Source of the DNA: Azospirillum brasilense
GTDB taxonomy: Bacteria; Pseudomonadota; Alphaproteobacteria; Azospirillales; Azospirillaceae
DNA: 64,000 nucleotides
Direction of reading: 5' to 3'
NCBI RefSeq assembly: GCF_001315015.1
Contig: NZ_CP012915.1
Coordinates: 558,001 to 622,000, forward strand
Under the pieces are notes generated by a model. That model searched no databases and had not been told where the DNA came from. It saw only the letters and a list, made by a program, of their open reading frames with translations. This document shows, in pieces, positions 1 to 64,000 of this stretch. The translations under genes were made by a program, and so were the position numbers. The first letter of the stretch is position 1, and every line of letters starts with the position of its first letter.

Positions 1-1011
1 CGCGTACGGCCCCGCCACGCGGTCCAGAAGCGTACCGCGCTCGAACGGTTCGGCGCTGTACCACGCGGTGAAGGCGTCCATGACGTAGCCGTAGGAAGTC
101 ATCAGCCCGGTGGCGAGCAGCCACTGGCCGAGCAGGTCCATGTGCCGGTCGGTGATCAGGTCGCGGAAGCCGAAGACCGCGCGCAGCACGATGGCCAGCA
201 TGACCACCACGGCGAAGCCGGAGAACACCGCGCCCAGCACGAAGTAGGGCGGGAAGATCGTGCTGTGCCAGCCGGGAATGGGACCGACGGCGAACAGCAG
301 CGCCACCCCCGAATGCACCGACACCACCAGCGGCACGGCGATGGCCGCGACGATGACGTAGGCGCGCCGCCAGCGCGCCCAGTGCGCCGCCGAGCCGCGC
401 CAGCCCAGCGCCATCAGTCCGTACACCACCTGCCGCCGCCGGCCGGTGGCGGTGTCCCGCAGCGCCGCCATGTCCGGGATCATGCCCACGTACCAGAAGA
501 TCAGCGAGACCGTCAGGTAGGTGAAGAAGGCGAACATGTCCCATTCCAGCGGGCTGCGGAACTGCGGCCAGACATGCATGACGTTGGGGTAGGGGATGAC
601 CCAGTAGAAGTAGAAGGGCCGCCCCAGATGCAGCACCGGGTACATGGCGGCACAGGTCGCCGCCAGAAGGGTCATCGCCTCGGCGAAGCGGTTCAGCGAG
701 TTGCGCCAATGCTGTCCGGTCACCAGCAGCACCGCCGAGATGAAGGTGCCGGCGTGCCCGATGCCGATCCACCAGACGGTGTTGGAGATGGCGATGCCCC
801 AGTTGACCGGGATGTTGATGCCCCAGACGCCGACCCCCTTGAAGAACAGCCAGAAGATCGACACCAGCAGCATCGCCACCAGAAGGCCGCTTGCCCCCAG
901 CACGGCCAGCCACGCCCAACCCGAGCCCGGCGGGTGCAGGACGGCGCCGGCGATCTGCGCGGTAACGCCGCGGTCGCTGAGGTCGGCGGGAAGCGACTTG
1001 CCCTCGGCCAT
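1..1011 (-). CDS. actC: Alternative complex III subunit ActC, NrfD-type quinol-binding membrane protein (3' end cut by window edge)
   Basis: The reading frame opens at an ATG with a strong AAGGAGG ribosome site inside the end of actB and runs 337 codons off the left edge, so the C-terminus is missing. The translation begins MAEGKSLPADLSDRG and shows long hydrophobic helices typical of the NrfD/PsrC family, including WWIGIGHAGTFISAVLLVTG (about residues 82-101), the family's conserved gas- and quinone-site region. In alternative complex III, ActC is one of the two NrfD-like subunits that oxidise quinol in the cytoplasmic membrane and pass electrons to the ActB/ActA periplasmic arm. Only 3 bp separate it from actB. 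Subunits D, E and F would be expected beyond the edge. A polysulfide-reductase-like role is possible, but the pentaheme and fused ActB neighbours favour complex III. Confidence 0.9.
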   Translation of the reverse strand, partial: MAEGKSLPADLSDRGVTAQIAGAVLHPPGSGWAWLAVLGASGLLVAMLLVSIFWLFFKGVGVWGINIPVNWGIAISNTVWWIGIGHAGTFISAVLLVTGQHWRNSLNRFAEAMTLLAATCAAMYPVLHLGRPFYFYWVIPYPNVMHVWPQFRSPLEWDMFAFFTYLTVSLIFWYVGMIPDMAALRDTATGRRRQVVYGLMALGWRGSAAHWARWRRAYVIVAAIAVPLVVSVHSGVALLFAVGPIPGWHSTIFPPYFVLGAVFSGFAVVVMLAIVLRAVFGFRDLITDRHMDLLGQWLLATGLMTSYGYVMDAFTAWYSAEPFERGTLLDRVAGPYA

Positions 1012-1014
1012 GCG

Positions 1015-3948
1015 TCACGCCTCCTTCACGCGGCGACGCCCATGGCTCTGAGCGGGGCCGATGCGGGCGAGGTAGGTGGTGCGCGGGCGGGTGCCGATCT
1101 CCTCCAGCAGCGCGTAGGCACGGCCGTCCTTGCGGGCTTTCGCTACGGCGCTGCCCGGACGGTTCTTATCGCCGAACGCGATGACGCCGGTCGGGCAGGC
1201 GGCCTGACAGGCGGTGCGCACCTCGATCGCCGCCGGGTCGCGGCCGTCGCGCTTGGCGTCCTGGCGGGCGCGGGCGATGCGCTGGACGCAGTAGGTGCAC
1301 TTCTCCATGACGCCGCGCGCGCGCACAGTGACGTCCGGGTTGTATTGCAGACCCTGCTGGTCGGCGGCGATCTGGCCGTATTCGAAGAAGTTGAAGCGCC
1401 GCACCTTGTAGGGACAATAGCTGGAGCAGGTGCGCGTGCCGATGCAGCGATTGTAGACCTGTTCGTTGATGCCGTCCGGGCTGTGCACGGTGGCGTTCAC
1501 CGGACAGCCGACCTCGCATGGCGCCTTCTCGCAATGCATGCAGGGGACGGGCAGGAAGTGGATGCGCGGATCCTCGGGCGCGCCATCGTAGTAGGAATCG
1601 ACGCGCAGCCACAGCATCTCGCGCCCCATGGCGACCTGCTCGCGTCCGACCGGGGGCACGTTGTTCTCCGCCTGGCAGGCGATGACGCAGGCGTTGCAGC
1701 CGATGCACAGGTCGGTGTCGATGGCCATCGCCCAGGCGTTCTGTGGATAGGACCAGTCGGGATAGAGGCTGGGCGGCGTCTCCTCGATGGGCTTGAGCGT
1801 CGGAGAGTCGGGGGTGACCACGCGGATCGGCTCGGCCTCGGCGATCTCATGGTGCGGCTGGGTGGTGACCAGCGGGCGGCGTTCGCCGGTCTTCCGAAGC
1901 TCCAACCCGGTTGCCGTCCACGGCGCACCGGAGCCGCGCAACGCATAGGCATCCACCCCCACGCCATCGCCCACCCGCCCGGCGCGGCGCCGTCCGTTGC
2001 CGAGGAACAGCGTGACCGAACGCTCCGCCTGTCCAGGCTGCACCAGCACCGGGGCGCGCAGCGTGCGTCCGCCGATGCCCAGCTCCACGATGTCGCCGTC
2101 CTTCAGGTCCCGCTGGCGGGCGAGCGCGGGGCTGACCGCGGCGTGGCTGTCCCAGCTGATCTTGGAGATCGGCTTCGGCAACTCCTGGAGCCACGCGACA
2201 TTGGCGCGCCGGCCGTCCCACAGGCAGGGATCGGGCCGCAGCGTGAGTTCGAGGCCGCTGCCCGGCTCCGGCGGCGCAGCAATGCTCCCGGACACGGGGG
2301 ACACCTCCACCGGCGCTTCCGTCGTGCCTTCGACAAAGCCCTGGTGCAGCATTCGCCGCCACGCCGTGTCGTCGGCCAGCCGGTCGCGCCACGTGTCCCG
2401 CACCAGCGCCTGCGCTCCGGCGAAGGGATCGCCGGCCAGCATGGCGGTGATTTCCACCAGGGACCGCCCGCCGAAGATCGGGCGGATGGTGGGCTGGAGG
2501 ATGGTTGCCGTTCCGTCCACCGCCCGCCCGTCGCCCCAGCTTTCCAGAGCGTGCGCCATCGGCGCGTGCCAATGGCAGAGCGCTGCCGTCTCGTCCGCGT
2601 GCAGCCCGGCGTGCAAGCGGAACGGCACGCGCTCGCACGCCTCGGCGAAGCCCAGGTCGGCCGGCGCGGTGTAGGCGGGGTTCACATCCAGCATGAGCAG
2701 AGCGCGCACCTCTCCGCCATCCATGGCGCGCACGAGGTCGGCAAGGGGCTCGGCGCTTGCCGTGACCGGAGCGGTGTAGGCGACCGCGCCCGTCCGCAAC
2801 GCCGCGTTGATGCGGTGCGTGGTGGCCTGCGCCTCCGGCGGCAGTTCGGTCCCCGCGGTCACCAGGGCGCGGTCGCCGTGTCCACGCAGCAGCTTGATCG
2901 CCTCATCCACCCAGACCCGCTCCCGTTCGGTCAGCGTCATCTCGCCCGCGGCGCCGGGCACGGACAGCGCGCGGGCCAACACATGGACCAGCAGGGGAAG
3001 ACGGGCGGCTTCCACCGGCACCCGCTCGGCCGCCACGGCGCCGGTCGTTGTCGGGGTGGCCTCGGCCACCATCAGGCGCGGCAGGTTGTCGGGCAGGCGC
3101 CCCTGCATCCGCCGAGCCGCCCAGCCGAAGGCGTTGCGCAGCTGCGCCGGGCCGGTGCCGAGCAGATCGTCGCCCAGGCTCACCACCACGTCCGCCCGGT
3201 CGAGACGCGGATGGACGGCCAGCGGCCGGCCGAAGGCGAGTTGCGTGCCCTCCTCGCGCCGTTCGGACCCGATAGCCTCGTGGACATGCCAGCGCAGCTC
3301 CGGGAACTGGTGGCGCAGGGCGTCGATGTGGCGCAGCAGCGTCGGCGAGGTGATGGCGCCGGTCAGCAGCCGCACGCCGCGCCCGCCATCGGCTTGCCAG
3401 TCGGCCCGCTGCGCCGCGACGGCAGCGGCGAAGGCGTCCCAGGTCGCCGGCCGGTCGAGGTGGCGGGGTGTTTGCGAGCGGTCGGGGTCGTAGAATTCGA
3501 GCACCGCCGCCTGGCTGTAGGCGTCGAGCGCCGTCGGGTTGACGCTGCCGCGCGCCAGGGGGTGGTCGGCGTTGCCGTCCAGGCGGGTGGGGCGGCCTTC
3601 GTGCGTCTCGGCCAGCACCGGCTGAACAAAGCCCTCGAACGGCACGGCGGTGGCGTAGAAGCGCGGTCTGCCGGGCACCGCCAGTTCCGGCTGCACGACG
3701 TAAGGCACCGCCTCCTCCTTGCCGCAGCCGGTCAGCCCGGCCAGCAGGATGGACGCCGCCATGGCGCGCAACACCTCCCGCCGGCCGGTCTCCGGCAGAG
3801 CCAAGCCGGGAAACTCCTCAGCGAGGTAGCGGTGGAACGGCGCGGACTCCGCGACCTGCTCCAGTATCCGCCAGAAGCGCCGGCCGCCGCCGGCGCGCAG
3901 CCGCGCGGCAGTTTCGGCAAGGTCGGGCGGGAGGGGGCGTGCGCTCAT
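1015..3948 (-). CDS. actB: Alternative complex III subunit ActB, fused molybdopterin-oxidoreductase-like and iron-sulfur protein
   Basis: This 977-residue protein starts with an RREV segment followed by a hydrophobic stretch ending LAGLTGC, compatible with Tat export and a lipobox cysteine. The first two thirds resemble the large subunit of the molybdopterin oxidoreductase superfamily; in ActB proteins this domain is known not to bind the cofactor. The last third is a four-cluster ferredoxin domain with the motifs [39 protein letters not shown] and CQAAC. The protein should relay electrons from the quinol site in ActC to the hemes of ActA on the periplasmic side. It lies 9 bp after actA and 3 bp before actC, in the usual A-B-C order. 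The length fits the single-chain (fused B1+B2) form of the subunit. Confidence 0.93.
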
Positions 3949-3957
3949 GACCTCACC

Positions 3958-4614
3958 TCACCGGTGGCAGACGTAGCAGTCGTCGAGGCGTTCGGGGTGG
4001 ATGCCGAGCGCCGCCATGCGCTCCTCGCCGCGTTTGCGCTGGTCGGGGGGCGGCTGCCAGTCCATGTCGAACACCTCCGAGCGGTCGCGCAGGTTGGGCG
4101 CCGGGTCGCGGTGGCACTCCAGGCACCAGCTCATCTGCAGGCTGCGCGCCTGATAGGTCAGCGGCATGCGGTGCACCGGCCCGTGGCAGGTCGAGCAGCC
4201 GACGCCGCGCGCCACATGGACGGAGTGGTTGAAGTAGACGAAGTCCGGCAGATCGTTGACCCGGTTCCAGCGGATGGCGGTTCCGTTGGCGAGGCTTTGG
4301 CGGACCGGCGCCAGCATCGGCGCGCCGGTCCAGATCTGCGAATGGCAGGTCATGCAGGTGTCGGTCGGCGGCAGACCGGCGCTGGCCGCGGTCTCGACGC
4401 TCGTGTGGCAGTAGCGGCAGTCGAGCCCCAGGCCGGAGACATGGTGTTCGTGGCTGAACGGCACCGGCTGCTCCATGAAGATGCCCGTGGTGGTGAACCA
4501 GTCCGAATTGACCAACCCGCCGATCACCAGGAAGACGGCAAAGACGCCGAGCACCGCCAGCAACAGGAACAGGCGCAGCCACGTATCGGCGGATGGGCGA
4601 AAGATCTGGGCCAT
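3958..4614 (-). CDS. actA: Alternative complex III subunit ActA, membrane-anchored pentaheme cytochrome c
   Basis: The 218-residue protein has one N-terminal hydrophobic helix (residues about 14-35) and five CXXCH heme c motifs: CRYCH (66-70), CMTCH (87-91), CSTCH (140-144), CLECH (164-168) and CYVCH (213-217, almost at the C-terminus). Five hemes and one anchor match ActA of alternative complex III, which hands electrons from quinol oxidation to a soluble cytochrome or directly to an oxidase. The ATG at 4614 starts just before the anchor; a longer GTG/TTG-type start upstream would add only a low-complexity arginine-rich stretch. It is the first gene of the minus-strand operon actABC, so the promoter should lie in 4615-4750. 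Confidence 0.93.
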   Translation of the reverse strand: MAQIFRPSADTWLRLFLLLAVLGVFAVFLVIGGLVNSDWFTTTGIFMEQPVPFSHEHHVSGLGLDCRYCHTSVETAASAGLPPTDTCMTCHSQIWTGAPMLAPVRQSLANGTAIRWNRVNDLPDFVYFNHSVHVARGVGCSTCHGPVHRMPLTYQARSLQMSWCLECHRDPAPNLRDRSEVFDMDWQPPPDQRKRGEERMAALGIHPERLDDCYVCHR

Positions 4615-4721
4615 GGTCGTGCCTTCGCTTCCCAGGACGCGGGCGCGCTGCTCTGGAATCCTGTCCGGCCAACGACGCGGAGCGGCGGTGGTTCCCTTGC
4701 CATTGGACCTATGCCGATGCG

Positions 4722-5063
4722 CTAAGCCCGCTCATGTCCGCCCGTGCGCGGCGCCCCCGGCCTGGGTCCCGCCACGGTCGTGCTTCCGCTCTCCGTGCCC
4801 GCCCGAGAAGTGCGACCACAGCAGCCGGTCAGTGCCCCGAACGCCAAACTCAGGAAGAACGTGTGGTCGATGGCGAACCGCACCATGTCGGTGTACTTGG
4901 CATGCGCGGTTGCCATGATGGCGGCCAGCTCCTCGTGCCGGGCCTGGACGAAGTCGAAGCGGTCGCCCGCCCGCGCGCGAGCGCGCCCACCGGGCCGTTG
5001 ATGCCGTCGCCGGGCGGAGCCGGCAGGACGGCATGCCGGCTCCGCAGTCTGTTTTTTCCGCAT
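4722..5063 (-). CDS. Possible hypothetical protein or gene remnant
   Basis: A 113-codon frame opens at an ATG at 5063. Its middle (about residues 35-80) looks protein-like, with a mixed charged helix containing RHEELAAIMATAHAKYTDMV followed by a hydrophobic stretch FFLSLAFGALTG and good third-position GC. The first 33 residues are arginine-rich and overlap a hairpin, and the last 30 are low-complexity. There is no clear ribosome site and I do not recognise a family. It could be a real small membrane protein starting near 4916, or a decayed piece of a larger gene. The strand is uncertain because a plus-strand terminator lies at its 5' end. Confidence 0.22.
   Translation of the reverse strand: MRKKQTAEPACRPAGSARRRHQRPGGRARARAGDRFDFVQARHEELAAIMATAHAKYTDMVRFAIDHTFFLSLAFGALTGCCGRTSRAGTESGSTTVAGPRPGAPRTGGHERA
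5014..5056 (+). terminator. Rho-independent terminator with no clear upstream plus-strand gene
   Basis: A perfect 12-bp inverted repeat (arms 5014-5025 and 5034-5045, 8-nt loop) is followed within 6 nt by a run of six T on the plus strand. No T run follows in the minus direction. No convincing plus-strand gene ends here. Confidence 0.75.
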
Positions 5064-5130
5064 ATTAACGTTAAAAATTTGTATTTTATGGCGTTTTTCC
5101 CGATTGATTCATGAGTGAAATCATGATGTC

Positions 5131-5156
5131 ATTTTCCTACTAGAGATTAGGAAAAT
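5131..5156. promoter_or_regulatory. Inverted repeat, candidate operator of the ABC importer operon
   Basis: ATTTTCCTA (5131-5139) and TAGGAAAAT (5148-5156) form a perfect 9-bp inverted repeat with an 8-nt spacer, ending 4 bp before the CGGAGG ribosome site of the first importer gene. The position suggests a repressor site or a leader hairpin. The cognate regulator is not evident in the window. Confidence 0.5.
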
Positions 5157-5171
5157 TGATCGGAGGTTCGT

Positions 5172-6194
5172 ATGGGCAACCTTGGACGTGTCATCCGCCG
5201 CGCGCTTTGCGCCCTGGCCGGGCTGGGGCTCGCCGCCGCAGCGCTGGCCGGTCCGGCGGCGGCGGAAGGCCGGATACGGATCGCCGAACAGTATGGGCTG
5301 GGCTATCTGCCGTTGCATGTGCTGCGCCACCAGAAGCTGATCGAGAAACACGGCAAGGAGCTGGGGCTCGACGTCACCGTGGAGTGGGTGCAGCTCTCCG
5401 GCGGGGCGGCGATGAACGATGCGCTGCTGTCGGATTCCATTGATCTGGGGTCGGCGGGCGTCGGTCCGCTGCTGACCATCTGGGACCGCACCAAGGGCAA
5501 CGCCAATGTCAAGGCCATCGCCGCCCTGAACAGCATGCCGCTGTTCCTGACCACCACCAACCCCAACGTCAAGACGCTCAAGGACTTCTCCGACAAGGAC
5601 AAGATCGCCCTGCCGGCGGTGAAGGTCGGCGTCCAGGCCCGCGTGCTCCAGATGGCCGTGGAGAAGGAGTTCGGGGAGGGCACGTTCGACGCGTTCGACA
5701 AGCTGACCGTCTCGCTGCCGCACCCCGATGCCACCGCCGCCTTGCTGTCCGGATCGTCGGAGATCACCGGCCACATCTCCGGGCCGCCGTTCCAGTACCA
5801 GCAGCTTCGCGACCCGAAGATCCACAAGGTCTTCAGCTCCTACGACGTGCTGGGTGGGCCGCACACCTTCAACCTGATCTGGGCGAAGGAAGCCTTCCGC
5901 GCAAAGAATCCCAAGACCTATCGGGCCTTCCTCGGCGCGCTGAAGGAGGCGATGGACGTCATCAACGCCGACCATTCCGCGGCGGCGGACATCTATCTGA
6001 CGCAGAACCGGGGCGACCTCGACAAGGCCTTCGTCATCAGCATCCTCAACGACCCGGACAACCGGTTCACCGTCGCCCCCGCCCGCGTCGGCGCCTTCGC
6101 AGACTTCATGCACAAGGTCGGCGCGATGAAGAACAAGCCGGCCTCCTGGCAGGACCTGTTCTTCGAAGACCTGCACGGCGAAACCGGGAGCTGA
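5172..6194 (+). CDS. ABC transporter substrate-binding protein, NMT1/SsuA (nitrate/sulfonate/taurine) type
   Basis: A 340-residue periplasmic protein begins with a signal peptide (about residues 1-31, ending AGPAAA) after an ATG 5 bp downstream of CGGAGG. The mature protein starts EGRIRIAEQYGLGYLPLHV, the opening strand of the NMT1/THI5-like fold, and continues with the typical segment AAMNDALLSDSIDLGSAGVG that lines the ligand cleft. Proteins of this group capture sulfonates, nitrate, thiamine precursors or aromatic acids; the ligand cannot be read from sequence. The gene is first in an operon with its ATPase (4 bp downstream) and permease, then two metabolic enzymes that probably process the imported compound. 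Confidence 0.85.
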   Translation: MGNLGRVIRRALCALAGLGLAAAALAGPAAAEGRIRIAEQYGLGYLPLHVLRHQKLIEKHGKELGLDVTVEWVQLSGGAAMNDALLSDSIDLGSAGVGPLLTIWDRTKGNANVKAIAALNSMPLFLTTTNPNVKTLKDFSDKDKIALPAVKVGVQARVLQMAVEKEFGEGTFDAFDKLTVSLPHPDATAALLSGSSEITGHISGPPFQYQQLRDPKIHKVFSSYDVLGGPHTFNLIWAKEAFRAKNPKTYRAFLGALKEAMDVINADHSAAADIYLTQNRGDLDKAFVISILNDPDNRFTVAPARVGAFADFMHKVGAMKNKPASWQDLFFEDLHGETGS

Positions 6195-6198
6195 GTCG

Positions 6199-7047
6199 AT
6201 GAACGCCTTCACCCATCCCGCCAGCCTGGACACCGACGGCGTGGGGACCGCCAGTGTGTCCGAACGCCCGTTGCTGGACGTGTCCGGCGTGACGCTCCAG
6301 TACAAGACGCGCCGCCATCTGGTGACCGCGACCTACCGCGTCGATTTCCAGGTTTTCCAGGCGGAACGATACGTTTTGCTGGGGCCGTCCGGCTGCGGCA
6401 AGTCCTCGCTGCTGAAGGCGGTGGGCGGCTTCCTGGCGCCGGTGGAGGGCGCCATCCGCCTGAACGGGCGGTCGGTGACCGGGCCAGGGCCGGACCGCAT
6501 GATGGTGTTCCAGGAGTTCGACCAGCTTCCGCCCTGGAAGACGGTGAAGCAGAACGTCATGTTCCCGCTGCTTGCCAGCGGCAAGGCGTCCCGTCGGGAG
6601 GCCGAGGAGAAGGCGCTGGACTGCATCGCGCGGGTGAACCTGTCCAAGTTCGCCGACGTGCATCCGCACATGCTGTCGGGCGGGATGAAGCAGCGCGTCG
6701 CCATCGCCCGCGCCATGGCGATGGAGCCGGACATCCTGCTGATGGACGAGCCCTTCGCGGCGCTGGACGCGCTGACCCGCCGCAAGATGCAGGAGGAGCT
6801 GCTCCAGCTCTGGGACGATCTGCGGTTCACCGTTCTGTTCGTCACCCATTCCATCGAGGAGGCTTTGGTTGTCGGCTCCCGCATCCTCGTGCTGTCGCCG
6901 CACCCCGGACAGGTGAAGGCGGAGCTGAACTGCGAAGGCTACGATCATTTCGCGGTCGGCAGCCCGGCGTTCCAGGACACCGCCCAGCGCATCCACACCA
7001 TGCTGTTCGCCGACGAGGTGGAAACGGTGAAGGGGCTGTCGTCATGA
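6199..7047 (+). CDS. ABC transporter ATP-binding protein, nitrate/sulfonate/taurine type
   Basis: The 282-residue ATPase carries all motifs of an importer nucleotide-binding domain: Walker A GPSGCGKSS, Q-loop VFQEFDQLPPWKTV, signature LSGGMKQRVAIARA, Walker B ILLMDEPFAALDAL and the switch histidine in VTHSIEEA. The PPWKTV sequence after the Q-loop is characteristic of the SsuB/TauB/NrtD group. It powers uptake of the compound bound by the upstream binding protein. The start codon lies 4 bp after the previous stop, and its last 4 bp overlap the permease start, so the three genes are translationally coupled. About 25 N-terminal residues precede the first strand of the domain and look disordered. 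Confidence 0.9.
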   Translation: MNAFTHPASLDTDGVGTASVSERPLLDVSGVTLQYKTRRHLVTATYRVDFQVFQAERYVLLGPSGCGKSSLLKAVGGFLAPVEGAIRLNGRSVTGPGPDRMMVFQEFDQLPPWKTVKQNVMFPLLASGKASRREAEEKALDCIARVNLSKFADVHPHMLSGGMKQRVAIARAMAMEPDILLMDEPFAALDALTRRKMQEELLQLWDDLRFTVLFVTHSIEEALVVGSRILVLSPHPGQVKAELNCEGYDHFAVGSPAFQDTAQRIHTMLFADEVETVKGLSS

Positions 7048-7940
7048 CCGGCCTGTCCCTGGCCCCGCAAGGCCGCCGCGTGCCGCCCGTCCGCCCGGAG
7101 TATGAGCGGACGGTCGCCACCACCGGCCCCATCGGCGACGTGGCCCGCCCGCTGTCCCTGTGGGAGCGGATCGGCAACATCACCGCGCTCCGCCGCTTCG
7201 CCGTGCTGGCCGCGGTGGCGCTGCTCTGGCAGATCGCCGCGACGTGGCAGAACAACCCGCTGATGTTTCCCACCTTCACCGCCACCGTCGCGGCGCTGTG
7301 GGAGGCGGTCTGGCGGGAGAATCTGCTGTCGATGGCCTGGGTGTCGCTGTCGGTTCTTCTGAAGGGCTACGCCATCGCCGTGGTGCTGGCCATTCTGTTG
7401 ACCAGCTTCGCGGTGTCCACGCGCGTCGGCAACGACGTGCTGTCCACGCTGACCTCCATGTTCAACCCCTTGCCGGCCATCGCGCTGCTGCCCATCGCCA
7501 TGCTGTGGTTCGGGCTGGGCGCGGTCAGCCTGACCTTCGTTCTGGTCCACGCGGTGCTGTGGCCTCTGGCGCTGAACACGCACGCCGGCTTCACCTCGGT
7601 GTCGGAGACGCTGCGCATGGCCGGGCGGAATTACGGGCTGAGCGGCATCCGCTACGTCGTCGCCATGCTGATCCCGGCGGCTTTTCCGGCCATCCTGACC
7701 GGGCTGAAGGTCGGCTGGGCCTTCGCCTGGCGCACGCTGATCGCGGCGGAGCTGGTGTTCGGCGTGTCGTCGGGCAAGGGTGGGCTGGGCTGGTTCATCT
7801 TCCAGAACCGCAACGAGCTGTACATCGACAAGGTGTTCGCCGGCCTCGTCACCGTCATCCTGATCGGCCTCGTCGTCGAGAACGTCGTCTTTCGCTGGAT
7901 CGAGGCCCACACCGTCCGCAAATGGGGAATGGTCCGCTAG
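7044..7940 (+). CDS. ABC transporter permease, nitrate/sulfonate/taurine type
   Basis: The 298-residue protein has an unusually long cytoplasmic N-terminus of about 50 residues and then six predicted membrane helices of the BPD_transp_1 family. A coupling (EAA-type) segment lies around LRMAGRNYGLSGIRYVVAML, where it would contact the ATPase. The helices after it (AAFPAILTGLKVGWAFAWRT, LIAAELVFGVSSGKGGLGWF) match SsuC/TauC permeases. The gene overlaps the ATPase gene by 4 bp and is followed by a GC-rich hairpin and the PLP enzyme gene. As a homodimer it should form the transmembrane path of this importer. Confidence 0.88.
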   Translation: MTGLSLAPQGRRVPPVRPEYERTVATTGPIGDVARPLSLWERIGNITALRRFAVLAAVALLWQIAATWQNNPLMFPTFTATVAALWEAVWRENLLSMAWVSLSVLLKGYAIAVVLAILLTSFAVSTRVGNDVLSTLTSMFNPLPAIALLPIAMLWFGLGAVSLTFVLVHAVLWPLALNTHAGFTSVSETLRMAGRNYGLSGIRYVVAMLIPAAFPAILTGLKVGWAFAWRTLIAAELVFGVSSGKGGLGWFIFQNRNELYIDKVFAGLVTVILIGLVVENVVFRWIEAHTVRKWGMVR

Positions 7941-7949
7941 CAACCAAAA

Positions 7950-7974
7950 CCCCTCTCCTGGGGCGGGAGAGGGG
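7950..7974 (+). repeat. GC-rich intergenic hairpin, possible attenuator
   Basis: CCCCTCTCC (7950-7958) pairs with GGAGAGGGG (7966-7974) around a 7-nt loop, between the importer genes and the PLP enzyme gene. ATTCTT follows, which is too poor in T for a strong terminator, so partial attenuation or RNA processing is more likely. The stem resembles the hairpins at 29557-29583 and 59076-59160. Confidence 0.5.
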
Positions 7975-7998
7975 ATTCTTGAGCAAGGAAATCCATCC

Positions 7999-9240
7999 GT
8001 GCCTTTCGACAGCAACCTGACCACCGAGCGCCCGACCTTCGTCACGCATCTGGAATGCGCCTACACCGGGGAGCGGTACGAGGCCGACACCGTCCACAAC
8101 CTGTCCAAGGCCGGTAAGCCGCTGCTCGTCCGCTACGACCTGGAGGGGGTGCGCGGCGCGCTGACCAAGGACGCGCTGGCCGAACGCCCGCAGGATCTGT
8201 GGCGCTACCGCGAGCTGCTGCCTGTGCGCCGGGTGCAGGACATCGTCACCCTGGGCGAGGCGGTGACCCCGCTGGTCGCGCTGCCCAAGCTCGCCGCCAA
8301 GCTGGGCGCTGCCGAGCTGCTGGTGAAGGACGAGGGGCGGCTGCCCACCGGCTCCTTCAAGGCGCGCGGACTGGTCATGGCGGTGTCGATGGCGAAGGCC
8401 TTCGGCATCGCGCACATGGCCATGCCGACCAACGGCAACGCGGGCGCGGCGCTGGCCGCCTACGCGACACGGGCGGGCATCAGAACGACCATCTTCTGCC
8501 CGGAGGACACGCCGGAGGTCAACGTCTCGGAGATCGAACTCCAGGGCGCCACCGTCTACCGCGTCAACGGGCTGATCGACGACTGCGGCAAGATCGTGGG
8601 AGAGGGCAAGGCCAAGGCCGGCTGGTTCGACGTCTCCACCCTGAAGGAGCCCTACCGGATCGAGGGCAAGAAGACCATGGGGCTGGAACTGGCCGAGCAG
8701 CTCGGCTGGGAGGTACCGGACGTCATCTTCTACCCGACCGGCGGCGGCACCGGGCTGATCGGCATGTGGAAGGCTTTTGCGGAGCTGGAGGCCATCGGCT
8801 TCATCGGGTCCAAGCGCCCGCGCATGGTCGCGGTGCAGGCCGCCGGCTGCGCCCCGATGGTCCGCGCGTACGAGGCGGGGGAGGAGCACGCGCCGCGCTG
8901 GCAGGACGCCCACACCATCGCGTCCGGCATCCGCGTGCCGCAGGCGGTCGGCGACTTCCTGATCCTGCGCGCGGTGCGGGAGAGCGGCGGCTTTGCCGTC
9001 GCCGTGCCGGACGAGGCCATCCAGGCGGCCCTGGACGAGGCGGCGCGGGAGGAGGGATTCCTGCTCTGCCCGGAGGGCGCCGCCACCTACGCCGCCTACA
9101 AGCAGGCGCTGGCCGACGGGCGGGTGGGCCGCGACGAGCGCGCCGTGCTGTTCAACTGCGCGACCGGGCTGAAGTACCCGCTGCCGCAGGTCCACCGGAC
9201 CCTCGACCGCCACCAGCCCATCGACTATTCGGTGTTCTGA
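7999..9240 (+). CDS. Threonine-synthase-like pyridoxal-phosphate enzyme
   Basis: The 413-residue protein starts at GTG and belongs to fold-type II PLP enzymes. The Schiff-base lysine sits in LPTGSFKARG (K121), the asparagine loop is PTNGNAGAALAAYA, and the phosphate-binding glycine loop is PTGGGTGLIG (about 246-255). The N-terminus (LECAYTGERYEAD) resembles the rubredoxin-like lead of the threonine synthase/cysteate synthase branch but has lost most cysteines. The reaction is uncertain: threonine synthase, a 2,3-diaminopropionate- or cysteate-type beta/gamma-replacement, or an ammonia-lyase. Its place between an importer and a dehydrogenase, outside any threonine operon, argues for a catabolic or special role rather than housekeeping ThrC. 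The next gene starts 2 bp after the stop. Confidence 0.75.
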   Translation: MPFDSNLTTERPTFVTHLECAYTGERYEADTVHNLSKAGKPLLVRYDLEGVRGALTKDALAERPQDLWRYRELLPVRRVQDIVTLGEAVTPLVALPKLAAKLGAAELLVKDEGRLPTGSFKARGLVMAVSMAKAFGIAHMAMPTNGNAGAALAAYATRAGIRTTIFCPEDTPEVNVSEIELQGATVYRVNGLIDDCGKIVGEGKAKAGWFDVSTLKEPYRIEGKKTMGLELAEQLGWEVPDVIFYPTGGGTGLIGMWKAFAELEAIGFIGSKRPRMVAVQAAGCAPMVRAYEAGEEHAPRWQDAHTIASGIRVPQAVGDFLILRAVRESGGFAVAVPDEAIQAALDEAAREEGFLLCPEGAATYAAYKQALADGRVGRDERAVLFNCATGLKYPLPQVHRTLDRHQPIDYSVF

Positions 9241-9242
9241 GG

Positions 9243-10313
9243 ATGGGCGGACCCTACGCCGCGGACCGTCTGGTGGCCCTTCTGGACGCCATCCTGCAAC
9301 GGTCCGGCAGCAGCCCGGAGGAGGCGGCCATCGTCGCCGCCAACCTCGTGGACTCCGACGCTACCGGCCATGCCAGCCACGGCGTGTGCCAGATCGCCGT
9401 CTACGCGAAGAGCCTGGAACTGGGCCACCTGCAACCGAACCGGCACGCCCGCGTCGTCCGCGACGAGGCGCCGTTCCTGGTGGTGGACGGGGAGGTCGGC
9501 TATGGGCAGGTGATCGCGCGGGAGGCGACGGACCTCGCCATCGCGCGGGCCAAGGCCGGTGGGGCCTGCGTGCTCGCCCTACGCAACGCTCATCACATTG
9601 GGCGGGTCGGCTCCTACGGCGAGCAGTGCATCGCGGCCGGCTTGATCGGGGTCTTCTTCGTCAATGTGGTCAGCCGGCCTCTGGCCGCACCCCATGGCGG
9701 CGGGCGGCCGCGGCTGGGCACCAACCCGATCTGCATCGCCGTCCCGGCCACGCCGGGCCATCCGCCCTTCCTGCTGGATTTCGCGACCAGCGCGGTGGCG
9801 GCCAACAAGTGCCGGGTCGCTGCTGCCTCCGGGAAGGAGGTCGCCGACGGACTGCTGATCGACGAGCGGGGCGCGCCGACGCGCGACCCCGGCGTGATGT
9901 TCCGCGACCCGACCGGCGCCATCCTGCCCTTTGGGGGGCATAAGGGTTACGGGCTGGCGCTTGCCTGCGAGATCCTCGCCGGGGCGCTGGCCGGCGGGCT
10001 GCCGGCCCTTCCGGAGAACCTGCGTCCGGGTCGGGTGGTGAACAACGCGCTGGCCTTCCTGATCGATCCGGCGCGGGTGTCCGGTGCGGAGAATGGCGGC
10101 TGGCAGGCGTTGACCGACGCGGTGCTGGACCACATCCAGGACACCCCGCCGGTCCCTGGCGGTGACGGCGTGCTTGTGCCCGGCGGGCCGGAGCGGCGGA
10201 GCCGGGTGTTGGCCGCGGAGCGCGGCATCACGCTCGACCCCGACACCGAGCGCGCCCTACACGGGATCGGGGGCGCGCTCGGCCTCGACGTTCCGGCCTT
10301 CCTGGGGGCCTGA
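9243..10313 (+). CDS. Ldh2/MDH-family NAD(P)-dependent 2-hydroxyacid dehydrogenase
   Basis: The 356-residue protein belongs to the malate/L-lactate dehydrogenase (Ldh2) family, which is unrelated to classical LDH and includes ureidoglycolate, sulfolactate and hydroxycarboxylate dehydrogenases. Typical signatures are the catalytic-histidine region DATGHASHGVCQI, NAHHIGRVGSYGE, the nucleotide-binding PRLGTNPICIAVP and the C-terminal FGGHKGYGLALACEILAG. The ATG at 9243 gives the usual family N-terminus and leaves a 2-bp gap to the PLP enzyme gene, so the two are co-translated. It probably interconverts a 2-oxo and a 2-hydroxy acid derived from the compound taken up by the upstream ABC system. 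The exact substrate cannot be read. Confidence 0.82.
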   Translation: MGGPYAADRLVALLDAILQRSGSSPEEAAIVAANLVDSDATGHASHGVCQIAVYAKSLELGHLQPNRHARVVRDEAPFLVVDGEVGYGQVIAREATDLAIARAKAGGACVLALRNAHHIGRVGSYGEQCIAAGLIGVFFVNVVSRPLAAPHGGGRPRLGTNPICIAVPATPGHPPFLLDFATSAVAANKCRVAAASGKEVADGLLIDERGAPTRDPGVMFRDPTGAILPFGGHKGYGLALACEILAGALAGGLPALPENLRPGRVVNNALAFLIDPARVSGAENGGWQALTDAVLDHIQDTPPVPGGDGVLVPGGPERRSRVLAAERGITLDPDTERALHGIGGALGLDVPAFLGA

Positions 10314-10323
10314 CCGGGTGGTG

Positions 10324-11334
10324 TCAGGGCAGGATGCGGTTGCGCAGAACCCCGTCCTCCAGGAACAGGCGGGCGGTTTCGGCGGCGTTGCGGCGCATCT
10401 CGATCGCCGCCTCGTCGGAATGAAAGGCGTTGTGCGGCGTGACCACGAGACGACCTTCCAGCCAGGATTCCCGGCGGCGCCACGCGTCCAGCAGCGGGTG
10501 AGGGGCGGGCGGTTCGGTCGGCAGCACGTCCGTCCCCACCGCGGCGACCTGGCCGCTGCGCAGCGCCGCCTCCAGCGGGTCCAGCCCGGCAAACATCTCG
10601 CCGCGCGCCGTGTTGACCAGCAGGGCGCCGGGCTTCAGCTTCGCCAGGAAATCCGCGTCGATCAGGCCGCGGGTCTCCGGCGTCAGCGGGCAATGGAAGG
10701 TCACGATGTCGGATTCGCCGAGCAACTCGTCCAGCCGGCGGACTCGGTGGTAGCCGACCGCCTTCTCGTGCCCGGCGGGTTGCTGCGGATCGTAGCCGAG
10801 GATGCGGTAGCCAAAGGGCTTGAGCCGGTTCACCACCGCCGTGCCGATCCGCCCCACGCCGACGACGCCGACCGTCGCCGCGCTGGACCGCCGCAGCGGC
10901 GTCAGCGTGTTGGCCTGCCACGTCGTGCTGTAGCCGCGGGCGCGGGCATCATGTTCCCACAGCCGGCGCTGCAGGGAGAGCAGCAGGGAGACGGCGTGGT
11001 CGGCCACCTCCTCCGTCCCATAGTCTGGGTTGTTGCAGAAGGGAATGCCCGCGGCCTCCAGCGCCGCCACGTCGACCTTGTCGTAACCGACCCCGAACCG
11101 CACGACGACTCGGCAGCGCGGCAGCTTCGCTACCGTCGCCGGGCCGATGCGGGTGCTCCACACCAGCAGCGCGTCCAGCCGGGCCAGACGCTCCGGGTCC
11201 AGATCCTCTTCGCGGCGGGTGTCGAGGAAATCCACCTCGGCACAGCCGTCCAGCACCGCCGCCTCCAAGTCCGGCGGGGGGATCATATGGTCGGTGATTC
11301 CGACGACGAAGGGTGCACGCTTGCCCATGGTCAT
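10324..11334 (-). CDS. D-2-hydroxyacid dehydrogenase, C-terminal-binding-protein/PGDH type
   Basis: The 336-residue protein has the D-isomer 2-hydroxyacid dehydrogenase layout: a split substrate domain flanking an NAD domain with GVVGVGRIGTAVVNRL and the aspartate of GYDPQQPAG, which favours NAD. The catalytic arginine lies in VNTARGEMFAG, the acidic partner near DVLPTEPP, and the histidine in VVTPHNAFHSDEA. The start is ambiguous between ATG 11334 and ATG 11328, which differ by two residues. The gene converges on the Ldh2 gene with a 10-bp gap, so both may act on the same metabolite with opposite stereochemistry, for example to epimerise a hydroxy acid. That link is inference from position. 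Confidence 0.85.
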   Translation of the reverse strand: MTMGKRAPFVVGITDHMIPPPDLEAAVLDGCAEVDFLDTRREEDLDPERLARLDALLVWSTRIGPATVAKLPRCRVVVRFGVGYDKVDVAALEAAGIPFCNNPDYGTEEVADHAVSLLLSLQRRLWEHDARARGYSTTWQANTLTPLRRSSAATVGVVGVGRIGTAVVNRLKPFGYRILGYDPQQPAGHEKAVGYHRVRRLDELLGESDIVTFHCPLTPETRGLIDADFLAKLKPGALLVNTARGEMFAGLDPLEAALRSGQVAAVGTDVLPTEPPAPHPLLDAWRRRESWLEGRLVVTPHNAFHSDEAAIEMRRNAAETARLFLEDGVLRNRILP

Positions 11335-11520
11335 TCTGCGGTCCGGTTCCTGGTGGTCGGGATTAATAACAAAATTTTTGAGTTTATTCTTGAGGGTGGA
11401 GTATGAAAGCACATGCGATACGGCAAAAGCCAACTTGTTAAATAGGGATTCGTGGTGCTCTAATGATGTCAATTCGGAGGCGCCCCCGGGGTGCTGGACA
11501 CAGGGAGAGGAACGACGAGC

Positions 11521-12945
11521 ATGCCGTCCCACGACACCGCGCACAGCATCGCCATCGTCGGCGCCGGCTTCACCGGCAGTATCCTGGCGGCCCACCTTCT
11601 GCGCAAGGCGGAGGAGCCGACGCGCATCCATCTGATCGAACGCGCCGGCACGTTGGGCACCGGGTTGGCCTATTCCACCGACAGCGCGGCGCATCTGCTG
11701 AACGTGCGCGCCTACAACATGAGCGCCTATCCCGACGACCCCCGCCACTTCCTGCGCTGGCTGTGGGCGAAGGACCTCGGCGGCGACGTGCCGCCCAGCG
11801 GCCACGCCTTCGTGTCGCGCCGGCTCTACGGCGCATACATCCAGGACGTGCTGCGCGAGGCCCAGGCGGAGGCTCCCGCCCATGTGACGCTCGACACGGT
11901 GCGGGCGGAGGTGGTCGATGCGGCAGTGGACGGCTCCGCCGACGGCGGCGTTCGTCTTCGGCTCACCAGCGGGGAAAGCCTCGCGGTGGATCGGGCGGTG
12001 CTCTGTGTCGGGCATTTTCCGCCTTCGCCGCCGCGCATTGCGGCACCGGAGGTCTTCGCGTCGGAGCGTTTCATCGGCGATCCCTGGAACCGCGAGGCCG
12101 TCGCCGCCATCGATCCGGACACGCCGGTGCTGATCCTCGGCACCGGGCTGACGATGGTCGACGTGGTGCTGTCCCTGGAGAACCAGGGCCACCGCGGTCC
12201 GACCCTGGCGCTGTCGCGCCGCGGGCTTCTGCCCACCACCCACCTGGAGACGCGGCCCTTCAAGAGCTTCGTCCATCCCCAGACGATGCCCGGCACGGTG
12301 CTGGATGTGCTGATCGCCCTGAAGGCGGACGTCCGCCGCGCACGGGAGGAGGGACTGGACTGGCGCGCCGCCTTCGACTCCCTGCGGCCCTTCCACCCGC
12401 TGATCTGGAAGCATCTGCCGCTGGAGGAGCGGCAGCGCTTCCTGCGCCACGCCCGGCCCTACTGGGAGGTGCACCGCCACCGTATGGCGCCGGAGGTGGC
12501 CGCACGCATCGACGCTCTACGCGAAAGCGGACAACTGACCATCCGCGCCGGCCGCCTCCAGTCGTTGACCCCGACCTCCGACGGGGTGGAGGCGACGGTC
12601 CGCGCGCGGGGCGCCGAAGACACGCTCTGGACACGCACGGTGGGCGCCATCGTCAACGCGACCGGCACCGAGTGCGACTTCGGGCGCATCCGCCATCCGT
12701 TGATGCACGCCTTGCTTCAGCAGGGTCTGGCCCGTCCCGATCCCTTACGCCTCGGCCTCGACGTGACGGAGGAGGGGGCGTTGGTCGGGGAGGGAGGGGC
12801 GGTGTCCGACCGCCTGTTCGCACTCGGGCCGGTCAGCCGTGCACCATTCTGGGAGATGACCGCGGTGCCCGAACTGCGAAGCCAATGCGCCGACGCTGCG
12901 TTGGCCCTCGTCCGCCGGGGCGTGAGGAAACGTCTCTCCGTATAA
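11521..12945 (+). CDS. FAD/NAD(P)-binding oxidoreductase, YdhS-like family
   Basis: The 474-residue protein starts at an ATG preceded by GGGAGAGG. It opens with a dinucleotide-binding motif IVGAGFTGSILAAHLL and has a second one, ILGTGLTMVDVVLSL, near residue 210. The segment HLLNVRAYNMSAYPDDPRHF is typical of the FAD/NAD(P)-binding family that includes E. coli YdhS and related proteins with HI0933-like folds. The reaction is not established; relatives are flavin-dependent hydroxylases or oxidoreductases. It stands alone on the plus strand, divergent from the hydroxyacid dehydrogenase across an AT-rich gap (11335-11520) that should hold both promoters. Confidence 0.75.
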   Translation: MPSHDTAHSIAIVGAGFTGSILAAHLLRKAEEPTRIHLIERAGTLGTGLAYSTDSAAHLLNVRAYNMSAYPDDPRHFLRWLWAKDLGGDVPPSGHAFVSRRLYGAYIQDVLREAQAEAPAHVTLDTVRAEVVDAAVDGSADGGVRLRLTSGESLAVDRAVLCVGHFPPSPPRIAAPEVFASERFIGDPWNREAVAAIDPDTPVLILGTGLTMVDVVLSLENQGHRGPTLALSRRGLLPTTHLETRPFKSFVHPQTMPGTVLDVLIALKADVRRAREEGLDWRAAFDSLRPFHPLIWKHLPLEERQRFLRHARPYWEVHRHRMAPEVAARIDALRESGQLTIRAGRLQSLTPTSDGVEATVRARGAEDTLWTRTVGAIVNATGTECDFGRIRHPLMHALLQQGLARPDPLRLGLDVTEEGALVGEGGAVSDRLFALGPVSRAPFWEMTAVPELRSQCADAALALVRRGVRKRLSV

Positions 12946-12990
12946 AACACAAAAAATATACGTTATAATAGATTTAATAAACCCATTTGC

Positions 12991-13015
12991 ATGATAGATT
13001 TATGGTGTCTATCAT
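12991..13015. promoter_or_regulatory. Inverted repeat upstream of the esterase gene
   Basis: ATGATAGA (12991-12998) and TCTATCAT (13008-13015) form a perfect 8-bp inverted repeat with a 9-nt spacer in an AT-rich gap. A TATAAT hexamer lies 22 bp upstream (12964-12969) and could be a -10 element, but I see no convincing -35. The arrangement suits an operator just downstream of a promoter for the gene at 13125. Confidence 0.4.
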
Positions 13016-13124
13016 AGCGTTCAGTGTCGATTTCCGCCTGGCAGTCGGAGGCTTCTCCGGTTGCCTGCACTGCTCCCGGTCTGCGTGGCTGTTCGCCGCC
13101 GCGCCGGTTGAGAAGGAGGACGTC

Positions 13125-14102
13125 ATGCCGGATACGATCTTGCGGCCCACGACGGAGCGCCTGGACCGTCAGGTCATCGCGATGAACGAGGCGGCCGCCC
13201 GTCTCGGCGCCGCTCCCGCCGATCCCTTGAGCCTTCCACTCGCCGACGCCCGTGCGGCGGCGGAGCGTTATCACGCCTTTCTGAACGGCCCCGTGCCGCT
13301 TGCCGTCGATGTGACGGAGGTGGCTGCGGCCGGTCCCTCCGGCCCTTTGGCGTTGCGCCTCTACCGACCGGCCGACCATGGGGCCGCGAGGTTGCCCGTC
13401 CTGGTCTATTTCCACGGCGGCGGCTTCGTCGTGAACAGCGTGGACACCCACGATCGGCTGCTGAGGATGCTCGCCCTGCACAGCGGCGTCGTGGTCTGCG
13501 CAGTGCGTTACAGTCTGGCACCGGAGCGCCGCTTCCCGCACCAGCATGAGGAAGCGCTGGCGGCCCTGCGCTGGATTGCCGCCGCCGGGGCGGTGCATGG
13601 GATCGACCCGGGCCGGATCGCGGTGGGCGGCGATTCCGCCGGGGCCAACCTCGCTCTTGGTCTCGCCCTTGCCGCCCGCGCGCCGGGAGAGCCGCGCGTG
13701 TCCTTCGGGCTGCTGTTCTACGGCATGTTCGCGCATGACTTCGACACCGTATCGCACCGCCGGTTTGGTGACGGGCGGTACGGGCTGACGACGGCACGGA
13801 TGCGCTGGTACTGGCAACAGTATCTCGGCGCCGCCGCCACCCCCGACGATCCCCGCGCCACCCCATTGCTGGCCGACCTCCGCGGGCTGCCGCCTCTGCT
13901 TCTGCTGGCAGCGGATCTTGACTGCCTGCGCGACGACTCCCTGCGTCTGGCAGAGCGGTTGGCCGAAGCGGGCGTTTCCCATCGCCTCGCCGTCCATGAC
14001 GGGCTTCCCCACTCCTTCGCCACCATGACCCGTCTGGTCGATCAGGCCCACCGCGCCGTGCTGCAGGCCGCCGATGCGGTGCGCCGTCATCTGGACGCCT
14101 GA
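13125..14102 (+). CDS. Alpha/beta hydrolase of the hormone-sensitive-lipase (HSL) family, probable esterase
   Basis: The 325-residue protein has the HSL-family oxyanion motif HGGG (97-100), the nucleophile in GDSAG (serine 171), the acid in DLDCLRD (aspartate 266) and the histidine in LPHSF (296). These complete a catalytic triad typical of short-chain carboxylesterases. The ATG at 13125 is chosen because AGGAGG lies 5 bp upstream and the first residues match the usual family start; an in-frame start at 12987 would add a cysteine-rich leader with no homologous feel. No signal peptide is visible, so it should be cytoplasmic. The gene is monocistronic, with a candidate operator at 12991-13015. 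The physiological ester is unknown. Confidence 0.88.
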   Translation: MPDTILRPTTERLDRQVIAMNEAAARLGAAPADPLSLPLADARAAAERYHAFLNGPVPLAVDVTEVAAAGPSGPLALRLYRPADHGAARLPVLVYFHGGGFVVNSVDTHDRLLRMLALHSGVVVCAVRYSLAPERRFPHQHEEALAALRWIAAAGAVHGIDPGRIAVGGDSAGANLALGLALAARAPGEPRVSFGLLFYGMFAHDFDTVSHRRFGDGRYGLTTARMRWYWQQYLGAAATPDDPRATPLLADLRGLPPLLLLAADLDCLRDDSLRLAERLAEAGVSHRLAVHDGLPHSFATMTRLVDQAHRAVLQAADAVRRHLDA

Positions 14103-14359
14103 GCCCGTTGCGCTTCTTCCGGTGGCGCCGCGAGCGGGCTGCGGACGCAAGCCGCTTGCTTATCCCCTGGGAATGCGATAACAGGGCGCGGCGCGCTCGG
14201 AAGGGTGCGCGTGCGGGCCGATGCGGCCTGTCGTCGGGTTGCTCTCAACATGAGAAAGTTGTTGCATTCCGACGCGGCGCCGCGTAACGTCCGGCTTAGG
14301 AATGTAAAAGAATTCAATGGGTTGAGCCTTCATGCCCAGTCCATTCGAATGATGAAGTC

Positions 14360-14446
14360 GCGGTCGTGGCGGAATTGGTAGACGCGCAGCGTTGAGGTCG
14401 CTGTGGCAGAAATGCTGTGGAAGTTCGAGTCTTCTCGACCGCACCA
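14360..14446 (+). tRNA. tRNA-Leu, anticodon GAG
   Basis: The acceptor stem GCGGTCG pairs with CGACCGC, followed by an encoded ACCA end. The anticodon stem CAGCG/CGCTG encloses the loop TTGAGGT, giving anticodon GAG at 14394-14396, which reads CUC/CUU leucine codons. A long variable arm and the TTCGAGT T-loop fit a class II leucine tRNA of 87 nt. Confidence 0.96.
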
Positions 14447-14484
14447 TCTTTCCTTCGGCGGATTGCCGGACGAATACGAAAATC

Positions 14485-14507
14485 GGGGCCTTTCCAGGCC
14501 CCTTTTT
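14485..14507 (+). terminator. Rho-independent terminator of tRNA-Leu
   Basis: GGGGCC (14485-14490) pairs with GGCCCC (14497-14502) around TTTCCA and is followed by TTTTT, 39 bp after the tRNA. Confidence 0.85.
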
Positions 14508-14561
14508 CATGCCCACGAGCAACGGGCCCTTCCCCCATCTCCCTTCCCATTCCTCCAGGCC

Positions 14562-16724
14562 TCATTCCTCCAGGGTCCAGTTTCCGGCGGTCCGGCAGGT
14601 GCGCAGCGGCGCGCCGGCATCCCGGCCGGCCGGCGTGGTCACGACGTGGGTCAGCGCGAAGCACAGGCGCCCACGATCCTTCGTGTCGGCGATGCGGCCC
14701 GTCACGGTGATCAACCCGGATCGCAAGCCATCTCCTGAAACCCACTCCTGACCCGTTGCCGCCCGCTCCGTGCCCGATGCGGCCAGCGCTCCAAGGAAGG
14801 CCCCGGCGACCATTGGCTGGTCGTCGTGCTTCATGCGCAGACGGGTGGCGTTGCTCCAGCCCGTCCCGACCAGAAGCTCCGGAGTTTGGACGTTGACCGC
14901 CACCCGGTCGGCGGCGATGGCCACCGCCAATTCCAGCGGGTCTTCGGGCGCCACGCCCGGTGGCGTGTCGACCAGTCCGGTCAGGCTGGCGAGTCCCGTC
15001 CGGGTGCCTTCACCCATCTTGCCGTCGATCGCCCCATCGTAGCGCCCCAGCCGGGCCAGCGCGCGCTGGGCGGCCATGACCCGCTCTTCCGGAGTCAGCA
15101 CGCGCGGGGCGGGCATCGGCGCACGGCCCTGGGTGATCGCTTCCACGTCCAGCCGATGGTTCAGTCGGCTGAATCCCGGCCCACCGTTCCACAACGTCAA
15201 CAGGCCGAGATGGATCACCGCCGCGGCGGACAGCAGGACGAGCGGCCACGATCCCTGATCCGGCGCTCGGACCGGTCCGCCGAAGGCGGCGGCCAGCGCC
15301 CCGCGCACCACCCCGCGAACCAGCGCCCACAGGCCCAGCCCGGCGGCGATGGGAAGCCCGATGTCCCAGCCGAGCCGCAGCGCCGCCGGGGCGGGCTGTT
15401 CCGGCGTCGCGCCGGTCAGCAGAGCCGGAGCGTCCACCCCGGCCACCAGCAGCAGGACCAGGGCGAGCAACCCCGCCGCGACGATCCAGCTCCGCGCCAC
15501 GGCGGTGCGGCTGGTTTCGGCGAAGCGCTCCGCCAGAACGGCGGCGGTCTCCCGGACGAAGCCGGGGCTGACGCAGGCCTCATGATCGGCGACGATCGCC
15601 GCGGCGTCCGGCTCCCGGCCGTCCATCACCGCTTCGGCGACGGAGCGGGTCAGCCGGTAGGCGCCGGCCAGGGCGAAGGCGTCGGCGGGCGGCAGCGCCG
15701 CGATGCGCGCCAGCACCGGGGCCAGCACGGTGTCGAGGAAGGGGGGGAGGGGCGCGGAGTCGCCGTCCGACCCGACGGTTTCCACCTCGAACGGCACGCC
15801 GTCGCAGTCCCAGGACAGCGCGACCACTGTCAGCGTGCCGCTGCGCTGATAGAGAAGCTGCGTACCGGAATGGCGCACCGTGGCGGGCGCGGGGTTGGCG
15901 AGCGCGGCGAAACCGGAGAAGCCGGCCTCCTCCAGCGTCATCCGCACCGCCGCCGGGGCGTCCGGCGGGGCGGTCAGGCTGTAGGAGGGGTGGGCGGTCA
16001 GGCGGGGGTGGTGGATGTGGGTGAACTGCCCGACCCCGCTGCAGGTTTCGCAGGCGACCACCCCCTCGCCGGCGCAGACCGGGCAACGGTGCTGGCCGCG
16101 TCCGCCGCAGTCGGGACACTCCGGCGCCTCGGCCGTCGCGCTGTGGGTGCAACGGATCTTGCCGCCGCGGCAGCCGTCGCCGCCGCAGGCGCGCACACCG
16201 CCGCCGTCACAGCCGGTGCACACCTCATGCAGGTAATAGGGACCGCGCAGCGAGGGAAGGGGCGGCAGCGGCTCCTCTGCCGCGGCCATCGCCTCGACCC
16301 GCTCGTCCAGCGGGCCGAGCAGCGTGGCGAAGCGGTGGGCCGTCTCCAGCGAGGCGGCCTCGGCGTCGAGGTCGCGGGCCAGAGTCGCGTTCAACTCGGC
16401 GGCGTTGCGGCAGTAGATGGCGAAGCGCACCATCTCGGCGCCCAGCCGGACCTCGACCTCGGTCGCCCAGTCAATGCTCAGGGTCAGATGGGCGCCGACC
16501 ATCACCTCGCGCTGCTGGGCCTGGCGAAGCGTTACGCCTTCCGGCGCCGGGACGTTGCCGGACGCCGCACGGCGCAGCCGGCGGATGAGGGCGGTCTGCG
16601 GAACGGTGGACGGCGGCGCGGATGGGGAGGGGGCGGGCCGGTTCAGATCGCCTGGGCTCAGATGGTTCTGCCCGGGTTCGTTTGGACCAAGGTCGTTCCG
16701 GTCGAAGTCGAGGCTGTCGGGCAT
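14562..16724 (-). CDS. Membrane protein with DnaJ-like cysteine-rich zinc region and peptidoglycan-binding-like motif
   Basis: The 720-residue protein has an unusual architecture. A proline-rich N-terminus (1-45) leads to an alpha/beta region, then a cysteine cluster at 169-229 with repeated CxxCxGxG-type motifs (CTGCDGGG, CPDCGGRG, CPVCAGEG, CETCSGVG), as in the zinc-binding domain of DnaJ but without a J domain. Three hydrophobic helices follow (about 411-431, 451-475, 492-512), then a PG_binding_1-like motif at about 545-580 (AAQRALARLGRYDGAIDGKM) and a conserved-looking C-terminal domain (660-720). The protein probably sits in the inner membrane with the zinc region in the cytoplasm and the C-terminal part in the periplasm. 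I do not know a named family for the full length. It heads a minus-strand group with two small unknown genes. Confidence 0.7.
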   Translation of the reverse strand: MPDSLDFDRNDLGPNEPGQNHLSPGDLNRPAPSPSAPPSTVPQTALIRRLRRAASGNVPAPEGVTLRQAQQREVMVGAHLTLSIDWATEVEVRLGAEMVRFAIYCRNAAELNATLARDLDAEAASLETAHRFATLLGPLDERVEAMAAAEEPLPPLPSLRGPYYLHEVCTGCDGGGVRACGGDGCRGGKIRCTHSATAEAPECPDCGGRGQHRCPVCAGEGVVACETCSGVGQFTHIHHPRLTAHPSYSLTAPPDAPAAVRMTLEEAGFSGFAALANPAPATVRHSGTQLLYQRSGTLTVVALSWDCDGVPFEVETVGSDGDSAPLPPFLDTVLAPVLARIAALPPADAFALAGAYRLTRSVAEAVMDGREPDAAAIVADHEACVSPGFVRETAAVLAERFAETSRTAVARSWIVAAGLLALVLLLVAGVDAPALLTGATPEQPAPAALRLGWDIGLPIAAGLGLWALVRGVVRGALAAAFGGPVRAPDQGSWPLVLLSAAAVIHLGLLTLWNGGPGFSRLNHRLDVEAITQGRAPMPAPRVLTPEERVMAAQRALARLGRYDGAIDGKMGEGTRTGLASLTGLVDTPPGVAPEDPLELAVAIAADRVAVNVQTPELLVGTGWSNATRLRMKHDDQPMVAGAFLGALAASGTERAATGQEWVSGDGLRSGLITVTGRIADTKDRGRLCFALTHVVTTPAGRDAGAPLRTCRTAGNWTLEE

Positions 16725-16790
16725 GGGGCTTGCGTGTCCGCGAACAGGGGCGCCGGCACTGGAAAAGGCCGCGGACGCCGGAACGGAAGA

Positions 16791-17108
16791 TCAGGCGGCG
16801 ACATCCGGCGCAGGGCCGTCGGTGCCCGGCGCCTTGTCATCGGACTCACGGTCGCCAACGTCCTCGTCCTCGTCCTCGGGCGCGTCGCCGGACGCCGGCG
16901 TCTCGGCACGGCTGTCCGGGACAGGGGCGTGGCGAACCCAGCGGCGGCCCTCCATGGCGAACCCATGGTCGCGAAACCACAGGCGTTCCGCCTCGTCGGC
17001 GGCGCGGAACAGGACCAGAGTCCAGGCGTCGGACGGCTGCGCGCCGTCGCCGCCGTTGTCGGGCATCGCGTAGGGCTGGAGCGAATAGGGGAAGTCGTCG
17101 CGGGTCAC
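16791..17108 (-). CDS. Hypothetical acidic protein
   Basis: A 105-residue frame overlaps the upstream small gene by 4 bp (ATGA), which supports real translation coupling. The N-terminal 60 residues look folded (AWTLVLFRAADEAERLWFRD, then HGFAMEGRRWVRHAP), while the last 40 are an acidic Glu/Asp-rich tail containing EDEDEDVGDRESDD. No family is recognised. It lies 66 bp upstream of the 720-residue zinc/peptidoglycan protein on the same strand and may belong to its operon. Confidence 0.6.
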   Translation of the reverse strand: MTRDDFPYSLQPYAMPDNGGDGAQPSDAWTLVLFRAADEAERLWFRDHGFAMEGRRWVRHAPVPDSRAETPASGDAPEDEDEDVGDRESDDKAPGTDGPAPDVAA

Positions 17109-17332
17109 TGCATGCCCCCCTGATTGGAGCCGCCGTCGCCGGATGGCCGCGCCGAGGCGGGCGCGGAGTCGGGCCCATCCCCTTCGATCGGCTCCAGGTC
17201 GCTTTCGGCGGCGTATTTGATGAGACGGCCGTCGGCCAGACGGATGTCGTAGGTCGGCTCACCGGCAAGGGTCCGTGCGACGACGAGGGCCTCCTGGCCC
17301 GCAAACCTCACCCGTGTTCCCAACCGCAGCAT
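17105..17332 (-). CDS. Hypothetical small beta-barrel-like protein
   Basis: The 75-residue protein begins MLRLGTRVRFAGQEALVVAR and continues with PTYDIRLADGRLIKYAAESD, a pattern of short beta strands reminiscent of SH3-like or KOW-like small barrels. Its tail is serine/glycine-rich and probably disordered. Its stop overlaps the start of the acidic protein gene, so the two are coupled. Function is unknown; an adaptor or nucleic-acid-binding role is only a guess from the fold impression. Confidence 0.55.
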   Translation of the reverse strand: MLRLGTRVRFAGQEALVVARTLAGEPTYDIRLADGRLIKYAAESDLEPIEGDGPDSAPASARPSGDGGSNQGGMQ

Positions 17333-17523
17333 CCCGCCCCCGACTGTGTCTTGATCGTTGTCGCAGGCTAAGGATTCAGGCGGGGGTGTGCTGTGTCAAA
17401 AACCGGACGCCAAAGGAGCAAGGCTGTGCTTGTGGGGTTCTCCCCTTGCGGGGCTTGGTGCGCCGGGCCTTTTGCGCTGTTGATGTGCAAAAGGACAGGT
17501 GTGGCGCAGCGATGGAGGTGTTC

Positions 17524-17718
17524 ATGCCCGCACAGCGCGACGACGGCAACCGGAAGCCGTCCGTTATCGATCTGGTGACCGATCCCGAGAAATTCGATCA
17601 ATGGCAGCGTCAGCGGGAACGCGACGAGGCGTCGTCGGACGGAGATCGCCGCCGGGAGGGCGAACCGGACCGCGAACCGGACCGGGGCCGTTCCGATGCC
17701 CCCAGCGGGCGGGATTGA
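17524..17718 (+). CDS. Hypothetical small hydrophilic protein
   Basis: The 64-residue frame starts at an ATG preceded by GGAGGT with proper spacing. The first half (KPSVIDLVTDPEKFDQWQRQ) looks like a short structured helix. The second half is almost entirely Arg, Glu, Asp and Gly and is likely disordered. An alternative start at 17512 would add four residues but has no ribosome site. No family is recognised. Confidence 0.5.
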   Translation: MPAQRDDGNRKPSVIDLVTDPEKFDQWQRQRERDEASSDGDRRREGEPDREPDRGRSDAPSGRD

Positions 17719-17725
17719 CGGACGG

Positions 17726-17923
17726 TTATTCGGCGGCCTCGCGGGGCGGTGCCGCATCCGTTGGAATGCCCAGCGGAGCGCCGCAGTGGAACTGCATCAA
17801 CCGGCGCTCGACCCGGATCAAATAGGCGCGCGCGTCCAACCCCACGGGGCCGCGGCTGTGTTCGCGGACGAGCCTGATCGCACGACAGGCGTGACCGCAT
17901 TCCGGTGTGGCAAACTGGCACAA
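17726..17923 (-). CDS. Possible small cysteine-containing protein (TTG start)
   Basis: A 65-codon frame begins at TTG with no clear ribosome site. It has cysteines at positions 2, 9, 13 and 47 and an amphipathic stretch ARAYLIRVERRLMQFHCG. Codon use is acceptable but other frames overlap here, so it may be spurious. If real it could bind a metal. It ends 7 bp from the convergent small gene. Confidence 0.3.
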   Translation of the reverse strand: MCQFATPECGHACRAIRLVREHSRGPVGLDARAYLIRVERRLMQFHCGAPLGIPTDAAPPREAAE

Positions 17924-18060
17924 GAGGATCGTCCGCCTAAAGGAGTGGGTCCTAAAGTCTTACTCCGTTCGATAGGGCTAGTCGAGCGTCGGTTGCGACT
18001 CGAATTCAATGTCACAACGTACCGTTCACCAGTCGCGCCGTATCGGCACCAACAGGTTGG

Positions 18061-18074
18061 CATACTATAGTATG
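18061..18074. promoter_or_regulatory. Perfect 14-bp AT-rich palindrome
   Basis: CATACTATAGTATG is perfectly self-complementary. It lies in the 203-bp gap between two small minus-strand frames, in an AT-richer patch. It could be an operator overlapping a TATACT/TATAGT -10 element for the frame at 17726-17923, or an isolated regulatory site. Confidence 0.35.
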
Positions 18075-18126
18075 TAATGCTGGGTTCGGATGTCCCGCCA
18101 TTGCTGGCCAGGAAATGGTGAAGGGG

Positions 18127-18309
18127 TCAGTTCGACCCGGCGTTGCCCTCGGTCTGCGCGGCGGGCTGCGCGCTTTCCAGGACCGCCAAATACTCCAACA
18201 GCCGCTCCAGCGTCTCGGTCGGCATCCCGACGGATGGGACGTCGTTGCGCTTGGCGGCCTTCAGCGCGGTGCGAAGCAGGGTGCGGTCGATGTCGGTCAA
18301 GCCGGCCAT
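18127..18309 (-). CDS. Hypothetical small helical protein
   Basis: The 60-residue frame from ATG 18309 reads as a compact two-helix protein: LTDIDRTLLRTALKAAKR, then PTETLERLLEYLAVLESA, followed by a short polar tail. The amphipathic pattern and GC-rich third positions support coding. A longer frame upstream to 18675 overlaps the start of the mechanosensitive channel gene and is not believed. No family is recognised. The 269-bp gap to the divergent channel gene should hold both promoters. Confidence 0.5.
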   Translation of the reverse strand: MAGLTDIDRTLLRTALKAAKRNDVPSVGMPTETLERLLEYLAVLESAQPAAQTEGNAGSN

Positions 18310-18581
18310 GATGATGACGTGCGTGTGAAACGACGATGCGCAACCTGTATCATCAAGACACACAACCACGCCATGCCCAAACCGAAGGCAGGCGCACGAA
18401 ACGGCGGACACGGACCGGCGCCCTCGGCCACAGCGAACAGAACCAAGAATCCGTCGCTCTCTGTCACATCCTGGTGACACGCAGCGCCATACTTTTGCCG
18501 TGACGCCGAAGAGTATAGGTATCCCTTTTCCCGGTTCGCCGGGGCAGCCGCTTTTTTGCCAACACGAGAATTCGAACGGTG

Positions 18582-21230
18582 ATGCAGATTCCCTTCGCCT
18601 TCCGCTGCCGGATCGGCCGGCTCCTGGCAGTCCTGATGCTGTGCGGTGCGTTTGTAACGGGCGCCGTCGTTCCATCGGTCCTGGCCCAGTCCGCCGCTCC
18701 GGCGGCGGAAGCCGCGGCGGACTTCAAGACCAAGCTGCCGCAATGGCAGAACGCCTTGGAGCGGGCGGCCAACCGCATCGCCGGGGGCGATCTGGCGAAC
18801 ACCGAGTACGAGACGCTGCGTGCCGATCTGGCGAAGATCCAGCACGAGGTCCGGGAATCCGGTGCGGCGGCGGCGGCGGCCCGCGACACCGCCCAGCGCA
18901 TGCTGGACGCGTTGGGTCCGCCGCCGGCCCAGGGCGCTCCGCCGGAGGAGGCGGGGATCGCCGCCGAGCGCAAGCGCCTGACTCAGACCATCGGCGAGGC
19001 GGAAGGGCGGACCAAGCAGACCGAGCTGATCGTCACGCGCGCCGACATCCTGCTGCGCACCGCCGCCGACCAGCGCATGACCCAGCTCACCGAGCAGATC
19101 GTCCGGCGCGGTCCCGTGCCTCTGCTGCCCGCCACTTGGGCCGCCCTGCCCGAGCAGACGGCCTATGTGCAGGAGCGCATGGCGCGGGCCTTCGGCATCG
19201 TGATGGGCGACGACGAGTGGCGCGGCCGCCTCTACGGTTTGGGCGCGCTCGCCGCCGTGCTGTTCCTGGTCGCCTGGCCGGTGCGCCGGGTCCTGCTGCG
19301 CCGCTACGGCCACCGCGACCTGGAGGAGCGGCCGAGCTACCGCCAGCGCGTGGTGGCGATGGCGGTCGAGGCGTTGGCCCGTTGCCTGGTGCCGCTGGTG
19401 CCGACGCTGGTGCTGAGCGGCGCCCTGGTCGGACTGCTGCGCGACGCCGCCGACGCCGGGCCGCTGACCGCGGTGGTGGTCGGGGTGTCGGGCGGCCTGA
19501 CCGCCTATTTCCTGGTGACCGGCGTCGCCCGCGCCACCCTGGCGCCCGACCATCCGTCCTGGCAGCTCGCCAACCTCGACCCGGACAGCGCGCGGCGCCT
19601 GGTCCGCCGCGTCCCGCTCGTCATGATCGGGCTGGCGCTGGCCGGCACCGGCATCGCCCTGTCGGAGGGCATGTTCACCCCGCCGGAGCTGCGCTCGATC
19701 ACCGGCTTCGGCACCATGGCGCTGATCGCCGTGTCGCTGCTGTTCCTCTACCCCGACCATCTCTGGCTCGCCGCCCCGCCGCCGGAGGCCGAGGCGACCG
19801 ACGATTGTGGATGCCCGGAGCCGACGCCGGCCGCCGGACTGGACGTCACCCTGCCGCCGCCGGCCGCCACCCCCGCCGCGGCGGAGGTCGGGGAGGCGCC
19901 GCCCGCCCGTCCGCGGGTCGTCGGGCTGCGTCTGCGGCTGCTGATCGGCGCGGTGACACTCGCCTCGCTGGTCGCCGCGGGCGCCGGTTATCTGGTCGGT
20001 GCGATCTACGCCTCGAAGCTGATGCTGACCACGCTCATCATCGGCGGCGTCCTGCTGGTGGCGCGCGGCGTCCTGCGCGAGCTGCTCTGCGTCCTGCTGG
20101 AGCGCGGCAGCGGGCAGGTGGCCGAGGTGCGCGACATCGTGATCGCCACCGACCGCGGCCGGCGGATGCTGGGGCAGGCCGGGCGGACGGTGATCGACGG
20201 GCTGCTGCTGACCGTGGCGGCCTTCTTCCTGCTGCCGCTGACCGGCATGACCCTGTCGGAGATGAAGGGGCTGGCCGACGGCTTCCTCAGCGGCGTCACG
20301 GTGGGCGGCGTGCGCATCGCGCCGGGCGACATCATGTCGGCGCTGATGGTGCTGGGCGTCGTCGTCGCGGTGACCCGCTTCATCCAGCGCCAGCTCGACG
20401 AGCGCATCCTCGGCCGCGTCAACATGGACGACGGCGTTCGCAACTCCATCCGCATGGGCGTGGGCTATCTCGGCACCACCATGGCCGTGCTGATGTCGGT
20501 CGGCACGCTGGGGCTCGACCTGTCCAGCCTCGCCATGATCGCGTCGGCCTTGTCGGTCGGTATCGGTTTCGGCCTGCAGAACGTCGTCAGCAACTTCATC
20601 TCCGGCCTGATCATGCTGGTGGAGCGGCCGGTGAAGGTGGGCGACTGGGTGGTCGTCAACGGGCTGGAAGGCACCGTGCGCCGCATCAGCGTCCGCGCGA
20701 CGGAGATCCAGACCTTCCAGCGCGCCTCCGTCATCATCCCGAACTCGGAATTCATCTCCAAGTCGGTGGTCAACTGGACGCTGAAGGACAAGACCACCCG
20801 CATCGAGATCAAGGTCCGCATCACCTACGACACCGACGCCCGGCAGGTCTACGCGCTGCTGCTGCGGATCGGCTACGGCCACGCCCAGGTGCTGCGCAAC
20901 CCGGAGCCGGTTGTGATGTTCCGCGACTTCCTGCCGAGCGGGCCGGAGTTCGAGCTGCGCTGCTTCGTCGCCAACACCGATCACATCATCCCGGTGCGCA
21001 ACGAGCTGCGCCTGCGCATCCTGGAGCAGTTCCGCGAGCAGGGTATCGAGATGCCCTTCGACCAGCAGACCGTCCACATGCCGAAGGTCGAGGCGATGCT
21101 GGAGCTTCTCCTGGCCGAACGCCGCGCCCAGGCCGGCGGCGTGCCGGAGCTTCAGGTTGTGGCTGACGGTGGCAAGGTCGTGCCGCTGGCCGACACCCTT
21201 ACCGAGCGCGGGCCACGCACCGCCACGTGA
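18582..21230 (+). CDS. Mechanosensitive ion channel, MscS/MscK-type with large periplasmic N-terminal domain
   Basis: The 882-residue protein starts with a signal peptide (about 1-34, ending SVLAQ) and an alpha-helical periplasmic region resembling the DUF3772-type domain of large MscS homologues. Several membrane helices follow (from about 215), and then the MscS core. The pore-lining and beta-domain segment is clear: GIGFGLQNVVSNFISGLIML, ERPVKVGDWVVVNG, and IIPNSEFISKSVVNW (about 660-730). The channel opens under membrane tension to release solutes during hypo-osmotic shock. A GTG one codon earlier (18579) is an alternative start. The gene appears monocistronic, and a small minus-strand gene ends 3 bp after its stop. 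Confidence 0.9.
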   Translation: MQIPFAFRCRIGRLLAVLMLCGAFVTGAVVPSVLAQSAAPAAEAAADFKTKLPQWQNALERAANRIAGGDLANTEYETLRADLAKIQHEVRESGAAAAAARDTAQRMLDALGPPPAQGAPPEEAGIAAERKRLTQTIGEAEGRTKQTELIVTRADILLRTAADQRMTQLTEQIVRRGPVPLLPATWAALPEQTAYVQERMARAFGIVMGDDEWRGRLYGLGALAAVLFLVAWPVRRVLLRRYGHRDLEERPSYRQRVVAMAVEALARCLVPLVPTLVLSGALVGLLRDAADAGPLTAVVVGVSGGLTAYFLVTGVARATLAPDHPSWQLANLDPDSARRLVRRVPLVMIGLALAGTGIALSEGMFTPPELRSITGFGTMALIAVSLLFLYPDHLWLAAPPPEAEATDDCGCPEPTPAAGLDVTLPPPAATPAAAEVGEAPPARPRVVGLRLRLLIGAVTLASLVAAGAGYLVGAIYASKLMLTTLIIGGVLLVARGVLRELLCVLLERGSGQVAEVRDIVIATDRGRRMLGQAGRTVIDGLLLTVAAFFLLPLTGMTLSEMKGLADGFLSGVTVGGVRIAPGDIMSALMVLGVVVAVTRFIQRQLDERILGRVNMDDGVRNSIRMGVGYLGTTMAVLMSVGTLGLDLSSLAMIASALSVGIGFGLQNVVSNFISGLIMLVERPVKVGDWVVVNGLEGTVRRISVRATEIQTFQRASVIIPNSEFISKSVVNWTLKDKTTRIEIKVRITYDTDARQVYALLLRIGYGHAQVLRNPEPVVMFRDFLPSGPEFELRCFVANTDHIIPVRNELRLRILEQFREQGIEMPFDQQTVHMPKVEAMLELLLAERRAQAGGVPELQVVADGGKVVPLADTLTERGPRTAT

Positions 21231-21233
21231 GTC

Positions 21234-21464
21234 TCAGGGCAACGACTCCGCCGGCTTGCGGCGCCGCAGTTGGGTCACCTTGGGCGGCGGCGCGGCGGCG
21301 GGCAGGGGTTGCCAGCCGGCGATGGCACGCACGCAGCGCAGCGCCTCCGGGTTGTTGGCGAAGACCGGGAACAGCCGGCGCAACTCCACCACGGCGGACC
21401 ACTCCCCACGGTCGTGGAAGGCCCGGCGGATCGTTTCGGCTTCGCTTTCGCTGACGGTGAACAT
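21234..21464 (-). CDS. Conserved-looking small hypothetical protein
   Basis: The 76-residue protein from ATG 21464 starts MFTVSESEAETIRRAFHDRG and continues through WSAVVELRRLFPVFANNPEA and a conserved-looking cysteine in LRCVRAIAGW. The helical, folded N-terminal two thirds are followed by a Pro/Arg-rich tail. An upstream in-frame start at 21575 would add an arginine-rich leader and is less likely. Function is unknown. It converges with the mechanosensitive channel gene. Confidence 0.6.
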   Translation of the reverse strand: MFTVSESEAETIRRAFHDRGEWSAVVELRRLFPVFANNPEALRCVRAIAGWQPLPAAAPPPKVTQLRRRKPAESLP

Positions 21465-21814
21465 GGCGTCAGAGTGCCTCTCGGACCGGTGGCGCGCAAG
21501 CCGTCTTGGCGCCGGGAGCAGCCCTTTGCCGTGGCCCGTAGACCCTGTCAAGGAAAGTTGTTCACAGGCGGTCATATCCTTCGCTTGACTCCCGTTGCGG
21601 GGCGGGGCAGCCGTTGGGAGAAGGGTGAGGAGGCGTAGGGTACGTGAAAAACCCTTGATTGGCGCGGTTTTCTAATGTGCCTAAAAATAAGGCATTTCTG
21701 CCGGACCCCTTGAGGGATCGTTGATCCCTTCGGTTACCCCTCGATTCGCCAACAGAGTTATCCACAGAATCTGGGGATATCCGAAATATTGACATATCAG
21801 TCAGGCCGGCCCTC
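21465..21814. other. Intergenic region with a DnaA-box-like sequence and a small hairpin
   Basis: The 350-bp gap contains an AT-rich patch (21640-21700), a perfect hairpin GGGATC-GTT-GATCCC (21714-21728) that may act as a weak terminator, and a single TTATCCACA (21758-21766) matching the DnaA box consensus. I see no further DnaA boxes or AT-rich unwinding element close by and no gene. Confidence 0.5.
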
Positions 21815-22966
21815 TCAGATTGGGCGGCGGATCAGCCGCACGGCACCGACGCCGAGCAGCATGGTCAGCGCGCCGCCGAACAGGAACAGGGCGGGCAGCC
21901 CGACCTGATGGGCGACCGCCCCGTAGACCACCGGCCCGATCCCCTGGCCCAGGAAGAAGGAGGAGGCGAAGAGGGCGAGCGCCGACCCGCGGGCGGTCGC
22001 CGACAGCTCCGTCGCCTGGGTCTGCATGGTGTTGTGCAGCATGTAGAAGCCGAATCCGGCGACTAGGAACAGCAGCGACACCACCGGCCAGGGCACCGGG
22101 GCGAGCATCGCCAGATAGGCCCCGCCGGCCACCAGACCGCCGGCCCCCATCATCCCCCACTGGCCGAGCGAGGCGAGCAGGCGCCGCACGATGAAACTGT
22201 AGACGACTCCGCCGATGGCGAAGGCGGCCAGCGTCACCCCGGCCTCGAAGGCGCCCTCCGCCCCGTGGCGGGCCAGCATGGGGGCGACGAAGGGGAAGAC
22301 GCCGAAGATCAGCAGCCCTTCTGCCGCCACCGTCGCGAAGACCCAGACTGACACTGGGTTGGCCAGGACGGAGGCGTAGCGCGCCCGCGCGTCGGCCACC
22401 GACAGGGGATGCCGCTCCTCCCGCTCGCCCTTCAGGAGCAGGGCGGCGGTCAGCGCGATCAGGCCGGTCACCACCGCCGCCAGGGCGAAGACGGTGCGCC
22501 AGCCCGCCACCTCCGACAGGGCGCCGGCCACGGCGGAGCCGGACATCTGGCCGAGGATCACCGCCAGCAGGAAGCGGCTGATGGCGAATTGCCGCTCCGT
22601 GTAGACCACCCGGTCGCCGATCAGCGCCATGGAGGCCGGGATGATCCCCCCGGCGAAGGCGCCGGCGAGCATCCGCGAGCCGAGAACGGTGTAGTAGCCG
22701 GGTGCCACCGCCGACAGCGCCACGCCGATGGTCAGGACGACCAGCGACAGCCGGATCAGCCGCGTCTTGCCGATGGCGTCGCCGACCGGCCCCAGGATGA
22801 GCTGCATCGCCGCGTAGGGCAGCGTGTAGGCGGAGGAGAGCAGGGCCGCCTCGGCCACGCCGATGCCGAGGTCCGACGCGATGACGGTCAGCATCGGGTC
22901 GGTGGTGCGCAGCGAAAAGGCACTCGCGAAACCGGCGAGGCCGAGCATCAGGATGAGAAGGCGCAT
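21815..22966 (-). CDS. MFS transporter, drug/metabolite efflux type
   Basis: The 383-residue protein has 12 predicted membrane helices of the major facilitator superfamily. The loop between helices 2 and 3 (LGPVGDAIGKTRLIRLSLVV) carries the classic GxxxDxxGR/K-type motif A. The ATG at 22966 gives a standard start directly into helix 1 (MRLLILMLGLAGFASAFSLR); upstream in-frame codons only add basic low-complexity sequence. It is most like Bcr/CflA- or AraJ-type exporters. It is divergent from the glutathione peroxidase gene across 178 bp. The substrate is unknown. Confidence 0.85.
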   Translation of the reverse strand: MRLLILMLGLAGFASAFSLRTTDPMLTVIASDLGIGVAEAALLSSAYTLPYAAMQLILGPVGDAIGKTRLIRLSLVVLTIGVALSAVAPGYYTVLGSRMLAGAFAGGIIPASMALIGDRVVYTERQFAISRFLLAVILGQMSGSAVAGALSEVAGWRTVFALAAVVTGLIALTAALLLKGEREERHPLSVADARARYASVLANPVSVWVFATVAAEGLLIFGVFPFVAPMLARHGAEGAFEAGVTLAAFAIGGVVYSFIVRRLLASLGQWGMMGAGGLVAGGAYLAMLAPVPWPVVSLLFLVAGFGFYMLHNTMQTQATELSATARGSALALFASSFFLGQGIGPVVYGAVAHQVGLPALFLFGGALTMLLGVGAVRLIRRPI

Positions 22967-23144
22967 GGGAGGCGTCGGCCGGTCTATGGTCTGGGGCGGG
23001 CGGGGGGACAACCCTAAAGCAGGTGCGGCCGTCCGACGCACGGCAAGATGGCCATGGCACCCATGCGCGTGCATGATCCGACAGGCCTCGACCGCCGTAT
23101 AGAGCCACGCCGTAGAGACCAGCGCCGCCAACCGGGAGTCCGTG

Positions 23145-23735
23145 ATGCCAACGATCCGCGATGCCGCCCAATCCGCTGCCGGGATTCTGTCCGCCGTCCT
23201 GATGCTGTCCGCACCCGGTGCGGCGGTGGCGGCCGACGCGCTTGACTGGGCTTCGCTGCCCCTGCCGGCCATCGACGGCGGCACGCTCGCGCCCGATGCC
23301 TTTCGGGGCAAGGCGGTGCTGCTGGTCAACACGGCGTCGCAATGCGGCTACACCGGCCAGTATGAGGGGCTGCAAAAGCTCTGGGCCGGGCGGCGCGACC
23401 GCGGGCTGGTCGTGCTGGGGGTGCCGAGCAACGAATTCGGTGGGCAGGAGCCCGGCAGCAACGCCCAGGTCGCGTCCTTCTGCGAACTCAACTACGGCGT
23501 CGATTTCCCTCTGATGGAGAAGCAGTCCATCACCGGACCGCAGGCCCACCCGCTTTACCGCTGGGCGGCGGCGGCCACCGGGCCGCAGGGCGTGCCGCGC
23601 TGGAACTTCCACAAGATCCTGATCGGCCGCGACGGGCGGCTGGTGGAGTGGTTCGGCAGCTCGGTCACACCGGAGTCCGCCACCCTGACCGCGGCCGTGG
23701 ACAAGGCGCTGGCCCAGCCCTCTGCGAAGCCGTAA
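23145..23735 (+). CDS. Glutathione peroxidase family protein, exported
   Basis: The 196-residue protein has a signal peptide (residues 1-30, ending AVAA) and the glutathione peroxidase fold. The catalytic motif NTASQCGYTGQYEGLQKL has cysteine 67 in place of selenocysteine. The family features VPSNEFGGQEPGSN and the active-site tryptophan and asparagine in PRWNFHKILIGRDG are present. It should reduce peroxides in the periplasm, probably with thioredoxin-like donors. GTG at 23142 is a possible alternative start one codon earlier. The next gene starts 4 bp after the stop. Confidence 0.92.
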   Translation: MPTIRDAAQSAAGILSAVLMLSAPGAAVAADALDWASLPLPAIDGGTLAPDAFRGKAVLLVNTASQCGYTGQYEGLQKLWAGRRDRGLVVLGVPSNEFGGQEPGSNAQVASFCELNYGVDFPLMEKQSITGPQAHPLYRWAAAATGPQGVPRWNFHKILIGRDGRLVEWFGSSVTPESATLTAAVDKALAQPSAKP

Positions 23736-23739
23736 GCGC

Positions 23740-24213
23740 ATGGGCGCGCTGTCCTTCGAGGACCGCCGGGCCTCGGTCGTCCGGCTGCTGTCCTACGGCG
23801 GGCTGGTCCCCTTCGTCGGCGGCACCGCGCTGGCCTGGATGGCGGAGGGCGACAGGCAGGCCGCCGTGGTTCGGGCGGTGGTCGTCTACGCGGTGTCGAT
23901 CCTGTCCTTCATCGGCGCCATCCATTGGGGCCGCGTCCTCTCTGGACGAGAAGGGGCGGGTCGGGACGGCGGGACGAGCGGGCCGGCGTGGCTGGCCTGG
24001 GGAGTCGCGCCGTCGCTGCTGGGGTGGGGCGCCACCCTGCTGCCGTCCGGCCTGACGGTGCCGGCGCTGATCCTGTCCTTCCTGCTCGCCTGGGCGGTGG
24101 ACCGCAGCGCAGCGGCGGACGGACGCTATCCCCGCTGGTTCGGCACGCTGCGGACCCGCCTGACCATCGTCGTCTGCCTGACGCTCGCCGCGCTCATCCC
24201 GCTGGCTGGGTGA
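23740..24213 (+). CDS. DUF3429 family membrane protein
   Basis: The 157-residue protein has about four hydrophobic helices and the family-typical segment VYAVSILSFIGAIHWGRVLS. DUF3429 proteins are small inner-membrane proteins of unknown function common in proteobacteria. The gene follows the peroxidase gene by 4 bp and is probably co-transcribed. Its 3' end overlaps the convergent dusA gene by 20 bp. Confidence 0.82.
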   Translation: MGALSFEDRRASVVRLLSYGGLVPFVGGTALAWMAEGDRQAAVVRAVVVYAVSILSFIGAIHWGRVLSGREGAGRDGGTSGPAWLAWGVAPSLLGWGATLLPSGLTVPALILSFLLAWAVDRSAAADGRYPRWFGTLRTRLTIVVCLTLAALIPLAG

Positions 24214-25183
24214 CCGCTTCGCGGTGGGGCACCAGCGCCGCGGCCCTCAGCAGCACCTCCGGCCCGGCGCCGGGCAGATGGGCGTTCTCGCTGATGTGGC
24301 GGCGCCACGCGCGGGCGCCGGGCAGGCCCTGGAACAGACCCAGCATGTGCCGGGTGATCGCCGACAGCGGCGCCCCCTGGCGCATCCGCTCCTCGGCGTA
24401 GGCCGCCATGGACTCGACCACCGCATAGCGGTCGGGGCCGGGTTCCCCGCCGAACAGGCGGCGGTCGGCGTCGGCCAGGATGTAGGGCGTCTCGTAGGCG
24501 GCGCGCCCGATCATCACGCTGTCCAGCGTGGCGAGATGCTCCGCCGCCTCGTCCAGGGTGCGGATGCCGCCGTTGATCGCGATGGTGAGCCGCGGATTCT
24601 CCTGCTTCAGCCGGTGCACGAGGTCGTAGCGCAGCGGCGGGATGTCCCGGTTCTCCTTGGGGCTGAGGCCCTTCAACCACGCCTTGCGGGCGTGCACGAT
24701 GAAGTGGGTGCAGCCGGCGGCGGACACGGTGCGGACGAAATGGTCCAGCGTCGGCCATTCCTCCATCTCGTCGATGGCGATTCGCGACTTCACGGTGACG
24801 GGGATCGACACCGCCTCGCGCATGGCGCCGACCAGCCGGGCGACGAGGTCGGGCTCGGCCATCAGGCAGGCGCCGAAGCGGCCCGACTGCACGCGGTCGC
24901 TCGGGCAACCGACGTTCAGGTTGACCTCGTCATAGCCCCACTCCTCGGCGATGCGGGCGCAGGCCGCCAGCTCCGCCGGGTCCGACCCGCCGAGCTGAAG
25001 CGCTACCGGATGCTCCGCCGCGTCGTAGCCGAGCAGCCGCTCGCGGTCGCCGTGCAGCACGGCGCCGGTGGTGACCATCTCGGTGTAGAGCAGTGTGTTC
25101 TTGGACAGCAGGCGAAGGAAGCTCCGGCAATGGCGGTCCGTTAGCTCCATCATCGGGGCAACGCTGAGGGCAATGGCGGGCAT
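24194..25183 (-). CDS. dusA: tRNA-dihydrouridine synthase A
   Basis: The 329-residue flavoenzyme reduces uridine to dihydrouridine in the D-loop of tRNAs, mainly U20/U20a. It has the TIM-barrel Dus signatures SVAPMMELTDRHCRSF at the N-terminus, the catalytic cysteine in NLNVGCPSDRVQSGRFGACL, the FMN-site TVKSRIAID, the histidine in FIVHARKAWLKGLSPKEN, and the phosphate-binding INGGIRT and IGRAAYE. These details identify the DusA branch. ATG 25183 is preferred over TTG 25189, which would add two residues. The gene is convergent with the DUF3429 gene. Confidence 0.95.
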   Translation of the reverse strand: MPAIALSVAPMMELTDRHCRSFLRLLSKNTLLYTEMVTTGAVLHGDRERLLGYDAAEHPVALQLGGSDPAELAACARIAEEWGYDEVNLNVGCPSDRVQSGRFGACLMAEPDLVARLVGAMREAVSIPVTVKSRIAIDEMEEWPTLDHFVRTVSAAGCTHFIVHARKAWLKGLSPKENRDIPPLRYDLVHRLKQENPRLTIAINGGIRTLDEAAEHLATLDSVMIGRAAYETPYILADADRRLFGGEPGPDRYAVVESMAAYAEERMRQGAPLSAITRHMLGLFQGLPGARAWRRHISENAHLPGAGPEVLLRAAALVPHREAVTQPAG

Positions 25184-25266
25184 GGGCAAGAACTGTCTGT
25201 GAATCGGGAACGGCGGCGCACCAATTGGACCAAGCCGGCCCGGATGGCAAGGGGGGAGAGGGCAGG

Positions 25267-26151
25267 TTACGCCCGTTGGCGCCCGCGGGCGGGCTTGCCG
25301 TGGGAGGAGCGGGTGCCGGACAGCACGGCCTTGACCTTGGCCAGATGGTGCCGCGCCTCGGCGCCGAGCTTCAGCGCCACGCCGGTGGACAGCACGTCGA
25401 TGATCGCCAGATGGACGAGGCGGGAGGCCATCGGCGTGTAGATCTCCGCGTCCTCGACCGGGGTGTGGCCGATGGCGACCGACGACACCGTGGCCAGCGG
25501 CGAGTCGGGGGCGGTGATCGCGATGACCGGGATGCCCAGGTCACGGGCCATCTGCGCCAGCTCCGTCACCATAACGGTGCGCCCGGTGTTGGAGATCGCC
25601 AGCAGGACGCCCCGCGCCCCCAGATTGACCGCCAGCATGCGGACCATCATCGGGTCGGCGCTGGCCTGCGCCGTCATGCCGAAGCGCATGAACTTGTGCG
25701 CCGCGTCCTCCGCCACCACCGCCGAGGCGCCGGTGCCGATGCACAGGATGCTGGAGGCATCGGCCAGCAGCTCCACGGCGCGGGAAACCGCGGCCATGTC
25801 CAGCGCGCCGGCCGCGTCGTTCAGGGCGGCGGCGGCGGATGAAAAGATTTTTCGCGCGACGGTCGGAGTCTCGTCGTCCGGCGCCACGTCCTGACTGACG
25901 AAGGGGGTGCCGCGGGCCTGTCCCTCGGCCAGCCGCAGCTTGAAATCCGGAAAGCCGGCGCAGCCGATGCTGCGGCAGAAGCGGACGACGGTCGCCTCGC
26001 TGACCCCCGCGGCCTGGGCCAGCACGGTGATGCTCTGCCCCAGGACCTTTTGCGGCTCGACCAGCACCATCTCGGCGACCTGGGCTTCGGAACGCTTCAG
26101 CTCCGGCAGGCGGCCGCGGATGTGATCGAGGATGTTCACCGGCTGGAGCAT
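25267..26151 (-). CDS. RpiR-family transcriptional regulator (HTH plus SIS domain)
   Basis: The 294-residue protein has an N-terminal HTH_6 domain (residues about 1-77; the recognition region is VLAQAAGVSEATVVRFCRSI) and a C-terminal SIS sugar-phosphate isomerase-like domain (about 125-260) with CIGTGASAVVAEDAAHKF and ISNTGRTVMVTELAQMA. RpiR proteins sense phosphorylated sugars or sugar acids. It is divergent from a TRAP importer operon across 474 bp containing two similar operator-like sites (26331 and 26383), so it very likely controls that operon and itself. The C-terminus is a basic tail. The start at ATG 26151 precedes the conserved family N-terminus. Confidence 0.88.
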   Translation of the reverse strand: MLQPVNILDHIRGRLPELKRSEAQVAEMVLVEPQKVLGQSITVLAQAAGVSEATVVRFCRSIGCAGFPDFKLRLAEGQARGTPFVSQDVAPDDETPTVARKIFSSAAAALNDAAGALDMAAVSRAVELLADASSILCIGTGASAVVAEDAAHKFMRFGMTAQASADPMMVRMLAVNLGARGVLLAISNTGRTVMVTELAQMARDLGIPVIAITAPDSPLATVSSVAIGHTPVEDAEIYTPMASRLVHLAIIDVLSTGVALKLGAEARHHLAKVKAVLSGTRSSHGKPARGRQRA

Positions 26152-26625
26152 CGAAACGGACCGTCCATCCCTAAAAGCGTTCTTGGTCCCGGCCTTCTCG
26201 GCTCCGGGCGTCGTTGGGCGGCGGGACCGTACCACCGCCGCCGCGAGCGGCATAGCGTGCCCTGGCTCGCGCGGCCGGGGCGTCGCGCCGCTTTCCCTGG
26301 GACCCAAGCTATGCGTGGGAGGGCGCCTTGTGAAGATAATTTTCGTCGCTATGCCGATCGTTTGGCGGTTTTGGTGCCGTTATGAAGAAAATCTTCTTCA
26401 CTCGGTTGCGGGACTCCTCTATTTTCCGACACAGAAAATTCAAGGTCCCGGCAAGAGACCCCGGCAAGAGACCAAATGGGAGGAACCCCCGACCCGCCGC
26501 CCGGCCCCGCTGCCGGCGCGCCGCGCCGCCCGTTCCCTTCCGTGCCGTCCCCTTCCCGCGCCGTCTCCTGCCGCCGCCCTTTCCGCTTGGGTGAGCCCCG
26601 CCGCGAGGCGGGCCGAGGAGTGTGC
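26152..26625. other. Divergent control region between rpiR-type gene and TRAP operon
   Basis: The 474-bp region has GC-rich flanks and an AT-rich centre (26325-26450) containing two related operator-like sequences and probably both promoters. No gene is seen. The stretch 26480-26600 is proline/arginine-coding in one frame but lacks a ribosome site and looks like leader. Confidence 0.55.
26331..26400. promoter_or_regulatory. Pair of candidate RpiR operators
   Basis: TGAAGATAATTTTC (26331-26344) and TGAAGAAAATCTTC (26383-26396, extended to the near-palindrome TGAAGAAAATCTTCTTCA ending at 26400) match at 12 of 14 positions. They are spaced 52 bp apart, about five helical turns. Their place between the regulator and the operon suggests cooperative binding by the RpiR protein. 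Confidence 0.5.
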
Positions 26626-27165
26626 ATGAAGCGCATGGTGGAAGCGCTGGAGATGGTCACCGAATGGATCATGGCGCTGATGCTCGCCGTGATGGTGGCG
26701 CTGGTCTTCGGCAACGTGGTTCTGCGGTACGGTTTCAACAGCGGCATCGTCGCCGCCGAAGAGCTGGCCCGCCTGATGTTCGTCTGGCTGGTCTTCCTGG
26801 GCGCCACCCTGGCGCTGCGCCGCCACCAGCATCTCGGGCTGGACATCCTCCAGTCGCGCCTGCCGGTCCGCGTCCGCCGGGCCTGCGCGGTGGTCAGCCA
26901 CCTGCTGATGATCTACGCGCTGTGGCTGTTCATCGAGGGGAGCTGGTTCCAGCTTCTGATCGGGATGGAGACGCGCTCCACGGTGCTCAGCTTCCCCATG
27001 GCCTTCTACGCCGCCGCGGGTTTCTTCCCGGCGATCGCCATGGCGCTGACGATCCTCGCCAACCTCTGGAAAATCCTGTCGGGCGACGCGGCGGCGCACA
27101 TCCCCGGCAACGGCGACCCCCACGGCGCCACCGCCCCGCAGGGCGGCGCCATCGCCGAGCATTGA
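26626..27165 (+). CDS. TRAP transporter small permease, DctQ family
   Basis: The 179-residue protein has four predicted membrane helices and the DctQ signatures VVLRYGFNSGIVAAEELARL and FVWLVFLGATLALRRHQHLG. The ATG at 26626 follows GAGGAG with good spacing. Together with the large permease (35 bp downstream) and the binding protein it forms a sodium- or proton-driven importer for an organic acid. Regulation by the divergent RpiR protein suggests a sugar acid or related ligand. Confidence 0.9.
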   Translation: MKRMVEALEMVTEWIMALMLAVMVALVFGNVVLRYGFNSGIVAAEELARLMFVWLVFLGATLALRRHQHLGLDILQSRLPVRVRRACAVVSHLLMIYALWLFIEGSWFQLLIGMETRSTVLSFPMAFYAAAGFFPAIAMALTILANLWKILSGDAAAHIPGNGDPHGATAPQGGAIAEH

Positions 27166-27199
27166 TTCCGTCCGGCCTTCTGAAAGCGGAGCCCGTTCC

Positions 27200-28480
27200 A
27201 TGGCCCTTGCGGTCTTCCTCTCCTCGCTGTTCGGCCTGATGCTGCTCGGCATGCCCATCGCCTTCGCCCTGATGCTGACGGGCGTGGCGCTGATGGTGCA
27301 TCTCGACTTCTTCGACGCCCAGCTCGTCGCCCAGAACATGCTGAGCGGCGCCGACAACTACCCGCTGATGGCGGTGCCCTTCTTCATCCTGGCCGGCGAA
27401 CTGATGAACGCCGGCGGCATCTCGCAGCGGATCATCAACCTCGCGGTCAGCCTCGTCGGGCACATCCGCGGCGGCCTGGGCTATGTGACCATCGGCGCGT
27501 CGGTGATGCTGGCCAGCCTGTCCGGCTCGGCCATCGCCGACACGGCGGCGCTCGCCACGCTGCTGATCCCGATGATGCGCGACAACGGCTACCCGGTGCC
27601 GCGCTCCGCCGGCCTGATCGCGTCGGGCGGCATCATCGCCCCGATCATCCCGCCCAGCATGCCCTTCATCATCTTCGGCGTGACCACCAACACCTCGATC
27701 AGCGGCCTGTTCATGGCCGGCATCGTGCCCGGCCTGCTGATGGGCGCCGGTCTGGTCATCACCTGGATGTTCGTCGTGCGCGGCATGACCGTGAAGCTGC
27801 AGCCCAAGGCGAGCTGGGGCAAGCGCCGCACCGCGCTGGTCGAGGGCGTCTGGGCGCTGGCCCTGCCGGTCATCATCATCGGCGGCCTGCGCGGCGGCAT
27901 CTTCACCCCGACCGAGGCCGCGGTGGTCGCCGCCGTCTACTCGCTGGTCGTGGCGCTGTTCGTCTACCGGCAGGTGACGCTGAAGGACCTGGTCCCGCTG
28001 CTGGTCCAGGCCGCGCGCACCACCAGCACGGTGATGTTCCTGTGCGCGGCGGCGCTGGTGTCGTCCTACATGGTGACGCTGGCCGACCTGCCGCAGCAGA
28101 TGAACGAGATGCTGGCCCCTCTGCTGCACGAGCCGAAGCTTCTGATGGTCGCCATCACGCTGCTGCTGCTGGCCGTCGGCACGGTGATGGACCTGACGCC
28201 GACGATCCTGGTGCTCGGCCCCGTGCTGACCCCGCTGGCCGCGGCGGCGGGCATCGACCCGACCTATTTCGGCGTGATGTTCGTCCTGACCGGCACTCTG
28301 GGCCTGATCCATCCGCCGGTCTGCACGGTGCTGAACGTGGTGTGCGGCGTCGCCCGCATCTCGCTGGAAAGCGCCACGCGCGGCATCTGGCCGTTCCTGC
28401 TGACCTATCTGCTTCTGCTGAGCCTGCTGATCGCCGTTCCGGAGATCGTCACGGCCCCGCTGACTCTGTTCCGCCATTAA
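27200..28480 (+). CDS. TRAP transporter large permease, DctM family
   Basis: The 426-residue protein has about 12 hydrophobic helices and DctM landmarks: LGMPIAFALMLTGVALMVHL near the N-terminus, NYPLMAVPFFILAGELMNAG, GSAIADTAALATLLIPMMRD, IAPIIPPSMPFIIFGVTTNT, and the C-terminal HPPVCTVLNVVCGVARIS. It is the ion-coupled transport subunit of the TRAP system. It has full family length and lies between dctQ and dctP homologues, with 30 bp to the latter. Confidence 0.93.
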   Translation: MALAVFLSSLFGLMLLGMPIAFALMLTGVALMVHLDFFDAQLVAQNMLSGADNYPLMAVPFFILAGELMNAGGISQRIINLAVSLVGHIRGGLGYVTIGASVMLASLSGSAIADTAALATLLIPMMRDNGYPVPRSAGLIASGGIIAPIIPPSMPFIIFGVTTNTSISGLFMAGIVPGLLMGAGLVITWMFVVRGMTVKLQPKASWGKRRTALVEGVWALALPVIIIGGLRGGIFTPTEAAVVAAVYSLVVALFVYRQVTLKDLVPLLVQAARTTSTVMFLCAAALVSSYMVTLADLPQQMNEMLAPLLHEPKLLMVAITLLLLAVGTVMDLTPTILVLGPVLTPLAAAAGIDPTYFGVMFVLTGTLGLIHPPVCTVLNVVCGVARISLESATRGIWPFLLTYLLLLSLLIAVPEIVTAPLTLFRH

Positions 28481-28510
28481 TCACAACACGCTACAGGGAA
28501 GAACCGATCC

Positions 28511-29545
28511 ATGAAGCTGCTCCGTTCCGTTCTTCTGGCGACCGGCCTCGCCGCCGCCATCCTCGCCCCCGCCGCCGCCATCCTCGCCCCCGTCGCCGCC
28601 TCCGCCCAGGACATCAAGCCGCGCCTGATCCGCTTCGGCTACGGCCTGTCGGAGAGCAGCAACCAGGGCCGCGCCGTGAAGTTCTTCGTCGAGGAGATGT
28701 CCAAGCGTTCCGGCGGCAAGCTGAAGGTCAAGGGCTTCGCCGACGCCAGCCTGGGCAGCGACATCCAGATGCAGAACGCCCTGATCGGCGGCGCGCAGGA
28801 GATGATGGTCGGCTCGACCGCCACGCTGGTCGGCATCGTCAAGGACTTCGCCGTCTTCGACCTGCCGTTCCTGTTCAACAACGAGCAGGAGGCCGACGCC
28901 GTGTTCGACGGCCCGTTCGGCCAGAAGCTGGCGGCCAAGCTGAACGACAAGGGCCTCGTCGGCCTCGTCTACTGGGAGAACGGCTTCCGCAACCTGACCA
29001 ACAGCAAGCGCCCGGTCGAGAAGGTCGAGGACCTGAAGGGCATCAAGCTGCGCGTCATGCAGAACCCGGTCTACATCGACATGTTCAACGGCTTCGGCGC
29101 CAACGCCGTGCCGCTGTCCTTCTCCGAGCTGTTCACCGCCATGGAGACGGGCACGGTGGACGGCCAGGAGAACCCGGTCACCACCATCCAGTCCTCGAAG
29201 TTCTACGAAGTCCAGAAGTACCTGACCATTTCCAAGCACGTCTACAGCCCGTGGATCGTCCTGGCCTCCAAGCGCTGGTACGACGGCCTGTCCAACGACG
29301 AGCGCAAGATCATCAACGAGGCTGCGGTCGCCTCGCGCGACTTCGAGCGCAAGGACAGCCGCGAAGCGTCGAAGCAGAGCATCGCCTACCTGAAGGACAA
29401 GGGCATGCAGATCAACGAGCTGAGCGACGCCGAGCTGGGCCGCATGCGCGAGATGGTCAAGCCGGCCATGGACAAGTTCGCCGCCGACGGCGGCGCCGAC
29501 CTGCTGAACGAGCTGCAGGGCGAGATCAACAAGGTCCGCAAGTAA
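28511..29545 (+). CDS. TRAP transporter substrate-binding protein, DctP family
   Basis: The 344-residue protein has a signal peptide (about 1-36, with an APAAAILAPVAAS stretch) and the DctP fold. The ligand-binding arginine is expected in GIKLRVMQNPVYIDM (about 180), and the preceding ENGFRNLTNSKRPVEKVEDL is family-typical. It delivers the substrate to the DctQM permease. DctP proteins of this kind bind carboxylates, including sugar acids; the ligand is not readable here. A strong terminator follows the stop. Confidence 0.93.
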   Translation: MKLLRSVLLATGLAAAILAPAAAILAPVAASAQDIKPRLIRFGYGLSESSNQGRAVKFFVEEMSKRSGGKLKVKGFADASLGSDIQMQNALIGGAQEMMVGSTATLVGIVKDFAVFDLPFLFNNEQEADAVFDGPFGQKLAAKLNDKGLVGLVYWENGFRNLTNSKRPVEKVEDLKGIKLRVMQNPVYIDMFNGFGANAVPLSFSELFTAMETGTVDGQENPVTTIQSSKFYEVQKYLTISKHVYSPWIVLASKRWYDGLSNDERKIINEAAVASRDFERKDSREASKQSIAYLKDKGMQINELSDAELGRMREMVKPAMDKFAADGGADLLNELQGEINKVRK

Positions 29546-29556
29546 GGTCTCGGGTT

Positions 29557-29583
29557 CCCTCTCCCGCCCACGGCGGGAGAGGG
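29557..29583 (+). terminator. Hairpin terminator after the TRAP operon
   Basis: CCCTCTCCCGCC (29557-29568) pairs perfectly with GGCGGGAGAGGG (29572-29583) around a 3-nt loop; a T-richer tail follows. It lies between convergent genes and may serve both. The stem resembles the hairpins at 7950-7974 and 59076-59160. Confidence 0.65.
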
Positions 29584-29594
29584 CTTTCCACCTT

Positions 29595-30866
29595 TTACTT
29601 CACCCGCTCACCCGTGAACGGGTTCCAGCCCACGGCGGCCAGCGCCGTCCAGGCCGTCACCGCCAAGTGGGGGCGGCGGTAATAGCGGAAATCGTCCGTG
29701 GTGCTGTCCGGCCCGATGGCGAGGCCGGTGGTGATGCTGTCCTCGCGCGTCGCCCAGACATGGCCGCCGCGGCTGACCTCCTTGCCGACCTCGGCCAGAA
29801 GCCGCTGCGCCTCGTCGGACCGTCCCAGCAGGCGGTAGACCAGCGCGGCCTGCGCCGTGCCCTCCACCCACATGCCGTCGCGGTCGTCGTTGAAGTCGAA
29901 ACCGCCGTCGACCCCGTGGGCCTTCTCCGCATAATCCAGCGCCGCCCGCCAGGATTCCGGCGCGCCGCGCAGCAGCAGCGGCCAGAGCTGGGCGTCCAGA
30001 CCGGACGTGGCCCGGTTGACCGTCACCCCGTCCGGCGCCGTGCCGGTGGGGAAATGCCCGCCGCCGTCCGCCCACATGCGGTCGAGGAAACCGCGCGCCG
30101 CCTTCTCCGGCCCGGCCCAGTCGCCGCCCCCTTCCCTGGGGGTGCCGCTGCGCTCCAGCCAGCCGAACAGGGCGACGAGGTCGGTGTTGTGCTCCGTCGC
30201 CTTCCAGGTCAGGGCCTGCGGCTTGTCGTCGAAGCCCTGGACGCCGCCGTTGAAGCCGCCCGGCCCGCGCGGGTCGGCGGTGTTGGCCACCACCCAGCGC
30301 GCCAACTCCGCGGCGCCGTTGCGGAAGCGCTCCTCGCCGGTCGCCTCGCCCAGGGTCATCAGGGCCAGCCCCGCCCAGGCGACGTTGCCGGTGGCGGAGC
30401 CGACCTGATAGGCGTCCTCGAACCAGCGGTTGGCGGTGACGTCCCACCAGCCGTTGGGCGGGATCGGTTTTTGGCTCTGCGCGCCGGCGCGGTAGGTGTT
30501 GCGCAGCCTCCCCTGGCGCCGCGCCCGGTCCAGCGTGGCGGCGGAGAGCAGCGACTCGCCGATGCGCAGCGCCGGCTCCGTCTTGCCGCAGGCGACCAGG
30601 GCGATGACGGCCAGCGCGTTGTCGTAGGTGAAGGCGGCCTCGCGCAGCGGCAGCTCCGACGTCTGGCCGACGCCGAAGCTGCTGTCGTAGCTGCGCAGGA
30701 ACACCGGGCCGGAGCCGGGGATTTCCGCCACCCGCGACTCCAGCGTGCCGCAGGTCTTCCCGGCCAGCGCCGCGGCGCCGTCCTCGGCTCTGGCTGAATT
30801 GGACACCGCCAGGGTGCCGAGACCGGCGGCGAGCAGCCACGCGGCCAGACGGCTTTTTCGCTTCAT
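29595..30866 (-). CDS. Exported six-hairpin (alpha/alpha-toroid) glycosidase-like protein
   Basis: The 423-residue protein has a signal peptide (1-27, ending NSARA) and a repeated helical pattern typical of alpha/alpha six-hairpin enzymes: YDNALAVIALVACGKTEPAL, NVAWAGLALMTLGEATGEER, NTDLVALFGWLERSG and MWVEGTAQAALVYRLLGRSD. The acidic motif FDFNDDRDGMWVEGT could hold catalytic residues. The exact activity is unknown; related folds include glycoside hydrolases and sugar epimerases. ATG 30866 follows a GGGGGAG ribosome site. It lies downstream of the FAH gene (32 bp gap) and converges on the TRAP operon, so a role in handling the same carbohydrate-derived substrate is possible. Confidence 0.6.
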   Translation of the reverse strand: MKRKSRLAAWLLAAGLGTLAVSNSARAEDGAAALAGKTCGTLESRVAEIPGSGPVFLRSYDSSFGVGQTSELPLREAAFTYDNALAVIALVACGKTEPALRIGESLLSAATLDRARRQGRLRNTYRAGAQSQKPIPPNGWWDVTANRWFEDAYQVGSATGNVAWAGLALMTLGEATGEERFRNGAAELARWVVANTADPRGPGGFNGGVQGFDDKPQALTWKATEHNTDLVALFGWLERSGTPREGGGDWAGPEKAARGFLDRMWADGGGHFPTGTAPDGVTVNRATSGLDAQLWPLLLRGAPESWRAALDYAEKAHGVDGGFDFNDDRDGMWVEGTAQAALVYRLLGRSDEAQRLLAEVGKEVSRGGHVWATREDSITTGLAIGPDSTTDDFRYYRRPHLAVTAWTALAAVGWNPFTGERVK

Positions 30867-30898
30867 CAAAGACACTCCCCCTCCGGTCCCGGCGCCGC

Positions 30899-31750
30899 TC
30901 AGCCTTCGAAGGCGCGGACGGACTGGCGCTGCTCGCCCAGCCCCTCGACGCCCAGGCGCATGGTCTGGCCGGGCTGGAGCCAAGGATGGTTCGGCCCGCG
31001 GCCCATCGCCACGCCCTGCGGCGTGCCGGTGGCGATGACGTCGCCCGGCAGCAGAGTCATGAAGCGGCTGATGTAGGATACGATCTCGGCCACGCCGAAG
31101 ATCATGTCGGCGGTCGTGCTGTCCTGCATCGGCTGGCCGTCCACCTCCAGCCACAGGCGCAGCGCCTGCGGGTCGGGCACCTCGTCGCGGGTGACCATCC
31201 AGGGACCGATCGGGCAGAAGCTGTCGGCGCTCTTGCCCTTCACCCACTGGCCGGTGCTCTCGGTCTGGAAGGCGCGCTCCGACACGTCGTTGAGGACGCA
31301 ATAGCCGGCGATGTGGTCGAAGGCGTCGGCCTGATCGACGTAGCGGGCGGTGCGGCCGATGACGATGCCGAGTTCGACCTCCCAGTCGAGCTTGGTGGCG
31401 CCGCGCGGCATCTGGACCGGGTCGTTGGGGCCGCAGATGGCGGTGGTCGCCTTCATGAACAGCACCGGCTCCGCCGGCTCGGGCAGGCCGGATTCGGCGG
31501 CGTGGGCGCGGTAATTGAGCCCGACGCAGACCACCTTGGACACGCCGGTGACGCAGGGGCCGAGCCGGGTCCCGTCTGGCACCTGGGCCAGCCGGTCGGT
31601 GTCGAGCGTCCGGAGATGGGCCAGACCGTCCTCGGTCAGCGTGGCCGGGCCGATGTCCGACACCACGCCCGACAGGTCGCGGATCACGCCGTTGCGGTCC
31701 AGAAGGCCCGGACGCTCATGGCCCGGCGGGCCGAATCGCAGAAGTTTCAT
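30899..31750 (-). CDS. Fumarylacetoacetate hydrolase (FAH) family protein
   Basis: The 283-residue protein shows the FAH catalytic core: VCVGLNYRAHAAESGLP, the metal-binding acidic residues in KLDWEVELGIVIGR, YCVLNDVSERAFQ, FCPIGPWMVTRDEVPDP and LPGDVIATGTPQGVAMG. This layout (long N-terminal lead, core from about residue 75) matches the subgroup including 2,4-diketo-3-deoxy-L-fuconate hydrolase and ureidoglycolate-lyase-like proteins. It hydrolyses or decarboxylates a 2-oxo acid in the cytoplasm. With the nearby TRAP importer and RpiR regulator it suggests a sugar-acid catabolic block, but the substrate is inferred only. Confidence 0.87.
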   Translation of the reverse strand: MKLLRFGPPGHERPGLLDRNGVIRDLSGVVSDIGPATLTEDGLAHLRTLDTDRLAQVPDGTRLGPCVTGVSKVVCVGLNYRAHAAESGLPEPAEPVLFMKATTAICGPNDPVQMPRGATKLDWEVELGIVIGRTARYVDQADAFDHIAGYCVLNDVSERAFQTESTGQWVKGKSADSFCPIGPWMVTRDEVPDPQALRLWLEVDGQPMQDSTTADMIFGVAEIVSYISRFMTLLPGDVIATGTPQGVAMGRGPNHPWLQPGQTMRLGVEGLGEQRQSVRAFEG

Positions 31751-31906
31751 CAGGCTAAACCCTTCCCGTTCCCGAAGGTTGAGCCGCGCCTCTCCTCCGG
31801 TGAGTGCTGTCCGGTTCCGGCCGAAGCCGGAAAGGGGCTGTTCCGTCGCGGTCCGGTCTGGTGTACCCTTTTTTCAGCCCATGGGGAAACCAGACGGGAG
31901 GCGGAT

Positions 31907-32365
31907 ATGCCGGTGTGGCGCCGTTACCTCGTGAAGGAATCGACCGGGCGGCTGGTCGAACTGCCGAGCCGCCAGTACGATCGTGCCGACGACGGCACGG
32001 CGCCGATTCCCGACTACGCCGGTCGCTGCGTTGAACTGGTGTCGGCGGTGCTGGTCGGCAAGCAGGGCGCCACCCCCACGGTGACCGAGGTCGCCTTCAC
32101 CAAACTGTATTTCGACCAGTCGGGATTCGTAGACGCCGCCAAGCGGGAGCGGATGATCCGCCTGATGCTGGAAAGCTGCGCCGACCGGCGCTGCCGCAGG
32201 CCGGCCCGGCGGACGGGGGGCACCGACTGCGACGCTCTGGAGGAGCGCGCCGACGCCGCGCGCAGCGAGCTGATGCGCGACTTCGAATGGGCGCCGGCCC
32301 CGGCCGAGGTCACCGCCGCGCTGTTCGTCCTGGGACCGCCCGGCAGCGCAGCGCCGTTGCACTGA
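31907..32365 (+). CDS. Hypothetical conserved-looking protein
   Basis: The 152-residue protein starts at an ATG with GGGAGG upstream. The first 85 residues have a strand-rich folded pattern (MPVWRRYLVKESTGRLVEL, GRCVELVSAVLVGKQG, VTEVAFTKLYFDQSGFVDAA). A basic cysteine-containing segment follows (CADRRCRRPARRTG), and then a helix. No family is recognised. It is divergent from the FAH gene across 156 bp. Function is unknown. Confidence 0.65.
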   Translation: MPVWRRYLVKESTGRLVELPSRQYDRADDGTAPIPDYAGRCVELVSAVLVGKQGATPTVTEVAFTKLYFDQSGFVDAAKRERMIRLMLESCADRRCRRPARRTGGTDCDALEERADAARSELMRDFEWAPAPAEVTAALFVLGPPGSAAPLH

Positions 32366-32468
32366 CGCCCCCCTTTTGCCCGTCGCCTCCCCCGAAAAGT
32401 CACATCCCCCGGCCTCTTCCCCCGTGTCCGGACGCCCCCATATGGCTGCTGGCACAGGAGGAGTCCCG

Positions 32469-32786
32469 ATGCATCGTCGTGCCGCCATCCCCCGTTCGTT
32501 GCTCACCCGGCCCACGCTTGCCCGCGTCCGGCAACTCGCTCTGATCGGCACGGGGTGGAGCCTGATCGGCCTGGGCGCCCTGATGTCGCCGTTGCCGGGG
32601 CCATTCGGCTTTCCGGTGGCGCTTGCCGGCGGGGTGATCCTTCTGCGCAACTCAGCGGACGCCCGCCGCCTGTTCGTGCGGCTGAAGCGCCGCCACCCCC
32701 GTCTGCTCAGCCCGGTCGAGCGCATCCGCGTCAAGCTGCGCCACCGCCGCAACGCGGCCAAGGCCAAGGCGGCCGCCACGGCCTGA
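32469..32786 (+). CDS. Small membrane protein resembling the PGPGW family
   Basis: The 105-residue protein has one or two hydrophobic helices containing GWSLIGLGALMSPLPGPFGF, in which the proline/glycine turn PLPGPFG resembles the signature of PGPGW-type small transmembrane proteins. The N- and C-termini are strongly basic, as expected for cytoplasmic tails. The ATG at 32469 has AGGAGGAG upstream. Function of the family is unknown. Confidence 0.65.
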   Translation: MHRRAAIPRSLLTRPTLARVRQLALIGTGWSLIGLGALMSPLPGPFGFPVALAGGVILLRNSADARRLFVRLKRRHPRLLSPVERIRVKLRHRRNAAKAKAAATA

Positions 32787-32908
32787 TGGGGCTGCACGGC
32801 CGCTCGTCCAACCCTCGTTCTTCCTGTGATCAGGCTTGAGCGGACCCGCGCGCGTCTGCCGGTGGGCAACCGCGAATCGCCCACCGGGATCCGGTCCCTT
32901 GCCCGCGG

Positions 32909-35773
32909 TCAGGCCCGTTTGCGGGCGGCGGGCTTCTCGTCGCTGTCCCCGTCGGATTTCGCGGCGTCGGATTTCGCGGCGTCGGACTTCGCAGTGTCGG
33001 GCTTTTTGGCCGCCGCCTTCTTCGGAGCGGCCTTCTTCACCGCGTCCTTCTTGGCCGGCTCCTTCTTCGCCGCCGTCGCCTTGGCCTTCGTCGCCTTCTC
33101 GGCCTTGGCGGGCGCTTCGGCGCCATCCGCGGCGGGTTCGGCCTCCTTCGGGGCCTTGCCCTTCTTGGCGGCATCCTTGGCGGCCTTGGCCTCCAGAAGC
33201 TCCAGCGCCTGCTCCAGCGTCACGCTGTCCGCTTCCGTGCCCTTGGGGATGGAGGCGTAGACGGAGCCGTGCTTGACGTAGGGACCGAAGCGGCCCGAAC
33301 CGGTGGTCACCGGCTTGCCGGTCTTCGGATGGTCGCCCAGCGTCTTGGCGGGAGCGGACGCCTTCTTGGCCGCGCCGGCCAGCAGGTCGACCGCGCGGTT
33401 GATGCCGATGGTCAGCACGTCGTCGTCGGGCGTCAGCGACTTGTAGACGCTGCCGTGCTTCAGGTAGGGGCCGAAGCGCCCGATGCCGGCGCTGATGTCC
33501 TCACCCGTCTCCGGGTGGTTTCCGATGCTGCGCGGCAGGGCGAGCAACTTCAGCGCCGTGTCGAGGTCCACGTCGGCGGCGGCCATGCCCTTGGGCAGCG
33601 AAACGCGCTTGGGCTTCGGCGCCTCGACCTTGACCTTCTTCTTGCCCTTGGTCTTCTTGCCGTCGACCGGCGCTTCCTCCGCGACGGCCTCGGCCGGAGC
33701 GGCGGCCACCGGGGGCGGGCCGAGCTGGATGTAGGCGCCGTACGGGCCGCGCCGCACCGTCACCGGCAGGCTGGTCTCCGGATCGTTGCCCAACTCGCGC
33801 GGGCCTTCCTGCGCCTCGCCGTTCTCGTCGTTGGCAACGGCGAGCGGGCGGGTGTAGCGGCATTCCGGATAGCGCGAGCAGCCGATGAAGGCGCCCATCT
33901 TGCCGAGCTTCAGCCCCAGCCGACCCTGGCTGCACACCGGGCAGACGCGCGGGTCGTGGCCCGGCGTGTCGCTGTTGCCATTGGTCGGGAAGAAGTGCGG
34001 CCCCAGCTCCTCGTCCAGCGTGGTCAGCACCTGGGTGATCGTCAGGTCCTTGGTTCCATCCACCGCGACGTGGAAGGCGCGCCAGAAGTCGCGCAACACG
34101 GTCTTCCAGTCGATCCGCCCGTCGGAGATCTCGTCGAGCTTGTTCTCCAGGTCGGCCGTGAAGTTGTATTCGACATACCGGTTGAAGAAGTTCTTCAGGA
34201 AGGCGGTGACCAGACGGCCGCGGTCTTCCGGGATGAAGCGCCGCTTGTCCAGCCGCACGTAGTTGCGGTCCTGGAGCACCTGGAGGATGGAGGCGTAGGT
34301 GGACGGGCGCCCGATGCCCAGCTCCTCCAGCTTCTTCACCAGACTCGCCTCGGTGTAGCGGGGCGGCGGCTGGGTGAAATGCTGTTCCGGGCTGATGTCG
34401 CCGCGGGCGAGGGCGTCGCCCTGGTCCATGGCGGGCAGGCGGCGCTCCTGGTCGTCGTCGGCGGCGCCGTCGTCGCGGTCCTCCTGGTAGACCTTGAGGA
34501 AGCCGTCGAACACGACGACCGAGCCGGTGGCGCGCAGCACGACGTCCTTGGACGGCGAGGCGATGTCCACCGCCACCTGATCCAGAACCGCGCTCTCCAT
34601 CTGGCTGGCCAGCGTGCGCTTCCAGATCAGCTCGTAGAGCCGCAGCTCGTCGCCTTCCAGGTAGGTCGAAACCTCCTCCGGGCGGCGGAACAGGTCGGTC
34701 GGGCGGATGGCCTCGTGGGCCTCCTGGGCGTTCTTGGCGGCGGTCTTGTAGACGCGCGGCTGCGCCGGGACGTAGCGCTCGCCCCAATGGGAGCCGATCA
34801 GGTTGCGGGCGCTCTCGATGGCCTCCTGCGACAGGCTGACGCCGTCGGTTCGCATGTAGGTGATCAGGCCGACCGTCTCACCGCCGATGTCCACGCCCTC
34901 GTAGAGCCGCTGCGCGGTGCGCATGGTGCGGGTGGCGCCGAAGCCCAGCTTGCGCGAGGCCTCCTGCTGCAGGGTCGAGGTGGTGAAGGGCGGGGAGGGG
35001 TTGCGGCGGCTCTGCTTGCGCTCCACCGTCGCGACCGAAAAGGCCTGCGGGCTGATGCGCGCCACCGCGGCCTCCGCCGCCTCGCGAGCGGGCAGGGCGA
35101 ACTTGTCGAGCCGCTTGCCGTCGAGCTGGGTGAGCTGGGCCGTGAAGGAGGCACCGCCCGGCGTGGCGAAGCCCACCTCGATGGTCCAGTACTCCTGCGG
35201 CTTGAAGACCTCGATCTCCGACTCGCGTTCGCAGATCAGGCGCAGCGCCACTGACTGCACGCGGCCCGCCGAGCGGGAGCCCGGCAGCTTGCGCCACAGC
35301 ACCGGCGACAGGGTGAAGCCCACCAGATAGTCGAGGGCGCGGCGGGCCAGATAGGCATCCACCAGCTCCCGAGAGACGTCGCGCGGGGCCTCCAGAGCGG
35401 CCTGGACGGCGCTCTTGGTGATTTCGTTGAAGGTGATGCGCTGGACCTTGGAATCGTCGATCAGCCGCTTTTCGCGCAGCAGTTCCGACAAATGCCAGGC
35501 GATGGCTTCCCCTTCGCGATCCGGGTCGGTTGCGAGATAGACGCGTTCGGCCCCTTTGACCGCCTTGGCGATCTCGTCGATGTGGCGCTTGGAGCGGTCG
35601 CCCAACTCCCAGTCCATGGCGAAGTCCTCGTCCGGACGCACCGATCCGTCGCGCGCCGGAAGGTCGCGGACATGGCCGAAGCTGGCGACCACGGTGTAGT
35701 CCGAGCCAAGGTATTTGTTGATGGTTTTCGCCTTGGCCGGCGATTCGACGATGACGACGTTGCTGCCCGGCAA
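32909..35773 (-). CDS. topA: DNA topoisomerase I
   Basis: The 954-residue type IA topoisomerase relaxes negative supercoils. The Toprim domain opens with VIVESPAKAKTINKYLG and has DPDREGEAIAWHL; the active-site tyrosine lies in GLITYMRTDGVSLS. One four-cysteine zinc motif (CPVCSQGRLG to CSRYPEC) is followed by several topo C-terminal repeats with FGPYLKHGSVYKSL and FGPYVKHGSVYASI. The last 85 residues are a Lys/Ala/Pro/Asp-rich disordered tail, typical of alphaproteobacterial TopA and likely to bind DNA nonspecifically. TTG at 35773 is taken as the start because the conserved N-terminus begins within five residues and no ATG precedes it. It follows dprA by 53 bp on the same strand. Confidence 0.97.
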   Translation of the reverse strand: MPGSNVVIVESPAKAKTINKYLGSDYTVVASFGHVRDLPARDGSVRPDEDFAMDWELGDRSKRHIDEIAKAVKGAERVYLATDPDREGEAIAWHLSELLREKRLIDDSKVQRITFNEITKSAVQAALEAPRDVSRELVDAYLARRALDYLVGFTLSPVLWRKLPGSRSAGRVQSVALRLICERESEIEVFKPQEYWTIEVGFATPGGASFTAQLTQLDGKRLDKFALPAREAAEAAVARISPQAFSVATVERKQSRRNPSPPFTTSTLQQEASRKLGFGATRTMRTAQRLYEGVDIGGETVGLITYMRTDGVSLSQEAIESARNLIGSHWGERYVPAQPRVYKTAAKNAQEAHEAIRPTDLFRRPEEVSTYLEGDELRLYELIWKRTLASQMESAVLDQVAVDIASPSKDVVLRATGSVVVFDGFLKVYQEDRDDGAADDDQERRLPAMDQGDALARGDISPEQHFTQPPPRYTEASLVKKLEELGIGRPSTYASILQVLQDRNYVRLDKRRFIPEDRGRLVTAFLKNFFNRYVEYNFTADLENKLDEISDGRIDWKTVLRDFWRAFHVAVDGTKDLTITQVLTTLDEELGPHFFPTNGNSDTPGHDPRVCPVCSQGRLGLKLGKMGAFIGCSRYPECRYTRPLAVANDENGEAQEGPRELGNDPETSLPVTVRRGPYGAYIQLGPPPVAAAPAEAVAEEAPVDGKKTKGKKKVKVEAPKPKRVSLPKGMAAADVDLDTALKLLALPRSIGNHPETGEDISAGIGRFGPYLKHGSVYKSLTPDDDVLTIGINRAVDLLAGAAKKASAPAKTLGDHPKTGKPVTTGSGRFGPYVKHGSVYASIPKGTEADSVTLEQALELLEAKAAKDAAKKGKAPKEAEPAADGAEAPAKAEKATKAKATAAKKEPAKKDAVKKAAPKKAAAKKPDTAKSDAAKSDAAKSDGDSDEKPAARKRA
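32951..32995 (-). repeat. Three tandem 15-bp repeats in the topA tail
   Basis: The unit GTCGGATTTCGCGGC occurs twice exactly (32951-32965, 32966-32980) and once with three changes (32981-32995). On the coding strand this encodes repeated AAKSD pentapeptides in the disordered TopA tail. Such repeats can vary in number between strains. Confidence 0.8.
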
Positions 35774-35826
35774 GAGTCCGCGCCCCTGAAAGTGCCTATC
35801 CCATACACCGGCGGTGCGGATCGGGA

Positions 35827-36948
35827 TCAGATCAGGTTCACCTGATTCCCAGGCTGGCGCTGGACACGGCCCGCAAGCTCAAGTTCCAGCACCACGGTCA
35901 ACACCACCGGAGCGGACAATTGGCACCCGCGGACGAGTTCGTCAATGGCAACCGGCGTGTGACCGAGGTTTTCCAGGATGACGGCGCGCGCCGATTCAAG
36001 GTCCGCCTCGGACGGAACGGCGGGGCGGGCCTGGGCGAACAGGTCGCTCTGGCGCTCCCGCAGGGTTGGCGGCGACAGGTTGTCCAGCGCCCGCAGCACG
36101 TCATCCACCCCTTCCACCAAGGCCGCCCCCTGACGCAGAAGATTGTTGGTGCCCTGGCAGCGCGGGTCGAGCGGGGAGCCGGGAACGGCCATCACCTCCC
36201 GTCCCTGTTCCAGCGCCATGCGCGCGGTGATGAGGGAGCCGGAGCGCAGCGCCGCCTCCACCACCAGCACCCCCAGCGACAGGCCGGAGATCAGCCGGTT
36301 GCGGCGCGGGAAATGGCGGGCCTGCGGCGTGGTGCCGACCGGGCTTTCCGCCAGGATCACCCCCTGCTGCACTATGTCGCGGTAGAGTCTTTCGTTCTCC
36401 GGTGGGTAGACGACGTCGGCGCCGCCCGCCACCACCGCCGCCGTTCCGCTGCCGAGCGCCCCGGCGTGGGCCGCCGTGTCGATCCCGCGCGCCAGCCCGG
36501 AGACGACCAGCAGCCCGGCCTCCCCCAGTTCCCGCGCCAGCCGTTCGGCGAATTTCTTGCCGTTCATCGAGGCGTTGCGCGCCCCGACCAACGCCACGGC
36601 GCGCCGTTGCAGCAGATGCGGGTGACCGAGGACCGACACCGCCGGGGGCGCGTCGTCCAGCGCCGCCATGGGTTCCGGATAGTCGGGCTCGCAGGAGCAG
36701 ATCAGGCGGGCGCCGATGCGGTCGTTGGCGGCCAGTTCGCGGTCTATGTCCGCCTTCGGCGCGATGCGCAGCGGCTTGGTCCGCCCGCCGCGCCTGGCGA
36801 GGTCGGGCAGCGCTTCCAGCGCGGCGCCGGCGCTGCCGAACCGCTCCAGCAGGCGGTGGAAGGTGATCGGCCCGACATTCTCGGTTCGAATGAGTCGGAG
36901 CCAGTCGAACCGCTCGGCGGCGGACAGGGTGCGGCGCGGTTGAGTCAT
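35827..36948 (-). CDS. dprA: DNA-processing protein DprA
   Basis: The 373-residue protein has an N-terminal SAM-like region, the Rossmann-type DprA core (VALVGARNASMNGKKFAERL, VVSGLARGIDTAAHAGAL, FPRRNRLISGLSLGVLVVEA, SGSLITARMALEQGREVMAV) and a C-terminal winged-helix domain ending GRVQRQPGNQVNLI. DprA loads RecA on incoming single-stranded DNA during natural transformation. It is upstream of topA on the same strand, a common alphaproteobacterial pair. ATG 36948 (MTQPRR) is preferred; ATG 36960 would add four residues, and neither has a strong ribosome site. Confidence 0.95.
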   Translation of the reverse strand: MTQPRRTLSAAERFDWLRLIRTENVGPITFHRLLERFGSAGAALEALPDLARRGGRTKPLRIAPKADIDRELAANDRIGARLICSCEPDYPEPMAALDDAPPAVSVLGHPHLLQRRAVALVGARNASMNGKKFAERLARELGEAGLLVVSGLARGIDTAAHAGALGSGTAAVVAGGADVVYPPENERLYRDIVQQGVILAESPVGTTPQARHFPRRNRLISGLSLGVLVVEAALRSGSLITARMALEQGREVMAVPGSPLDPRCQGTNNLLRQGAALVEGVDDVLRALDNLSPPTLRERQSDLFAQARPAVPSEADLESARAVILENLGHTPVAIDELVRGCQLSAPVVLTVVLELELAGRVQRQPGNQVNLI

Positions 36949-37033
36949 GCGCCCATTCATACAACCGCTGTCGGGGCGCGATCAACACGCAAACGTGTGC
37001 GTCGGCGCTCTTCTCAGGGACTCGACAGGGCGG

Positions 37034-38212
37034 TCATTTGCGCCAGAAGCCGAAGAGCCCTTTCTTCTTCGGGGGGGCCTCCGGTTCGGGTTCCAGTTCC
37101 GGTTCCGGCTCCGGCTCGTCGTCGAAGGAAAAGGGATCGTCCTCGGCGTCGGCTTTTGCGGTTCCGGCCGGCCCGGTTTCAGCCTTGGACTCGTCCGGAT
37201 CATCGTCGCTGTCGAAGGAGAACGGGTCCTCGTCCGGTTCCGCATCCGTCTTGGCGGGGAGGGCCTCGGCCGTTTCCTCCGTTTCGTCATCGTCGAAGCT
37301 GAAGGGGTCGCCGTCGTCGGAGTTGTCGGCCGAGTCGGTCGCCTCGGCCGTTTCGTCCTCACTCTTCTCCTCCGTGTCGCCGGTGTCGAAGCTGAAGGGA
37401 TCGCCACCGTCCTCGTCCTCGTCCTCATCGAAGCTGAAGGCGCTGGCGTCACTCCCGCCCGCTTCGTCGTCGTCCTTGGCCTCGTCTTCATCGTCGTCGA
37501 AGCTGAAGGCGGAGAAATCCGAGGATTCTTCCTCTTCGTCGTCGCCACCACCGCCGAGGGCCGTGGCGGCAACGGCGACCGCGCTCGCCGCGCTCTGGCC
37601 GCGGCGCATCTCAGCCTTGAAGCGCTCAAGCTCCTCGCGGAAGCGATCCTCGGCCTCGCTCCAGCGCTGGCGCTCCTGGTCGAGGGTGGCGAGAAGTTCC
37701 TCTTCCCGCTTGCGGGCGGCGGTGCGTTCCGTGTCGAGCGCCTGGATCAGTTCCTCTTGGCGTTGGAGAAGCGACTCGTGCCGCGTTTCCATCGCGTCGA
37801 TGACCTCGCGCACATACTGCTCGAAGGCGCGGAACTGGAGCGCCAGAAGGTCTTCATCGGCGTTGGCTGTCGCTGCGGTGGCCGCCGCCTTCGCGGCCTT
37901 GGTCGCCTTGGTCGTCCGCGTCCCGCTGGGTGCCGGCGGCGGGGAGGGGATTGCTGCGGCAGGGGGCGTGCGCGAACCGGTGGGCGTGGCGCCGTCACCC
38001 CCCAGCCAGCGTGACACCAGAATATAGGAAACCTGAAGCTCCTCCGCGATGCGGCGATAGCTCCAGCCTTGAGCGCGCAGCCGTTCGGCCATGCGCTGGC
38101 GATCCGGCTCCTCGCTGGGCGTCGCCGGGCGCGTGGGCAGGGAGGATGTCGGGCCGATCCCCTCGGTGGGGGTCGCGACGACGATCACATCCTTCAGTTT
38201 CTGGTCGGCCAT
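37034..38212 (-). CDS. HTH/coiled-coil protein with six acidic FSFD repeats and a cationic aromatic C-terminus
   Basis: The 392-residue protein is modular. Residues about 36-71 form a helix-turn-helix of the resolvase/transposase type (MAERLRAQGWSYRRIAEELQ, then VSYILVSRWLGG). A Pro/Ala/Lys linker follows. Residues 120-205 form a strongly charged coiled coil (RHESLLQRQEELIQALDTER). Residues 222-380 are extremely acidic and carry six copies of FSFD (236-239, 259-262, 273-276, 304-307, 331-334, 361-364), the last four as DPFSFD. The chain ends PPKKKGLFGFWRK, a basic aromatic tip. I do not recognise a family. The layout suggests a multivalent scaffold that binds DNA at one end and a partner protein or membrane at the other. 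Confidence 0.75.
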   Translation of the reverse strand: MADQKLKDVIVVATPTEGIGPTSSLPTRPATPSEEPDRQRMAERLRAQGWSYRRIAEELQVSYILVSRWLGGDGATPTGSRTPPAAAIPSPPPAPSGTRTTKATKAAKAAATAATANADEDLLALQFRAFEQYVREVIDAMETRHESLLQRQEELIQALDTERTAARKREEELLATLDQERQRWSEAEDRFREELERFKAEMRRGQSAASAVAVAATALGGGGDDEEEESSDFSAFSFDDDEDEAKDDDEAGGSDASAFSFDEDEDEDGGDPFSFDTGDTEEKSEDETAEATDSADNSDDGDPFSFDDDETEETAEALPAKTDAEPDEDPFSFDSDDDPDESKAETGPAGTAKADAEDDPFSFDDEPEPEPELEPEPEAPPKKKGLFGFWRK

Positions 38213-38370
38213 CGGGTCTCCGCCGTCCTGCGCGCAGGGCGTTCTTTACCGCGATGTTGGCCGCGTTCGGGGGGCGCTGTCGATCCGGGACGGGTCCCGG
38301 TTGAAGCAGTCTGGGAGGGAAACCCGCCGGACCGGGCCAATTCGCGCCGGTCCGGTCCGGTCCGGCCCAG

Positions 38371-39348
38371 TCAGTTCAGTTCCTGGATGTGCTCGACATA
38401 GCCTGACAGGGCGGCGATCCCCTGCTCGGTCAGTTCGATGAAGACGCGGCGGCCGTCCTTCTCGTCGGCAATCCGGCGCACCAGCCCGCGGTCGTGCAGT
38501 TCGGTGATCCGCCGCAGCGCCGTGGTCTGCGCCACGCCGGAGGCCATGCACAGCGACGACACGGAAATCCGCCGCCCGCGCAGATGGTTGGCCATCAGAT
38601 CCAGCAGCATGTCCCAGCAGGGGTCCTCGAACAGCCCCTTTGGAAAATACTTGTCGCGGGCGACGCGGGATTGCTGGAGCGTCCTCAGGACCGCCAGCCG
38701 TTGGTTCTCTCCTGTCGCGGCGGAGGTGGAGGCGGGGGGATTGGGAACCGGGACCGGGACCGGAGCGGCCGCCGCCGGCTGACCATCCCGCAGCGCCTTG
38801 ACCGCTTCGATGAGGGCGAGGCCGTGGCGGTAGGCGTCCTCCAGCGCACCCTGCAACTCGCCATTGCCGGCGGGCGGCGGCGGGGCGGGCAAGGAGGCCA
38901 CCGCCTGATGGGCGGCCAGAGCGCGGGCGAGCGCGCCGTGAAGCTGGCTGCCATCCTGCGGATCGCTGACGAAATCCGCCGCGCGCAGATGCATGGCGCG
39001 GACGACGTCGGCCGCCGTGGCGTTGGGCGCGACGACGATGACCTGGAGGTGCCGCTGCACGCTCTTGCGCATCCGCTCGACCAGTGCCAGCCCGTCGAAA
39101 TGGGGAAGAGCCAACTCCACCGCCACGATGCCGATGCTGCCGTCCGCCTCCAGCGTGTCGAGTGCCGCGATGGGGTCGTGGGTCACATGGATGCGGTGGC
39201 CGTTGCGTTCGAATGCGTCGTGCATGCCGATCCCCAGCGCGCGGTCCGCGCAGGCGATCAAAATGGACGTCGCCGAAACATGAAGGCCGGTGGTGGTCTG
39301 GACCGGGCGCACCGGCCACGCCAAGGGTCGCTCCAACTCGATCCGCAT
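38371..39348 (-). CDS. Receiver-like / winged-helix (MarR-type) regulator with non-phosphorylatable receiver
   Basis: The 325-residue protein combines an N-terminal response-regulator-like domain (about 28-145) with a C-terminal winged helix (about 235-325) containing ISVSSLCMASGVAQTTALRR and the wing GLVRRIADEKDGRRVFIELT. At the phospho-acceptor position the sequence is VAVELALPHFDG, with glutamate 78 instead of aspartate, and the N-terminal acidic pair is also reduced. It may therefore be constitutively active or use another signal. A proline/alanine linker joins the domains. It is divergent from the sensor-MFS-ligase operon and is a paralogue of the protein at 51652-52692, with about 85% identity over the last 89 residues by eye. 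Confidence 0.75.
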   Translation of the reverse strand: MRIELERPLAWPVRPVQTTTGLHVSATSILIACADRALGIGMHDAFERNGHRIHVTHDPIAALDTLEADGSIGIVAVELALPHFDGLALVERMRKSVQRHLQVIVVAPNATAADVVRAMHLRAADFVSDPQDGSQLHGALARALAAHQAVASLPAPPPPAGNGELQGALEDAYRHGLALIEAVKALRDGQPAAAAPVPVPVPNPPASTSAATGENQRLAVLRTLQQSRVARDKYFPKGLFEDPCWDMLLDLMANHLRGRRISVSSLCMASGVAQTTALRRITELHDRGLVRRIADEKDGRRVFIELTEQGIAALSGYVEHIQELN

Positions 39349-39721
39349 CGAAGCCCTTCCCCCGTTGGGTGCATGGAATGCTGTGCTTAAGGATTACCAC
39401 GCAAAGCAAACCATCATGGATGCAATCATGGTCCAAAATAGAGCGATCGATAAATGTCTCAAAATTCCGCAAAAATTCGATGGATTAGGCTAAATGGCAT
39501 AAGACGGCGGAAGAGGGGCGTCGTCTATTCTTGGTTTGATAAGTCAAATTCAACGGATTGCCCTTTTCGGTTGCGGTGCGGTGGGCGAGGGTGCGTGTTC
39601 GGCGGGGTCGGGCCGGAGCGGAGCCATGTCGCCAGGGTCTTCTCCAGACTGGACCCGTCTCGGAAACGGCGGTGCGGGCGATGCGCGTAAGGTGGCCGCA
39701 CCCCTTGCCGGCACCGGACCC
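39349..39721. other. Divergent control region of the sensor-MFS-ligase operon
   Basis: The 373-bp gap between the regulator and the operon has an AT-rich core (39390-39560). It contains a direct repeat ATCATGG (39412-39418 and 39424-39430) and a short inverted repeat TTTGA-taag-TCAAA (39535-39548). An in-frame extension of the downstream gene into 39536-39721 is glycine/serine-rich and is not believed to be translated. No other gene is seen. Confidence 0.5.
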
Positions 39722-40543
39722 ATGCGCCTCACCCTGACGACCAAGATCATTTTGCTGTTGCAGGTGGCGCTCTGTTTCGCGCTGCTCTCCACCGCGGCGC
39801 TCTCCTATCTGAAGATGGAGCGCATGGTGGAGGACACCGTGGCGTCCCGCTTCACCGTCGCCTTGCGCGGGCTGGCGGGGGAGGTGGAGGGCGCCGTCAG
39901 CCTTGGCGTGTCGATCACCGCCCTGCGCAATCTCGACGCGCTGATCCAGCGCGCGATGGCGCGGGACGACCGCATCACCGGTCTGGTCCTGTTCACCGAC
40001 ACGGGCGAGGTGCTGGCGGCGGCGGGCCGGGGGGCGGGACACGGTGGGCCGGTAGGAACGATTCCCGCCGGCTGGAAGGGTGCCTTCGCCCGCGACGGCA
40101 AGTCCGACCGGGTGGCGGCCGTCGCCGACGGCGACAGCCAGGCGCTTCTGCTCGGCATCCGCAACGCCTTCGGCGGCGTCGCCGGCGGCGTCGCTCTGAC
40201 CTATTCACTGGGCGAGGTGCAGGCGGGCATCCGCGGCACCATTCCGGACCTGCTGCTGTCCGGCGGCATCAATCTGGTGACCGGGCTTCTCGTCACCATG
40301 GTCGCGGTCTGGCTGCTGCTGCGTCCGATCCAGCGGCGGCTGCGCGAGATGACCGTCAGCATCAATCAGCTGGGCATGGGCGAGCCGCCCAACCTGACCC
40401 CGGAGCTGGTGGCCTTCGCCCCCGGCCTGAAGGAGTTCGCCGACCGCATCCTGGAACAGCAGCAGCACGGCGCGGAGGAGGACCATCCCCAGCCCGCCGG
40501 TCCGGCGGCGGAAGCCGCGCGCCCGGCGGGAGTCACGCCATGA
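39722..40543 (+). CDS. Membrane sensor protein with periplasmic domain and truncated HAMP-like region
   Basis: The 273-residue protein has a first membrane helix (about 8-30), a periplasmic domain of about 145 residues (DDRITGLVLFTDTGEVLAAA suggests a Cache/PAS-like sensor) and a second helix (about 180-202). A short cytoplasmic part begins RPIQRRLREMTVSINQLGMG, like the first half of a HAMP domain, and ends in a polar tail with no kinase, cyclase or methyl-accepting module. MRLTLTTKIILLL is taken as the start because it leads straight into helix 1; no strong ribosome site is seen. Its stop overlaps the next gene's start (ATGA). It probably partners the HAMP-MFS protein encoded next. Confidence 0.7.
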   Translation: MRLTLTTKIILLLQVALCFALLSTAALSYLKMERMVEDTVASRFTVALRGLAGEVEGAVSLGVSITALRNLDALIQRAMARDDRITGLVLFTDTGEVLAAAGRGAGHGGPVGTIPAGWKGAFARDGKSDRVAAVADGDSQALLLGIRNAFGGVAGGVALTYSLGEVQAGIRGTIPDLLLSGGINLVTGLLVTMVAVWLLLRPIQRRLREMTVSINQLGMGEPPNLTPELVAFAPGLKEFADRILEQQQHGAEEDHPQPAGPAAEAARPAGVTP

Positions 40544-42516
40544 AGCTGTCCTTCATCCGCCGCCTGAACTGGATGCTGACGGGCGTCGTGTCCGTCCTGA
40601 TGCTGGTCAGCCTTGCTGTCCAGACCAACCACGTCAACACGCTGTTCCGCCCGCTGATCGAGCCGGAACTGGCCCGCAAGGCCGAGGTCGTCGGGTCCTA
40701 CGTGGTGGCGCAGATCGACCGCGCGGTGGCGCTGGGCTTCGAGCTGGACAAGCTGGTCGGGGTGGACGAGCTGCTGTCCGACGCGCTGGCCGCCAACCCG
40801 GACGTCAAGTATCTGGCGCTGGAGATCGGCGGGCGCCTCCACGCCTTCTCCGGGACCGAGGAGGCGCGGTCCGGCAGCCGCCTGACCGTGGCCGATGCCC
40901 CGCCGGAGGGCGAGTCCCCGCAATTCCTCGACACCGTCCTGGCGCTGGAGGGCAACGAGGCGGCGCGGCTGCATGTCGGCGTCGATTCCGGCTATGTCCG
41001 CTCGGCCATGAACGAGGTGGTGTTCGACCTCGGCTCCGTGCTGATCGTCGCCATCCTGCTCAACATCGAGATCCTGCTGCTGGTCGTCGGCTCCTCCGTC
41101 GCGGCGCCGCTGCGCCGGGTGACGGCGGTGATGAAGCAGGCCGCCGACGGGCATCTCGGCGTGCGCGTCGCCTCGCGCAACCGCGACGAGGTGGGCGAGC
41201 TGTCGCGCGCCGTCGACTGGGCGCTGGACAGCGTGCAGCACAAGGCCGACATGACCGCCTCCGAGCAGGCCATGACCAAGATCGGCATGATGCAGCGGGT
41301 GGTGGAGCTGCGTTTCGCCATCTTCATCTTCTCCCTGGCGGAGGAGCTGACCCGCACCTTCCTGTCCGTCTACATCAAGCAGCTGTTCGAGCCGGTGCCC
41401 GGCCTGTCGATGGAGATGGTCATCGGCGCGCCCATCGCCCTGTTCATGCTGCTGTGGGCGGTCAGCCAGCCGATCGCCGGCAGCGTGTCGGAACGGCGCG
41501 GGCGGCGCGCCGTCTTCCTCGGCGGGGCGCTGCTGTCCTTTGTCGGTCTGGTCGGCTCCGGCCTCGCCACCGACCTCATCCAGCTCATCGTCGCGCGCTG
41601 CCTGACCGCCGTCGGCTACGCCAGCGTCTTCATCGCCGCCCAGGGCTTCGTCATCGACGCCACCGACCCCAAGCAGCGCGCCCAGGCCATTGCCATGTAC
41701 GCCGGCGGCATCCTCAGCGCCGGCGTCTGCGGCCCGGCCATCGGCGGCGTGATCGCCGGGCAGGTGGGCTTCCGCACGACCTTCCTGATCTCCGCCGGGC
41801 TGGCGCTGCTGGCCGCCTTCATGGCGTGGCAGGTGCTGCCGCGGGTGCGCGCGGCGCAGGGGAAATCCAGCCGCGGCCTGCGTCTGGCCGATGCCGTGCT
41901 GTGCCTGCGCAACCCGCGCTTCGTCGGGCTCGCCGTCTTCAGCGCGGTTCCGGCCAAGCTGGGGCTGACGGCGCTTCTGTTCTTCCTGCTGCCGCTGGCG
42001 CTGGACGACCAGGGGGTCAGCCAGTCCTGGATCGGGCGCGTGCTGCTGCTCTACTGGCTGCTGATGATCGTGGTGTCGCCGATGGCGGCGAAGCTGTCCG
42101 ACCGCTCGGGCCAGCGCGGCGGCTTCCTGGTGGTGGGCGGATTGGTCGCCGCCGGGGCGGCCTGGGTGCTGTCGATGCCGGGTTCGCTCGGCACGGCGCT
42201 GGCCGGAGTCGCCCTGCTGGGGGTGGCGCACGCCATGCTCGGCGCGCCGCAGCTCGCCATGCTCGCCGACGTCTGCGTCAAGGAGCGGGCGGCGCTGGGC
42301 GAGACCACGGTGATCGGCATGTTCCGTCTGATCGAGCGGCTGGGCTCCGTCGTCGCCCCCTTCCTGGCCGGGCTGTTCCTGGCCCATTACGGCTACGCCG
42401 GGGCGCTGAAGGGCATCGGCGCGGTGCTGGCGGCCTGCGTCGCCGTGCAGCTGCTGCTGAGCGCCCTGTTCCGCCCGCGCCCGCCCGCCGACTTCCCGCA
42501 GAGGACCCCCGCATGA
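40540..42516 (+). CDS. Fusion of a transmembrane HAMP sensor with an MFS transporter
   Basis: The 658-residue protein has two clear halves. Residues 1-240 look like the front of a chemoreceptor or kinase: helix 1 (11-27), a periplasmic sensor region (28-160) with DVKYLALEIGGRLHAFSG, helix 2 (163-187) and a HAMP domain (about 184-238) with APLRRVTAVMKQAADGHLGV and RNRDEVGELSRAVDWALD. Residues about 252-650 form a complete MFS permease with 12 helices and a motif-A-like loop (SVSERRGRRAVFLGG). The frame is uninterrupted and overlaps both neighbours by 4 bp, so it is not an assembly join. I infer a transporter whose activity is gated by a periplasmic ligand. Its substrate is likely the product or precursor of the downstream ligase and acetyltransferase. 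Confidence 0.85.
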   Translation: MKLSFIRRLNWMLTGVVSVLMLVSLAVQTNHVNTLFRPLIEPELARKAEVVGSYVVAQIDRAVALGFELDKLVGVDELLSDALAANPDVKYLALEIGGRLHAFSGTEEARSGSRLTVADAPPEGESPQFLDTVLALEGNEAARLHVGVDSGYVRSAMNEVVFDLGSVLIVAILLNIEILLLVVGSSVAAPLRRVTAVMKQAADGHLGVRVASRNRDEVGELSRAVDWALDSVQHKADMTASEQAMTKIGMMQRVVELRFAIFIFSLAEELTRTFLSVYIKQLFEPVPGLSMEMVIGAPIALFMLLWAVSQPIAGSVSERRGRRAVFLGGALLSFVGLVGSGLATDLIQLIVARCLTAVGYASVFIAAQGFVIDATDPKQRAQAIAMYAGGILSAGVCGPAIGGVIAGQVGFRTTFLISAGLALLAAFMAWQVLPRVRAAQGKSSRGLRLADAVLCLRNPRFVGLAVFSAVPAKLGLTALLFFLLPLALDDQGVSQSWIGRVLLLYWLLMIVVSPMAAKLSDRSGQRGGFLVVGGLVAAGAAWVLSMPGSLGTALAGVALLGVAHAMLGAPQLAMLADVCVKERAALGETTVIGMFRLIERLGSVVAPFLAGLFLAHYGYAGALKGIGAVLAACVAVQLLLSALFRPRPPADFPQRTPA

Positions 42517-43565
42517 GCCTGTCCCGCCGCACCGTCCTGACGGGAGCCCTCACCGCTGGAACGCTGGCGGCCAGCGGCGTTCCGGCCCTTGCGCAGCCAT
42601 CCTTCGCTCCGGCGGCCAGGACCTTCACCGCCGCCAAGCCGGCGCGCATCGTCGTGCTGACCCCGCGCAAGGATGTGGGCGACGTGCTGGGCCTGCGCGA
42701 CTTCATCGCGTCGAGTGGCCTGTCCGCCACGGTGGAGGTGCGCGAGGTGCCGCAGGCCTCCGCCATGCCGACGCTGCTGCCGGATATCCGGGCGTCCAAG
42801 CCCGATCTGGTGGTGACCGTCTTCACGCCGCTGACGCTGGGAGCGGTCGGGCGCTATGACGATCCGGACCCGTCGCGTTTCCTGACCGACGTGCCGGTGG
42901 TCTTCACCTCGGTCACCGACCCGGTAGCCTCGCGCGTCGTGCGCGCGCTCGACCGTCCGGGGCGCGCGGTCACCGGCACGCGGCACATCGCGCCGGCCGC
43001 GGTGCAGATGAAGACGATGCTGTCCTACCGGCGCTGGAAGAAGATCGCCGCGGTCTACAACCCGGCCGAGGACAACATGGTCGTCGCCGTGCGCGACCTG
43101 AAGGAGGAGGCCGCCCGCCAGGGAGTGGAGATCCACGACGCCGCGCTGCCGCGCGACGCCGCCGGGGCGCCGCAGGCCGCCGCCATCCCCGACCTGATCG
43201 CCGACGCGGCGCGCGCCGGTGCGGAGCTGGTCTACATCGGTCCGGACACGCTGGTCGCCTCCAACAACAACGCCGTGGTGGCGGAGCAGGCGCTGGCCCA
43301 CCGGCTGGCCACCTTCTGCTCCACCGAGTTGCCGATCCGCCGGGCCAACCTGCTGATGGGGCTGGTCAGCCCGGCCGTCAACGTCGGGCGCTTTGCCGGG
43401 CTGAAGGCGGTGGAGATCCTGACCGGGGCCAAGCCCGCCGACACCATCCCGGTGGAGACTCTGAACCGCTTCTCCCTGCTGCTGCGCATCGGGGCGGCCA
43501 AGCAACTGGACCTCTACCCGCCGATGCGCCTGCTCAACATCGCCGAAATCGTCCAGGACGCCTGA
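42513..43565 (+). CDS. Tat-exported ABC_sub_bind family periplasmic protein
   Basis: The 350-residue protein starts with a twin-arginine signal (MSLSRRTVLTGALTAGTLAA, cleavage near ALA). It then shows the two-lobed fold of the ABC_sub_bind family (YtfQ/TrpX-like): RIVVLTPRKDVGDVLGLRDF, KPDLVVTVFTPLTLGAV, PVVFTSVTDPVASRVVRALD and LVYIGPDTLVASNNNAVVAE. Such proteins bind amino acids or small organic ligands. No ABC ATPase or permease is encoded nearby, so it may instead present ligand to the periplasmic domains of the two upstream sensor proteins. Its start overlaps the HAMP-MFS stop by 4 bp. Confidence 0.82.
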   Translation: MSLSRRTVLTGALTAGTLAASGVPALAQPSFAPAARTFTAAKPARIVVLTPRKDVGDVLGLRDFIASSGLSATVEVREVPQASAMPTLLPDIRASKPDLVVTVFTPLTLGAVGRYDDPDPSRFLTDVPVVFTSVTDPVASRVVRALDRPGRAVTGTRHIAPAAVQMKTMLSYRRWKKIAAVYNPAEDNMVVAVRDLKEEAARQGVEIHDAALPRDAAGAPQAAAIPDLIADAARAGAELVYIGPDTLVASNNNAVVAEQALAHRLATFCSTELPIRRANLLMGLVSPAVNVGRFAGLKAVEILTGAKPADTIPVETLNRFSLLLRIGAAKQLDLYPPMRLLNIAEIVQDA

Positions 43566-43566
43566 C

Positions 43567-44352
43567 ATGACGGTCCTCTTATCCCCCGAACAGACGGTCC
43601 ATACGGGCATGCTGCGCGTCCGGTGCGGCGAGCCGGTCTGCGTTCCCTACCGCATCCGCTTCCTCGGCCCCGCCGACCTGCCGGCGCTGGAGGCGTTCCG
43701 CGGCTACATCTTCGGGCAGTTGCCGGACATCGACGCCTATTTCCCCGAAACGCCGGAGTTCGCCGGTCTGCATCTGGGCGAGCGCGGCGTGACGCTGGGG
43801 CTGGAGGCCGAGGGTCGGCTGATCGGCTGCGCCATCCTGGGCCTGCCGCAGCCGGGCATGCCGGCCTTCGTGGACGATCTGCCGGGCACGCGCCCCGCCG
43901 TCACCGCCACCGCCCATATGGCGAGCTGCATGGTCCACCCGGACTTCCGCGGCAACGGGCTGCAACGGCTGCTGGTGACGCTGCGCACGCTCCACGCGCT
44001 GGGAGCCGGGCGCCCGCACCTGTTCTCGCGCGTCGCCCTGTCCAACCCCCGCAGCCTGGCGAACCTGCTGTCCGGCGGCTTCCTGGTGCGCCAGGTGCTG
44101 GTCATGCACGCCAGCGGCCGGCTGCGCTATCTGCTGCACCGCGACCTGGGGGCGGCGCCGCCCGCCTGGGTGCCGGGCAGCGAGCGCGTCTTCGCCGTTC
44201 CGGAGCTGGACGAGCAGCGGGCGGTGATCGAGGCCGGCTGGATCGGGCATTTGGTGGAACTGGACGGCCCCGTGCCGCTGGTCACCTACGCGCGCCCGGT
44301 GGAGGCGGTGCAGGTCGTAGCCCAGGATGCCGCGCTGGAGGTCACGCCGTGA
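43567..44352 (+). CDS. GNAT-family N-acetyltransferase
   Basis: The 261-residue protein contains a GNAT core in which motif A, the acetyl-CoA pyrophosphate loop, is ASCMVHPDFRGNGLQRLLV (about 119-137). The following helix-strand SNPRSLANLLSGGFLVRQVL resembles motif B. Extra segments before residue 30 and after 195 are not typical of minimal GNAT enzymes. It starts 1 bp after the previous stop and overlaps the ATP-grasp gene by 4 bp. An acylation of the ligase product or precursor, or self-protection by acetylation, is the natural inference from context. Confidence 0.8.
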   Translation: MTVLLSPEQTVHTGMLRVRCGEPVCVPYRIRFLGPADLPALEAFRGYIFGQLPDIDAYFPETPEFAGLHLGERGVTLGLEAEGRLIGCAILGLPQPGMPAFVDDLPGTRPAVTATAHMASCMVHPDFRGNGLQRLLVTLRTLHALGAGRPHLFSRVALSNPRSLANLLSGGFLVRQVLVMHASGRLRYLLHRDLGAAPPAWVPGSERVFAVPELDEQRAVIEAGWIGHLVELDGPVPLVTYARPVEAVQVVAQDAALEVTP

Positions 44353-45602
44353 GCACTCCTCTCAAGACGGCGGTCGTCGTCGATCCCTATTCCACCGGCA
44401 TCCTTCTGGCGCCGCGGCTGCGCGCGCGGGGCTACGAAGTGGTCGCGGTGCAGAGCCGCCCGGACCTCGCCCCGTCGCTGCTGCGCAGTTACCAGCCCGA
44501 CGACTTCGCGGCGCACATCCTCCATGACGGCGACCTCGACGCGCTGGCGAGGACGCTGCGCCCACTGGCCCCGGCCTTCATCCTGCCGGGCAATGAGTCC
44601 GCGGTGGAGTTGACCGACGCGCTGGGCGCCGTTCTGGGCACGCCGGGCAACAGCCCGAAGCTGACCGCCGCGCGCCGCAACAAGTTCATGATGATCGAGC
44701 GGCTGGCCGCCGCCGGCCTGCTGACCGCCCGCCAGACCATGGCGACCGGTGCCGCGGAGGCGGTGGAGTGGGCGGCACAGGCGGGCTGGCCCGTGGTGGC
44801 GAAGCCGATGGCCAGCGCTTCCACCGACCATGTCTATTTCTGCGACACCCCCGCGCAGCTGCGCGCCGCCGTGGACGCCATCCTGGGCAGCCGTGACTTC
44901 TGCGGTTCGGCCAACGAGCGGGTTCTGGTGCAGACCTACCTCGACGGGCTCGAATACGTCGTCAACACGGTCAGCCGCGGCGGGCGCCACTATGTCTGCG
45001 ACGTGCTGCTGTCCGCCAAGCGGGCGCTGAACGGGTCCCCCTTCGTCTACGATTATTACCGGCTCCTGCCGCCGGAGGAACCGGTGGCGCAGGCGTTGAT
45101 GGCCTACATCCGCCGGGTGCTCGACGCGCTGGAGATCACCGACGGCGCCGGCCATGCCGAGGTGCGGATGACCGCCCGCGGCCCGGCGCTGGTGGAGATC
45201 GCGGCGCGCGCCATGGGGCCGGCCGGCTCGACCACCGGCATCGCGGCGGGCACCGGGCACGATCAGGTCGATCTGCTGGTCGATGCCTTCGACGGGGCGG
45301 CGGCGGTCGGGCCGCTGCTCGACGGCCATTACCGGTTCCAGGCCGACGCGATGGTCCTCTATCTGCCGGTTCTCGTGTCGGGCCGGGTGGAGGCTTTGCC
45401 GGACCTCTCCATTCTGGACGGCATGGCGAGCGTGCGCGGCTACGCCCTGGTGCCGCGGGTCGGGGACGAGGTGGTGCCGACGCTCGATCTGACGCAGGTG
45501 CTGGCGAAAATCTATCTGGCGCATCCGGACCGCGCCGTGTTCGAGCGCGACTGGGCTGCCATCCGCTCGCTGGAGGATCGCCTCCAGCCGACCGTCGCGT
45601 AG
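44349..45602 (+). CDS. ATP-grasp ligase resembling L-amino acid ligases
   Basis: The 417-residue protein starts at GTG overlapping the GNAT stop. It has a pre-ATP-grasp domain (1-105) and an ATP-grasp fold. ATP-binding lysines are expected at K112 (ARRNKFMMIERLAAAGL) and K152 (GWPVVAKPMASASTDHVYF). The glycine-rich loop region includes VLVQTYLDGLEYVVNTVS. Magnesium ligands are in GHAEVRMT and LVEIAARAMGP (E271, E283). The C-terminal part (320-417) is like the LAL_C domain. Relatives such as BacD-type enzymes join amino acids through acyl-phosphate intermediates. It is the last gene of the five-gene operon and probably makes a dipeptide-like compound; the substrates are unknown. Confidence 0.83.
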   Translation: MSTPLKTAVVVDPYSTGILLAPRLRARGYEVVAVQSRPDLAPSLLRSYQPDDFAAHILHDGDLDALARTLRPLAPAFILPGNESAVELTDALGAVLGTPGNSPKLTAARRNKFMMIERLAAAGLLTARQTMATGAAEAVEWAAQAGWPVVAKPMASASTDHVYFCDTPAQLRAAVDAILGSRDFCGSANERVLVQTYLDGLEYVVNTVSRGGRHYVCDVLLSAKRALNGSPFVYDYYRLLPPEEPVAQALMAYIRRVLDALEITDGAGHAEVRMTARGPALVEIAARAMGPAGSTTGIAAGTGHDQVDLLVDAFDGAAAVGPLLDGHYRFQADAMVLYLPVLVSGRVEALPDLSILDGMASVRGYALVPRVGDEVVPTLDLTQVLAKIYLAHPDRAVFERDWAAIRSLEDRLQPTVA

Positions 45603-45623
45603 CGTCGGAGCGGACGGGCAGCG

Positions 45624-46397
45624 ATGGCGCATGTCCCCTATGAGCAGCGCTGGGCCGCGGCCCGCAAGCGCTTCGAGGCTGCAACGGCGAAGCATCGGCC
45701 GAAGGACGCCAAGGCGGTCGCCGCCGCGCTGAACGGCGATGCCGCGCTGGTCAAGGCGCTGAAGGCCGGCGACGCCGTCCACCGTGCCGTCACGGCTGGC
45801 GAGGAGGCCGTGAAGGGTCTCGTTGCCGCGGGGAAGGACGCCGTGAAGGCGCGCAAGGCCTATCTGGCCACGCTCGGCAAGGCCTTGGACGAGGATACGG
45901 CAAGCCGTGGCGACAAGGCCGCGGCGACGGCCTGCGAGCGGGCGATGAAGGCGCTCGCCAAGGACCTCGCTGACCTGGAGGAATCCATCGGCGGGGACGC
46001 CGACCGCCTCAAGGCGCAGGCCGCTCAGGCCGAGAAGGACGCCGCCTCGTCGGAGCGCGCGCAGAAGCGGTGGGAGGCGAACATCAACGGCGCGCTCGCC
46101 CGCGCCGCCGCAGGGGTCGCCAAGGTGCGCGCCAAGCCGACGCCGGATACCTACAACGAGCTGTTCCCGGCGCTGGCCCGCGATCTCGCCACCCAACTCG
46201 CCGCGGCGAAGGCGCTGGACGGGCTGCGCGCCGATCCCGACTTCTACCGCCGGAAGCTCGCCCCCTGGGCCGGGCAGGGCGGCGACGGGCCGCCGATGCG
46301 CGTGCCGCCAGACTACACCGCCCGCCAGATCACCGACCTCATCAAGGAGTTCGCCACCGTCTGCAAGGGTGTGGTGCAGCTGGTGGGCGGCCGCTGA
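45624..46397 (+). CDS. Hypothetical Ala/Lys-rich coiled-coil protein
   Basis: The 257-residue protein is mostly helical with long charged heptad-like stretches (KDLADLEESIGGDADRLKAQ, AQAEKDAASSERAQKRW). It then has a more conserved-looking end with TYNELFPALARDLATQL and YTARQITDLIKEFATVCKG. It has no signal peptide or membrane helix. It lies 21 bp after the ATP-grasp gene but with a weak ribosome site, so it may be an extension of that operon. Its C-terminal segment resembles that of the next gene product. No family is recognised. Confidence 0.65.
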   Translation: MAHVPYEQRWAAARKRFEAATAKHRPKDAKAVAAALNGDAALVKALKAGDAVHRAVTAGEEAVKGLVAAGKDAVKARKAYLATLGKALDEDTASRGDKAAATACERAMKALAKDLADLEESIGGDADRLKAQAAQAEKDAASSERAQKRWEANINGALARAAAGVAKVRAKPTPDTYNELFPALARDLATQLAAAKALDGLRADPDFYRRKLAPWAGQGGDGPPMRVPPDYTARQITDLIKEFATVCKGVVQLVGGR

Positions 46398-46545
46398 AGC
46401 GAGGCGGGGAGCGAAGCCGCCGTTTTGGACCCATTCGGTTCCGGTAGTGGTGGGAGAGGAGCAATCGCCGATTCCGAGGGGCGCGCCCGCCTCCTACCAT
46501 GCAGGCCGATAGGGTGAATGTTTGGTTAAGCGGAGGAGCTGAGAC

Positions 46546-47307
46546 ATGGGTGGTCCCCTGAAGCGCATCGACATCCCGGACATCCTGACCCAGAAGGACT
46601 GGGACAAGAAGAAGGGCGCCATCGCCAAGATCGCCGGCAAGACCGGTGTCGGCGATGCGATGAAGGCGGTCGACAAGGCGCACGGCGCCATCGACTGGAA
46701 GAAGCTGAGCGTGTCGGTGAACGCGCCCAGCAACGCGACGCTGGACGATCTCGACTCGCTGCTGGACGAGGCGCGGGCGGAGTACAAGCGCTCGGTCGAG
46801 CCGCTGCGCACCCAGCTCCAGAAGCTCCGCGACTTGGCCGAGGCGACGGCGAAGAAGTTCAAGTCGAACAAGCTGATCCCGAAGGACTCTGCCGCCCACG
46901 CGGAGAAGGTGGCAAAGACCGCCGATCAGCTCTTCGTCGCCTTCAACCAATCCTCGCTCGGCGACAAGATCGTCGATGACTATGAAGGCATGAAGGACGC
47001 CATCGAGAAGGCCGACAAGGTGCGCGCCAAGGGGCGGGAGATTCTTGAAAAATACATGCTGTCCCTGGCGAAGAAGCTGAAGACGGCAAAGACGGTGGGC
47101 GATTACCAGGACCTGTGGAAGGAAGACATCCGCGGCGTCGGCACCCAGCTGCCGAAGATGCCGGAGCTGAAGGCTTTCCTGAAGGATTGGCGCAACATCT
47201 CCTCCCAGGACGGCATCCCGGAGACCGACGAGGACGTGAAGAGCCGCTGCAAGGAGGTGATGGCCGTGCTCGCCCGCATGGACAAGCAGATGAAGGCCAT
47301 GGCCTGA
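46546..47307 (+). CDS. Hypothetical lysine-rich helical protein, distant paralogue of its neighbour
   Basis: The 253-residue protein starts at an ATG 7 bp after GGAGGAG. It is highly charged and helical (LDDLDSLLDEARAEYKRSVE, SAAHAEKVAKTADQLFVAFN) without export signals. The segment TVGDYQDLWKEDIRGVGTQL aligns with TPDTYNELFPALARDLATQL of the upstream protein (shared T, Y, L, R and TQL at the same spacing), so the two genes probably arose by duplication. Some features (a helical bundle, a soluble charged surface) recall structural or effector-partner proteins. The function is unknown. A strong hairpin follows at 47361-47398. Confidence 0.68.
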   Translation: MGGPLKRIDIPDILTQKDWDKKKGAIAKIAGKTGVGDAMKAVDKAHGAIDWKKLSVSVNAPSNATLDDLDSLLDEARAEYKRSVEPLRTQLQKLRDLAEATAKKFKSNKLIPKDSAAHAEKVAKTADQLFVAFNQSSLGDKIVDDYEGMKDAIEKADKVRAKGREILEKYMLSLAKKLKTAKTVGDYQDLWKEDIRGVGTQLPKMPELKAFLKDWRNISSQDGIPETDEDVKSRCKEVMAVLARMDKQMKAMA

Positions 47308-47763
47308 CCGTATTCAGCGCCGCGGCCCGTCGGGTGCCATCGGCTGCAAAGGGGTGGGAGCGTCCGGAAGTTCGCCTGTGTTCAGGCGGTTCCGGACGTT
47401 CTGCCTATTAGCGATCTCTGTTGAAATCACCACGTTCGGTCGTCAGCGCCAAGTACGGGCCGCATCCTCGATTGCGTGGTTAAAGCCACATTTTCTATAG
47501 GATTTACGATTGATGAAGCTTGTCGTGAATTTCTGAGTCGTTGTTGCGCCGATGGCTGATTATACTTCGCAGCATGGCCGGTTTCGGTTTCATGGGGTTT
47601 CGGCTTTAAATGCCTTGGTGCATCGGTATTTCCGCAGCAACCGTTTTGCGATACCTCTCATGATGGGCTTGGCTGAAGGCCATTCGACCTGCGGGTCGGG
47701 CTGCGGCCTGTGCCACGCGCCTGTCGAAGGAACTGTGCCCCGGTGCTTCCGCCGCCTGCCGTC
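47308..47763. other. Intergenic region before the hybrid histidine kinase gene
   Basis: Besides the hairpin at 47361-47398, this 456-bp region holds an AT-richer stretch (47400-47660) that probably contains the kinase promoter. A 74-codon open frame at 47552-47776 overlaps the kinase start and looks non-coding. I see no RNA gene or repeat. Confidence 0.5.
47361..47398 (+). terminator. Long hairpin, probable terminator
   Basis: CGTCCGGAA (47361-47369) pairs with TTCCGGACG (47390-47398), and inside it CGCCTG pairs with CAGGCG around TGTT. This gives an almost continuous 15-bp stem 53 bp after the previous stop. The tail TTCTGCC is only weakly T-rich. Confidence 0.55.
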
Positions 47764-50622
47764 ATGCCGTCCGTAACCGCCATTATTGCGCGTCTCGCCC
47801 GACGGTTGGGCGCGGTTTTGCTCTTCGCTCTTCTTTTCACCACTCCGGCCCTGGCCACGGTCCTGCCGCAGGCGGAGCGCGGCGTGCTCGATCTGCGCGG
47901 CTGGTACGCGGACCTCGACGGACCGGTGTCGCTGGACGGCGAGTGGCTGGTGTCCTGGGACCGTTTGGCCGGTGAGGAAAGCCTGAACCCGCTGCCGGAA
48001 CCGGACGGACGAATCTGGACGCCATTTACCCTGCCGGCGATCTGGAACGGCGCCGAGCGCCCGGACGGGCAGGAGATGGGCGGATTTGGCGCCGCCACCT
48101 TCCGCCTGAAGATTCTGCTGCCGCCCGGCATGCCGCCGCTGACGCTGAAGATGCCGCCGGTCAATTCGGCCATGCGGGTGTGGGTGGACGGCCGCTCGGT
48201 CGCCGCCGCCGGGGTTCCGGCCCTGGCCGCCGCGCAGGAGCAGTCCTCCTCCGTCTCCCGCTTCGTCACGCTGCATGGCGGCCAGCGGGTGATCGAACTG
48301 GCGGTGGAGGTCTCCAACCACTTTCATTTCGAGGGCGGGATCGGGCGCACGATCTATCTCGACGCCAACGGTGGGCTGTCGCGGCTGTGGCAGCGGCAGT
48401 TGATGACCAACGCCGGGGCGTTGATGTCCTTGTCCCTGATGGCGTTGTTCATCGGCGCCTTCCTCCGTCGGCGCCTCTCGGCGGCCCCGCTGTTCCTGGT
48501 CATGCTGCTGGCCGCCTGCGCCATGCGGCTGATCTGCACCAGCGAACTGCTGCGCGTCTTCTTCCCCGGCGTGTCGGAGGTGTGGGCCTACCGGCTGGAA
48601 TATCTGCCGATCTACATGTTCTACCCGATCTACTTCCACTTGCTGCGCGAGCTGTTTCCCGGATGCCTGCACCGCGGGGTGGGGCGTGCCATGATGGCGG
48701 TCGCGGTGCCGGGCATGTTCCTGGTGCTGGTGACCGAACCGGCGCAATTCACCCGGTTGCGCGACGTGGCGAGCCTGCTGCTGGTGCTGTCGGCCCTGTA
48801 CTTCGCGTGGCGCCTCACCGTCGCCGCCCTGCGTCGCCATTCCGGCGCGCTTCTGCTGGGGGCGGGGGCACTCGCCTTCCTGGGATCGGTGGTGCACGAC
48901 GCGCTGATGTACGCGCATTTCTTCGAGAGCATCGACCTCGTGCCCTACGGGGCGCTGCTGTTCCTGTTCGGCCACGCGCTTGTGCTGGGGCGGCGGGTGG
49001 AGACGGCCTTCCTCAATGAGCGCCGGCTGTCGCAGGAACTGGTCGCCCTCAACGAGGGGTTGGAACTCCAGATCGCCGAACGCACCCGCGCCCTGTCGGA
49101 CAAGTCCGCGACGCTGGAACGCTTCCTCGCCAACCTCAGCCACGAGGTCCGGACTCCGCTGAACGCCATTCTGGGCATGGTGCGGGTGATCCGTCGCGAG
49201 GGGGCGACCGACCAGTTGGACGAGCGGCTGCGCGTCGCGGACGGAGCGGGGCGGCACCTCGTCTCCATGCTCGACACCATCCTCGACCTGTCGCGCCTGG
49301 AGGCGGGCCGGATGGAATTGCACCCCCAGCCCACCGACGTGGTGGCGCTGGTCGAGGACGCGGTGGCGCTGATGCGCGCGGGCGCCGAGGAGAAGGACCT
49401 CGCCCTGTCCCTGACGGTCAGCGGGCTGGGGGCGGAGCGCTTTTGGATCGATCCATTGCGCTTGCGCCAGATCGTTCTGAACCTGTTGAGCAACGCCGTG
49501 AAATTCACCGAACGCGGCGGGGTGGAGGTGACACTGACCGCCAGGCCGCCGCCGCCGGATGCGGCCAGCGGGACGGTCGTCCTATGCCTGACCGTGGCGG
49601 ACAGCGGTCCCGGTGTGCCGCGGGCGGCGCAGGGCATCATCTTCGAACCCTTTCATCGGCTGGAAGGAACCCGCCTGGAGGGCAACCGCCGCGACGGCGC
49701 CGGCCTGGGTCTCGCCATCGTGAACGGGCTTGTCCGGCTGATGGGCGGCGACGTTTGCCTGGAAGGCAGACCGGGCGGCGGCTCCCTCTTCACGGTCTCG
49801 CTGGCGACACGTCCACTGCCGGTGGCCGATCCGTCGCCGGACCGCGCCGCTCCCATGCCGGTGCCGGGAAGCCTGGACATCCTGGTGGTGGAGGACGCGC
49901 CGGAGAACCAAGCCATCCTTCGGGAGTATCTGGCGCCCGGCGGCCACCGCGCCGTCTATGTGGAGAGCGGGGAGGAGGCCTTGGCGGTTCTGGCGGCCAG
50001 GACTGTGGATGTCGTGCTGCTCGACATGCGGTTGCCGGGCATCGATGGGGTGGAGGTGACGCGGCGCATCCGCGCGTTGCCCGACGCCGAACGGGCGCTG
50101 GTGCCGGTGATCGCGGTGACCGCCAACAGCTCGCCGGAGGACCGGGCGGACTATCTGGAGGCCGGCGTGGACGAGGTGGTGGCGAAGCCGGTGGACCCCG
50201 ACGCGCTTCAGGACGCGCTCGCCCGCCACGCGCCGTCCGGCTCGTGCGCGCCCGCTCCGTCCTTTGCGGTTCAGGGGGCGCCGCTCACCGGGAGACCGGT
50301 CACGGGCGGGCTCTCCAGCGCCGACCGCGCGCGGTTGATGGATCGCTTTGCCCAAGCCTGCCGGGATGTGCTGGCGGTTCTCGATGATGAGGACTCGCCG
50401 CCCCGGCGGGTCGTCGACGCGGCCCACCGCATGAAGGGCAGCGGCGGCACCTATGGATTTCCAGAGGTGAGCGCCGCGGCGCGGGCGCTGGAGCGGACGG
50501 CGCAGGCCGTCGAAAGCGGGAGCGGGGGGGCCGCTTCCATGCAAGGGGACACGGCGGCGCTGCGGGACCGGCTTCACGCCGCTCTACGCGCCATCGAAAA
50601 GGGGGAGGCGGGACTGACATGA
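47764..50622 (+). CDS. Hybrid sensor histidine kinase with 7TMR-DISM sensor, receiver and HPt domains
   Basis: The 952-residue protein starts with a signal peptide (ending TPALA) and a periplasmic beta-sandwich sensor (about 30-190). Seven membrane helices follow (about 200-410), as in 7TMR-DISM receptors. The transmitter has the phospho-accepting histidine 460 in ANLSHEVRTPLNAILG, the N box NLLSNAVKFTERG, DSGPGVP and GAGLGLAIVNGLVRLMGG. A receiver follows with aspartate 754 in VVLLDMRLPG, then an HPt domain with histidine 888 in AAHRMKGSGGTYG. Phosphate should pass H460-D754-H888 to the response regulator encoded 49 bp downstream. Periplasmic carbohydrate-like ligands are usual for this sensor type. 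The start at 47764 is chosen for the signal peptide; 47710 would add a cysteine-rich leader. Confidence 0.93.
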   Translation: MPSVTAIIARLARRLGAVLLFALLFTTPALATVLPQAERGVLDLRGWYADLDGPVSLDGEWLVSWDRLAGEESLNPLPEPDGRIWTPFTLPAIWNGAERPDGQEMGGFGAATFRLKILLPPGMPPLTLKMPPVNSAMRVWVDGRSVAAAGVPALAAAQEQSSSVSRFVTLHGGQRVIELAVEVSNHFHFEGGIGRTIYLDANGGLSRLWQRQLMTNAGALMSLSLMALFIGAFLRRRLSAAPLFLVMLLAACAMRLICTSELLRVFFPGVSEVWAYRLEYLPIYMFYPIYFHLLRELFPGCLHRGVGRAMMAVAVPGMFLVLVTEPAQFTRLRDVASLLLVLSALYFAWRLTVAALRRHSGALLLGAGALAFLGSVVHDALMYAHFFESIDLVPYGALLFLFGHALVLGRRVETAFLNERRLSQELVALNEGLELQIAERTRALSDKSATLERFLANLSHEVRTPLNAILGMVRVIRREGATDQLDERLRVADGAGRHLVSMLDTILDLSRLEAGRMELHPQPTDVVALVEDAVALMRAGAEEKDLALSLTVSGLGAERFWIDPLRLRQIVLNLLSNAVKFTERGGVEVTLTARPPPPDAASGTVVLCLTVADSGPGVPRAAQGIIFEPFHRLEGTRLEGNRRDGAGLGLAIVNGLVRLMGGDVCLEGRPGGGSLFTVSLATRPLPVADPSPDRAAPMPVPGSLDILVVEDAPENQAILREYLAPGGHRAVYVESGEEALAVLAARTVDVVLLDMRLPGIDGVEVTRRIRALPDAERALVPVIAVTANSSPEDRADYLEAGVDEVVAKPVDPDALQDALARHAPSGSCAPAPSFAVQGAPLTGRPVTGGLSSADRARLMDRFAQACRDVLAVLDDEDSPPRRVVDAAHRMKGSGGTYGFPEVSAAARALERTAQAVESGSGGAASMQGDTAALRDRLHAALRAIEKGEAGLT

Positions 50623-50671
50623 CGGTGACGAGAGTTGATGCGACGGGAGCGGCATCGGTGGGCAGGGCGGC

Positions 50672-51421
50672 ATGAGCGTCGGATCGGAGCTGGTCGGGCG
50701 GACCGTGCTGGTGGTCGAGGATTCTCCCGAAACGCAGGATTTGATTGCCACTTATTTGGAGCACCAGGGGTTGCGGGTGCTGCGGGCCGCAAACGGGGCG
50801 GAACTGACGGAGCGCATCGCGCAGGATCGGCCGGACCTTGTGCTGCTCGACATCAACCTGCCGGATTGCGACGGGCTGGCCCTTGCCGAGCGGCTGAGGC
50901 TGGGGGAAACCGTTCCGCTGATCTTCGTGACCGGTCGCGACAGCCCGACCGACCGCATCGCCGGCCTGTCCCACGGCGGCGACTATGTGACCAAGCCGGT
51001 CGACCTGCTGGAATTGCTGATCCGCATCCGCAATCTGCTGCGCCGCTCGGGGGCATCCGCGAGTCCGTCCGTGCCCGCCGAAAGCGCCGCGGTTCCAGCG
51101 CCCGACGCGCCGCTTGCCTTCCGGGGTTGGCGGCTGGATCTGGTGCGCCGTGCGCTGTTCCGTCCCGACGGTTCCTATCTCGCTTTGACGACGGGGGAGT
51201 TCAATATCCTGGCGGCATTGGCGGCCATGCGGCCCAACCCGGTCAGCCGCGAATATCTGCTGGACGTGATCAGCAACCGCGACCCGCGCTCCATCAGCGA
51301 GCATACGGTCGATACGTTGATCACCCGGCTGCGTCGCAAGATGCGGCTGGATGACGGCGCGGCCTCGCCGATCGTTACCGTCCGTGGGGTCGGATATGCA
51401 TTGGAATCTGACGAATCTTGA
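50672..51421 (+). CDS. OmpR-family response regulator
   Basis: The 249-residue protein has a receiver domain (VLVVEDSPETQDLIATYLEH, phospho-acceptor aspartate 60 in LVLLDINLPDCDG, FVTGRDSPTDRIAGLSHGGD, lysine in YVTKPVD). A proline/alanine linker leads to an OmpR-type winged helix ending IVTVRGVGYALESDES. It is the partner of the upstream hybrid kinase, receiving phosphate from its HPt domain. The combination resembles TorS/TorR. Targets are unknown; the palindromes at 51472-51502 directly downstream are candidates. Confidence 0.92.
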   Translation: MSVGSELVGRTVLVVEDSPETQDLIATYLEHQGLRVLRAANGAELTERIAQDRPDLVLLDINLPDCDGLALAERLRLGETVPLIFVTGRDSPTDRIAGLSHGGDYVTKPVDLLELLIRIRNLLRRSGASASPSVPAESAAVPAPDAPLAFRGWRLDLVRRALFRPDGSYLALTTGEFNILAALAAMRPNPVSREYLLDVISNRDPRSISEHTVDTLITRLRRKMRLDDGAASPIVTVRGVGYALESDES

Positions 51422-51471
51422 CGATAATGATTAATATGCAATAATAAACCGCACGTTACTCTGTTCAAAAA

Positions 51472-51502
51472 GTATCAACGGCCGTTGATACGCGTTCGAA
51501 CG
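51472..51502. promoter_or_regulatory. Perfect 20-bp palindrome plus adjacent 10-bp palindrome
   Basis: GTATCAACGGCCGTTGATAC (51472-51491) is perfectly self-complementary and is followed by CGTTCGAACG (51493-51502), also perfect. They lie 150 bp upstream of the receiver/winged-helix gene, in the AT-rich 230-bp gap after the response regulator. TATACA at 51512-51517 may be a -10 element just downstream. Autoregulation by the winged-helix protein is a reasonable inference. Confidence 0.55.
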
Positions 51503-51651
51503 GGGTAATGCTATACATCACCCAACGAATGATTGACGGTTCCAAGCGGGTACCTGGAGATGGCGGAGCGTTCCGTCGCATCGGGTCGCCGCGCCGGACC
51601 TGACACCGCCGCCGGCCAACCGGCGCGCGATCTGATGCGGGTGAGAGCGGC

Positions 51652-52692
51652 ATGCAACGGTCCCTGGTTTCGCGTTCGGCGGAGCGTATCGCGCTGGCTG
51701 GTCAAACGGCGGCGGGTTGCCCAGCACCGAGTTACACGGCGGCACCTTCCATTCTGATCATCGGCAACGACAGCGCGGCTATCGTCGGCATTCGTGACTG
51801 TGCCCTGCGGCTCGGTCACCAGGTGCAGGACACGCGCGACGTGATCTCGGCGCTGGGCCTGCTCGACGTGGACCGCAGCGTCGGCGTCGTGTTCGTGGAT
51901 GGTGGGTCGCCCTGGTTCGACGGGCTGGCGCTGATGGAGCGGCTGCACCGCACCCATCGCGGCCTCGCCTGCATCCTCTTCGCCCGCAACCCCGAGGCGG
52001 ACGATGTGGTGCGCGCCCTGCGGCTGGAAGCTGCCGACGTGGTCACCGACCCGGAGGATGAGGCGCAGATCGAACGCGCGCTCGCCCGCGTCCTCAACGG
52101 CGGGGAGGGGATCGCCTCGTCGGCCCCGCATCGGTCGCCGGTGTCGATGGGCAGCCATGACGACGCGCTGGAGCAGGCCTACCGCCATGGGTTGGCGTTG
52201 GTCGAGACGGTGCGCGCCTTGCGCGGAGAGGCTGCGGCGGCCCGCGTGATGCCCTTCGTCGCGGCCCATCGCGCGGCCGCGGCACCAGCAACCGCTCCTG
52301 CTGCAATCGCAACCGCGGTTCACCCCGATTGCGAAGCGGCGGCCGAAGGCGGCGCGCCGGACAGCCTGGGCATTCTGACGGCGATCCGGCGCAAGCGCGC
52401 CGCCCGCGAGAAGTTTTTCCCCAAGGGCCTGTTCGAGGATCCCTGCTGGGACATGCTGCTGGACCTGATGATCAACCATCTTCAGGGGCGGCGGATTTCC
52501 GTGTCGTCGCTGTGCATCGCATCCGGCGTGGCGCAGACCACGGCGCTGCGCCGCATCACCGACCTGCACGACCGCGGGCTGGTCCGTCGCATCGCCGACG
52601 ACAAGGACGGGCGCCGCGTCTTCATCGAACTGACCGAAGAGGGCGTCGCCGCCATGGAGCGTTACGTGGAGACGGTCGGCCCGCTGGGCTGA
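51652..52692 (+). CDS. Receiver-like / winged-helix (MarR-type) regulator, paralogue of 38371-39348
   Basis: The 346-residue protein has an N-terminal receiver-like domain (about 33-150). It keeps aspartate 83 at the phospho-acceptor position (VVFVDGGSPWFDG) but has only part of the acidic pocket (ILIIGNDSAA). A linker with alanine/proline repeats follows. The C-terminal winged helix (about 255-346) includes ISVSSLCIASGVAQTTALRR and GLVRRIADDKDGRRVFIELT and is about 85% identical by eye to the paralogue 13 kb away, so the two should recognise similar DNA. No kinase is adjacent on the same transcript, but the hybrid kinase/OmpR pair lies just upstream. Confidence 0.75.
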   Translation: MQRSLVSRSAERIALAGQTAAGCPAPSYTAAPSILIIGNDSAAIVGIRDCALRLGHQVQDTRDVISALGLLDVDRSVGVVFVDGGSPWFDGLALMERLHRTHRGLACILFARNPEADDVVRALRLEAADVVTDPEDEAQIERALARVLNGGEGIASSAPHRSPVSMGSHDDALEQAYRHGLALVETVRALRGEAAAARVMPFVAAHRAAAAPATAPAAIATAVHPDCEAAAEGGAPDSLGILTAIRRKRAAREKFFPKGLFEDPCWDMLLDLMINHLQGRRISVSSLCIASGVAQTTALRRITDLHDRGLVRRIADDKDGRRVFIELTEEGVAAMERYVETVGPLG

Positions 52693-52919
52693 TCGCCTTC
52701 CGCTCCCGCCTCCGCTTGGCGCGAGCAATCCGGCCAGGGGCAAGCGCAGGAAGGGAAGCGGCACTCGTCGCCGTTCACATCGCTGGCCTGCACGGCGATC
52801 TTGTAGCGCAGGCCGTGGGCCGACGGGGTGTCGATCAGGCCGCAGGCCTCGTAGACCTCGACGTTGACGCGGGCCGATTGCAGGGCAACCCGCGCAATCT
52901 GTTTTGGATCCTTCATCAT
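52662..52919 (-). CDS. Small hypothetical protein with a four-cysteine C-terminal cluster
   Basis: The 85-residue protein begins MMKDPKQIARVALQSARVNV and contains EVYEACGLIDTPSAHGLRYK, then ECRFPSCACPWPDC, a compact cluster of four cysteines that could bind zinc or an iron-sulfur cluster. Its 3' end overlaps the convergent regulator gene by 31 bp. Two adjacent ATG codons can serve as start. Third-position GC is high, which supports coding. No family is recognised. Confidence 0.55.
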   Translation of the reverse strand: MMKDPKQIARVALQSARVNVEVYEACGLIDTPSAHGLRYKIAVQASDVNGDECRFPSCACPWPDCSRQAEAGAEGDQPSGPTVST

Positions 52920-53027
52920 CGCCGTCTCGGCCTCGCTTCCGCTGCGTCGTCGGTCCTTTCAACGCATGTTCGGAGCCGTTGTGCCAGGGCGTATCGGGAG
53001 GACTTCCTTTGGACGGCCACGGCCCCC

Positions 53028-54986
53028 TTACGGTTCGCGCCACATCGACCGATAGGCCTCCTCCAGCGATCGGGCGAAGGCCGGTGCGTCGCACAGCGGC
53101 GACCGGCGCATGCGCTCCCGCAGGCCGGCGCGCAGCGCGGCCAGGGACTCCGGGTCGCCGACCAGCGCGGCGGTCTTGGCGACATAGTCATCCGGGCTGT
53201 CCGCCACCAGCCGGTCGGCGAGGCCGAGCGTTTCCAGGAAGCTGCCCCCGATCCGTCCCGCCCAGCGGTCGCCGCGCAGGGTGACCACCGGCACGCCCAT
53301 CCACAGGCTTTCAGCCGTCGTCGTGCCGCCACCGAATGGGGTGGGGGACAACGCGAGGTCAATGCGGTTGTGGCTGTTGAAATAGTCCGCCCGTGGCGTC
53401 TTTCCTTCCATGCGCAAGCGGTTCGCTGCGACGCCGTGCGCGGCGAACTGGTCGCGCAGAGCCTGCCGCACCCCGTAATCGGCGAACTCCCGCGATTTCA
53501 GCAGCAGGCGGGCTTGCGGCAGTGCGGTCAGGACCTGAGCCCACAGCGCGACGGTCGGCCGGGTGATCTTGGCCCGGTTGTGGAAGGCGCCGAGCGTGAC
53601 CGGACCGCCGCCGAGCATGGGAAGCGGCCCGATCGGCACATCCTCCGCCGGCGGGGTGAAGCACAGGTAGCTGCCGGGCAGGCGCCAGACCTTCTCGGTG
53701 AAGAAGCGCTCTTCCCCCGGCGGCAGGACATGGCGGTCGGCGATGATCCAATCCATGGCCGACAGGCCGGTCGTCCCGAAGTAACCGAGCCAGCTCGCCT
53801 GGACGGGCGCGGGCCGCCGGGCGAACAGGGTGAGCCTGTTGTTTCCCGTATGGCCGGAGAGATCGACGAGGATGTCGATGCCGTCCCGCCGGATCAACTC
53901 GGCCACCGCCGCGTCGTCCATGCCGACGATCGGGCGCCATCCGTCGGCGGCGGCGCGAAGGCTCTCCGTCACGTCGTCGGTCCGGCCGTTGTTGGCGTAG
54001 CCGAAGGCGGTGACCGTCTTGCGGTCGTGCGCCCTCAGGACGCTTTCCAGGAAGTAGCCGACCGGATGGCTGTTGAAGTCGCTGGAGACGTAGCCGATGC
54101 GCAGTGGGCGGTGACCATCGTCCCGCACCACCGGAGCGGCCGCCGGGAGCCCGCCGTCGTTTCGTCCGGCCCAGTCGCGGGCGGCGGCGAGGAAGTCGGC
54201 GTTGCCGCACTCCGGCAGGTAATGCTGGGCCATCAGGACGTTGCTGTGCGCCATCGGGAAATTCGGACGGTGCGTCAGCGCCGAACGGTAGGCGGCCATG
54301 GCTTGGTCCAGATGCCCTTGCCCCTTCAGGGTGTTGCCGAGGTTGGACCAAGCCAGGGCAAAATCGGGACGGAAGGTCAGGGCGACGCGGTAGGCCGCCG
54401 CCGCTTCACCCAGCCGGTCCTGCAGGTCCAGGGCGTAGCCGAGGTTGCCGTGGGACTCGGCGTTGGAGGGCGCCGCCTGGATGGCGTCGGTGAAGGCGGC
54501 GATGGCGGCGTCGGTCTGTCCGACCTCCAGGAACAAGGAGCCGAGGTTGTTCAACGCCTCCACGAAGCCGGGCTGGAGCGCGATGGCCTGACGGTAGGCG
54601 GCGACGCTTTCGTTGGGCCGGCGCTGCTGGCGGAACAGGTTGCCCAGCCGGAAATGGATGTCCGCCCGGTCGGGACCGAGGCGCAGCGCCGACATCAGGG
54701 CGTCCAGCGCCTCGTCCGTGCGGCCGGCGTCGAGCAGAGAGGAACTGAGATTCAAGTGGTATTCCAAGGCATCCCGGATGGACAGGGCGGTGCGGATGCT
54801 GGCGATGCCGCCGTCGTGATCGCCCCGCTCGGACAGCAGCACGCCCAGCAGGTGCCAAGCGTCGGGGTTCCGCGGCTCGCGCTTCAGGATCTGGCGGTAC
54901 GCCCGCTCCGCCTCGTCGCCGCGGCCGTCGTTGTGCAGGGTCAGGGCATCGGTGAGCGAGGGCCGGGCGGTACGGCGGTCCGTCAT
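53028..54986 (-). CDS. TPR-repeat O-GlcNAc-transferase-like (GT41/SPINDLY) glycosyltransferase
   Basis: The 652-residue protein has about seven tetratricopeptide repeats in the first 280 residues (for example RADIHFRLGNLFRQQRRPNE, EALNNLGSLFLEVGQTDAAI, AESHGNLGYALDLQDRLGEA). The GT41 catalytic region follows, with YVSSDFNSHPVGYF (about 300), LVDLSGHTGNNRL, APVQASWLGYFGTTGL and the nucleotide-sugar motif FGGGTTTAESLWMGVPVVTL. Such enzymes transfer GlcNAc or another sugar onto protein serine/threonine or, in bacteria, onto flagellin or surface proteins. ATG 54986 is chosen; ATG 55013 would add nine residues. The gene appears monocistronic. Confidence 0.88.
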   Translation of the reverse strand: MTDRRTARPSLTDALTLHNDGRGDEAERAYRQILKREPRNPDAWHLLGVLLSERGDHDGGIASIRTALSIRDALEYHLNLSSSLLDAGRTDEALDALMSALRLGPDRADIHFRLGNLFRQQRRPNESVAAYRQAIALQPGFVEALNNLGSLFLEVGQTDAAIAAFTDAIQAAPSNAESHGNLGYALDLQDRLGEAAAAYRVALTFRPDFALAWSNLGNTLKGQGHLDQAMAAYRSALTHRPNFPMAHSNVLMAQHYLPECGNADFLAAARDWAGRNDGGLPAAAPVVRDDGHRPLRIGYVSSDFNSHPVGYFLESVLRAHDRKTVTAFGYANNGRTDDVTESLRAAADGWRPIVGMDDAAVAELIRRDGIDILVDLSGHTGNNRLTLFARRPAPVQASWLGYFGTTGLSAMDWIIADRHVLPPGEERFFTEKVWRLPGSYLCFTPPAEDVPIGPLPMLGGGPVTLGAFHNRAKITRPTVALWAQVLTALPQARLLLKSREFADYGVRQALRDQFAAHGVAANRLRMEGKTPRADYFNSHNRIDLALSPTPFGGGTTTAESLWMGVPVVTLRGDRWAGRIGGSFLETLGLADRLVADSPDDYVAKTAALVGDPESLAALRAGLRERMRRSPLCDAPAFARSLEEAYRSMWREP

Positions 54987-55089
54987 GGAGCGTCCATCTT
55001 GAGGAGCGGGCATCGTGGGAGTTGGCGGTGCAACTCGGGGGAGAGTAGACCGCCCGGCCATGTCACGTCCACGAAGGAAGGTGATGGTC

Positions 55090-55497
55090 TCAGCGGAACA
55101 GGCCGGGGACGATCCGGACCATGATTCCGGAGCGGGACGCCACCAGAACGGCGTCCGACCCGGCGCGGACCCAGTGATGGCCGCGCGGCGGCCGGTGCAG
55201 GTGATACGCGGTGGGCGTGGCGATGACGTAGTGCCGCGACGCGTAGGCGGCGGGCAGGCGGTCGCCGGGTTTCCAGTATCGTGCCGTACGGTGGACCGGC
55301 GGCGGCGGGCGATGAGAGTCGGGGCGATGGGTTTGGGGGCGGTGCAAATCGGGGCCGCGATGGTCACGCTCCATCCGCGGCGGTTCGCGATGATCCGGTC
55401 CCCAACCGGCGGCGTAGGCGTCCTGGGTGCCCAGGCCGACCAGCATGGTGGCGGCGGTCAACGCGGTGGTCATGGCGGCGATCAGGGTGCGCGACAT
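55090..55497 (-). CDS. RcnB-family periplasmic protein
   Basis: The 135-residue protein has a signal peptide (1-29, ending DAYA), a His/Pro/Arg-rich middle (DLHRPQTHRPDSHRPPPP) and a C-terminal domain with YWKPGDRLPAAYASRHYVI and PPRGHHWVRAGSDAVLVA. These match the RcnB family named after the E. coli nickel/cobalt homeostasis protein. The many histidines could bind metal in the periplasm. AGAGGG lies just upstream of the ATG. A repeated GTAAC-type element at 55595-55616 lies about 100 bp upstream. Confidence 0.82.
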   Translation of the reverse strand: MSRTLIAAMTTALTAATMLVGLGTQDAYAAGWGPDHREPPRMERDHRGPDLHRPQTHRPDSHRPPPPVHRTARYWKPGDRLPAAYASRHYVIATPTAYHLHRPPRGHHWVRAGSDAVLVASRSGIMVRIVPGLFR

Positions 55498-55594
55498 GGG
55501 GGTGTCCCTCTTCTCGTCAGGCCGGGATCGTGATCCCGATGCCCCGATGCTGCGCGCGCCCTGTTGCCGGCGTGTGTCCGGCGGCCCCCTGTTT

Positions 55595-55616
55595 GGTAAC
55601 GGACTGTTACGGTAAC
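55595..55616. promoter_or_regulatory. GGTAAC direct repeat / GTTACGGTAAC palindrome upstream of the RcnB-like gene
   Basis: GGTAAC occurs at 55595-55600 and 55611-55616, 16 bp apart, and GTTAC (55606-55610) makes GTTACGGTAAC an 11-bp palindrome. It is in the gap upstream of the minus-strand RcnB-like gene and could bind an OmpR-type envelope-stress regulator. Confidence 0.35.
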
Positions 55617-55629
55617 GCTCTGCCCGTCG

Positions 55630-56472
55630 TCAGCCCAGCTCGAAGGTCGTCACGCCGAACAGGCGCGCGGTGTCGATGATTGGGGCGGGGCCGAGATACA
55701 TGCGGGCGGTTTCGAACTGCGGGCTCAGGCCCAACTCCTCCGCCAGCAGGACGGCGTCGCGGTTGACCTCCGGCACGTCGAGAAAAATCGGGCCGGCCCC
55801 CGCCGTGGCGGCGAGCGCCAATGCCAGATCGCGTGCCACGCTGCGGTCGGCGGCATAGAGGGGGCCGATCTTGCTGCCGCTGTGGCAGGGGCGGATCACC
55901 CCGAAGCCGCGCAACGCCCCGTCGACCACGGCGGCCAACGCGGAGGCGCCGGGCAGCGTGATCCAGTTGGACAGGAAGCCGGCGCGCGGCGCCGGGAACA
56001 GCGCGCGGTCCCAGTCCAGCAGCCGGTCGAAGGGCACCGTCCGCGCGTCCACCAGCGCCGCGGCGGAGGAGGTTCCGGCGGGCGGCGCGCCGCCGTAGCG
56101 GATGTTGCGGTAGGCCAGCGCGAAGCCGGACTTGCGGTAATTGTCCTGCTGCGCCACCACCCCGTCCAGCCCGACGGTGCAGCCCTCCAGATGCCCCAGC
56201 CCGGCTTGCCAGAGCTCCCAGCCGAGGCCGCGCCCGCGCATCTCGGGCCGCACGATGTAGAAGCCGAGGAAGCCGAAGTTCCGGGGATAGCGGACGACGG
56301 AGAGGCAGGCCGCGGGCTCGCCGTCCAGCTCCCCGATCAGGAAGCCTTCGGGGTCCACGGCGTGGAAGGCTCCGGCGTCGTGCAGGCCGGGGTTCCAGCC
56401 CTCCGCCCGCGCCCAGTCCACGGCCAGATCCAGCTCGGCCCGGCTCATCACGCGCACGCGGTAGCCTTCCAT
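55630..56472 (-). CDS. GNAT-family acetyltransferase with C-terminal extra domain
   Basis: The 280-residue protein has a GNAT domain in residues 1-130, with motif A around FYIVRPEMRGRGLGWELWQA. A second domain (150-280) contains SNWITLPGASALAAVVDG and GPIFLDVPEVNRDAVLLAEE and is like the Acetyltransf_18/DUF1248-type C-terminal half. GGAGGG precedes the ATG. It is the last gene of the minus-strand importer-racemase operon, 14 bp after the racemase, so it may acetylate an amino acid or amine taken up by this system. Confidence 0.82.
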   Translation of the reverse strand: MEGYRVRVMSRAELDLAVDWARAEGWNPGLHDAGAFHAVDPEGFLIGELDGEPAACLSVVRYPRNFGFLGFYIVRPEMRGRGLGWELWQAGLGHLEGCTVGLDGVVAQQDNYRKSGFALAYRNIRYGGAPPAGTSSAAALVDARTVPFDRLLDWDRALFPAPRAGFLSNWITLPGASALAAVVDGALRGFGVIRPCHSGSKIGPLYAADRSVARDLALALAATAGAGPIFLDVPEVNRDAVLLAEELGLSPQFETARMYLGPAPIIDTARLFGVTTFELG

Positions 56473-56486
56473 GGCGTCCCTCCGGG

Positions 56487-57233
56487 TCAGGGCTGCGGGG
56501 CAGGGGCGAAGCGCGCCATGTCCCCGGCGTAGGGTTTGGGCAGGGGGAAAGCGTAACCGCCGGTCTTGCCGGTGCGCAAGCCCAGCACGGCCAGCCCCTC
56601 CACCAGCTTCACCGCGGCGGTGACGCCGTCCACCACCGGCACGCCCATTTCGGCGGTCAGGGCGCGCGCCAGATCGGCCATGCCGGCGCAGCCCAGGACG
56701 ACGCTCTCCGCCCCATCCTCCGCGATGGCGTAGCGGATGGTCTCGCGCACCCGCTCCACGGCGCCCGAGGCCGGGTCCTCCAGCGCCAGCACCGGCACGC
56801 CGGCGGCGCGCACCCGGCAGCGCCCAGCCACGCCGTAACGCTCCGCCAGATGCTCCAGCGCCGGGACGGAGCGCGGCATGGTGGTGACCACGCTGAACCG
56901 CCCGCCGAGCAGGGTGGCGGTCTTCATCGCCGCCTCGCAGATGCCGACCACCGGGACGGCGGACAGGCAGCGCGCGGCGTCCAGCCCGACGTCGTCGAAG
57001 CAGGCGATCACCACGCCGTCGATGCCCGGTGCGGTGCGCCCGTGGGCGGTGATGACCTCCAGCAGGCCGGGGACGGCCAGCGCCTCGTCGTAATAGCCCT
57101 CGATGCTGGCGGGGCCCATGGACGGGTTGGCGGCGACGATCTCCGTCCCCGGCGCCGCGACGGCGCGGGCGGCGTCCCCGGCCTTCGCGGTCATCGAGGC
57201 GGTGGTGTTCGGGTTGACGACCAGGATGCGCAT
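56487..57233 (-). CDS. Asp/Glu/hydantoin racemase family protein
   Basis: The 248-residue protein begins MRILVVNPNTTASMTAKAGD, the typical family start with the NPNTT motif. It has both catalytic cysteines, C78 in GVVIACFDDVGLDAAR and C182 in SVVLGCAGMADLARAL. This spacing matches hydantoin and allantoin racemases. It inverts an alpha carbon of an amino acid derivative without a cofactor. It lies 17 bp after the second permease gene in the importer operon, so it likely acts on the imported compound or a product of it. Confidence 0.88.
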   Translation of the reverse strand: MRILVVNPNTTASMTAKAGDAARAVAAPGTEIVAANPSMGPASIEGYYDEALAVPGLLEVITAHGRTAPGIDGVVIACFDDVGLDAARCLSAVPVVGICEAAMKTATLLGGRFSVVTTMPRSVPALEHLAERYGVAGRCRVRAAGVPVLALEDPASGAVERVRETIRYAIAEDGAESVVLGCAGMADLARALTAEMGVPVVDGVTAAVKLVEGLAVLGLRTGKTGGYAFPLPKPYAGDMARFAPAPQP

Positions 57234-57250
57234 GGTTGGCTCTTTGCTTT

Positions 57251-58090
57251 TCAAACGACCGCGCCGGTCCGCCGCAACCGGCGGCGGCGCAGAATCATCA
57301 CCCCGGCGAGGAACAGGCCGATGACGGTGAAGGAGAACAGCGTCGTCAGCGTGCCCAGCGCATAGAGCACCGGCGTCGTGACGTTGGTGGTCATGCCGTA
57401 GATCTCCAGCGGCAGGGTGTTGAAGGACCCCGCGGTCATCAGCGTGCGCGCGAACTCGTCGTAGGACAGGGTGAAGCCGAACAGCCCGACGCCGATCAGG
57501 CTGGGCAGCAGGATCGGCAGCACCACATGCCGCACCGTCTGCCAGGGCGTGGCGCCGAGGTCGCGCGCCGCCTCCTCGTAGGCCGGGTTGAAGCGGTTGA
57601 AGATGGCGAAGACGATCAGCAGGCCGAAGGGCAGCGTCCAGGTCAGATGCGCGCCGAGCGCCGAGCCGTACCAGGTCGGCTCGATCCCCAGGATGTTGAA
57701 GAGCAGGCCGATGCCCAGGCTGACCAGGATCGACGGCACGATCAGGCTCGCCACCGCCAGATAGAACAGCGCCCCGCTGCCCAGGAAGCGGCGGCGGAAG
57801 GCGAAGCCGGCGAGCAGCGAGAACAGCACCGTCAGCACCATCACCGTCAGCCCCAGCGCGATGGAGCGGCGGAAGGAGCCGCCGAAATCGCCGACCGCCT
57901 GCTGCTCGAACAGGTTCTTGAACCAGTGGACGGAGACTCCGTTCATCGGGAAGGTCAGCCCGCCCTCCGGTCCCTGGAAGGACAGGATGGTGATGGTGGC
58001 GATCGGCCCATAGAGGAACAGGACGAACAGCCCGAAGAAGGCGGCGAGCAGGTAGAAGGACAGGCCGCGCCGGGTGCCGGTGCCGGTCAT
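57251..58090 (-). CDS. ABC transporter permease, spermidine/putrescine (PotC) type
   Basis: The 279-residue protein has six predicted helices and the EAA coupling motif EEAARDLGATPWQTVRHVVL, followed by PILLPSLIGVGLFGFTLSYD, as in PotC-like permeases. It pairs with the PotB-like permease whose stop lies 3 bp upstream of its start. The system imports a polyamine, amino-acid-like or iron-complex ligand; the accompanying racemase favours an amino acid derivative. Confidence 0.9.
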   Translation of the reverse strand: MTGTGTRRGLSFYLLAAFFGLFVLFLYGPIATITILSFQGPEGGLTFPMNGVSVHWFKNLFEQQAVGDFGGSFRRSIALGLTVMVLTVLFSLLAGFAFRRRFLGSGALFYLAVASLIVPSILVSLGIGLLFNILGIEPTWYGSALGAHLTWTLPFGLLIVFAIFNRFNPAYEEAARDLGATPWQTVRHVVLPILLPSLIGVGLFGFTLSYDEFARTLMTAGSFNTLPLEIYGMTTNVTTPVLYALGTLTTLFSFTVIGLFLAGVMILRRRRLRRTGAVV

Positions 58091-58093
58091 CGC

Positions 58094-59017
58094 TTACAGC
58101 TCCTTGCGGATGTCGACGATGCGCAGCATCGCCACGACCATGATGAGGACGACGGCCAGCAGAACGACCGCGTTGGCGGCGGCGGCGGGGTACTGGAGCA
58201 GCGAAATCTCGTTGGCGATCATCAGCCCGATCGAGGCGCTCTGCCCGCCGCTCATCAGGCGCACGGTGATGAAGTCGCCCATCACCAGCGTGACCACGAA
58301 GATGGAGCCGATGGCAATGCCCGGCTTGGCCAGCGGCAGGATGACGTTCCACACCACCTGCGCCGCGCTGGCGCCGCCGTCGCGCGCCGCCTCGACCAGG
58401 GCGCGGTCGATGCGCATCATCGAATTGAAGATCGGCACCACCATGAACAGTGCGTAGAGGTGCACGAAGGCCAGCACCACCGCGAAGTCGGAGAAGAGCA
58501 GGAACTCCAGCGGCTGGTCGATCAGCCCGGCGGAGATCAGCCCGGAATTCAGCAGCCCGTTGCGCCCGAGGAAGGGAATCCACGAGATCATGCGGATGAT
58601 GTTGGAGGTCCAGAAGGGGATCGTGCAGACCAGGAACAGCACCATCTGCCACGTCGTGGATTGGACGTGGAAGGCCAGGAAATAGGCGACCGTGAAGCCG
58701 ATCAGCAGCGTGATGACCCAGGTCAGCGCCGCGAACTTCACCGTGTTCAGGTAGGTCTTCCAGGTGACCGGGGAGGTCAGCAGCTCCTCGTAGTTGGTCA
58801 GCACGAAGTCCGGGTAGATGCGGATGCTGTCGTAATCCCAGAAGCTGACCGCGACGATGGTCAGGATGGGGATCAGCAGGAAGACCAGCAGCGTCAGCGC
58901 CAGCGGCCCGGCCTGGAGATAGGGGGCGACCCGGCGCAGCAAAGAACGGCGCACCCCGCCGCCCCGCGGAGCCGCGGACGCGCTGGACGCTTCGGATGGG
59001 ACGGCGGAGACGGTCAT
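58094..59017 (-). CDS. ABC transporter permease, spermidine/putrescine (PotB) type
   Basis: The 307-residue protein has a 30-residue cytoplasmic lead rich in serine/alanine, then six helices. The EAA-type motif is EAARDGGASAAQVVWNVILP, and LFLVCTIPFWTSNIIRMISW, WIPFLGRNGLLNSGL and LMISGG-like segments are typical of PotB proteins. It forms a heterodimer with the PotC-like permease. A GC-rich triple hairpin (59076-59160) separates it from the binding-protein gene upstream and may lower expression of the permeases relative to the binding protein. Confidence 0.88.
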   Translation of the reverse strand: MTVSAVPSEASSASAAPRGGGVRRSLLRRVAPYLQAGPLALTLLVFLLIPILTIVAVSFWDYDSIRIYPDFVLTNYEELLTSPVTWKTYLNTVKFAALTWVITLLIGFTVAYFLAFHVQSTTWQMVLFLVCTIPFWTSNIIRMISWIPFLGRNGLLNSGLISAGLIDQPLEFLLFSDFAVVLAFVHLYALFMVVPIFNSMMRIDRALVEAARDGGASAAQVVWNVILPLAKPGIAIGSIFVVTLVMGDFITVRLMSGGQSASIGLMIANEISLLQYPAAAANAVVLLAVVLIMVVAMLRIVDIRKEL

Positions 59018-59075
59018 GGCGCAGGGGTCCGGTGCCGTGGGGGAGTGATGGAAGTTTGCGGCGCCCCCTCCCTAA

Positions 59076-59160
59076 CCCTCCCCCGCCTTCGGCGAGGGAG
59101 GGGATAACCCCCCTCTCCCGCGAAGCGGGGGAGGGAAGGGGCCCGCGGCAGCGCCGCGGG
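59076..59160 (-). repeat. Three tandem GC-rich hairpins between binding-protein and permease genes
   Basis: Stems lie at 59076-59103 (CCCTCCCCCGCC with GGCGAGGGAGGG), 59111-59135 (CCCTCTCCCGC with GCGGGGGAGGG) and 59142-59160 (perfect CCCGCGGC/GCCGCGGG, loop AGC). The first two share the CCCTCTCCCGC theme of 7950-7974 and 29557-29583. The position suggests an mRNA-stabilising or processing element, or a repetitive extragenic palindrome family. Confidence 0.6.
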
Positions 59161-59188
59161 AAGGGAGGGGGCAGCGCAAGTCCTGTTG

Positions 59189-60505
59189 TTACGCCGCGAC
59201 GAACTCGTTCCACTTGCGGACCATGTAGCGGTCCTCATCCATCACCGCGTTCCAGCAGGCGACGCGGCCCATGCGGTCCTGGAACGACCCGCCGTCGCGC
59301 ACCGCGCCGGCCTTCTCCATCACCTTGCCTTCGGGGCTGAGGATGTCGGTCTTGGCCGGCTGGCCCTCCATCCAGAAGGCCCACTCGTCCGGCGACATGT
59401 GCTCCTTCGCGGTGTCGAGCACGGCGGAGTAATAGCCCTGGCGGTTCAGATAGGCGCCGACCCAGCCAGACAGGTACCAGTTGATGTACTCGTAGGCCGC
59501 CTCAAGCTCCAGCCCGCTCAGATGCTTGGCGATGCCGAGGCCGCCGCCCCAGGCGCGGTAGCCTTCCTTCAGCGGCTGGTAGACGCACTGGATGCCCTTG
59601 GCGCGCACGGCGGCCACGGCCGGCGACCACATCGACTGGATGATGACCTCGCCCGACGACATCAGATTGACGCTCTCGTCGAAGGTCTTCCAGAAGGCGC
59701 GGAACTGGCCGGCCTTCTTGGCGTCGGTCATGATCTTGAGGGTCTTGTCGATCTCCTCCTTGGTCATGTTGCCCTTGTCGCCGTACTTCACCTCGCCCAT
59801 GGCCTCGCAGACCATGGCGGCGTCCATGATGCCGATGGAGGGGATGTTCAGGATCGACGCCTTGCCCTTGAAGGCCGGATCGAGCAGGTCCTTCCAGCTG
59901 CTGATCGGGCGGCCGACCAGATCGGGGCGGATGCCCAGCGTGTCGGCGTTGTAGATGGTCGGGATCAGCGTCATCCACTGAGTGGCCGACTTGGCGAACT
60001 TGATGCTGTCCTTGCCCTCCACGAAGCCGACGGTGTGCGGCGCAGTGCCCTGGGCGACGGCGCTCTCCGGGGTCAGCTTGCCGTTGACGAAGATCGGGAC
60101 GATCTTGTCGAAATTCTTGATCTTGGAGACGTCCATCGGCTGCATCACGCCGGCCGGGAAGACCTTCTTGCAGATCCAGTATTCGATGTCGGCGATGTCG
60201 TAGGACTTCGGCTGGGTCACCGCGCGCTGGGCCACCGCATCACTGTCGAGCGCGGTCATCTGAAGCGTGAAACCCAGATCCTCCTTCACCTTGTCGGCGA
60301 CGGCGTTCAGGTTCGACACGCCGGTGCCGAACTGGCGCAGCGTGACGTTCTTGATGTTCTGCGCCCAGATGGTGGGAAAGCCGGTGATCGCCCCCGACCC
60401 GATGGCGACGCCCGCGGCGGCGGCGGTGCCCTTCAGCAGCGTGCGGCGGCTGACGCCCGTGGTGGTCCCGGCGGAAAGGGGCGAGCCGGTGCGCGTCTCG
60501 GTCAT
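59189..60505 (-). CDS. ABC transporter substrate-binding protein, PotD/SBP_bac_8 type, Tat-exported
   Basis: The 438-residue protein has a long twin-arginine signal (VSRRTLLKGTAAAAGVAIGS, cleavage near WAQ) and a type II periplasmic binding fold. Segments such as RPISSWKDLLDPAFKGKASI, GEVIIQSMWSPAVAAVRAKG and YEYINWYLSGWVGAYLNRQG are typical of spermidine/putrescine-like binding proteins. GGAGG precedes the ATG. It is the second gene of the operon, 65 bp after the ATPase gene. The large size (over 400 residues) and Tat export suggest a ligand other than simple polyamines. Confidence 0.88.
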   Translation of the reverse strand: MTETRTGSPLSAGTTTGVSRRTLLKGTAAAAGVAIGSGAITGFPTIWAQNIKNVTLRQFGTGVSNLNAVADKVKEDLGFTLQMTALDSDAVAQRAVTQPKSYDIADIEYWICKKVFPAGVMQPMDVSKIKNFDKIVPIFVNGKLTPESAVAQGTAPHTVGFVEGKDSIKFAKSATQWMTLIPTIYNADTLGIRPDLVGRPISSWKDLLDPAFKGKASILNIPSIGIMDAAMVCEAMGEVKYGDKGNMTKEEIDKTLKIMTDAKKAGQFRAFWKTFDESVNLMSSGEVIIQSMWSPAVAAVRAKGIQCVYQPLKEGYRAWGGGLGIAKHLSGLELEAAYEYINWYLSGWVGAYLNRQGYYSAVLDTAKEHMSPDEWAFWMEGQPAKTDILSPEGKVMEKAGAVRDGGSFQDRMGRVACWNAVMDEDRYMVRKWNEFVAA

Positions 60506-60570
60506 GCTCTGTGCCTCCAGTATAGTCGGTCGGTTCTTGGGGATTCGGTTTTGGGTGTTGGTCGGGGAAA

Positions 60571-61590
60571 TCAGGCAACCAGGGGGTGGACGTCGCGCGC
60601 CTTCCAGCCCGCGGTCACGCGGTCGCCGATGGCAAGCGGGGCGTCGTAGAAGCGGGATTCGTCCAGCACCACGGCGAAGTCCTCGGCCCCCGGCACGTCG
60701 AGCGTCAGGTGGACCGACGCGCCGTGATACTCCAGCGCGCGGACGGTGCCTTCCAGCTGATGGTCTGAGCCCTCGGGGTGGCCGAGCAGGATGCGGTCGG
60801 CCCGCACGGCCCGGCGGCCGGCGGCGTCCTCCACCACATTGTGGCCGCCGATGAAGCGGGCGACGAAGGCGGTGCGCGGCTGGTTGAAGACCTCGCGCGG
60901 CGGGCCGGCCTGCTCGATCCGGCCCTGGTTCATCACCACCACGAGGTCGGCGAGCGCCATCGCTTCGGTCTGGCTGTGGGTGACGTGGACGAAGGTGATG
61001 CCAAGCTCGGTGTGCAGGCGCTTCAGCTCCTCGCGCATGCGGATGCGCAGGAAGGGGTCGAGCGCCGACAGCGGCTCGTCGAGCAGGAGCACGCCCGGGC
61101 GGGTGATCAGCGCGCGGGCCAGAGCGACGCGCTGCTGCTGGCCGCCGGAGAGCTGGGCGGGCAGCCGGTCCGCGTATTGGGACATGTGGACGAGGTCCAG
61201 CATCTCCCGCGCGCGGCGGCGCCGCTCCTCCTTGCCGACACCCTTCATCTTCAGGCTGAAGGCGACGTTGTCGGTGCAGTCCAGGTGGGGGAACAGGGCG
61301 TAGCTCTGGAACATCATGGCGGTGCCGCGGCGGGCCGGCGGCTCCCCGTTCACCACCGTGTCGCCGATCAGCAGGTCGCCGTCGGAGATGTCCTCATGCC
61401 CGGCGATCATGCGCAGCGTAGAGGTCTTGCCGCAGCCGCTGGGGCCGAGCAGGCAGCAATAGGCACCGGCGGCGATGCGCAGGTCGATGCCGTCCACGGC
61501 GACGGTGGAGCCGTAGAACTTGCGCAGCTTCACCAGTTCGACGGTTGACCCGGTGGCGGGCGATCCGGCTGCGGTCGTTCTGGCGGTCAT
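60571..61590 (-). CDS. ABC transporter ATP-binding protein, spermidine/putrescine (PotA) type
   Basis: The 339-residue ATPase has Walker [20 protein letters not shown]-loop [19 protein letters not shown], signature [15 protein letters not shown], Walker [17 protein letters not shown] and switch histidine [14 protein letters not shown]-terminal TOBE domain follows (about 265-339). ATG 61590 is preceded by GGAGAAGG; the upstream in-frame codons run into the operator and are not used. It is the first gene of the six-gene minus-strand operon and begins 15 bp from the operator at 61605-61614. Confidence 0.93.
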
Positions 61591-61604
61591 GACCTTCTCC
61601 GATT

Positions 61605-61822
61605 TTGTGCACAATCCGTGGTGCCCGGCGTGGCTGTCGGGGATGTCCGCAAGTTCCATGCCAGCGTGCAAACGGCGGAATCCCGCGGCTTTCCGGCGGC
61701 GAAAATCGGCGATTGGTCAGGATTTCAGCGCTATGGCGCGAAATTGTGCATGGGTGGGCTGTGCCCGATGCATGGGCAGGGCGCAGCGGCCGCGTTTGTC
61801 CGCTGGTCCGTTTTGTGCACAA
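61605..61822. promoter_or_regulatory. Two perfect TTGTGCACAA operators (plus a degenerate third) in the divergent promoter region
   Basis: TTGTGCACAA occurs at 61605-61614 and 61813-61822, both within TTTTGTGCACAATCCG, a 16-bp exact match. A degenerate ATTGTGCAT lies at 61743-61751. The two perfect sites lie near the starts of the divergent ABC operon and the GntR gene. They suit autoregulated control by the GntR/FCD protein, possibly with DNA looping over about 208 bp. Confidence 0.75.
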
Positions 61823-61857
61823 TCCGCGGCAACGAATTGAACAGCGCCCGTGCCATC

Positions 61858-62586
61858 ATGAAGACTGTCCTGAGCGCCCCCCGCCGCGCCGTCCGCGGGC
61901 GGGGGGAGGGGGCGGAGGCCCGCATCGTCCGCAGCATCGGCGAGGCCATCGCCGACCGCCGGCTGCCGCCCGGCACCAAGCTGGCGGAGGAAAGCCTGGC
62001 CGAGGTGTTCGGCGTCAGCCGCGAGCGGGTGCGCAAGGTTCTGCTTCTGCTGGCGCAGCGGCGCGTGGTGACGCTGATCCCCAACCGCGGCGCCTTCGTC
62101 GCCAAGCCCACCGCGCGGGAGGCGCGCGAGGTGTTCGAGGCTCGCCGGGTGATCGAGCGCGCCGTGGTCGAGACGCTCGAGCGCACCCCCCGCCCCCTGC
62201 CGGACGAGATGTCGGCGAAGCTGCGCGCCCATCTGGCGCGGGAGGAGGAGGCCGACCGCGCCGGCGACCGCATGGCGCTGATCCGCCTGTCGGGCCAGTT
62301 CCACCAGTTGCTGGCCGACTTCGCCGGGAACGCGACGCTGGCCGGAATCCTGGCCGACCTGATCGACCGCTCCAGCCTCGCCATCGCGGCGTTCGAGCGG
62401 CGGTCCTCGCACTCCTGTTCCGCCACCGAGCACCGGCGCTTCGTCGAGGCGCTGGAGTCCGGCCCGCCCGGCGCGGCGATGCGGCTGATGATGGAGCATC
62501 TCGACGAGGTGGAGCGGCAACTCGACCTCGACGCGCGGTCGGACGGCGCGGTCGATCTGAAATCCGTTTTCGCGGACCGGACGTAA
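61858..62586 (+). CDS. GntR-family transcriptional regulator with FCD domain
   Basis: The 242-residue protein has a winged helix (HTH about 43-66, KLAEESLAEVFGVSRERVRK, then RRVVTLIPNRGAFVAKPTAR). The C-terminal all-helical FCD ligand-binding domain (about 90-230) has metal-ligand-type histidines in FHQLLADFAGN and ATEHRRFVEAL. FadR-type regulators of this group bind organic or amino acids. It should repress the divergent importer-racemase operon and itself through the TTGTGCACAA sites. ATG 61858 is chosen; earlier in-frame codons lie across the operators. Confidence 0.9.
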   Translation: MKTVLSAPRRAVRGRGEGAEARIVRSIGEAIADRRLPPGTKLAEESLAEVFGVSRERVRKVLLLLAQRRVVTLIPNRGAFVAKPTAREAREVFEARRVIERAVVETLERTPRPLPDEMSAKLRAHLAREEEADRAGDRMALIRLSGQFHQLLADFAGNATLAGILADLIDRSSLAIAAFERRSSHSCSATEHRRFVEALESGPPGAAMRLMMEHLDEVERQLDLDARSDGAVDLKSVFADRT

Positions 62587-62708
62587 GGCGCTGTCCGAAC
62601 GGCCGGAGGATAGCCCGGCCCTATCGACCGCATAGGGACAAAGGGCTGCTTCCGATGGGTTCGGCTGGCTATTATGCTGCCCGCCGCGACATCGAGGTGA
62701 CCGACATC

Positions 62709-63794
62709 ATGCAGCCCATTCCCAAGCCCGCCGACCATCCGCCGGTTCCCGCGCGCCGCGTCGGTGTGCTTCTGATGAATCTCGGAACGCCGGAGGCGAC
62801 CGACTACTGGTCGATGCGCCGCTACCTGAAGGAGTTCCTGTCGGATCCCCGCGTGATCGAGGTGCCGAAGGCGGTGTGGTGGCCGGTGCTGAACGGCATC
62901 ATCCTGACCGTGCGTCCGGGCAAGAGCGGCCATGCCTACAAAAGCATCTGGAACGAGGAGCGCAACGAAAGCCCGCTGAAGACCGTCACCCGCGCCCAGG
63001 CGGAGGGCGTCGCGGCGGCGCTGGCGGCGCGGCACGGCGACAGCGTGGTGGTGGACTGGGCCATGCGCTACGGCCAGCCGGCGGTCGGCCCGGCGATCCA
63101 GCGGTTGAAGGACCAGGGCTGCGACCGCATTCTGCTGTTCCCGCTCTACCCGCAATATTCGGCGACCACGACGGCCACGGCCAACGATCAGGCCTTCCGC
63201 CAGCTGATGACCATGCGCTGGCAGCCGGCGGTGCGCACCGTCCCCGCCTATCACGACGAGCCGGGCTACATCGAGGCGCTGGCCCGCTCGGTGGTGCGGC
63301 ACATCGCGGCGCTGGACCACACGCCGGACGTCCTGCTGGCGAGCTTCCACGGCCTGCCCAAGGTCTATCTCGACCGCGGCGACCCCTACCACTGCTTCTG
63401 CGTGAAGACCGCGCGCCTGCTGGCCGAGCGGCTGGGCTGGGAGCCGGGACGGGTGCAGTACAGCTTCCAGTCGCGCTTCGGCAAGGCGGAATGGCTGAAG
63501 CCCTACACCGACAAGACGGTCGAGGAACTGGCCCGCGCCGGCAAGACCAAGATCGCGGTGATCGCGCCGGGCTTCTCCGCCGACTGCGTGGAGACGCTGG
63601 AGGAGATCCAGTTCCAGGTGAAGGACGCCTTCATGGCGGCCGGCGGCGAGCGCTTCACCTACATTCCTTGCCTGAACGACCATCCCGACCATGTCATCTT
63701 CCTGGCCGACCTCGTCGAGCGCGAGCTGGGCGGTTGGGTGGACGGCGCCGAGGCGCGGGCGGCTCGCGACGCGGAGGACCACGTCACGGCGTGA
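62709..63794 (+). CDS. hemH: Ferrochelatase
   Basis: The 361-residue enzyme inserts ferrous iron into protoporphyrin IX, the last step of protoheme synthesis. Signatures are VGVLLMNLGTPEATDYWSMR at the N-terminus, LFPLYPQYSATTTATANDQ, the catalytic histidine in ASFHGLPKVYLDRGDPYHCF, and the C-terminal VIAPGFSADCVETLEEI with its conserved glutamates. ATG 62709 is preferred because GAGGTG lies 9 bp upstream and the family normally starts close to this point; ATG 62655 would add 18 residues. It is not part of the adjacent GntR gene's unit and appears monocistronic. Confidence 0.95.
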   Translation: MQPIPKPADHPPVPARRVGVLLMNLGTPEATDYWSMRRYLKEFLSDPRVIEVPKAVWWPVLNGIILTVRPGKSGHAYKSIWNEERNESPLKTVTRAQAEGVAAALAARHGDSVVVDWAMRYGQPAVGPAIQRLKDQGCDRILLFPLYPQYSATTTATANDQAFRQLMTMRWQPAVRTVPAYHDEPGYIEALARSVVRHIAALDHTPDVLLASFHGLPKVYLDRGDPYHCFCVKTARLLAERLGWEPGRVQYSFQSRFGKAEWLKPYTDKTVEELARAGKTKIAVIAPGFSADCVETLEEIQFQVKDAFMAAGGERFTYIPCLNDHPDHVIFLADLVERELGGWVDGAEARAARDAEDHVTA

Positions 63795-63909
63795 CCCCCT
63801 TCTCCAAAATGGAGGGCCGCACAGGCGGAAAGGGTGGGTTGCCGCGGCGGCCCGGCTTCCCCATGCTGGCGGACGGACAAATTGGACGATGGTTGGGAGG
63901 ATGCGGGGG

Positions 63910-64000
63910 ATGCGGCGTGTGGTTCGGGCGGTGGCCGCCCTGGCGCTGGGAGCGCTGCTGACGGCGGGGAGTGCTGCGGCGGCGGACAAGGTCCGTGTCG
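63910..64000 (+). CDS. Start of an exported protein (cut by window edge)
   Basis: Thirty codons are visible: a basic N-terminus, a hydrophobic alanine/leucine core and a cleavage site near SAAAADKVRV, so this is a signal peptide. GGGAGG lies 9 bp upstream of ATG 63910; an in-frame ATG at 63901 is too close to it. A mature start ADKVRV is common in periplasmic binding proteins, but the family cannot be told from this fragment. Confidence 0.65.
   Translation, partial: MRRVVRAVAALALGALLTAGSAAAADKVRV

Follow-up and report, generated by a model that had tools for sequence, protein, structure and literature searches.

A three-gene sensor, transporter and binding-protein cassette with exchangeable enzymes in Azospirillum brasilense and its relatives, and its possible role as a ligand-gated exporter

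Solute-binding proteins feed ABC, TRAP and TTT transporters as well as some receptors. In TRAP and TTT systems the binding protein is co-encoded with a small and a large membrane subunit, and the two membrane subunits are fused in some genomes, as in the DctQ-DctM fusions of TRAP transporters. Among sensory proteins, the TM-Cache-TM-HAMP layout is found in histidine kinases, chemoreceptors and SpoIIE sensors, while SpoIIE, STAS and HATPase_c_2 components make up the RsbU/RsbV/RsbW partner switch. On the enzymatic side, DdaF and the L-amino-acid ligases (PRK07206; PDB 30vh, 3vot, 4wd3 and BacD) are ATP-grasp enzymes, and N-acetylglutaminylglutamine synthase, which makes an acylated dipeptide, joins an ATP-grasp part to a GNAT. 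Here we describe an operon of Azospirillum brasilense whose products recall several of these systems, and which is best explained as the form that one clade, hereafter the E clade, has of a cassette of three genes (A-B-C) with exchangeable enzymes as cargo.

The window, by which we mean the whole 64-kb stretch of DNA that was analyzed, runs from base 558001 to base 622000 on contig 2 in a genome of 6.59 Mb, and the 5881 bases of the operon have a 100% identical counterpart in the Azospirillum brasilense record NZ_CP032340.1. The five genes all lie on the plus strand, overlapping by 4 bp at A/B, B/C and D/E and separated by 1 bp at C/D. Together with two neighbours, they are (window positions):

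A, 39722-40543, plus strand, 273 aa: predicted two-TM single-Cache sensor, homologue of the N-terminal sensor of B
B, 40540-42516, plus strand, 658 aa: predicted TM-sensor-TM-HAMP-MFS transporter
C, 42513-43565, plus strand, 350 aa: predicted exported ABC_sub_bind solute-binding protein with a twin-arginine N-terminus
D, 43567-44352, plus strand, 261 aa: predicted GNAT acyltransferase, a cargo gene
E, 44349-45602, plus strand, 417 aa, GTG start: predicted L-amino-acid-ligase/DdaF-type ATP-grasp ligase, cargo of one cassette clade
d1, 45624-46397, plus strand, 257 aa: possible sixth operon gene, matching no family
Response-regulator and MarR wHTH gene, 38371-39348, minus strand: divergent, candidate regulator of the operon

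ORF calls and Pfam agree with the order, overlaps and domain assignments that a first-pass annotation had given for the five ORFs, and with its view that the binding protein C has no ABC partners: a Pfam scan of the ten window proteins encoded in 37034-50619 found no ABC permease or ATPase. Both neighbours had escaped that annotation. The start of d1 lies 21 bp 3' of E and the gene is present in 13/15 loci of the E type; its product stays below the cut-off of every Pfam family and matches nothing in NCBIfam at E<=0.01, and it is a possible to probable sixth gene of the operon. The divergent response-regulator/MarR gene stands beside the operon in 14/15 E-type loci, and had no match in two more distant loci of another family (L086 and L087).

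Protein A reaches the cut-off of no Pfam family and has two hydrophobic segments. Its AF2 model, of modest confidence (mean pLDDT 67.6, pTM 0.48), places a single Cache domain between two TM helices, and a Foldseek search, whose answer holds at fold level only, finds the WalK and CitA sensors closest. A is homologous to the sensor of B (hhalign probability 95, E 1.9e-8, for A against a B-sensor profile). This homology rests on the comparison of the original alignments and not on later scores of the iterated A profile, which are not independent evidence because the second round recruited N-termini of B (76 hits). B matches HAMP at residues 184-233 (37.1 bits, cut-off 25) and MFS_1, the profile of the MFS fold, at residues 259-585 (166.3 bits, cut-off 33.4). 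It contains MFS motif A-like and motif C-like stretches that are variably kept over 11 aligned rows (alignment A6). The motif C-like stretch in TM5 reads GVCGPAIGG in the window, with GP kept in 8/11 rows and GG in 10/11; we take motif C to be GxxxGPxxGG in TM5 and such a stretch to be typical of antiporters. Among the 25 of 59 NCBIfam families listed for B, no efflux subfamily cut-off was reached, the best match listed being TIGR00880 (multidrug resistance) at 78 bits, below its cut-off of 131. In four relatives (L094, L095, L155 and L177) A and B form a single ORF with two tandem sensor domains; as these come from three genera and two families, the fusion probably arose more than once. In the fused B of L094 and L095 the HAMP domain looks missing, as judged from a gap in the profile match, and L094 also has no Pfam HAMP.

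By profile, C is an ABC_sub_bind protein (88.1 bits, cut-off 25.9) whose N-terminal SRR stretch is of the kind typical of twin-arginine signals. An assignment to the tryptophan-binding TrpX was rejected, NF041285 giving 78.3 bits against a cut-off of 390, and C is distant from that protein. D is a GNAT both by profile (Acetyltransf_1, 25.2 bits, cut-off 20.7) and by fold: its model (pLDDT 71.8) retrieves GNATs in Foldseek (best E 1.2e-5; TM-score, normalised by query length, 0.44), a fold-level answer only, and its profile has no PDB sequence match at E<=0.01. E matches ATP-grasp_4 (46.5 bits, cut-off 27) and PRK07206 (325.9 bits, cut-off 302), and its profile finds in the PDB, with an almost full-length alignment, chain 30vh, an ‘L-amino acid ligase’ (E 8.4e-97), followed by other L-amino-acid ligases and then, more weakly, by BacD. 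The expected ATP-grasp Lys, Glu and Arg residues are conserved in 8/8 aligned rows; we take the Lys of the RNK and V-x-KP stretches, the Glu pair and the E-x-x-A-R stretch to be the ATP/Mg residues. These matches bear out an earlier reading of E as an L-amino-acid-ligase type of ATP-grasp enzyme, and place it by profile in the L-amino-acid-ligase/DdaF branch, with ATP-dependent ligation of amino acids as its predicted activity. E was rejected as DdaF itself, its 207.5 bits falling far under the NF041595 equivalog cut-off of 840. Together, D and E probably build a small amino-acid-derived molecule.

Searching the GTDB genome collection with the E protein, we found 15 loci, in 14 of which A-B-C-D-E is complete; the contig of the fifteenth (L022) starts inside B, with C, D and E present. 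In an Azospirillaceae MAG (L021) the order is C-D-E-A-B, the five genes being still together, and in L086 and L087, from another family, all five are arranged as in the window, the proteins being 33-57% identical. Within the family of the window, 24/82 genomes have an E match at E<=1e-20, and in 21 genomes (own included) with a match of at least 66% identity C and D lie beside E in short loci. In the class sample an E match at E<=1e-60 was found in 8/385 genomes: three sit at the cassette (own genome, G244 and G341), and the other five lie away from it with none of A-D in the surrounding 16 kb. Relatives of E with 28-42% identity have none of A-D in 6/6 examined stretches of 16 kb.

The three-gene core has a wider distribution. 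A profile of the sensor-HAMP-MFS junction of B (built from alignment A8) matched at E<=1e-25 in 21/385 genomes of the class sample and in 7/398 genomes of a phylum sample, own genome included in both, and in 3/274 genomes of a further class around G597. The cassette is found both in the class of the window and in further classes of the same phylum. To annotate the fetched neighbourhoods we used profiles for A-E and for the genes that recur beside them (SpoIIE, STAS, HATPase, formyltransferase, PanB, Ddl etc.), the latter built from one to four sequences each; gene calls in these loci are mechanical and some starts are over-extended. The resulting 67 cassette loci leave out the window itself, L022 (with C, D and E plus genes for SpoIIE and an ion-channel-like protein), L101 (a sensor pair with SpoIIE and D, without C), L105 (same genome as L021), and L088-L092 and L103 (relatives of E only). 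C is near B in 64/67 of them, two of the three misses being contig ends. A separate A stands beside B in 61/67; the six others comprise the four fused A-B loci and two, L152 and L160, that break off at B or close to it. D is present in 43/67 and E in 16/67. The 67 rows are not independent, since 14 E-type loci come from Azospirillum and close kin and 21 further rows are also Azospirillum.

The first-pass annotation had proposed a search for co-occurrence of the five families in the same order, and had held that homologous operons lacking the ATP-grasp and GNAT genes in most genomes would speak against its view. The five occur together in 14/15 E loci, with another order in L021, and in L086/L087. 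Among the cassettes at large the contrary outcome was seen in part, E being missing from 51/67 and D from 24/67, which shows an A-B-C core with exchangeable cargo. We therefore rejected the five genes as a unit, and with it the first-pass annotation's definition of the system, as A-B-C recurs without D or E across cassette loci. Small-molecule chemistry is still compatible with the absence of D or E, since elsewhere the cargo again consists of small-molecule enzymes. The 21 non-E Azospirillum loci fetched have A-B-C-D at another place in 20 cases, and A-B-C with a formyltransferase in the remaining one (L175). Formyltransferase genes are also found in L102 (between B and C), L139 and L141, and Ddl-like ATP-grasp genes in L097 and, two each, in L146 and L147. 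PanB-like genes occur in L140 and L142, other GNATs in L137 and L144, an alanine racemase gene in L145 and, by an HMM built from that gene, in L149, and an aldolase-like gene, named from its sequence alone, in L152. Outside Azospirillum and the E type there are 30 loci, of which 18 carry one or more of the enzymes looked for; the remaining 12 have none, six of them being contigs of <=6.2 kb and six stretches of at least 9 kb (L150, L153, L154, L159, L176 and L177). Counts of cargo, as well as those of SpoIIE given below, are lower bounds owing to short contigs (L096, L115, L138, L143, L151, L152 and L160).

In a tree of 41 selected B sequences, rooted for drawing only, the eight E-bearing cassettes form one clade (support 100/100), next to an A-B-C-D clade (fork 95/91). 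The E form thus has a single origin in this tree, and E looks to have been gained once. The two PanB-type cassettes pair together (100/99), as do the two double-Ddl types (100/100). No single group unites the four formyltransferase types, L102 and L175 making a weak pair (89/63) and L139 and L141 lying elsewhere, and D is scattered over several branches. Cargo therefore follows the cassette lineage in part.

In many relatives there is a second pair of sensors, along with a SpoIIE phosphatase, a STAS protein and, in some cases, a HATPase_c_2 kinase. By our in-house profiles SpoIIE is near the cassette in 25/67 loci. For a comparison with chance we took 33 genomes with a cassette or sensor-pair locus, chosen after SpoIIE had been seen in several loci, and dropped one (G055, whose locus L101 has no C); positions were compared by eye. 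SpoIIE lies within 12 kb of the cassette in 17/32 genomes against 0.58 expected, and by genus in 11/21 against 0.56, and we reject chance co-location, with the reservation that genomes from the same genus do not count as separate cases, which makes the tail values too small. Nine of the genomes have just one SpoIIE gene, and in six of these it sits at the cassette. The second sensor of the B type in L146 forms a fusion with HAMP-SpoIIE. The second sensor pairs of relatives have a weak or absent MFS match (34.2 bits against a cut-off of 33.4 in L086). Type VI secretion genes (VgrG, TssK) adjoin the cassette in 13/21 non-E Azospirillum loci, and VgrG-like genes lie beside it or within about 6 kb in L153, L154, L159 and the E-type MAG L021. 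None of SpoIIE, STAS, HATPase_c_2 or type VI genes was matched by these profiles in the 64-kb window, so the link is a property of relatives; the seven SpoIIE copies of the genome lie at least 300 kb from the operon or on another contig, and in the E-bearing L022 a SpoIIE gene lies two genes from E. These links of relatives were outside the view of the first-pass annotation, which considered the window's letters.

A sensor-gated MFS protein with a periplasmic binding protein had been suggested as the function of A-B-C, and this is still the natural reading of their sequences. Our preferred reading, to which we give a probability of about 40%, is that of a ligand-gated MFS exporter/receptor for an amino-acid-derived molecule, in which ligand, product and transport direction are all inferred. 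The homologous single-Cache sensors of A and of the N-terminal half of B would pair in the inner membrane, and periplasmic C may dock there and present the ligand to them. The signal could then pass through the second helix of B and HAMP to the MFS domain and set its transport activity. Given the general understanding of what MFS motifs A and C mean, motif C favours export, and the MFS domain would most likely be a proton-coupled exporter. In the E clade, D as acyltransferase and E as L-amino-acid ligase would synthesize the molecule that is exported, probably some acylated amino acid or a compound like a dipeptide, whose periplasmic level would in that case feed back on its export. This receptor design may in sister clades be tied to the SpoIIE phosphatase/STAS partner switch. 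Adjacency, the homology of A and B, their repeated fusion and the chemistry of the cargo support a receptor-transporter unit for small metabolites. The multidrug-resistance model that is B's best listed NCBIfam match, the L-amino-acid-ligase matches of E and the SpoIIE linkage of relatives speak for our reading as well. Against the exporter/receptor stand the 5/8 E-like matches of the class sample that lie off the cassette, the 12/30 loci without a searched-for enzyme, the seeming absence of HAMP in L094/L095 and the lack of SpoIIE near the window operon.

Nor do MFS motifs prove direction, and in known transporters the presence of a binding protein is no less compatible with import. A-B-C might then be an MFS-based, binding-protein-dependent secondary importer analogous to TRAP, with C delivering the substrate, A as small and B as large membrane subunit, and D and E using or detoxifying what is imported. 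We regard this as unlikely: the composition of binding protein, small and large membrane subunits, the natural A-B fusions reminiscent of DctQ-DctM, the adjacency of C to B and the lack of ABC partner genes around the window operon speak for it, but B keeps its antiporter-like motif C stretch, Cache sensors and HAMP are signalling parts, and the linkage to SpoIIE points to signalling. That linkage, and the STAS and HATPase_c_2 genes that many relatives have next to the cassette, agree with an account that we hold unlikely as well, if to a lesser degree, namely that B's MFS domain pumps nothing and serves as a receptor or transceptor, as UhpC does, and that A-B-C is purely sensory. The output would run via SpoIIE/STAS, or in the clade of the window via the divergent response-regulator/MarR protein, whose gene is so regularly linked to the operon, and D and E would modify a protein or a signalling compound. 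The SpoIIE fusion in L146 and the poor MFS matches of the second pairs agree with such a role, and the one in L086 would suit a receptor; yet B of the main cassette retains a full-length MFS domain and the window's operon contains no direct output domain.

As D and E are missing from many cassettes, they could also be a later addition with a separate role, that is, an unrelated detoxification or antimetabolite pair whose product is unconnected with A-B-C. The apparent single gain of E, its absence from most cassettes and its relatives living without A-D are in line with this. We nevertheless find it quite improbable, given that E has stayed with the cassette in 15 loci (one cut inside B) and in L086 and L087, even where a MAG has the genes reordered, and that other lineages carry cargo of comparable chemistry.

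If the exporter/receptor reading is true, Cache/HAMP input can act on a transporter, and the coupling of a binding protein and a twin Cache sensor to an MFS transporter would add another design to those that binding proteins are known to serve. The cassettes also give candidates for undescribed small molecules, such as the product of the E-clade ligase in the plant-growth-promoting Azospirillum brasilense, and the signals of relatives may bear on type VI secretion. One may go further and imagine, as a doubtful extension, a new class of chemical communication, in which exchangeable enzymes (ligase, acyl-, formyl- and one-carbon transferases) would make an amino-acid-derived signal, the Cache-HAMP-MFS protein with its Cache twin and dedicated binding protein would release and perceive it, and a SpoIIE/STAS switch, in some cases beside type VI genes, would be its read-out in relatives.

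Every part of the operon belongs to a known family, and the combined design is apparently new as far as titles in the open-access literature show: the combination of A-B-C with enzymes, which the first-pass annotation had thought undescribed, appears in none of the titles found there. The closest described systems each share one aspect of it. E matches the DdaF/L-amino-acid-ligase group above its subfamily cut-off, but scores far below DdaF itself and has as neighbours A-B-C and a GNAT, unlike the dapdiamide clusters. D and E recall N-acetylglutaminylglutamine synthase, which is however a single protein with an amidotransferase partner, whereas D and E are separate and have their Pfam and NCBIfam matches elsewhere. 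The genes of the RsbU/RsbV/RsbW switch flank the cassette in many relatives and were not found in the window. With TRAP and TTT systems A-B-C shares the co-encoded binding protein, small and large membrane subunits and the occasional fusions, but here the large subunit is an MFS protein and the small one a Cache sensor, and Pfam gives no DctM/DctQ or TctA/TctB match for either, A having no family and B being HAMP plus MFS. Finally, the layout of B and the WalK/CitA-like fold of A are those of Cache-HAMP receptors, with the difference that A has no output domain and that in B the place of the output domain is taken by an MFS transporter.

In the cassette of Cache sensor (A), sensor-HAMP-MFS protein (B) and ABC_sub_bind protein (C), A and B are naturally fused at four loci into a single ORF in which two tandem Cache-type sensors precede the MFS domain:

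L094:5729-8206, A-B fusion
L095:5270-7720, A-B fusion
L155:6046-8940, A-B fusion
L177:4329-6749, A-B fusion

In 13 Azospirillum loci without the ATP-grasp gene E (L098, L099, L104, L161 and L164-L172), the cassette follows VgrG-DUF6931-TssK genes, and in 10 of these 13 SpoIIE and STAS genes lie after a second sensor pair inside the fetched stretch. A second, divergent sensor pair also adjoins the E-bearing cassettes in two genomes of another family (L086:14314-16973 and L087:448-3095); in L086 its B-like protein matches MFS weakly (34.2 bits versus a cut-off of 33.4).

Six further E-bearing cassettes have close by a predicted pentameric ligand-gated ion-channel protein, assigned as Neur_chan_LBD by Pfam or by profile, which in L016 adjoins a UPF0114 protein:

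L016:826-1767, +, Pfam
L017:808-1749, +, profile
L018:467-1513, +, profile
L019:616-1569, +, profile
L020:504-1457, +, profile
L022:3978-4931, -, Pfam

Directly 3' of the window operon lie two lysine/alanine-rich genes without family (45624-46397 and 46546-47307), the first retained in 13 of 15 related loci. Beyond them are:

47710-50622, gene for a hybrid histidine kinase that combines 7TMR-DISM, receiver and Hpt domains
50672-51421, response-regulator-like gene after the kinase gene
51652-52692, also after the kinase gene, apparent paralogue of the divergent response-regulator/MarR gene, judged by its L008 match

Relatives of E also occur without A, B, C and the GNAT gene D (L088, L089, L090 and L092). 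Those of L088-L090 adjoin genes that, judged by sequence, appear to encode membrane transporters. The L092 protein also contains, by Pfam, a GNAT domain of the Acetyltransf_6 family as a fusion partner, another pairing of ligase and acyltransferase.
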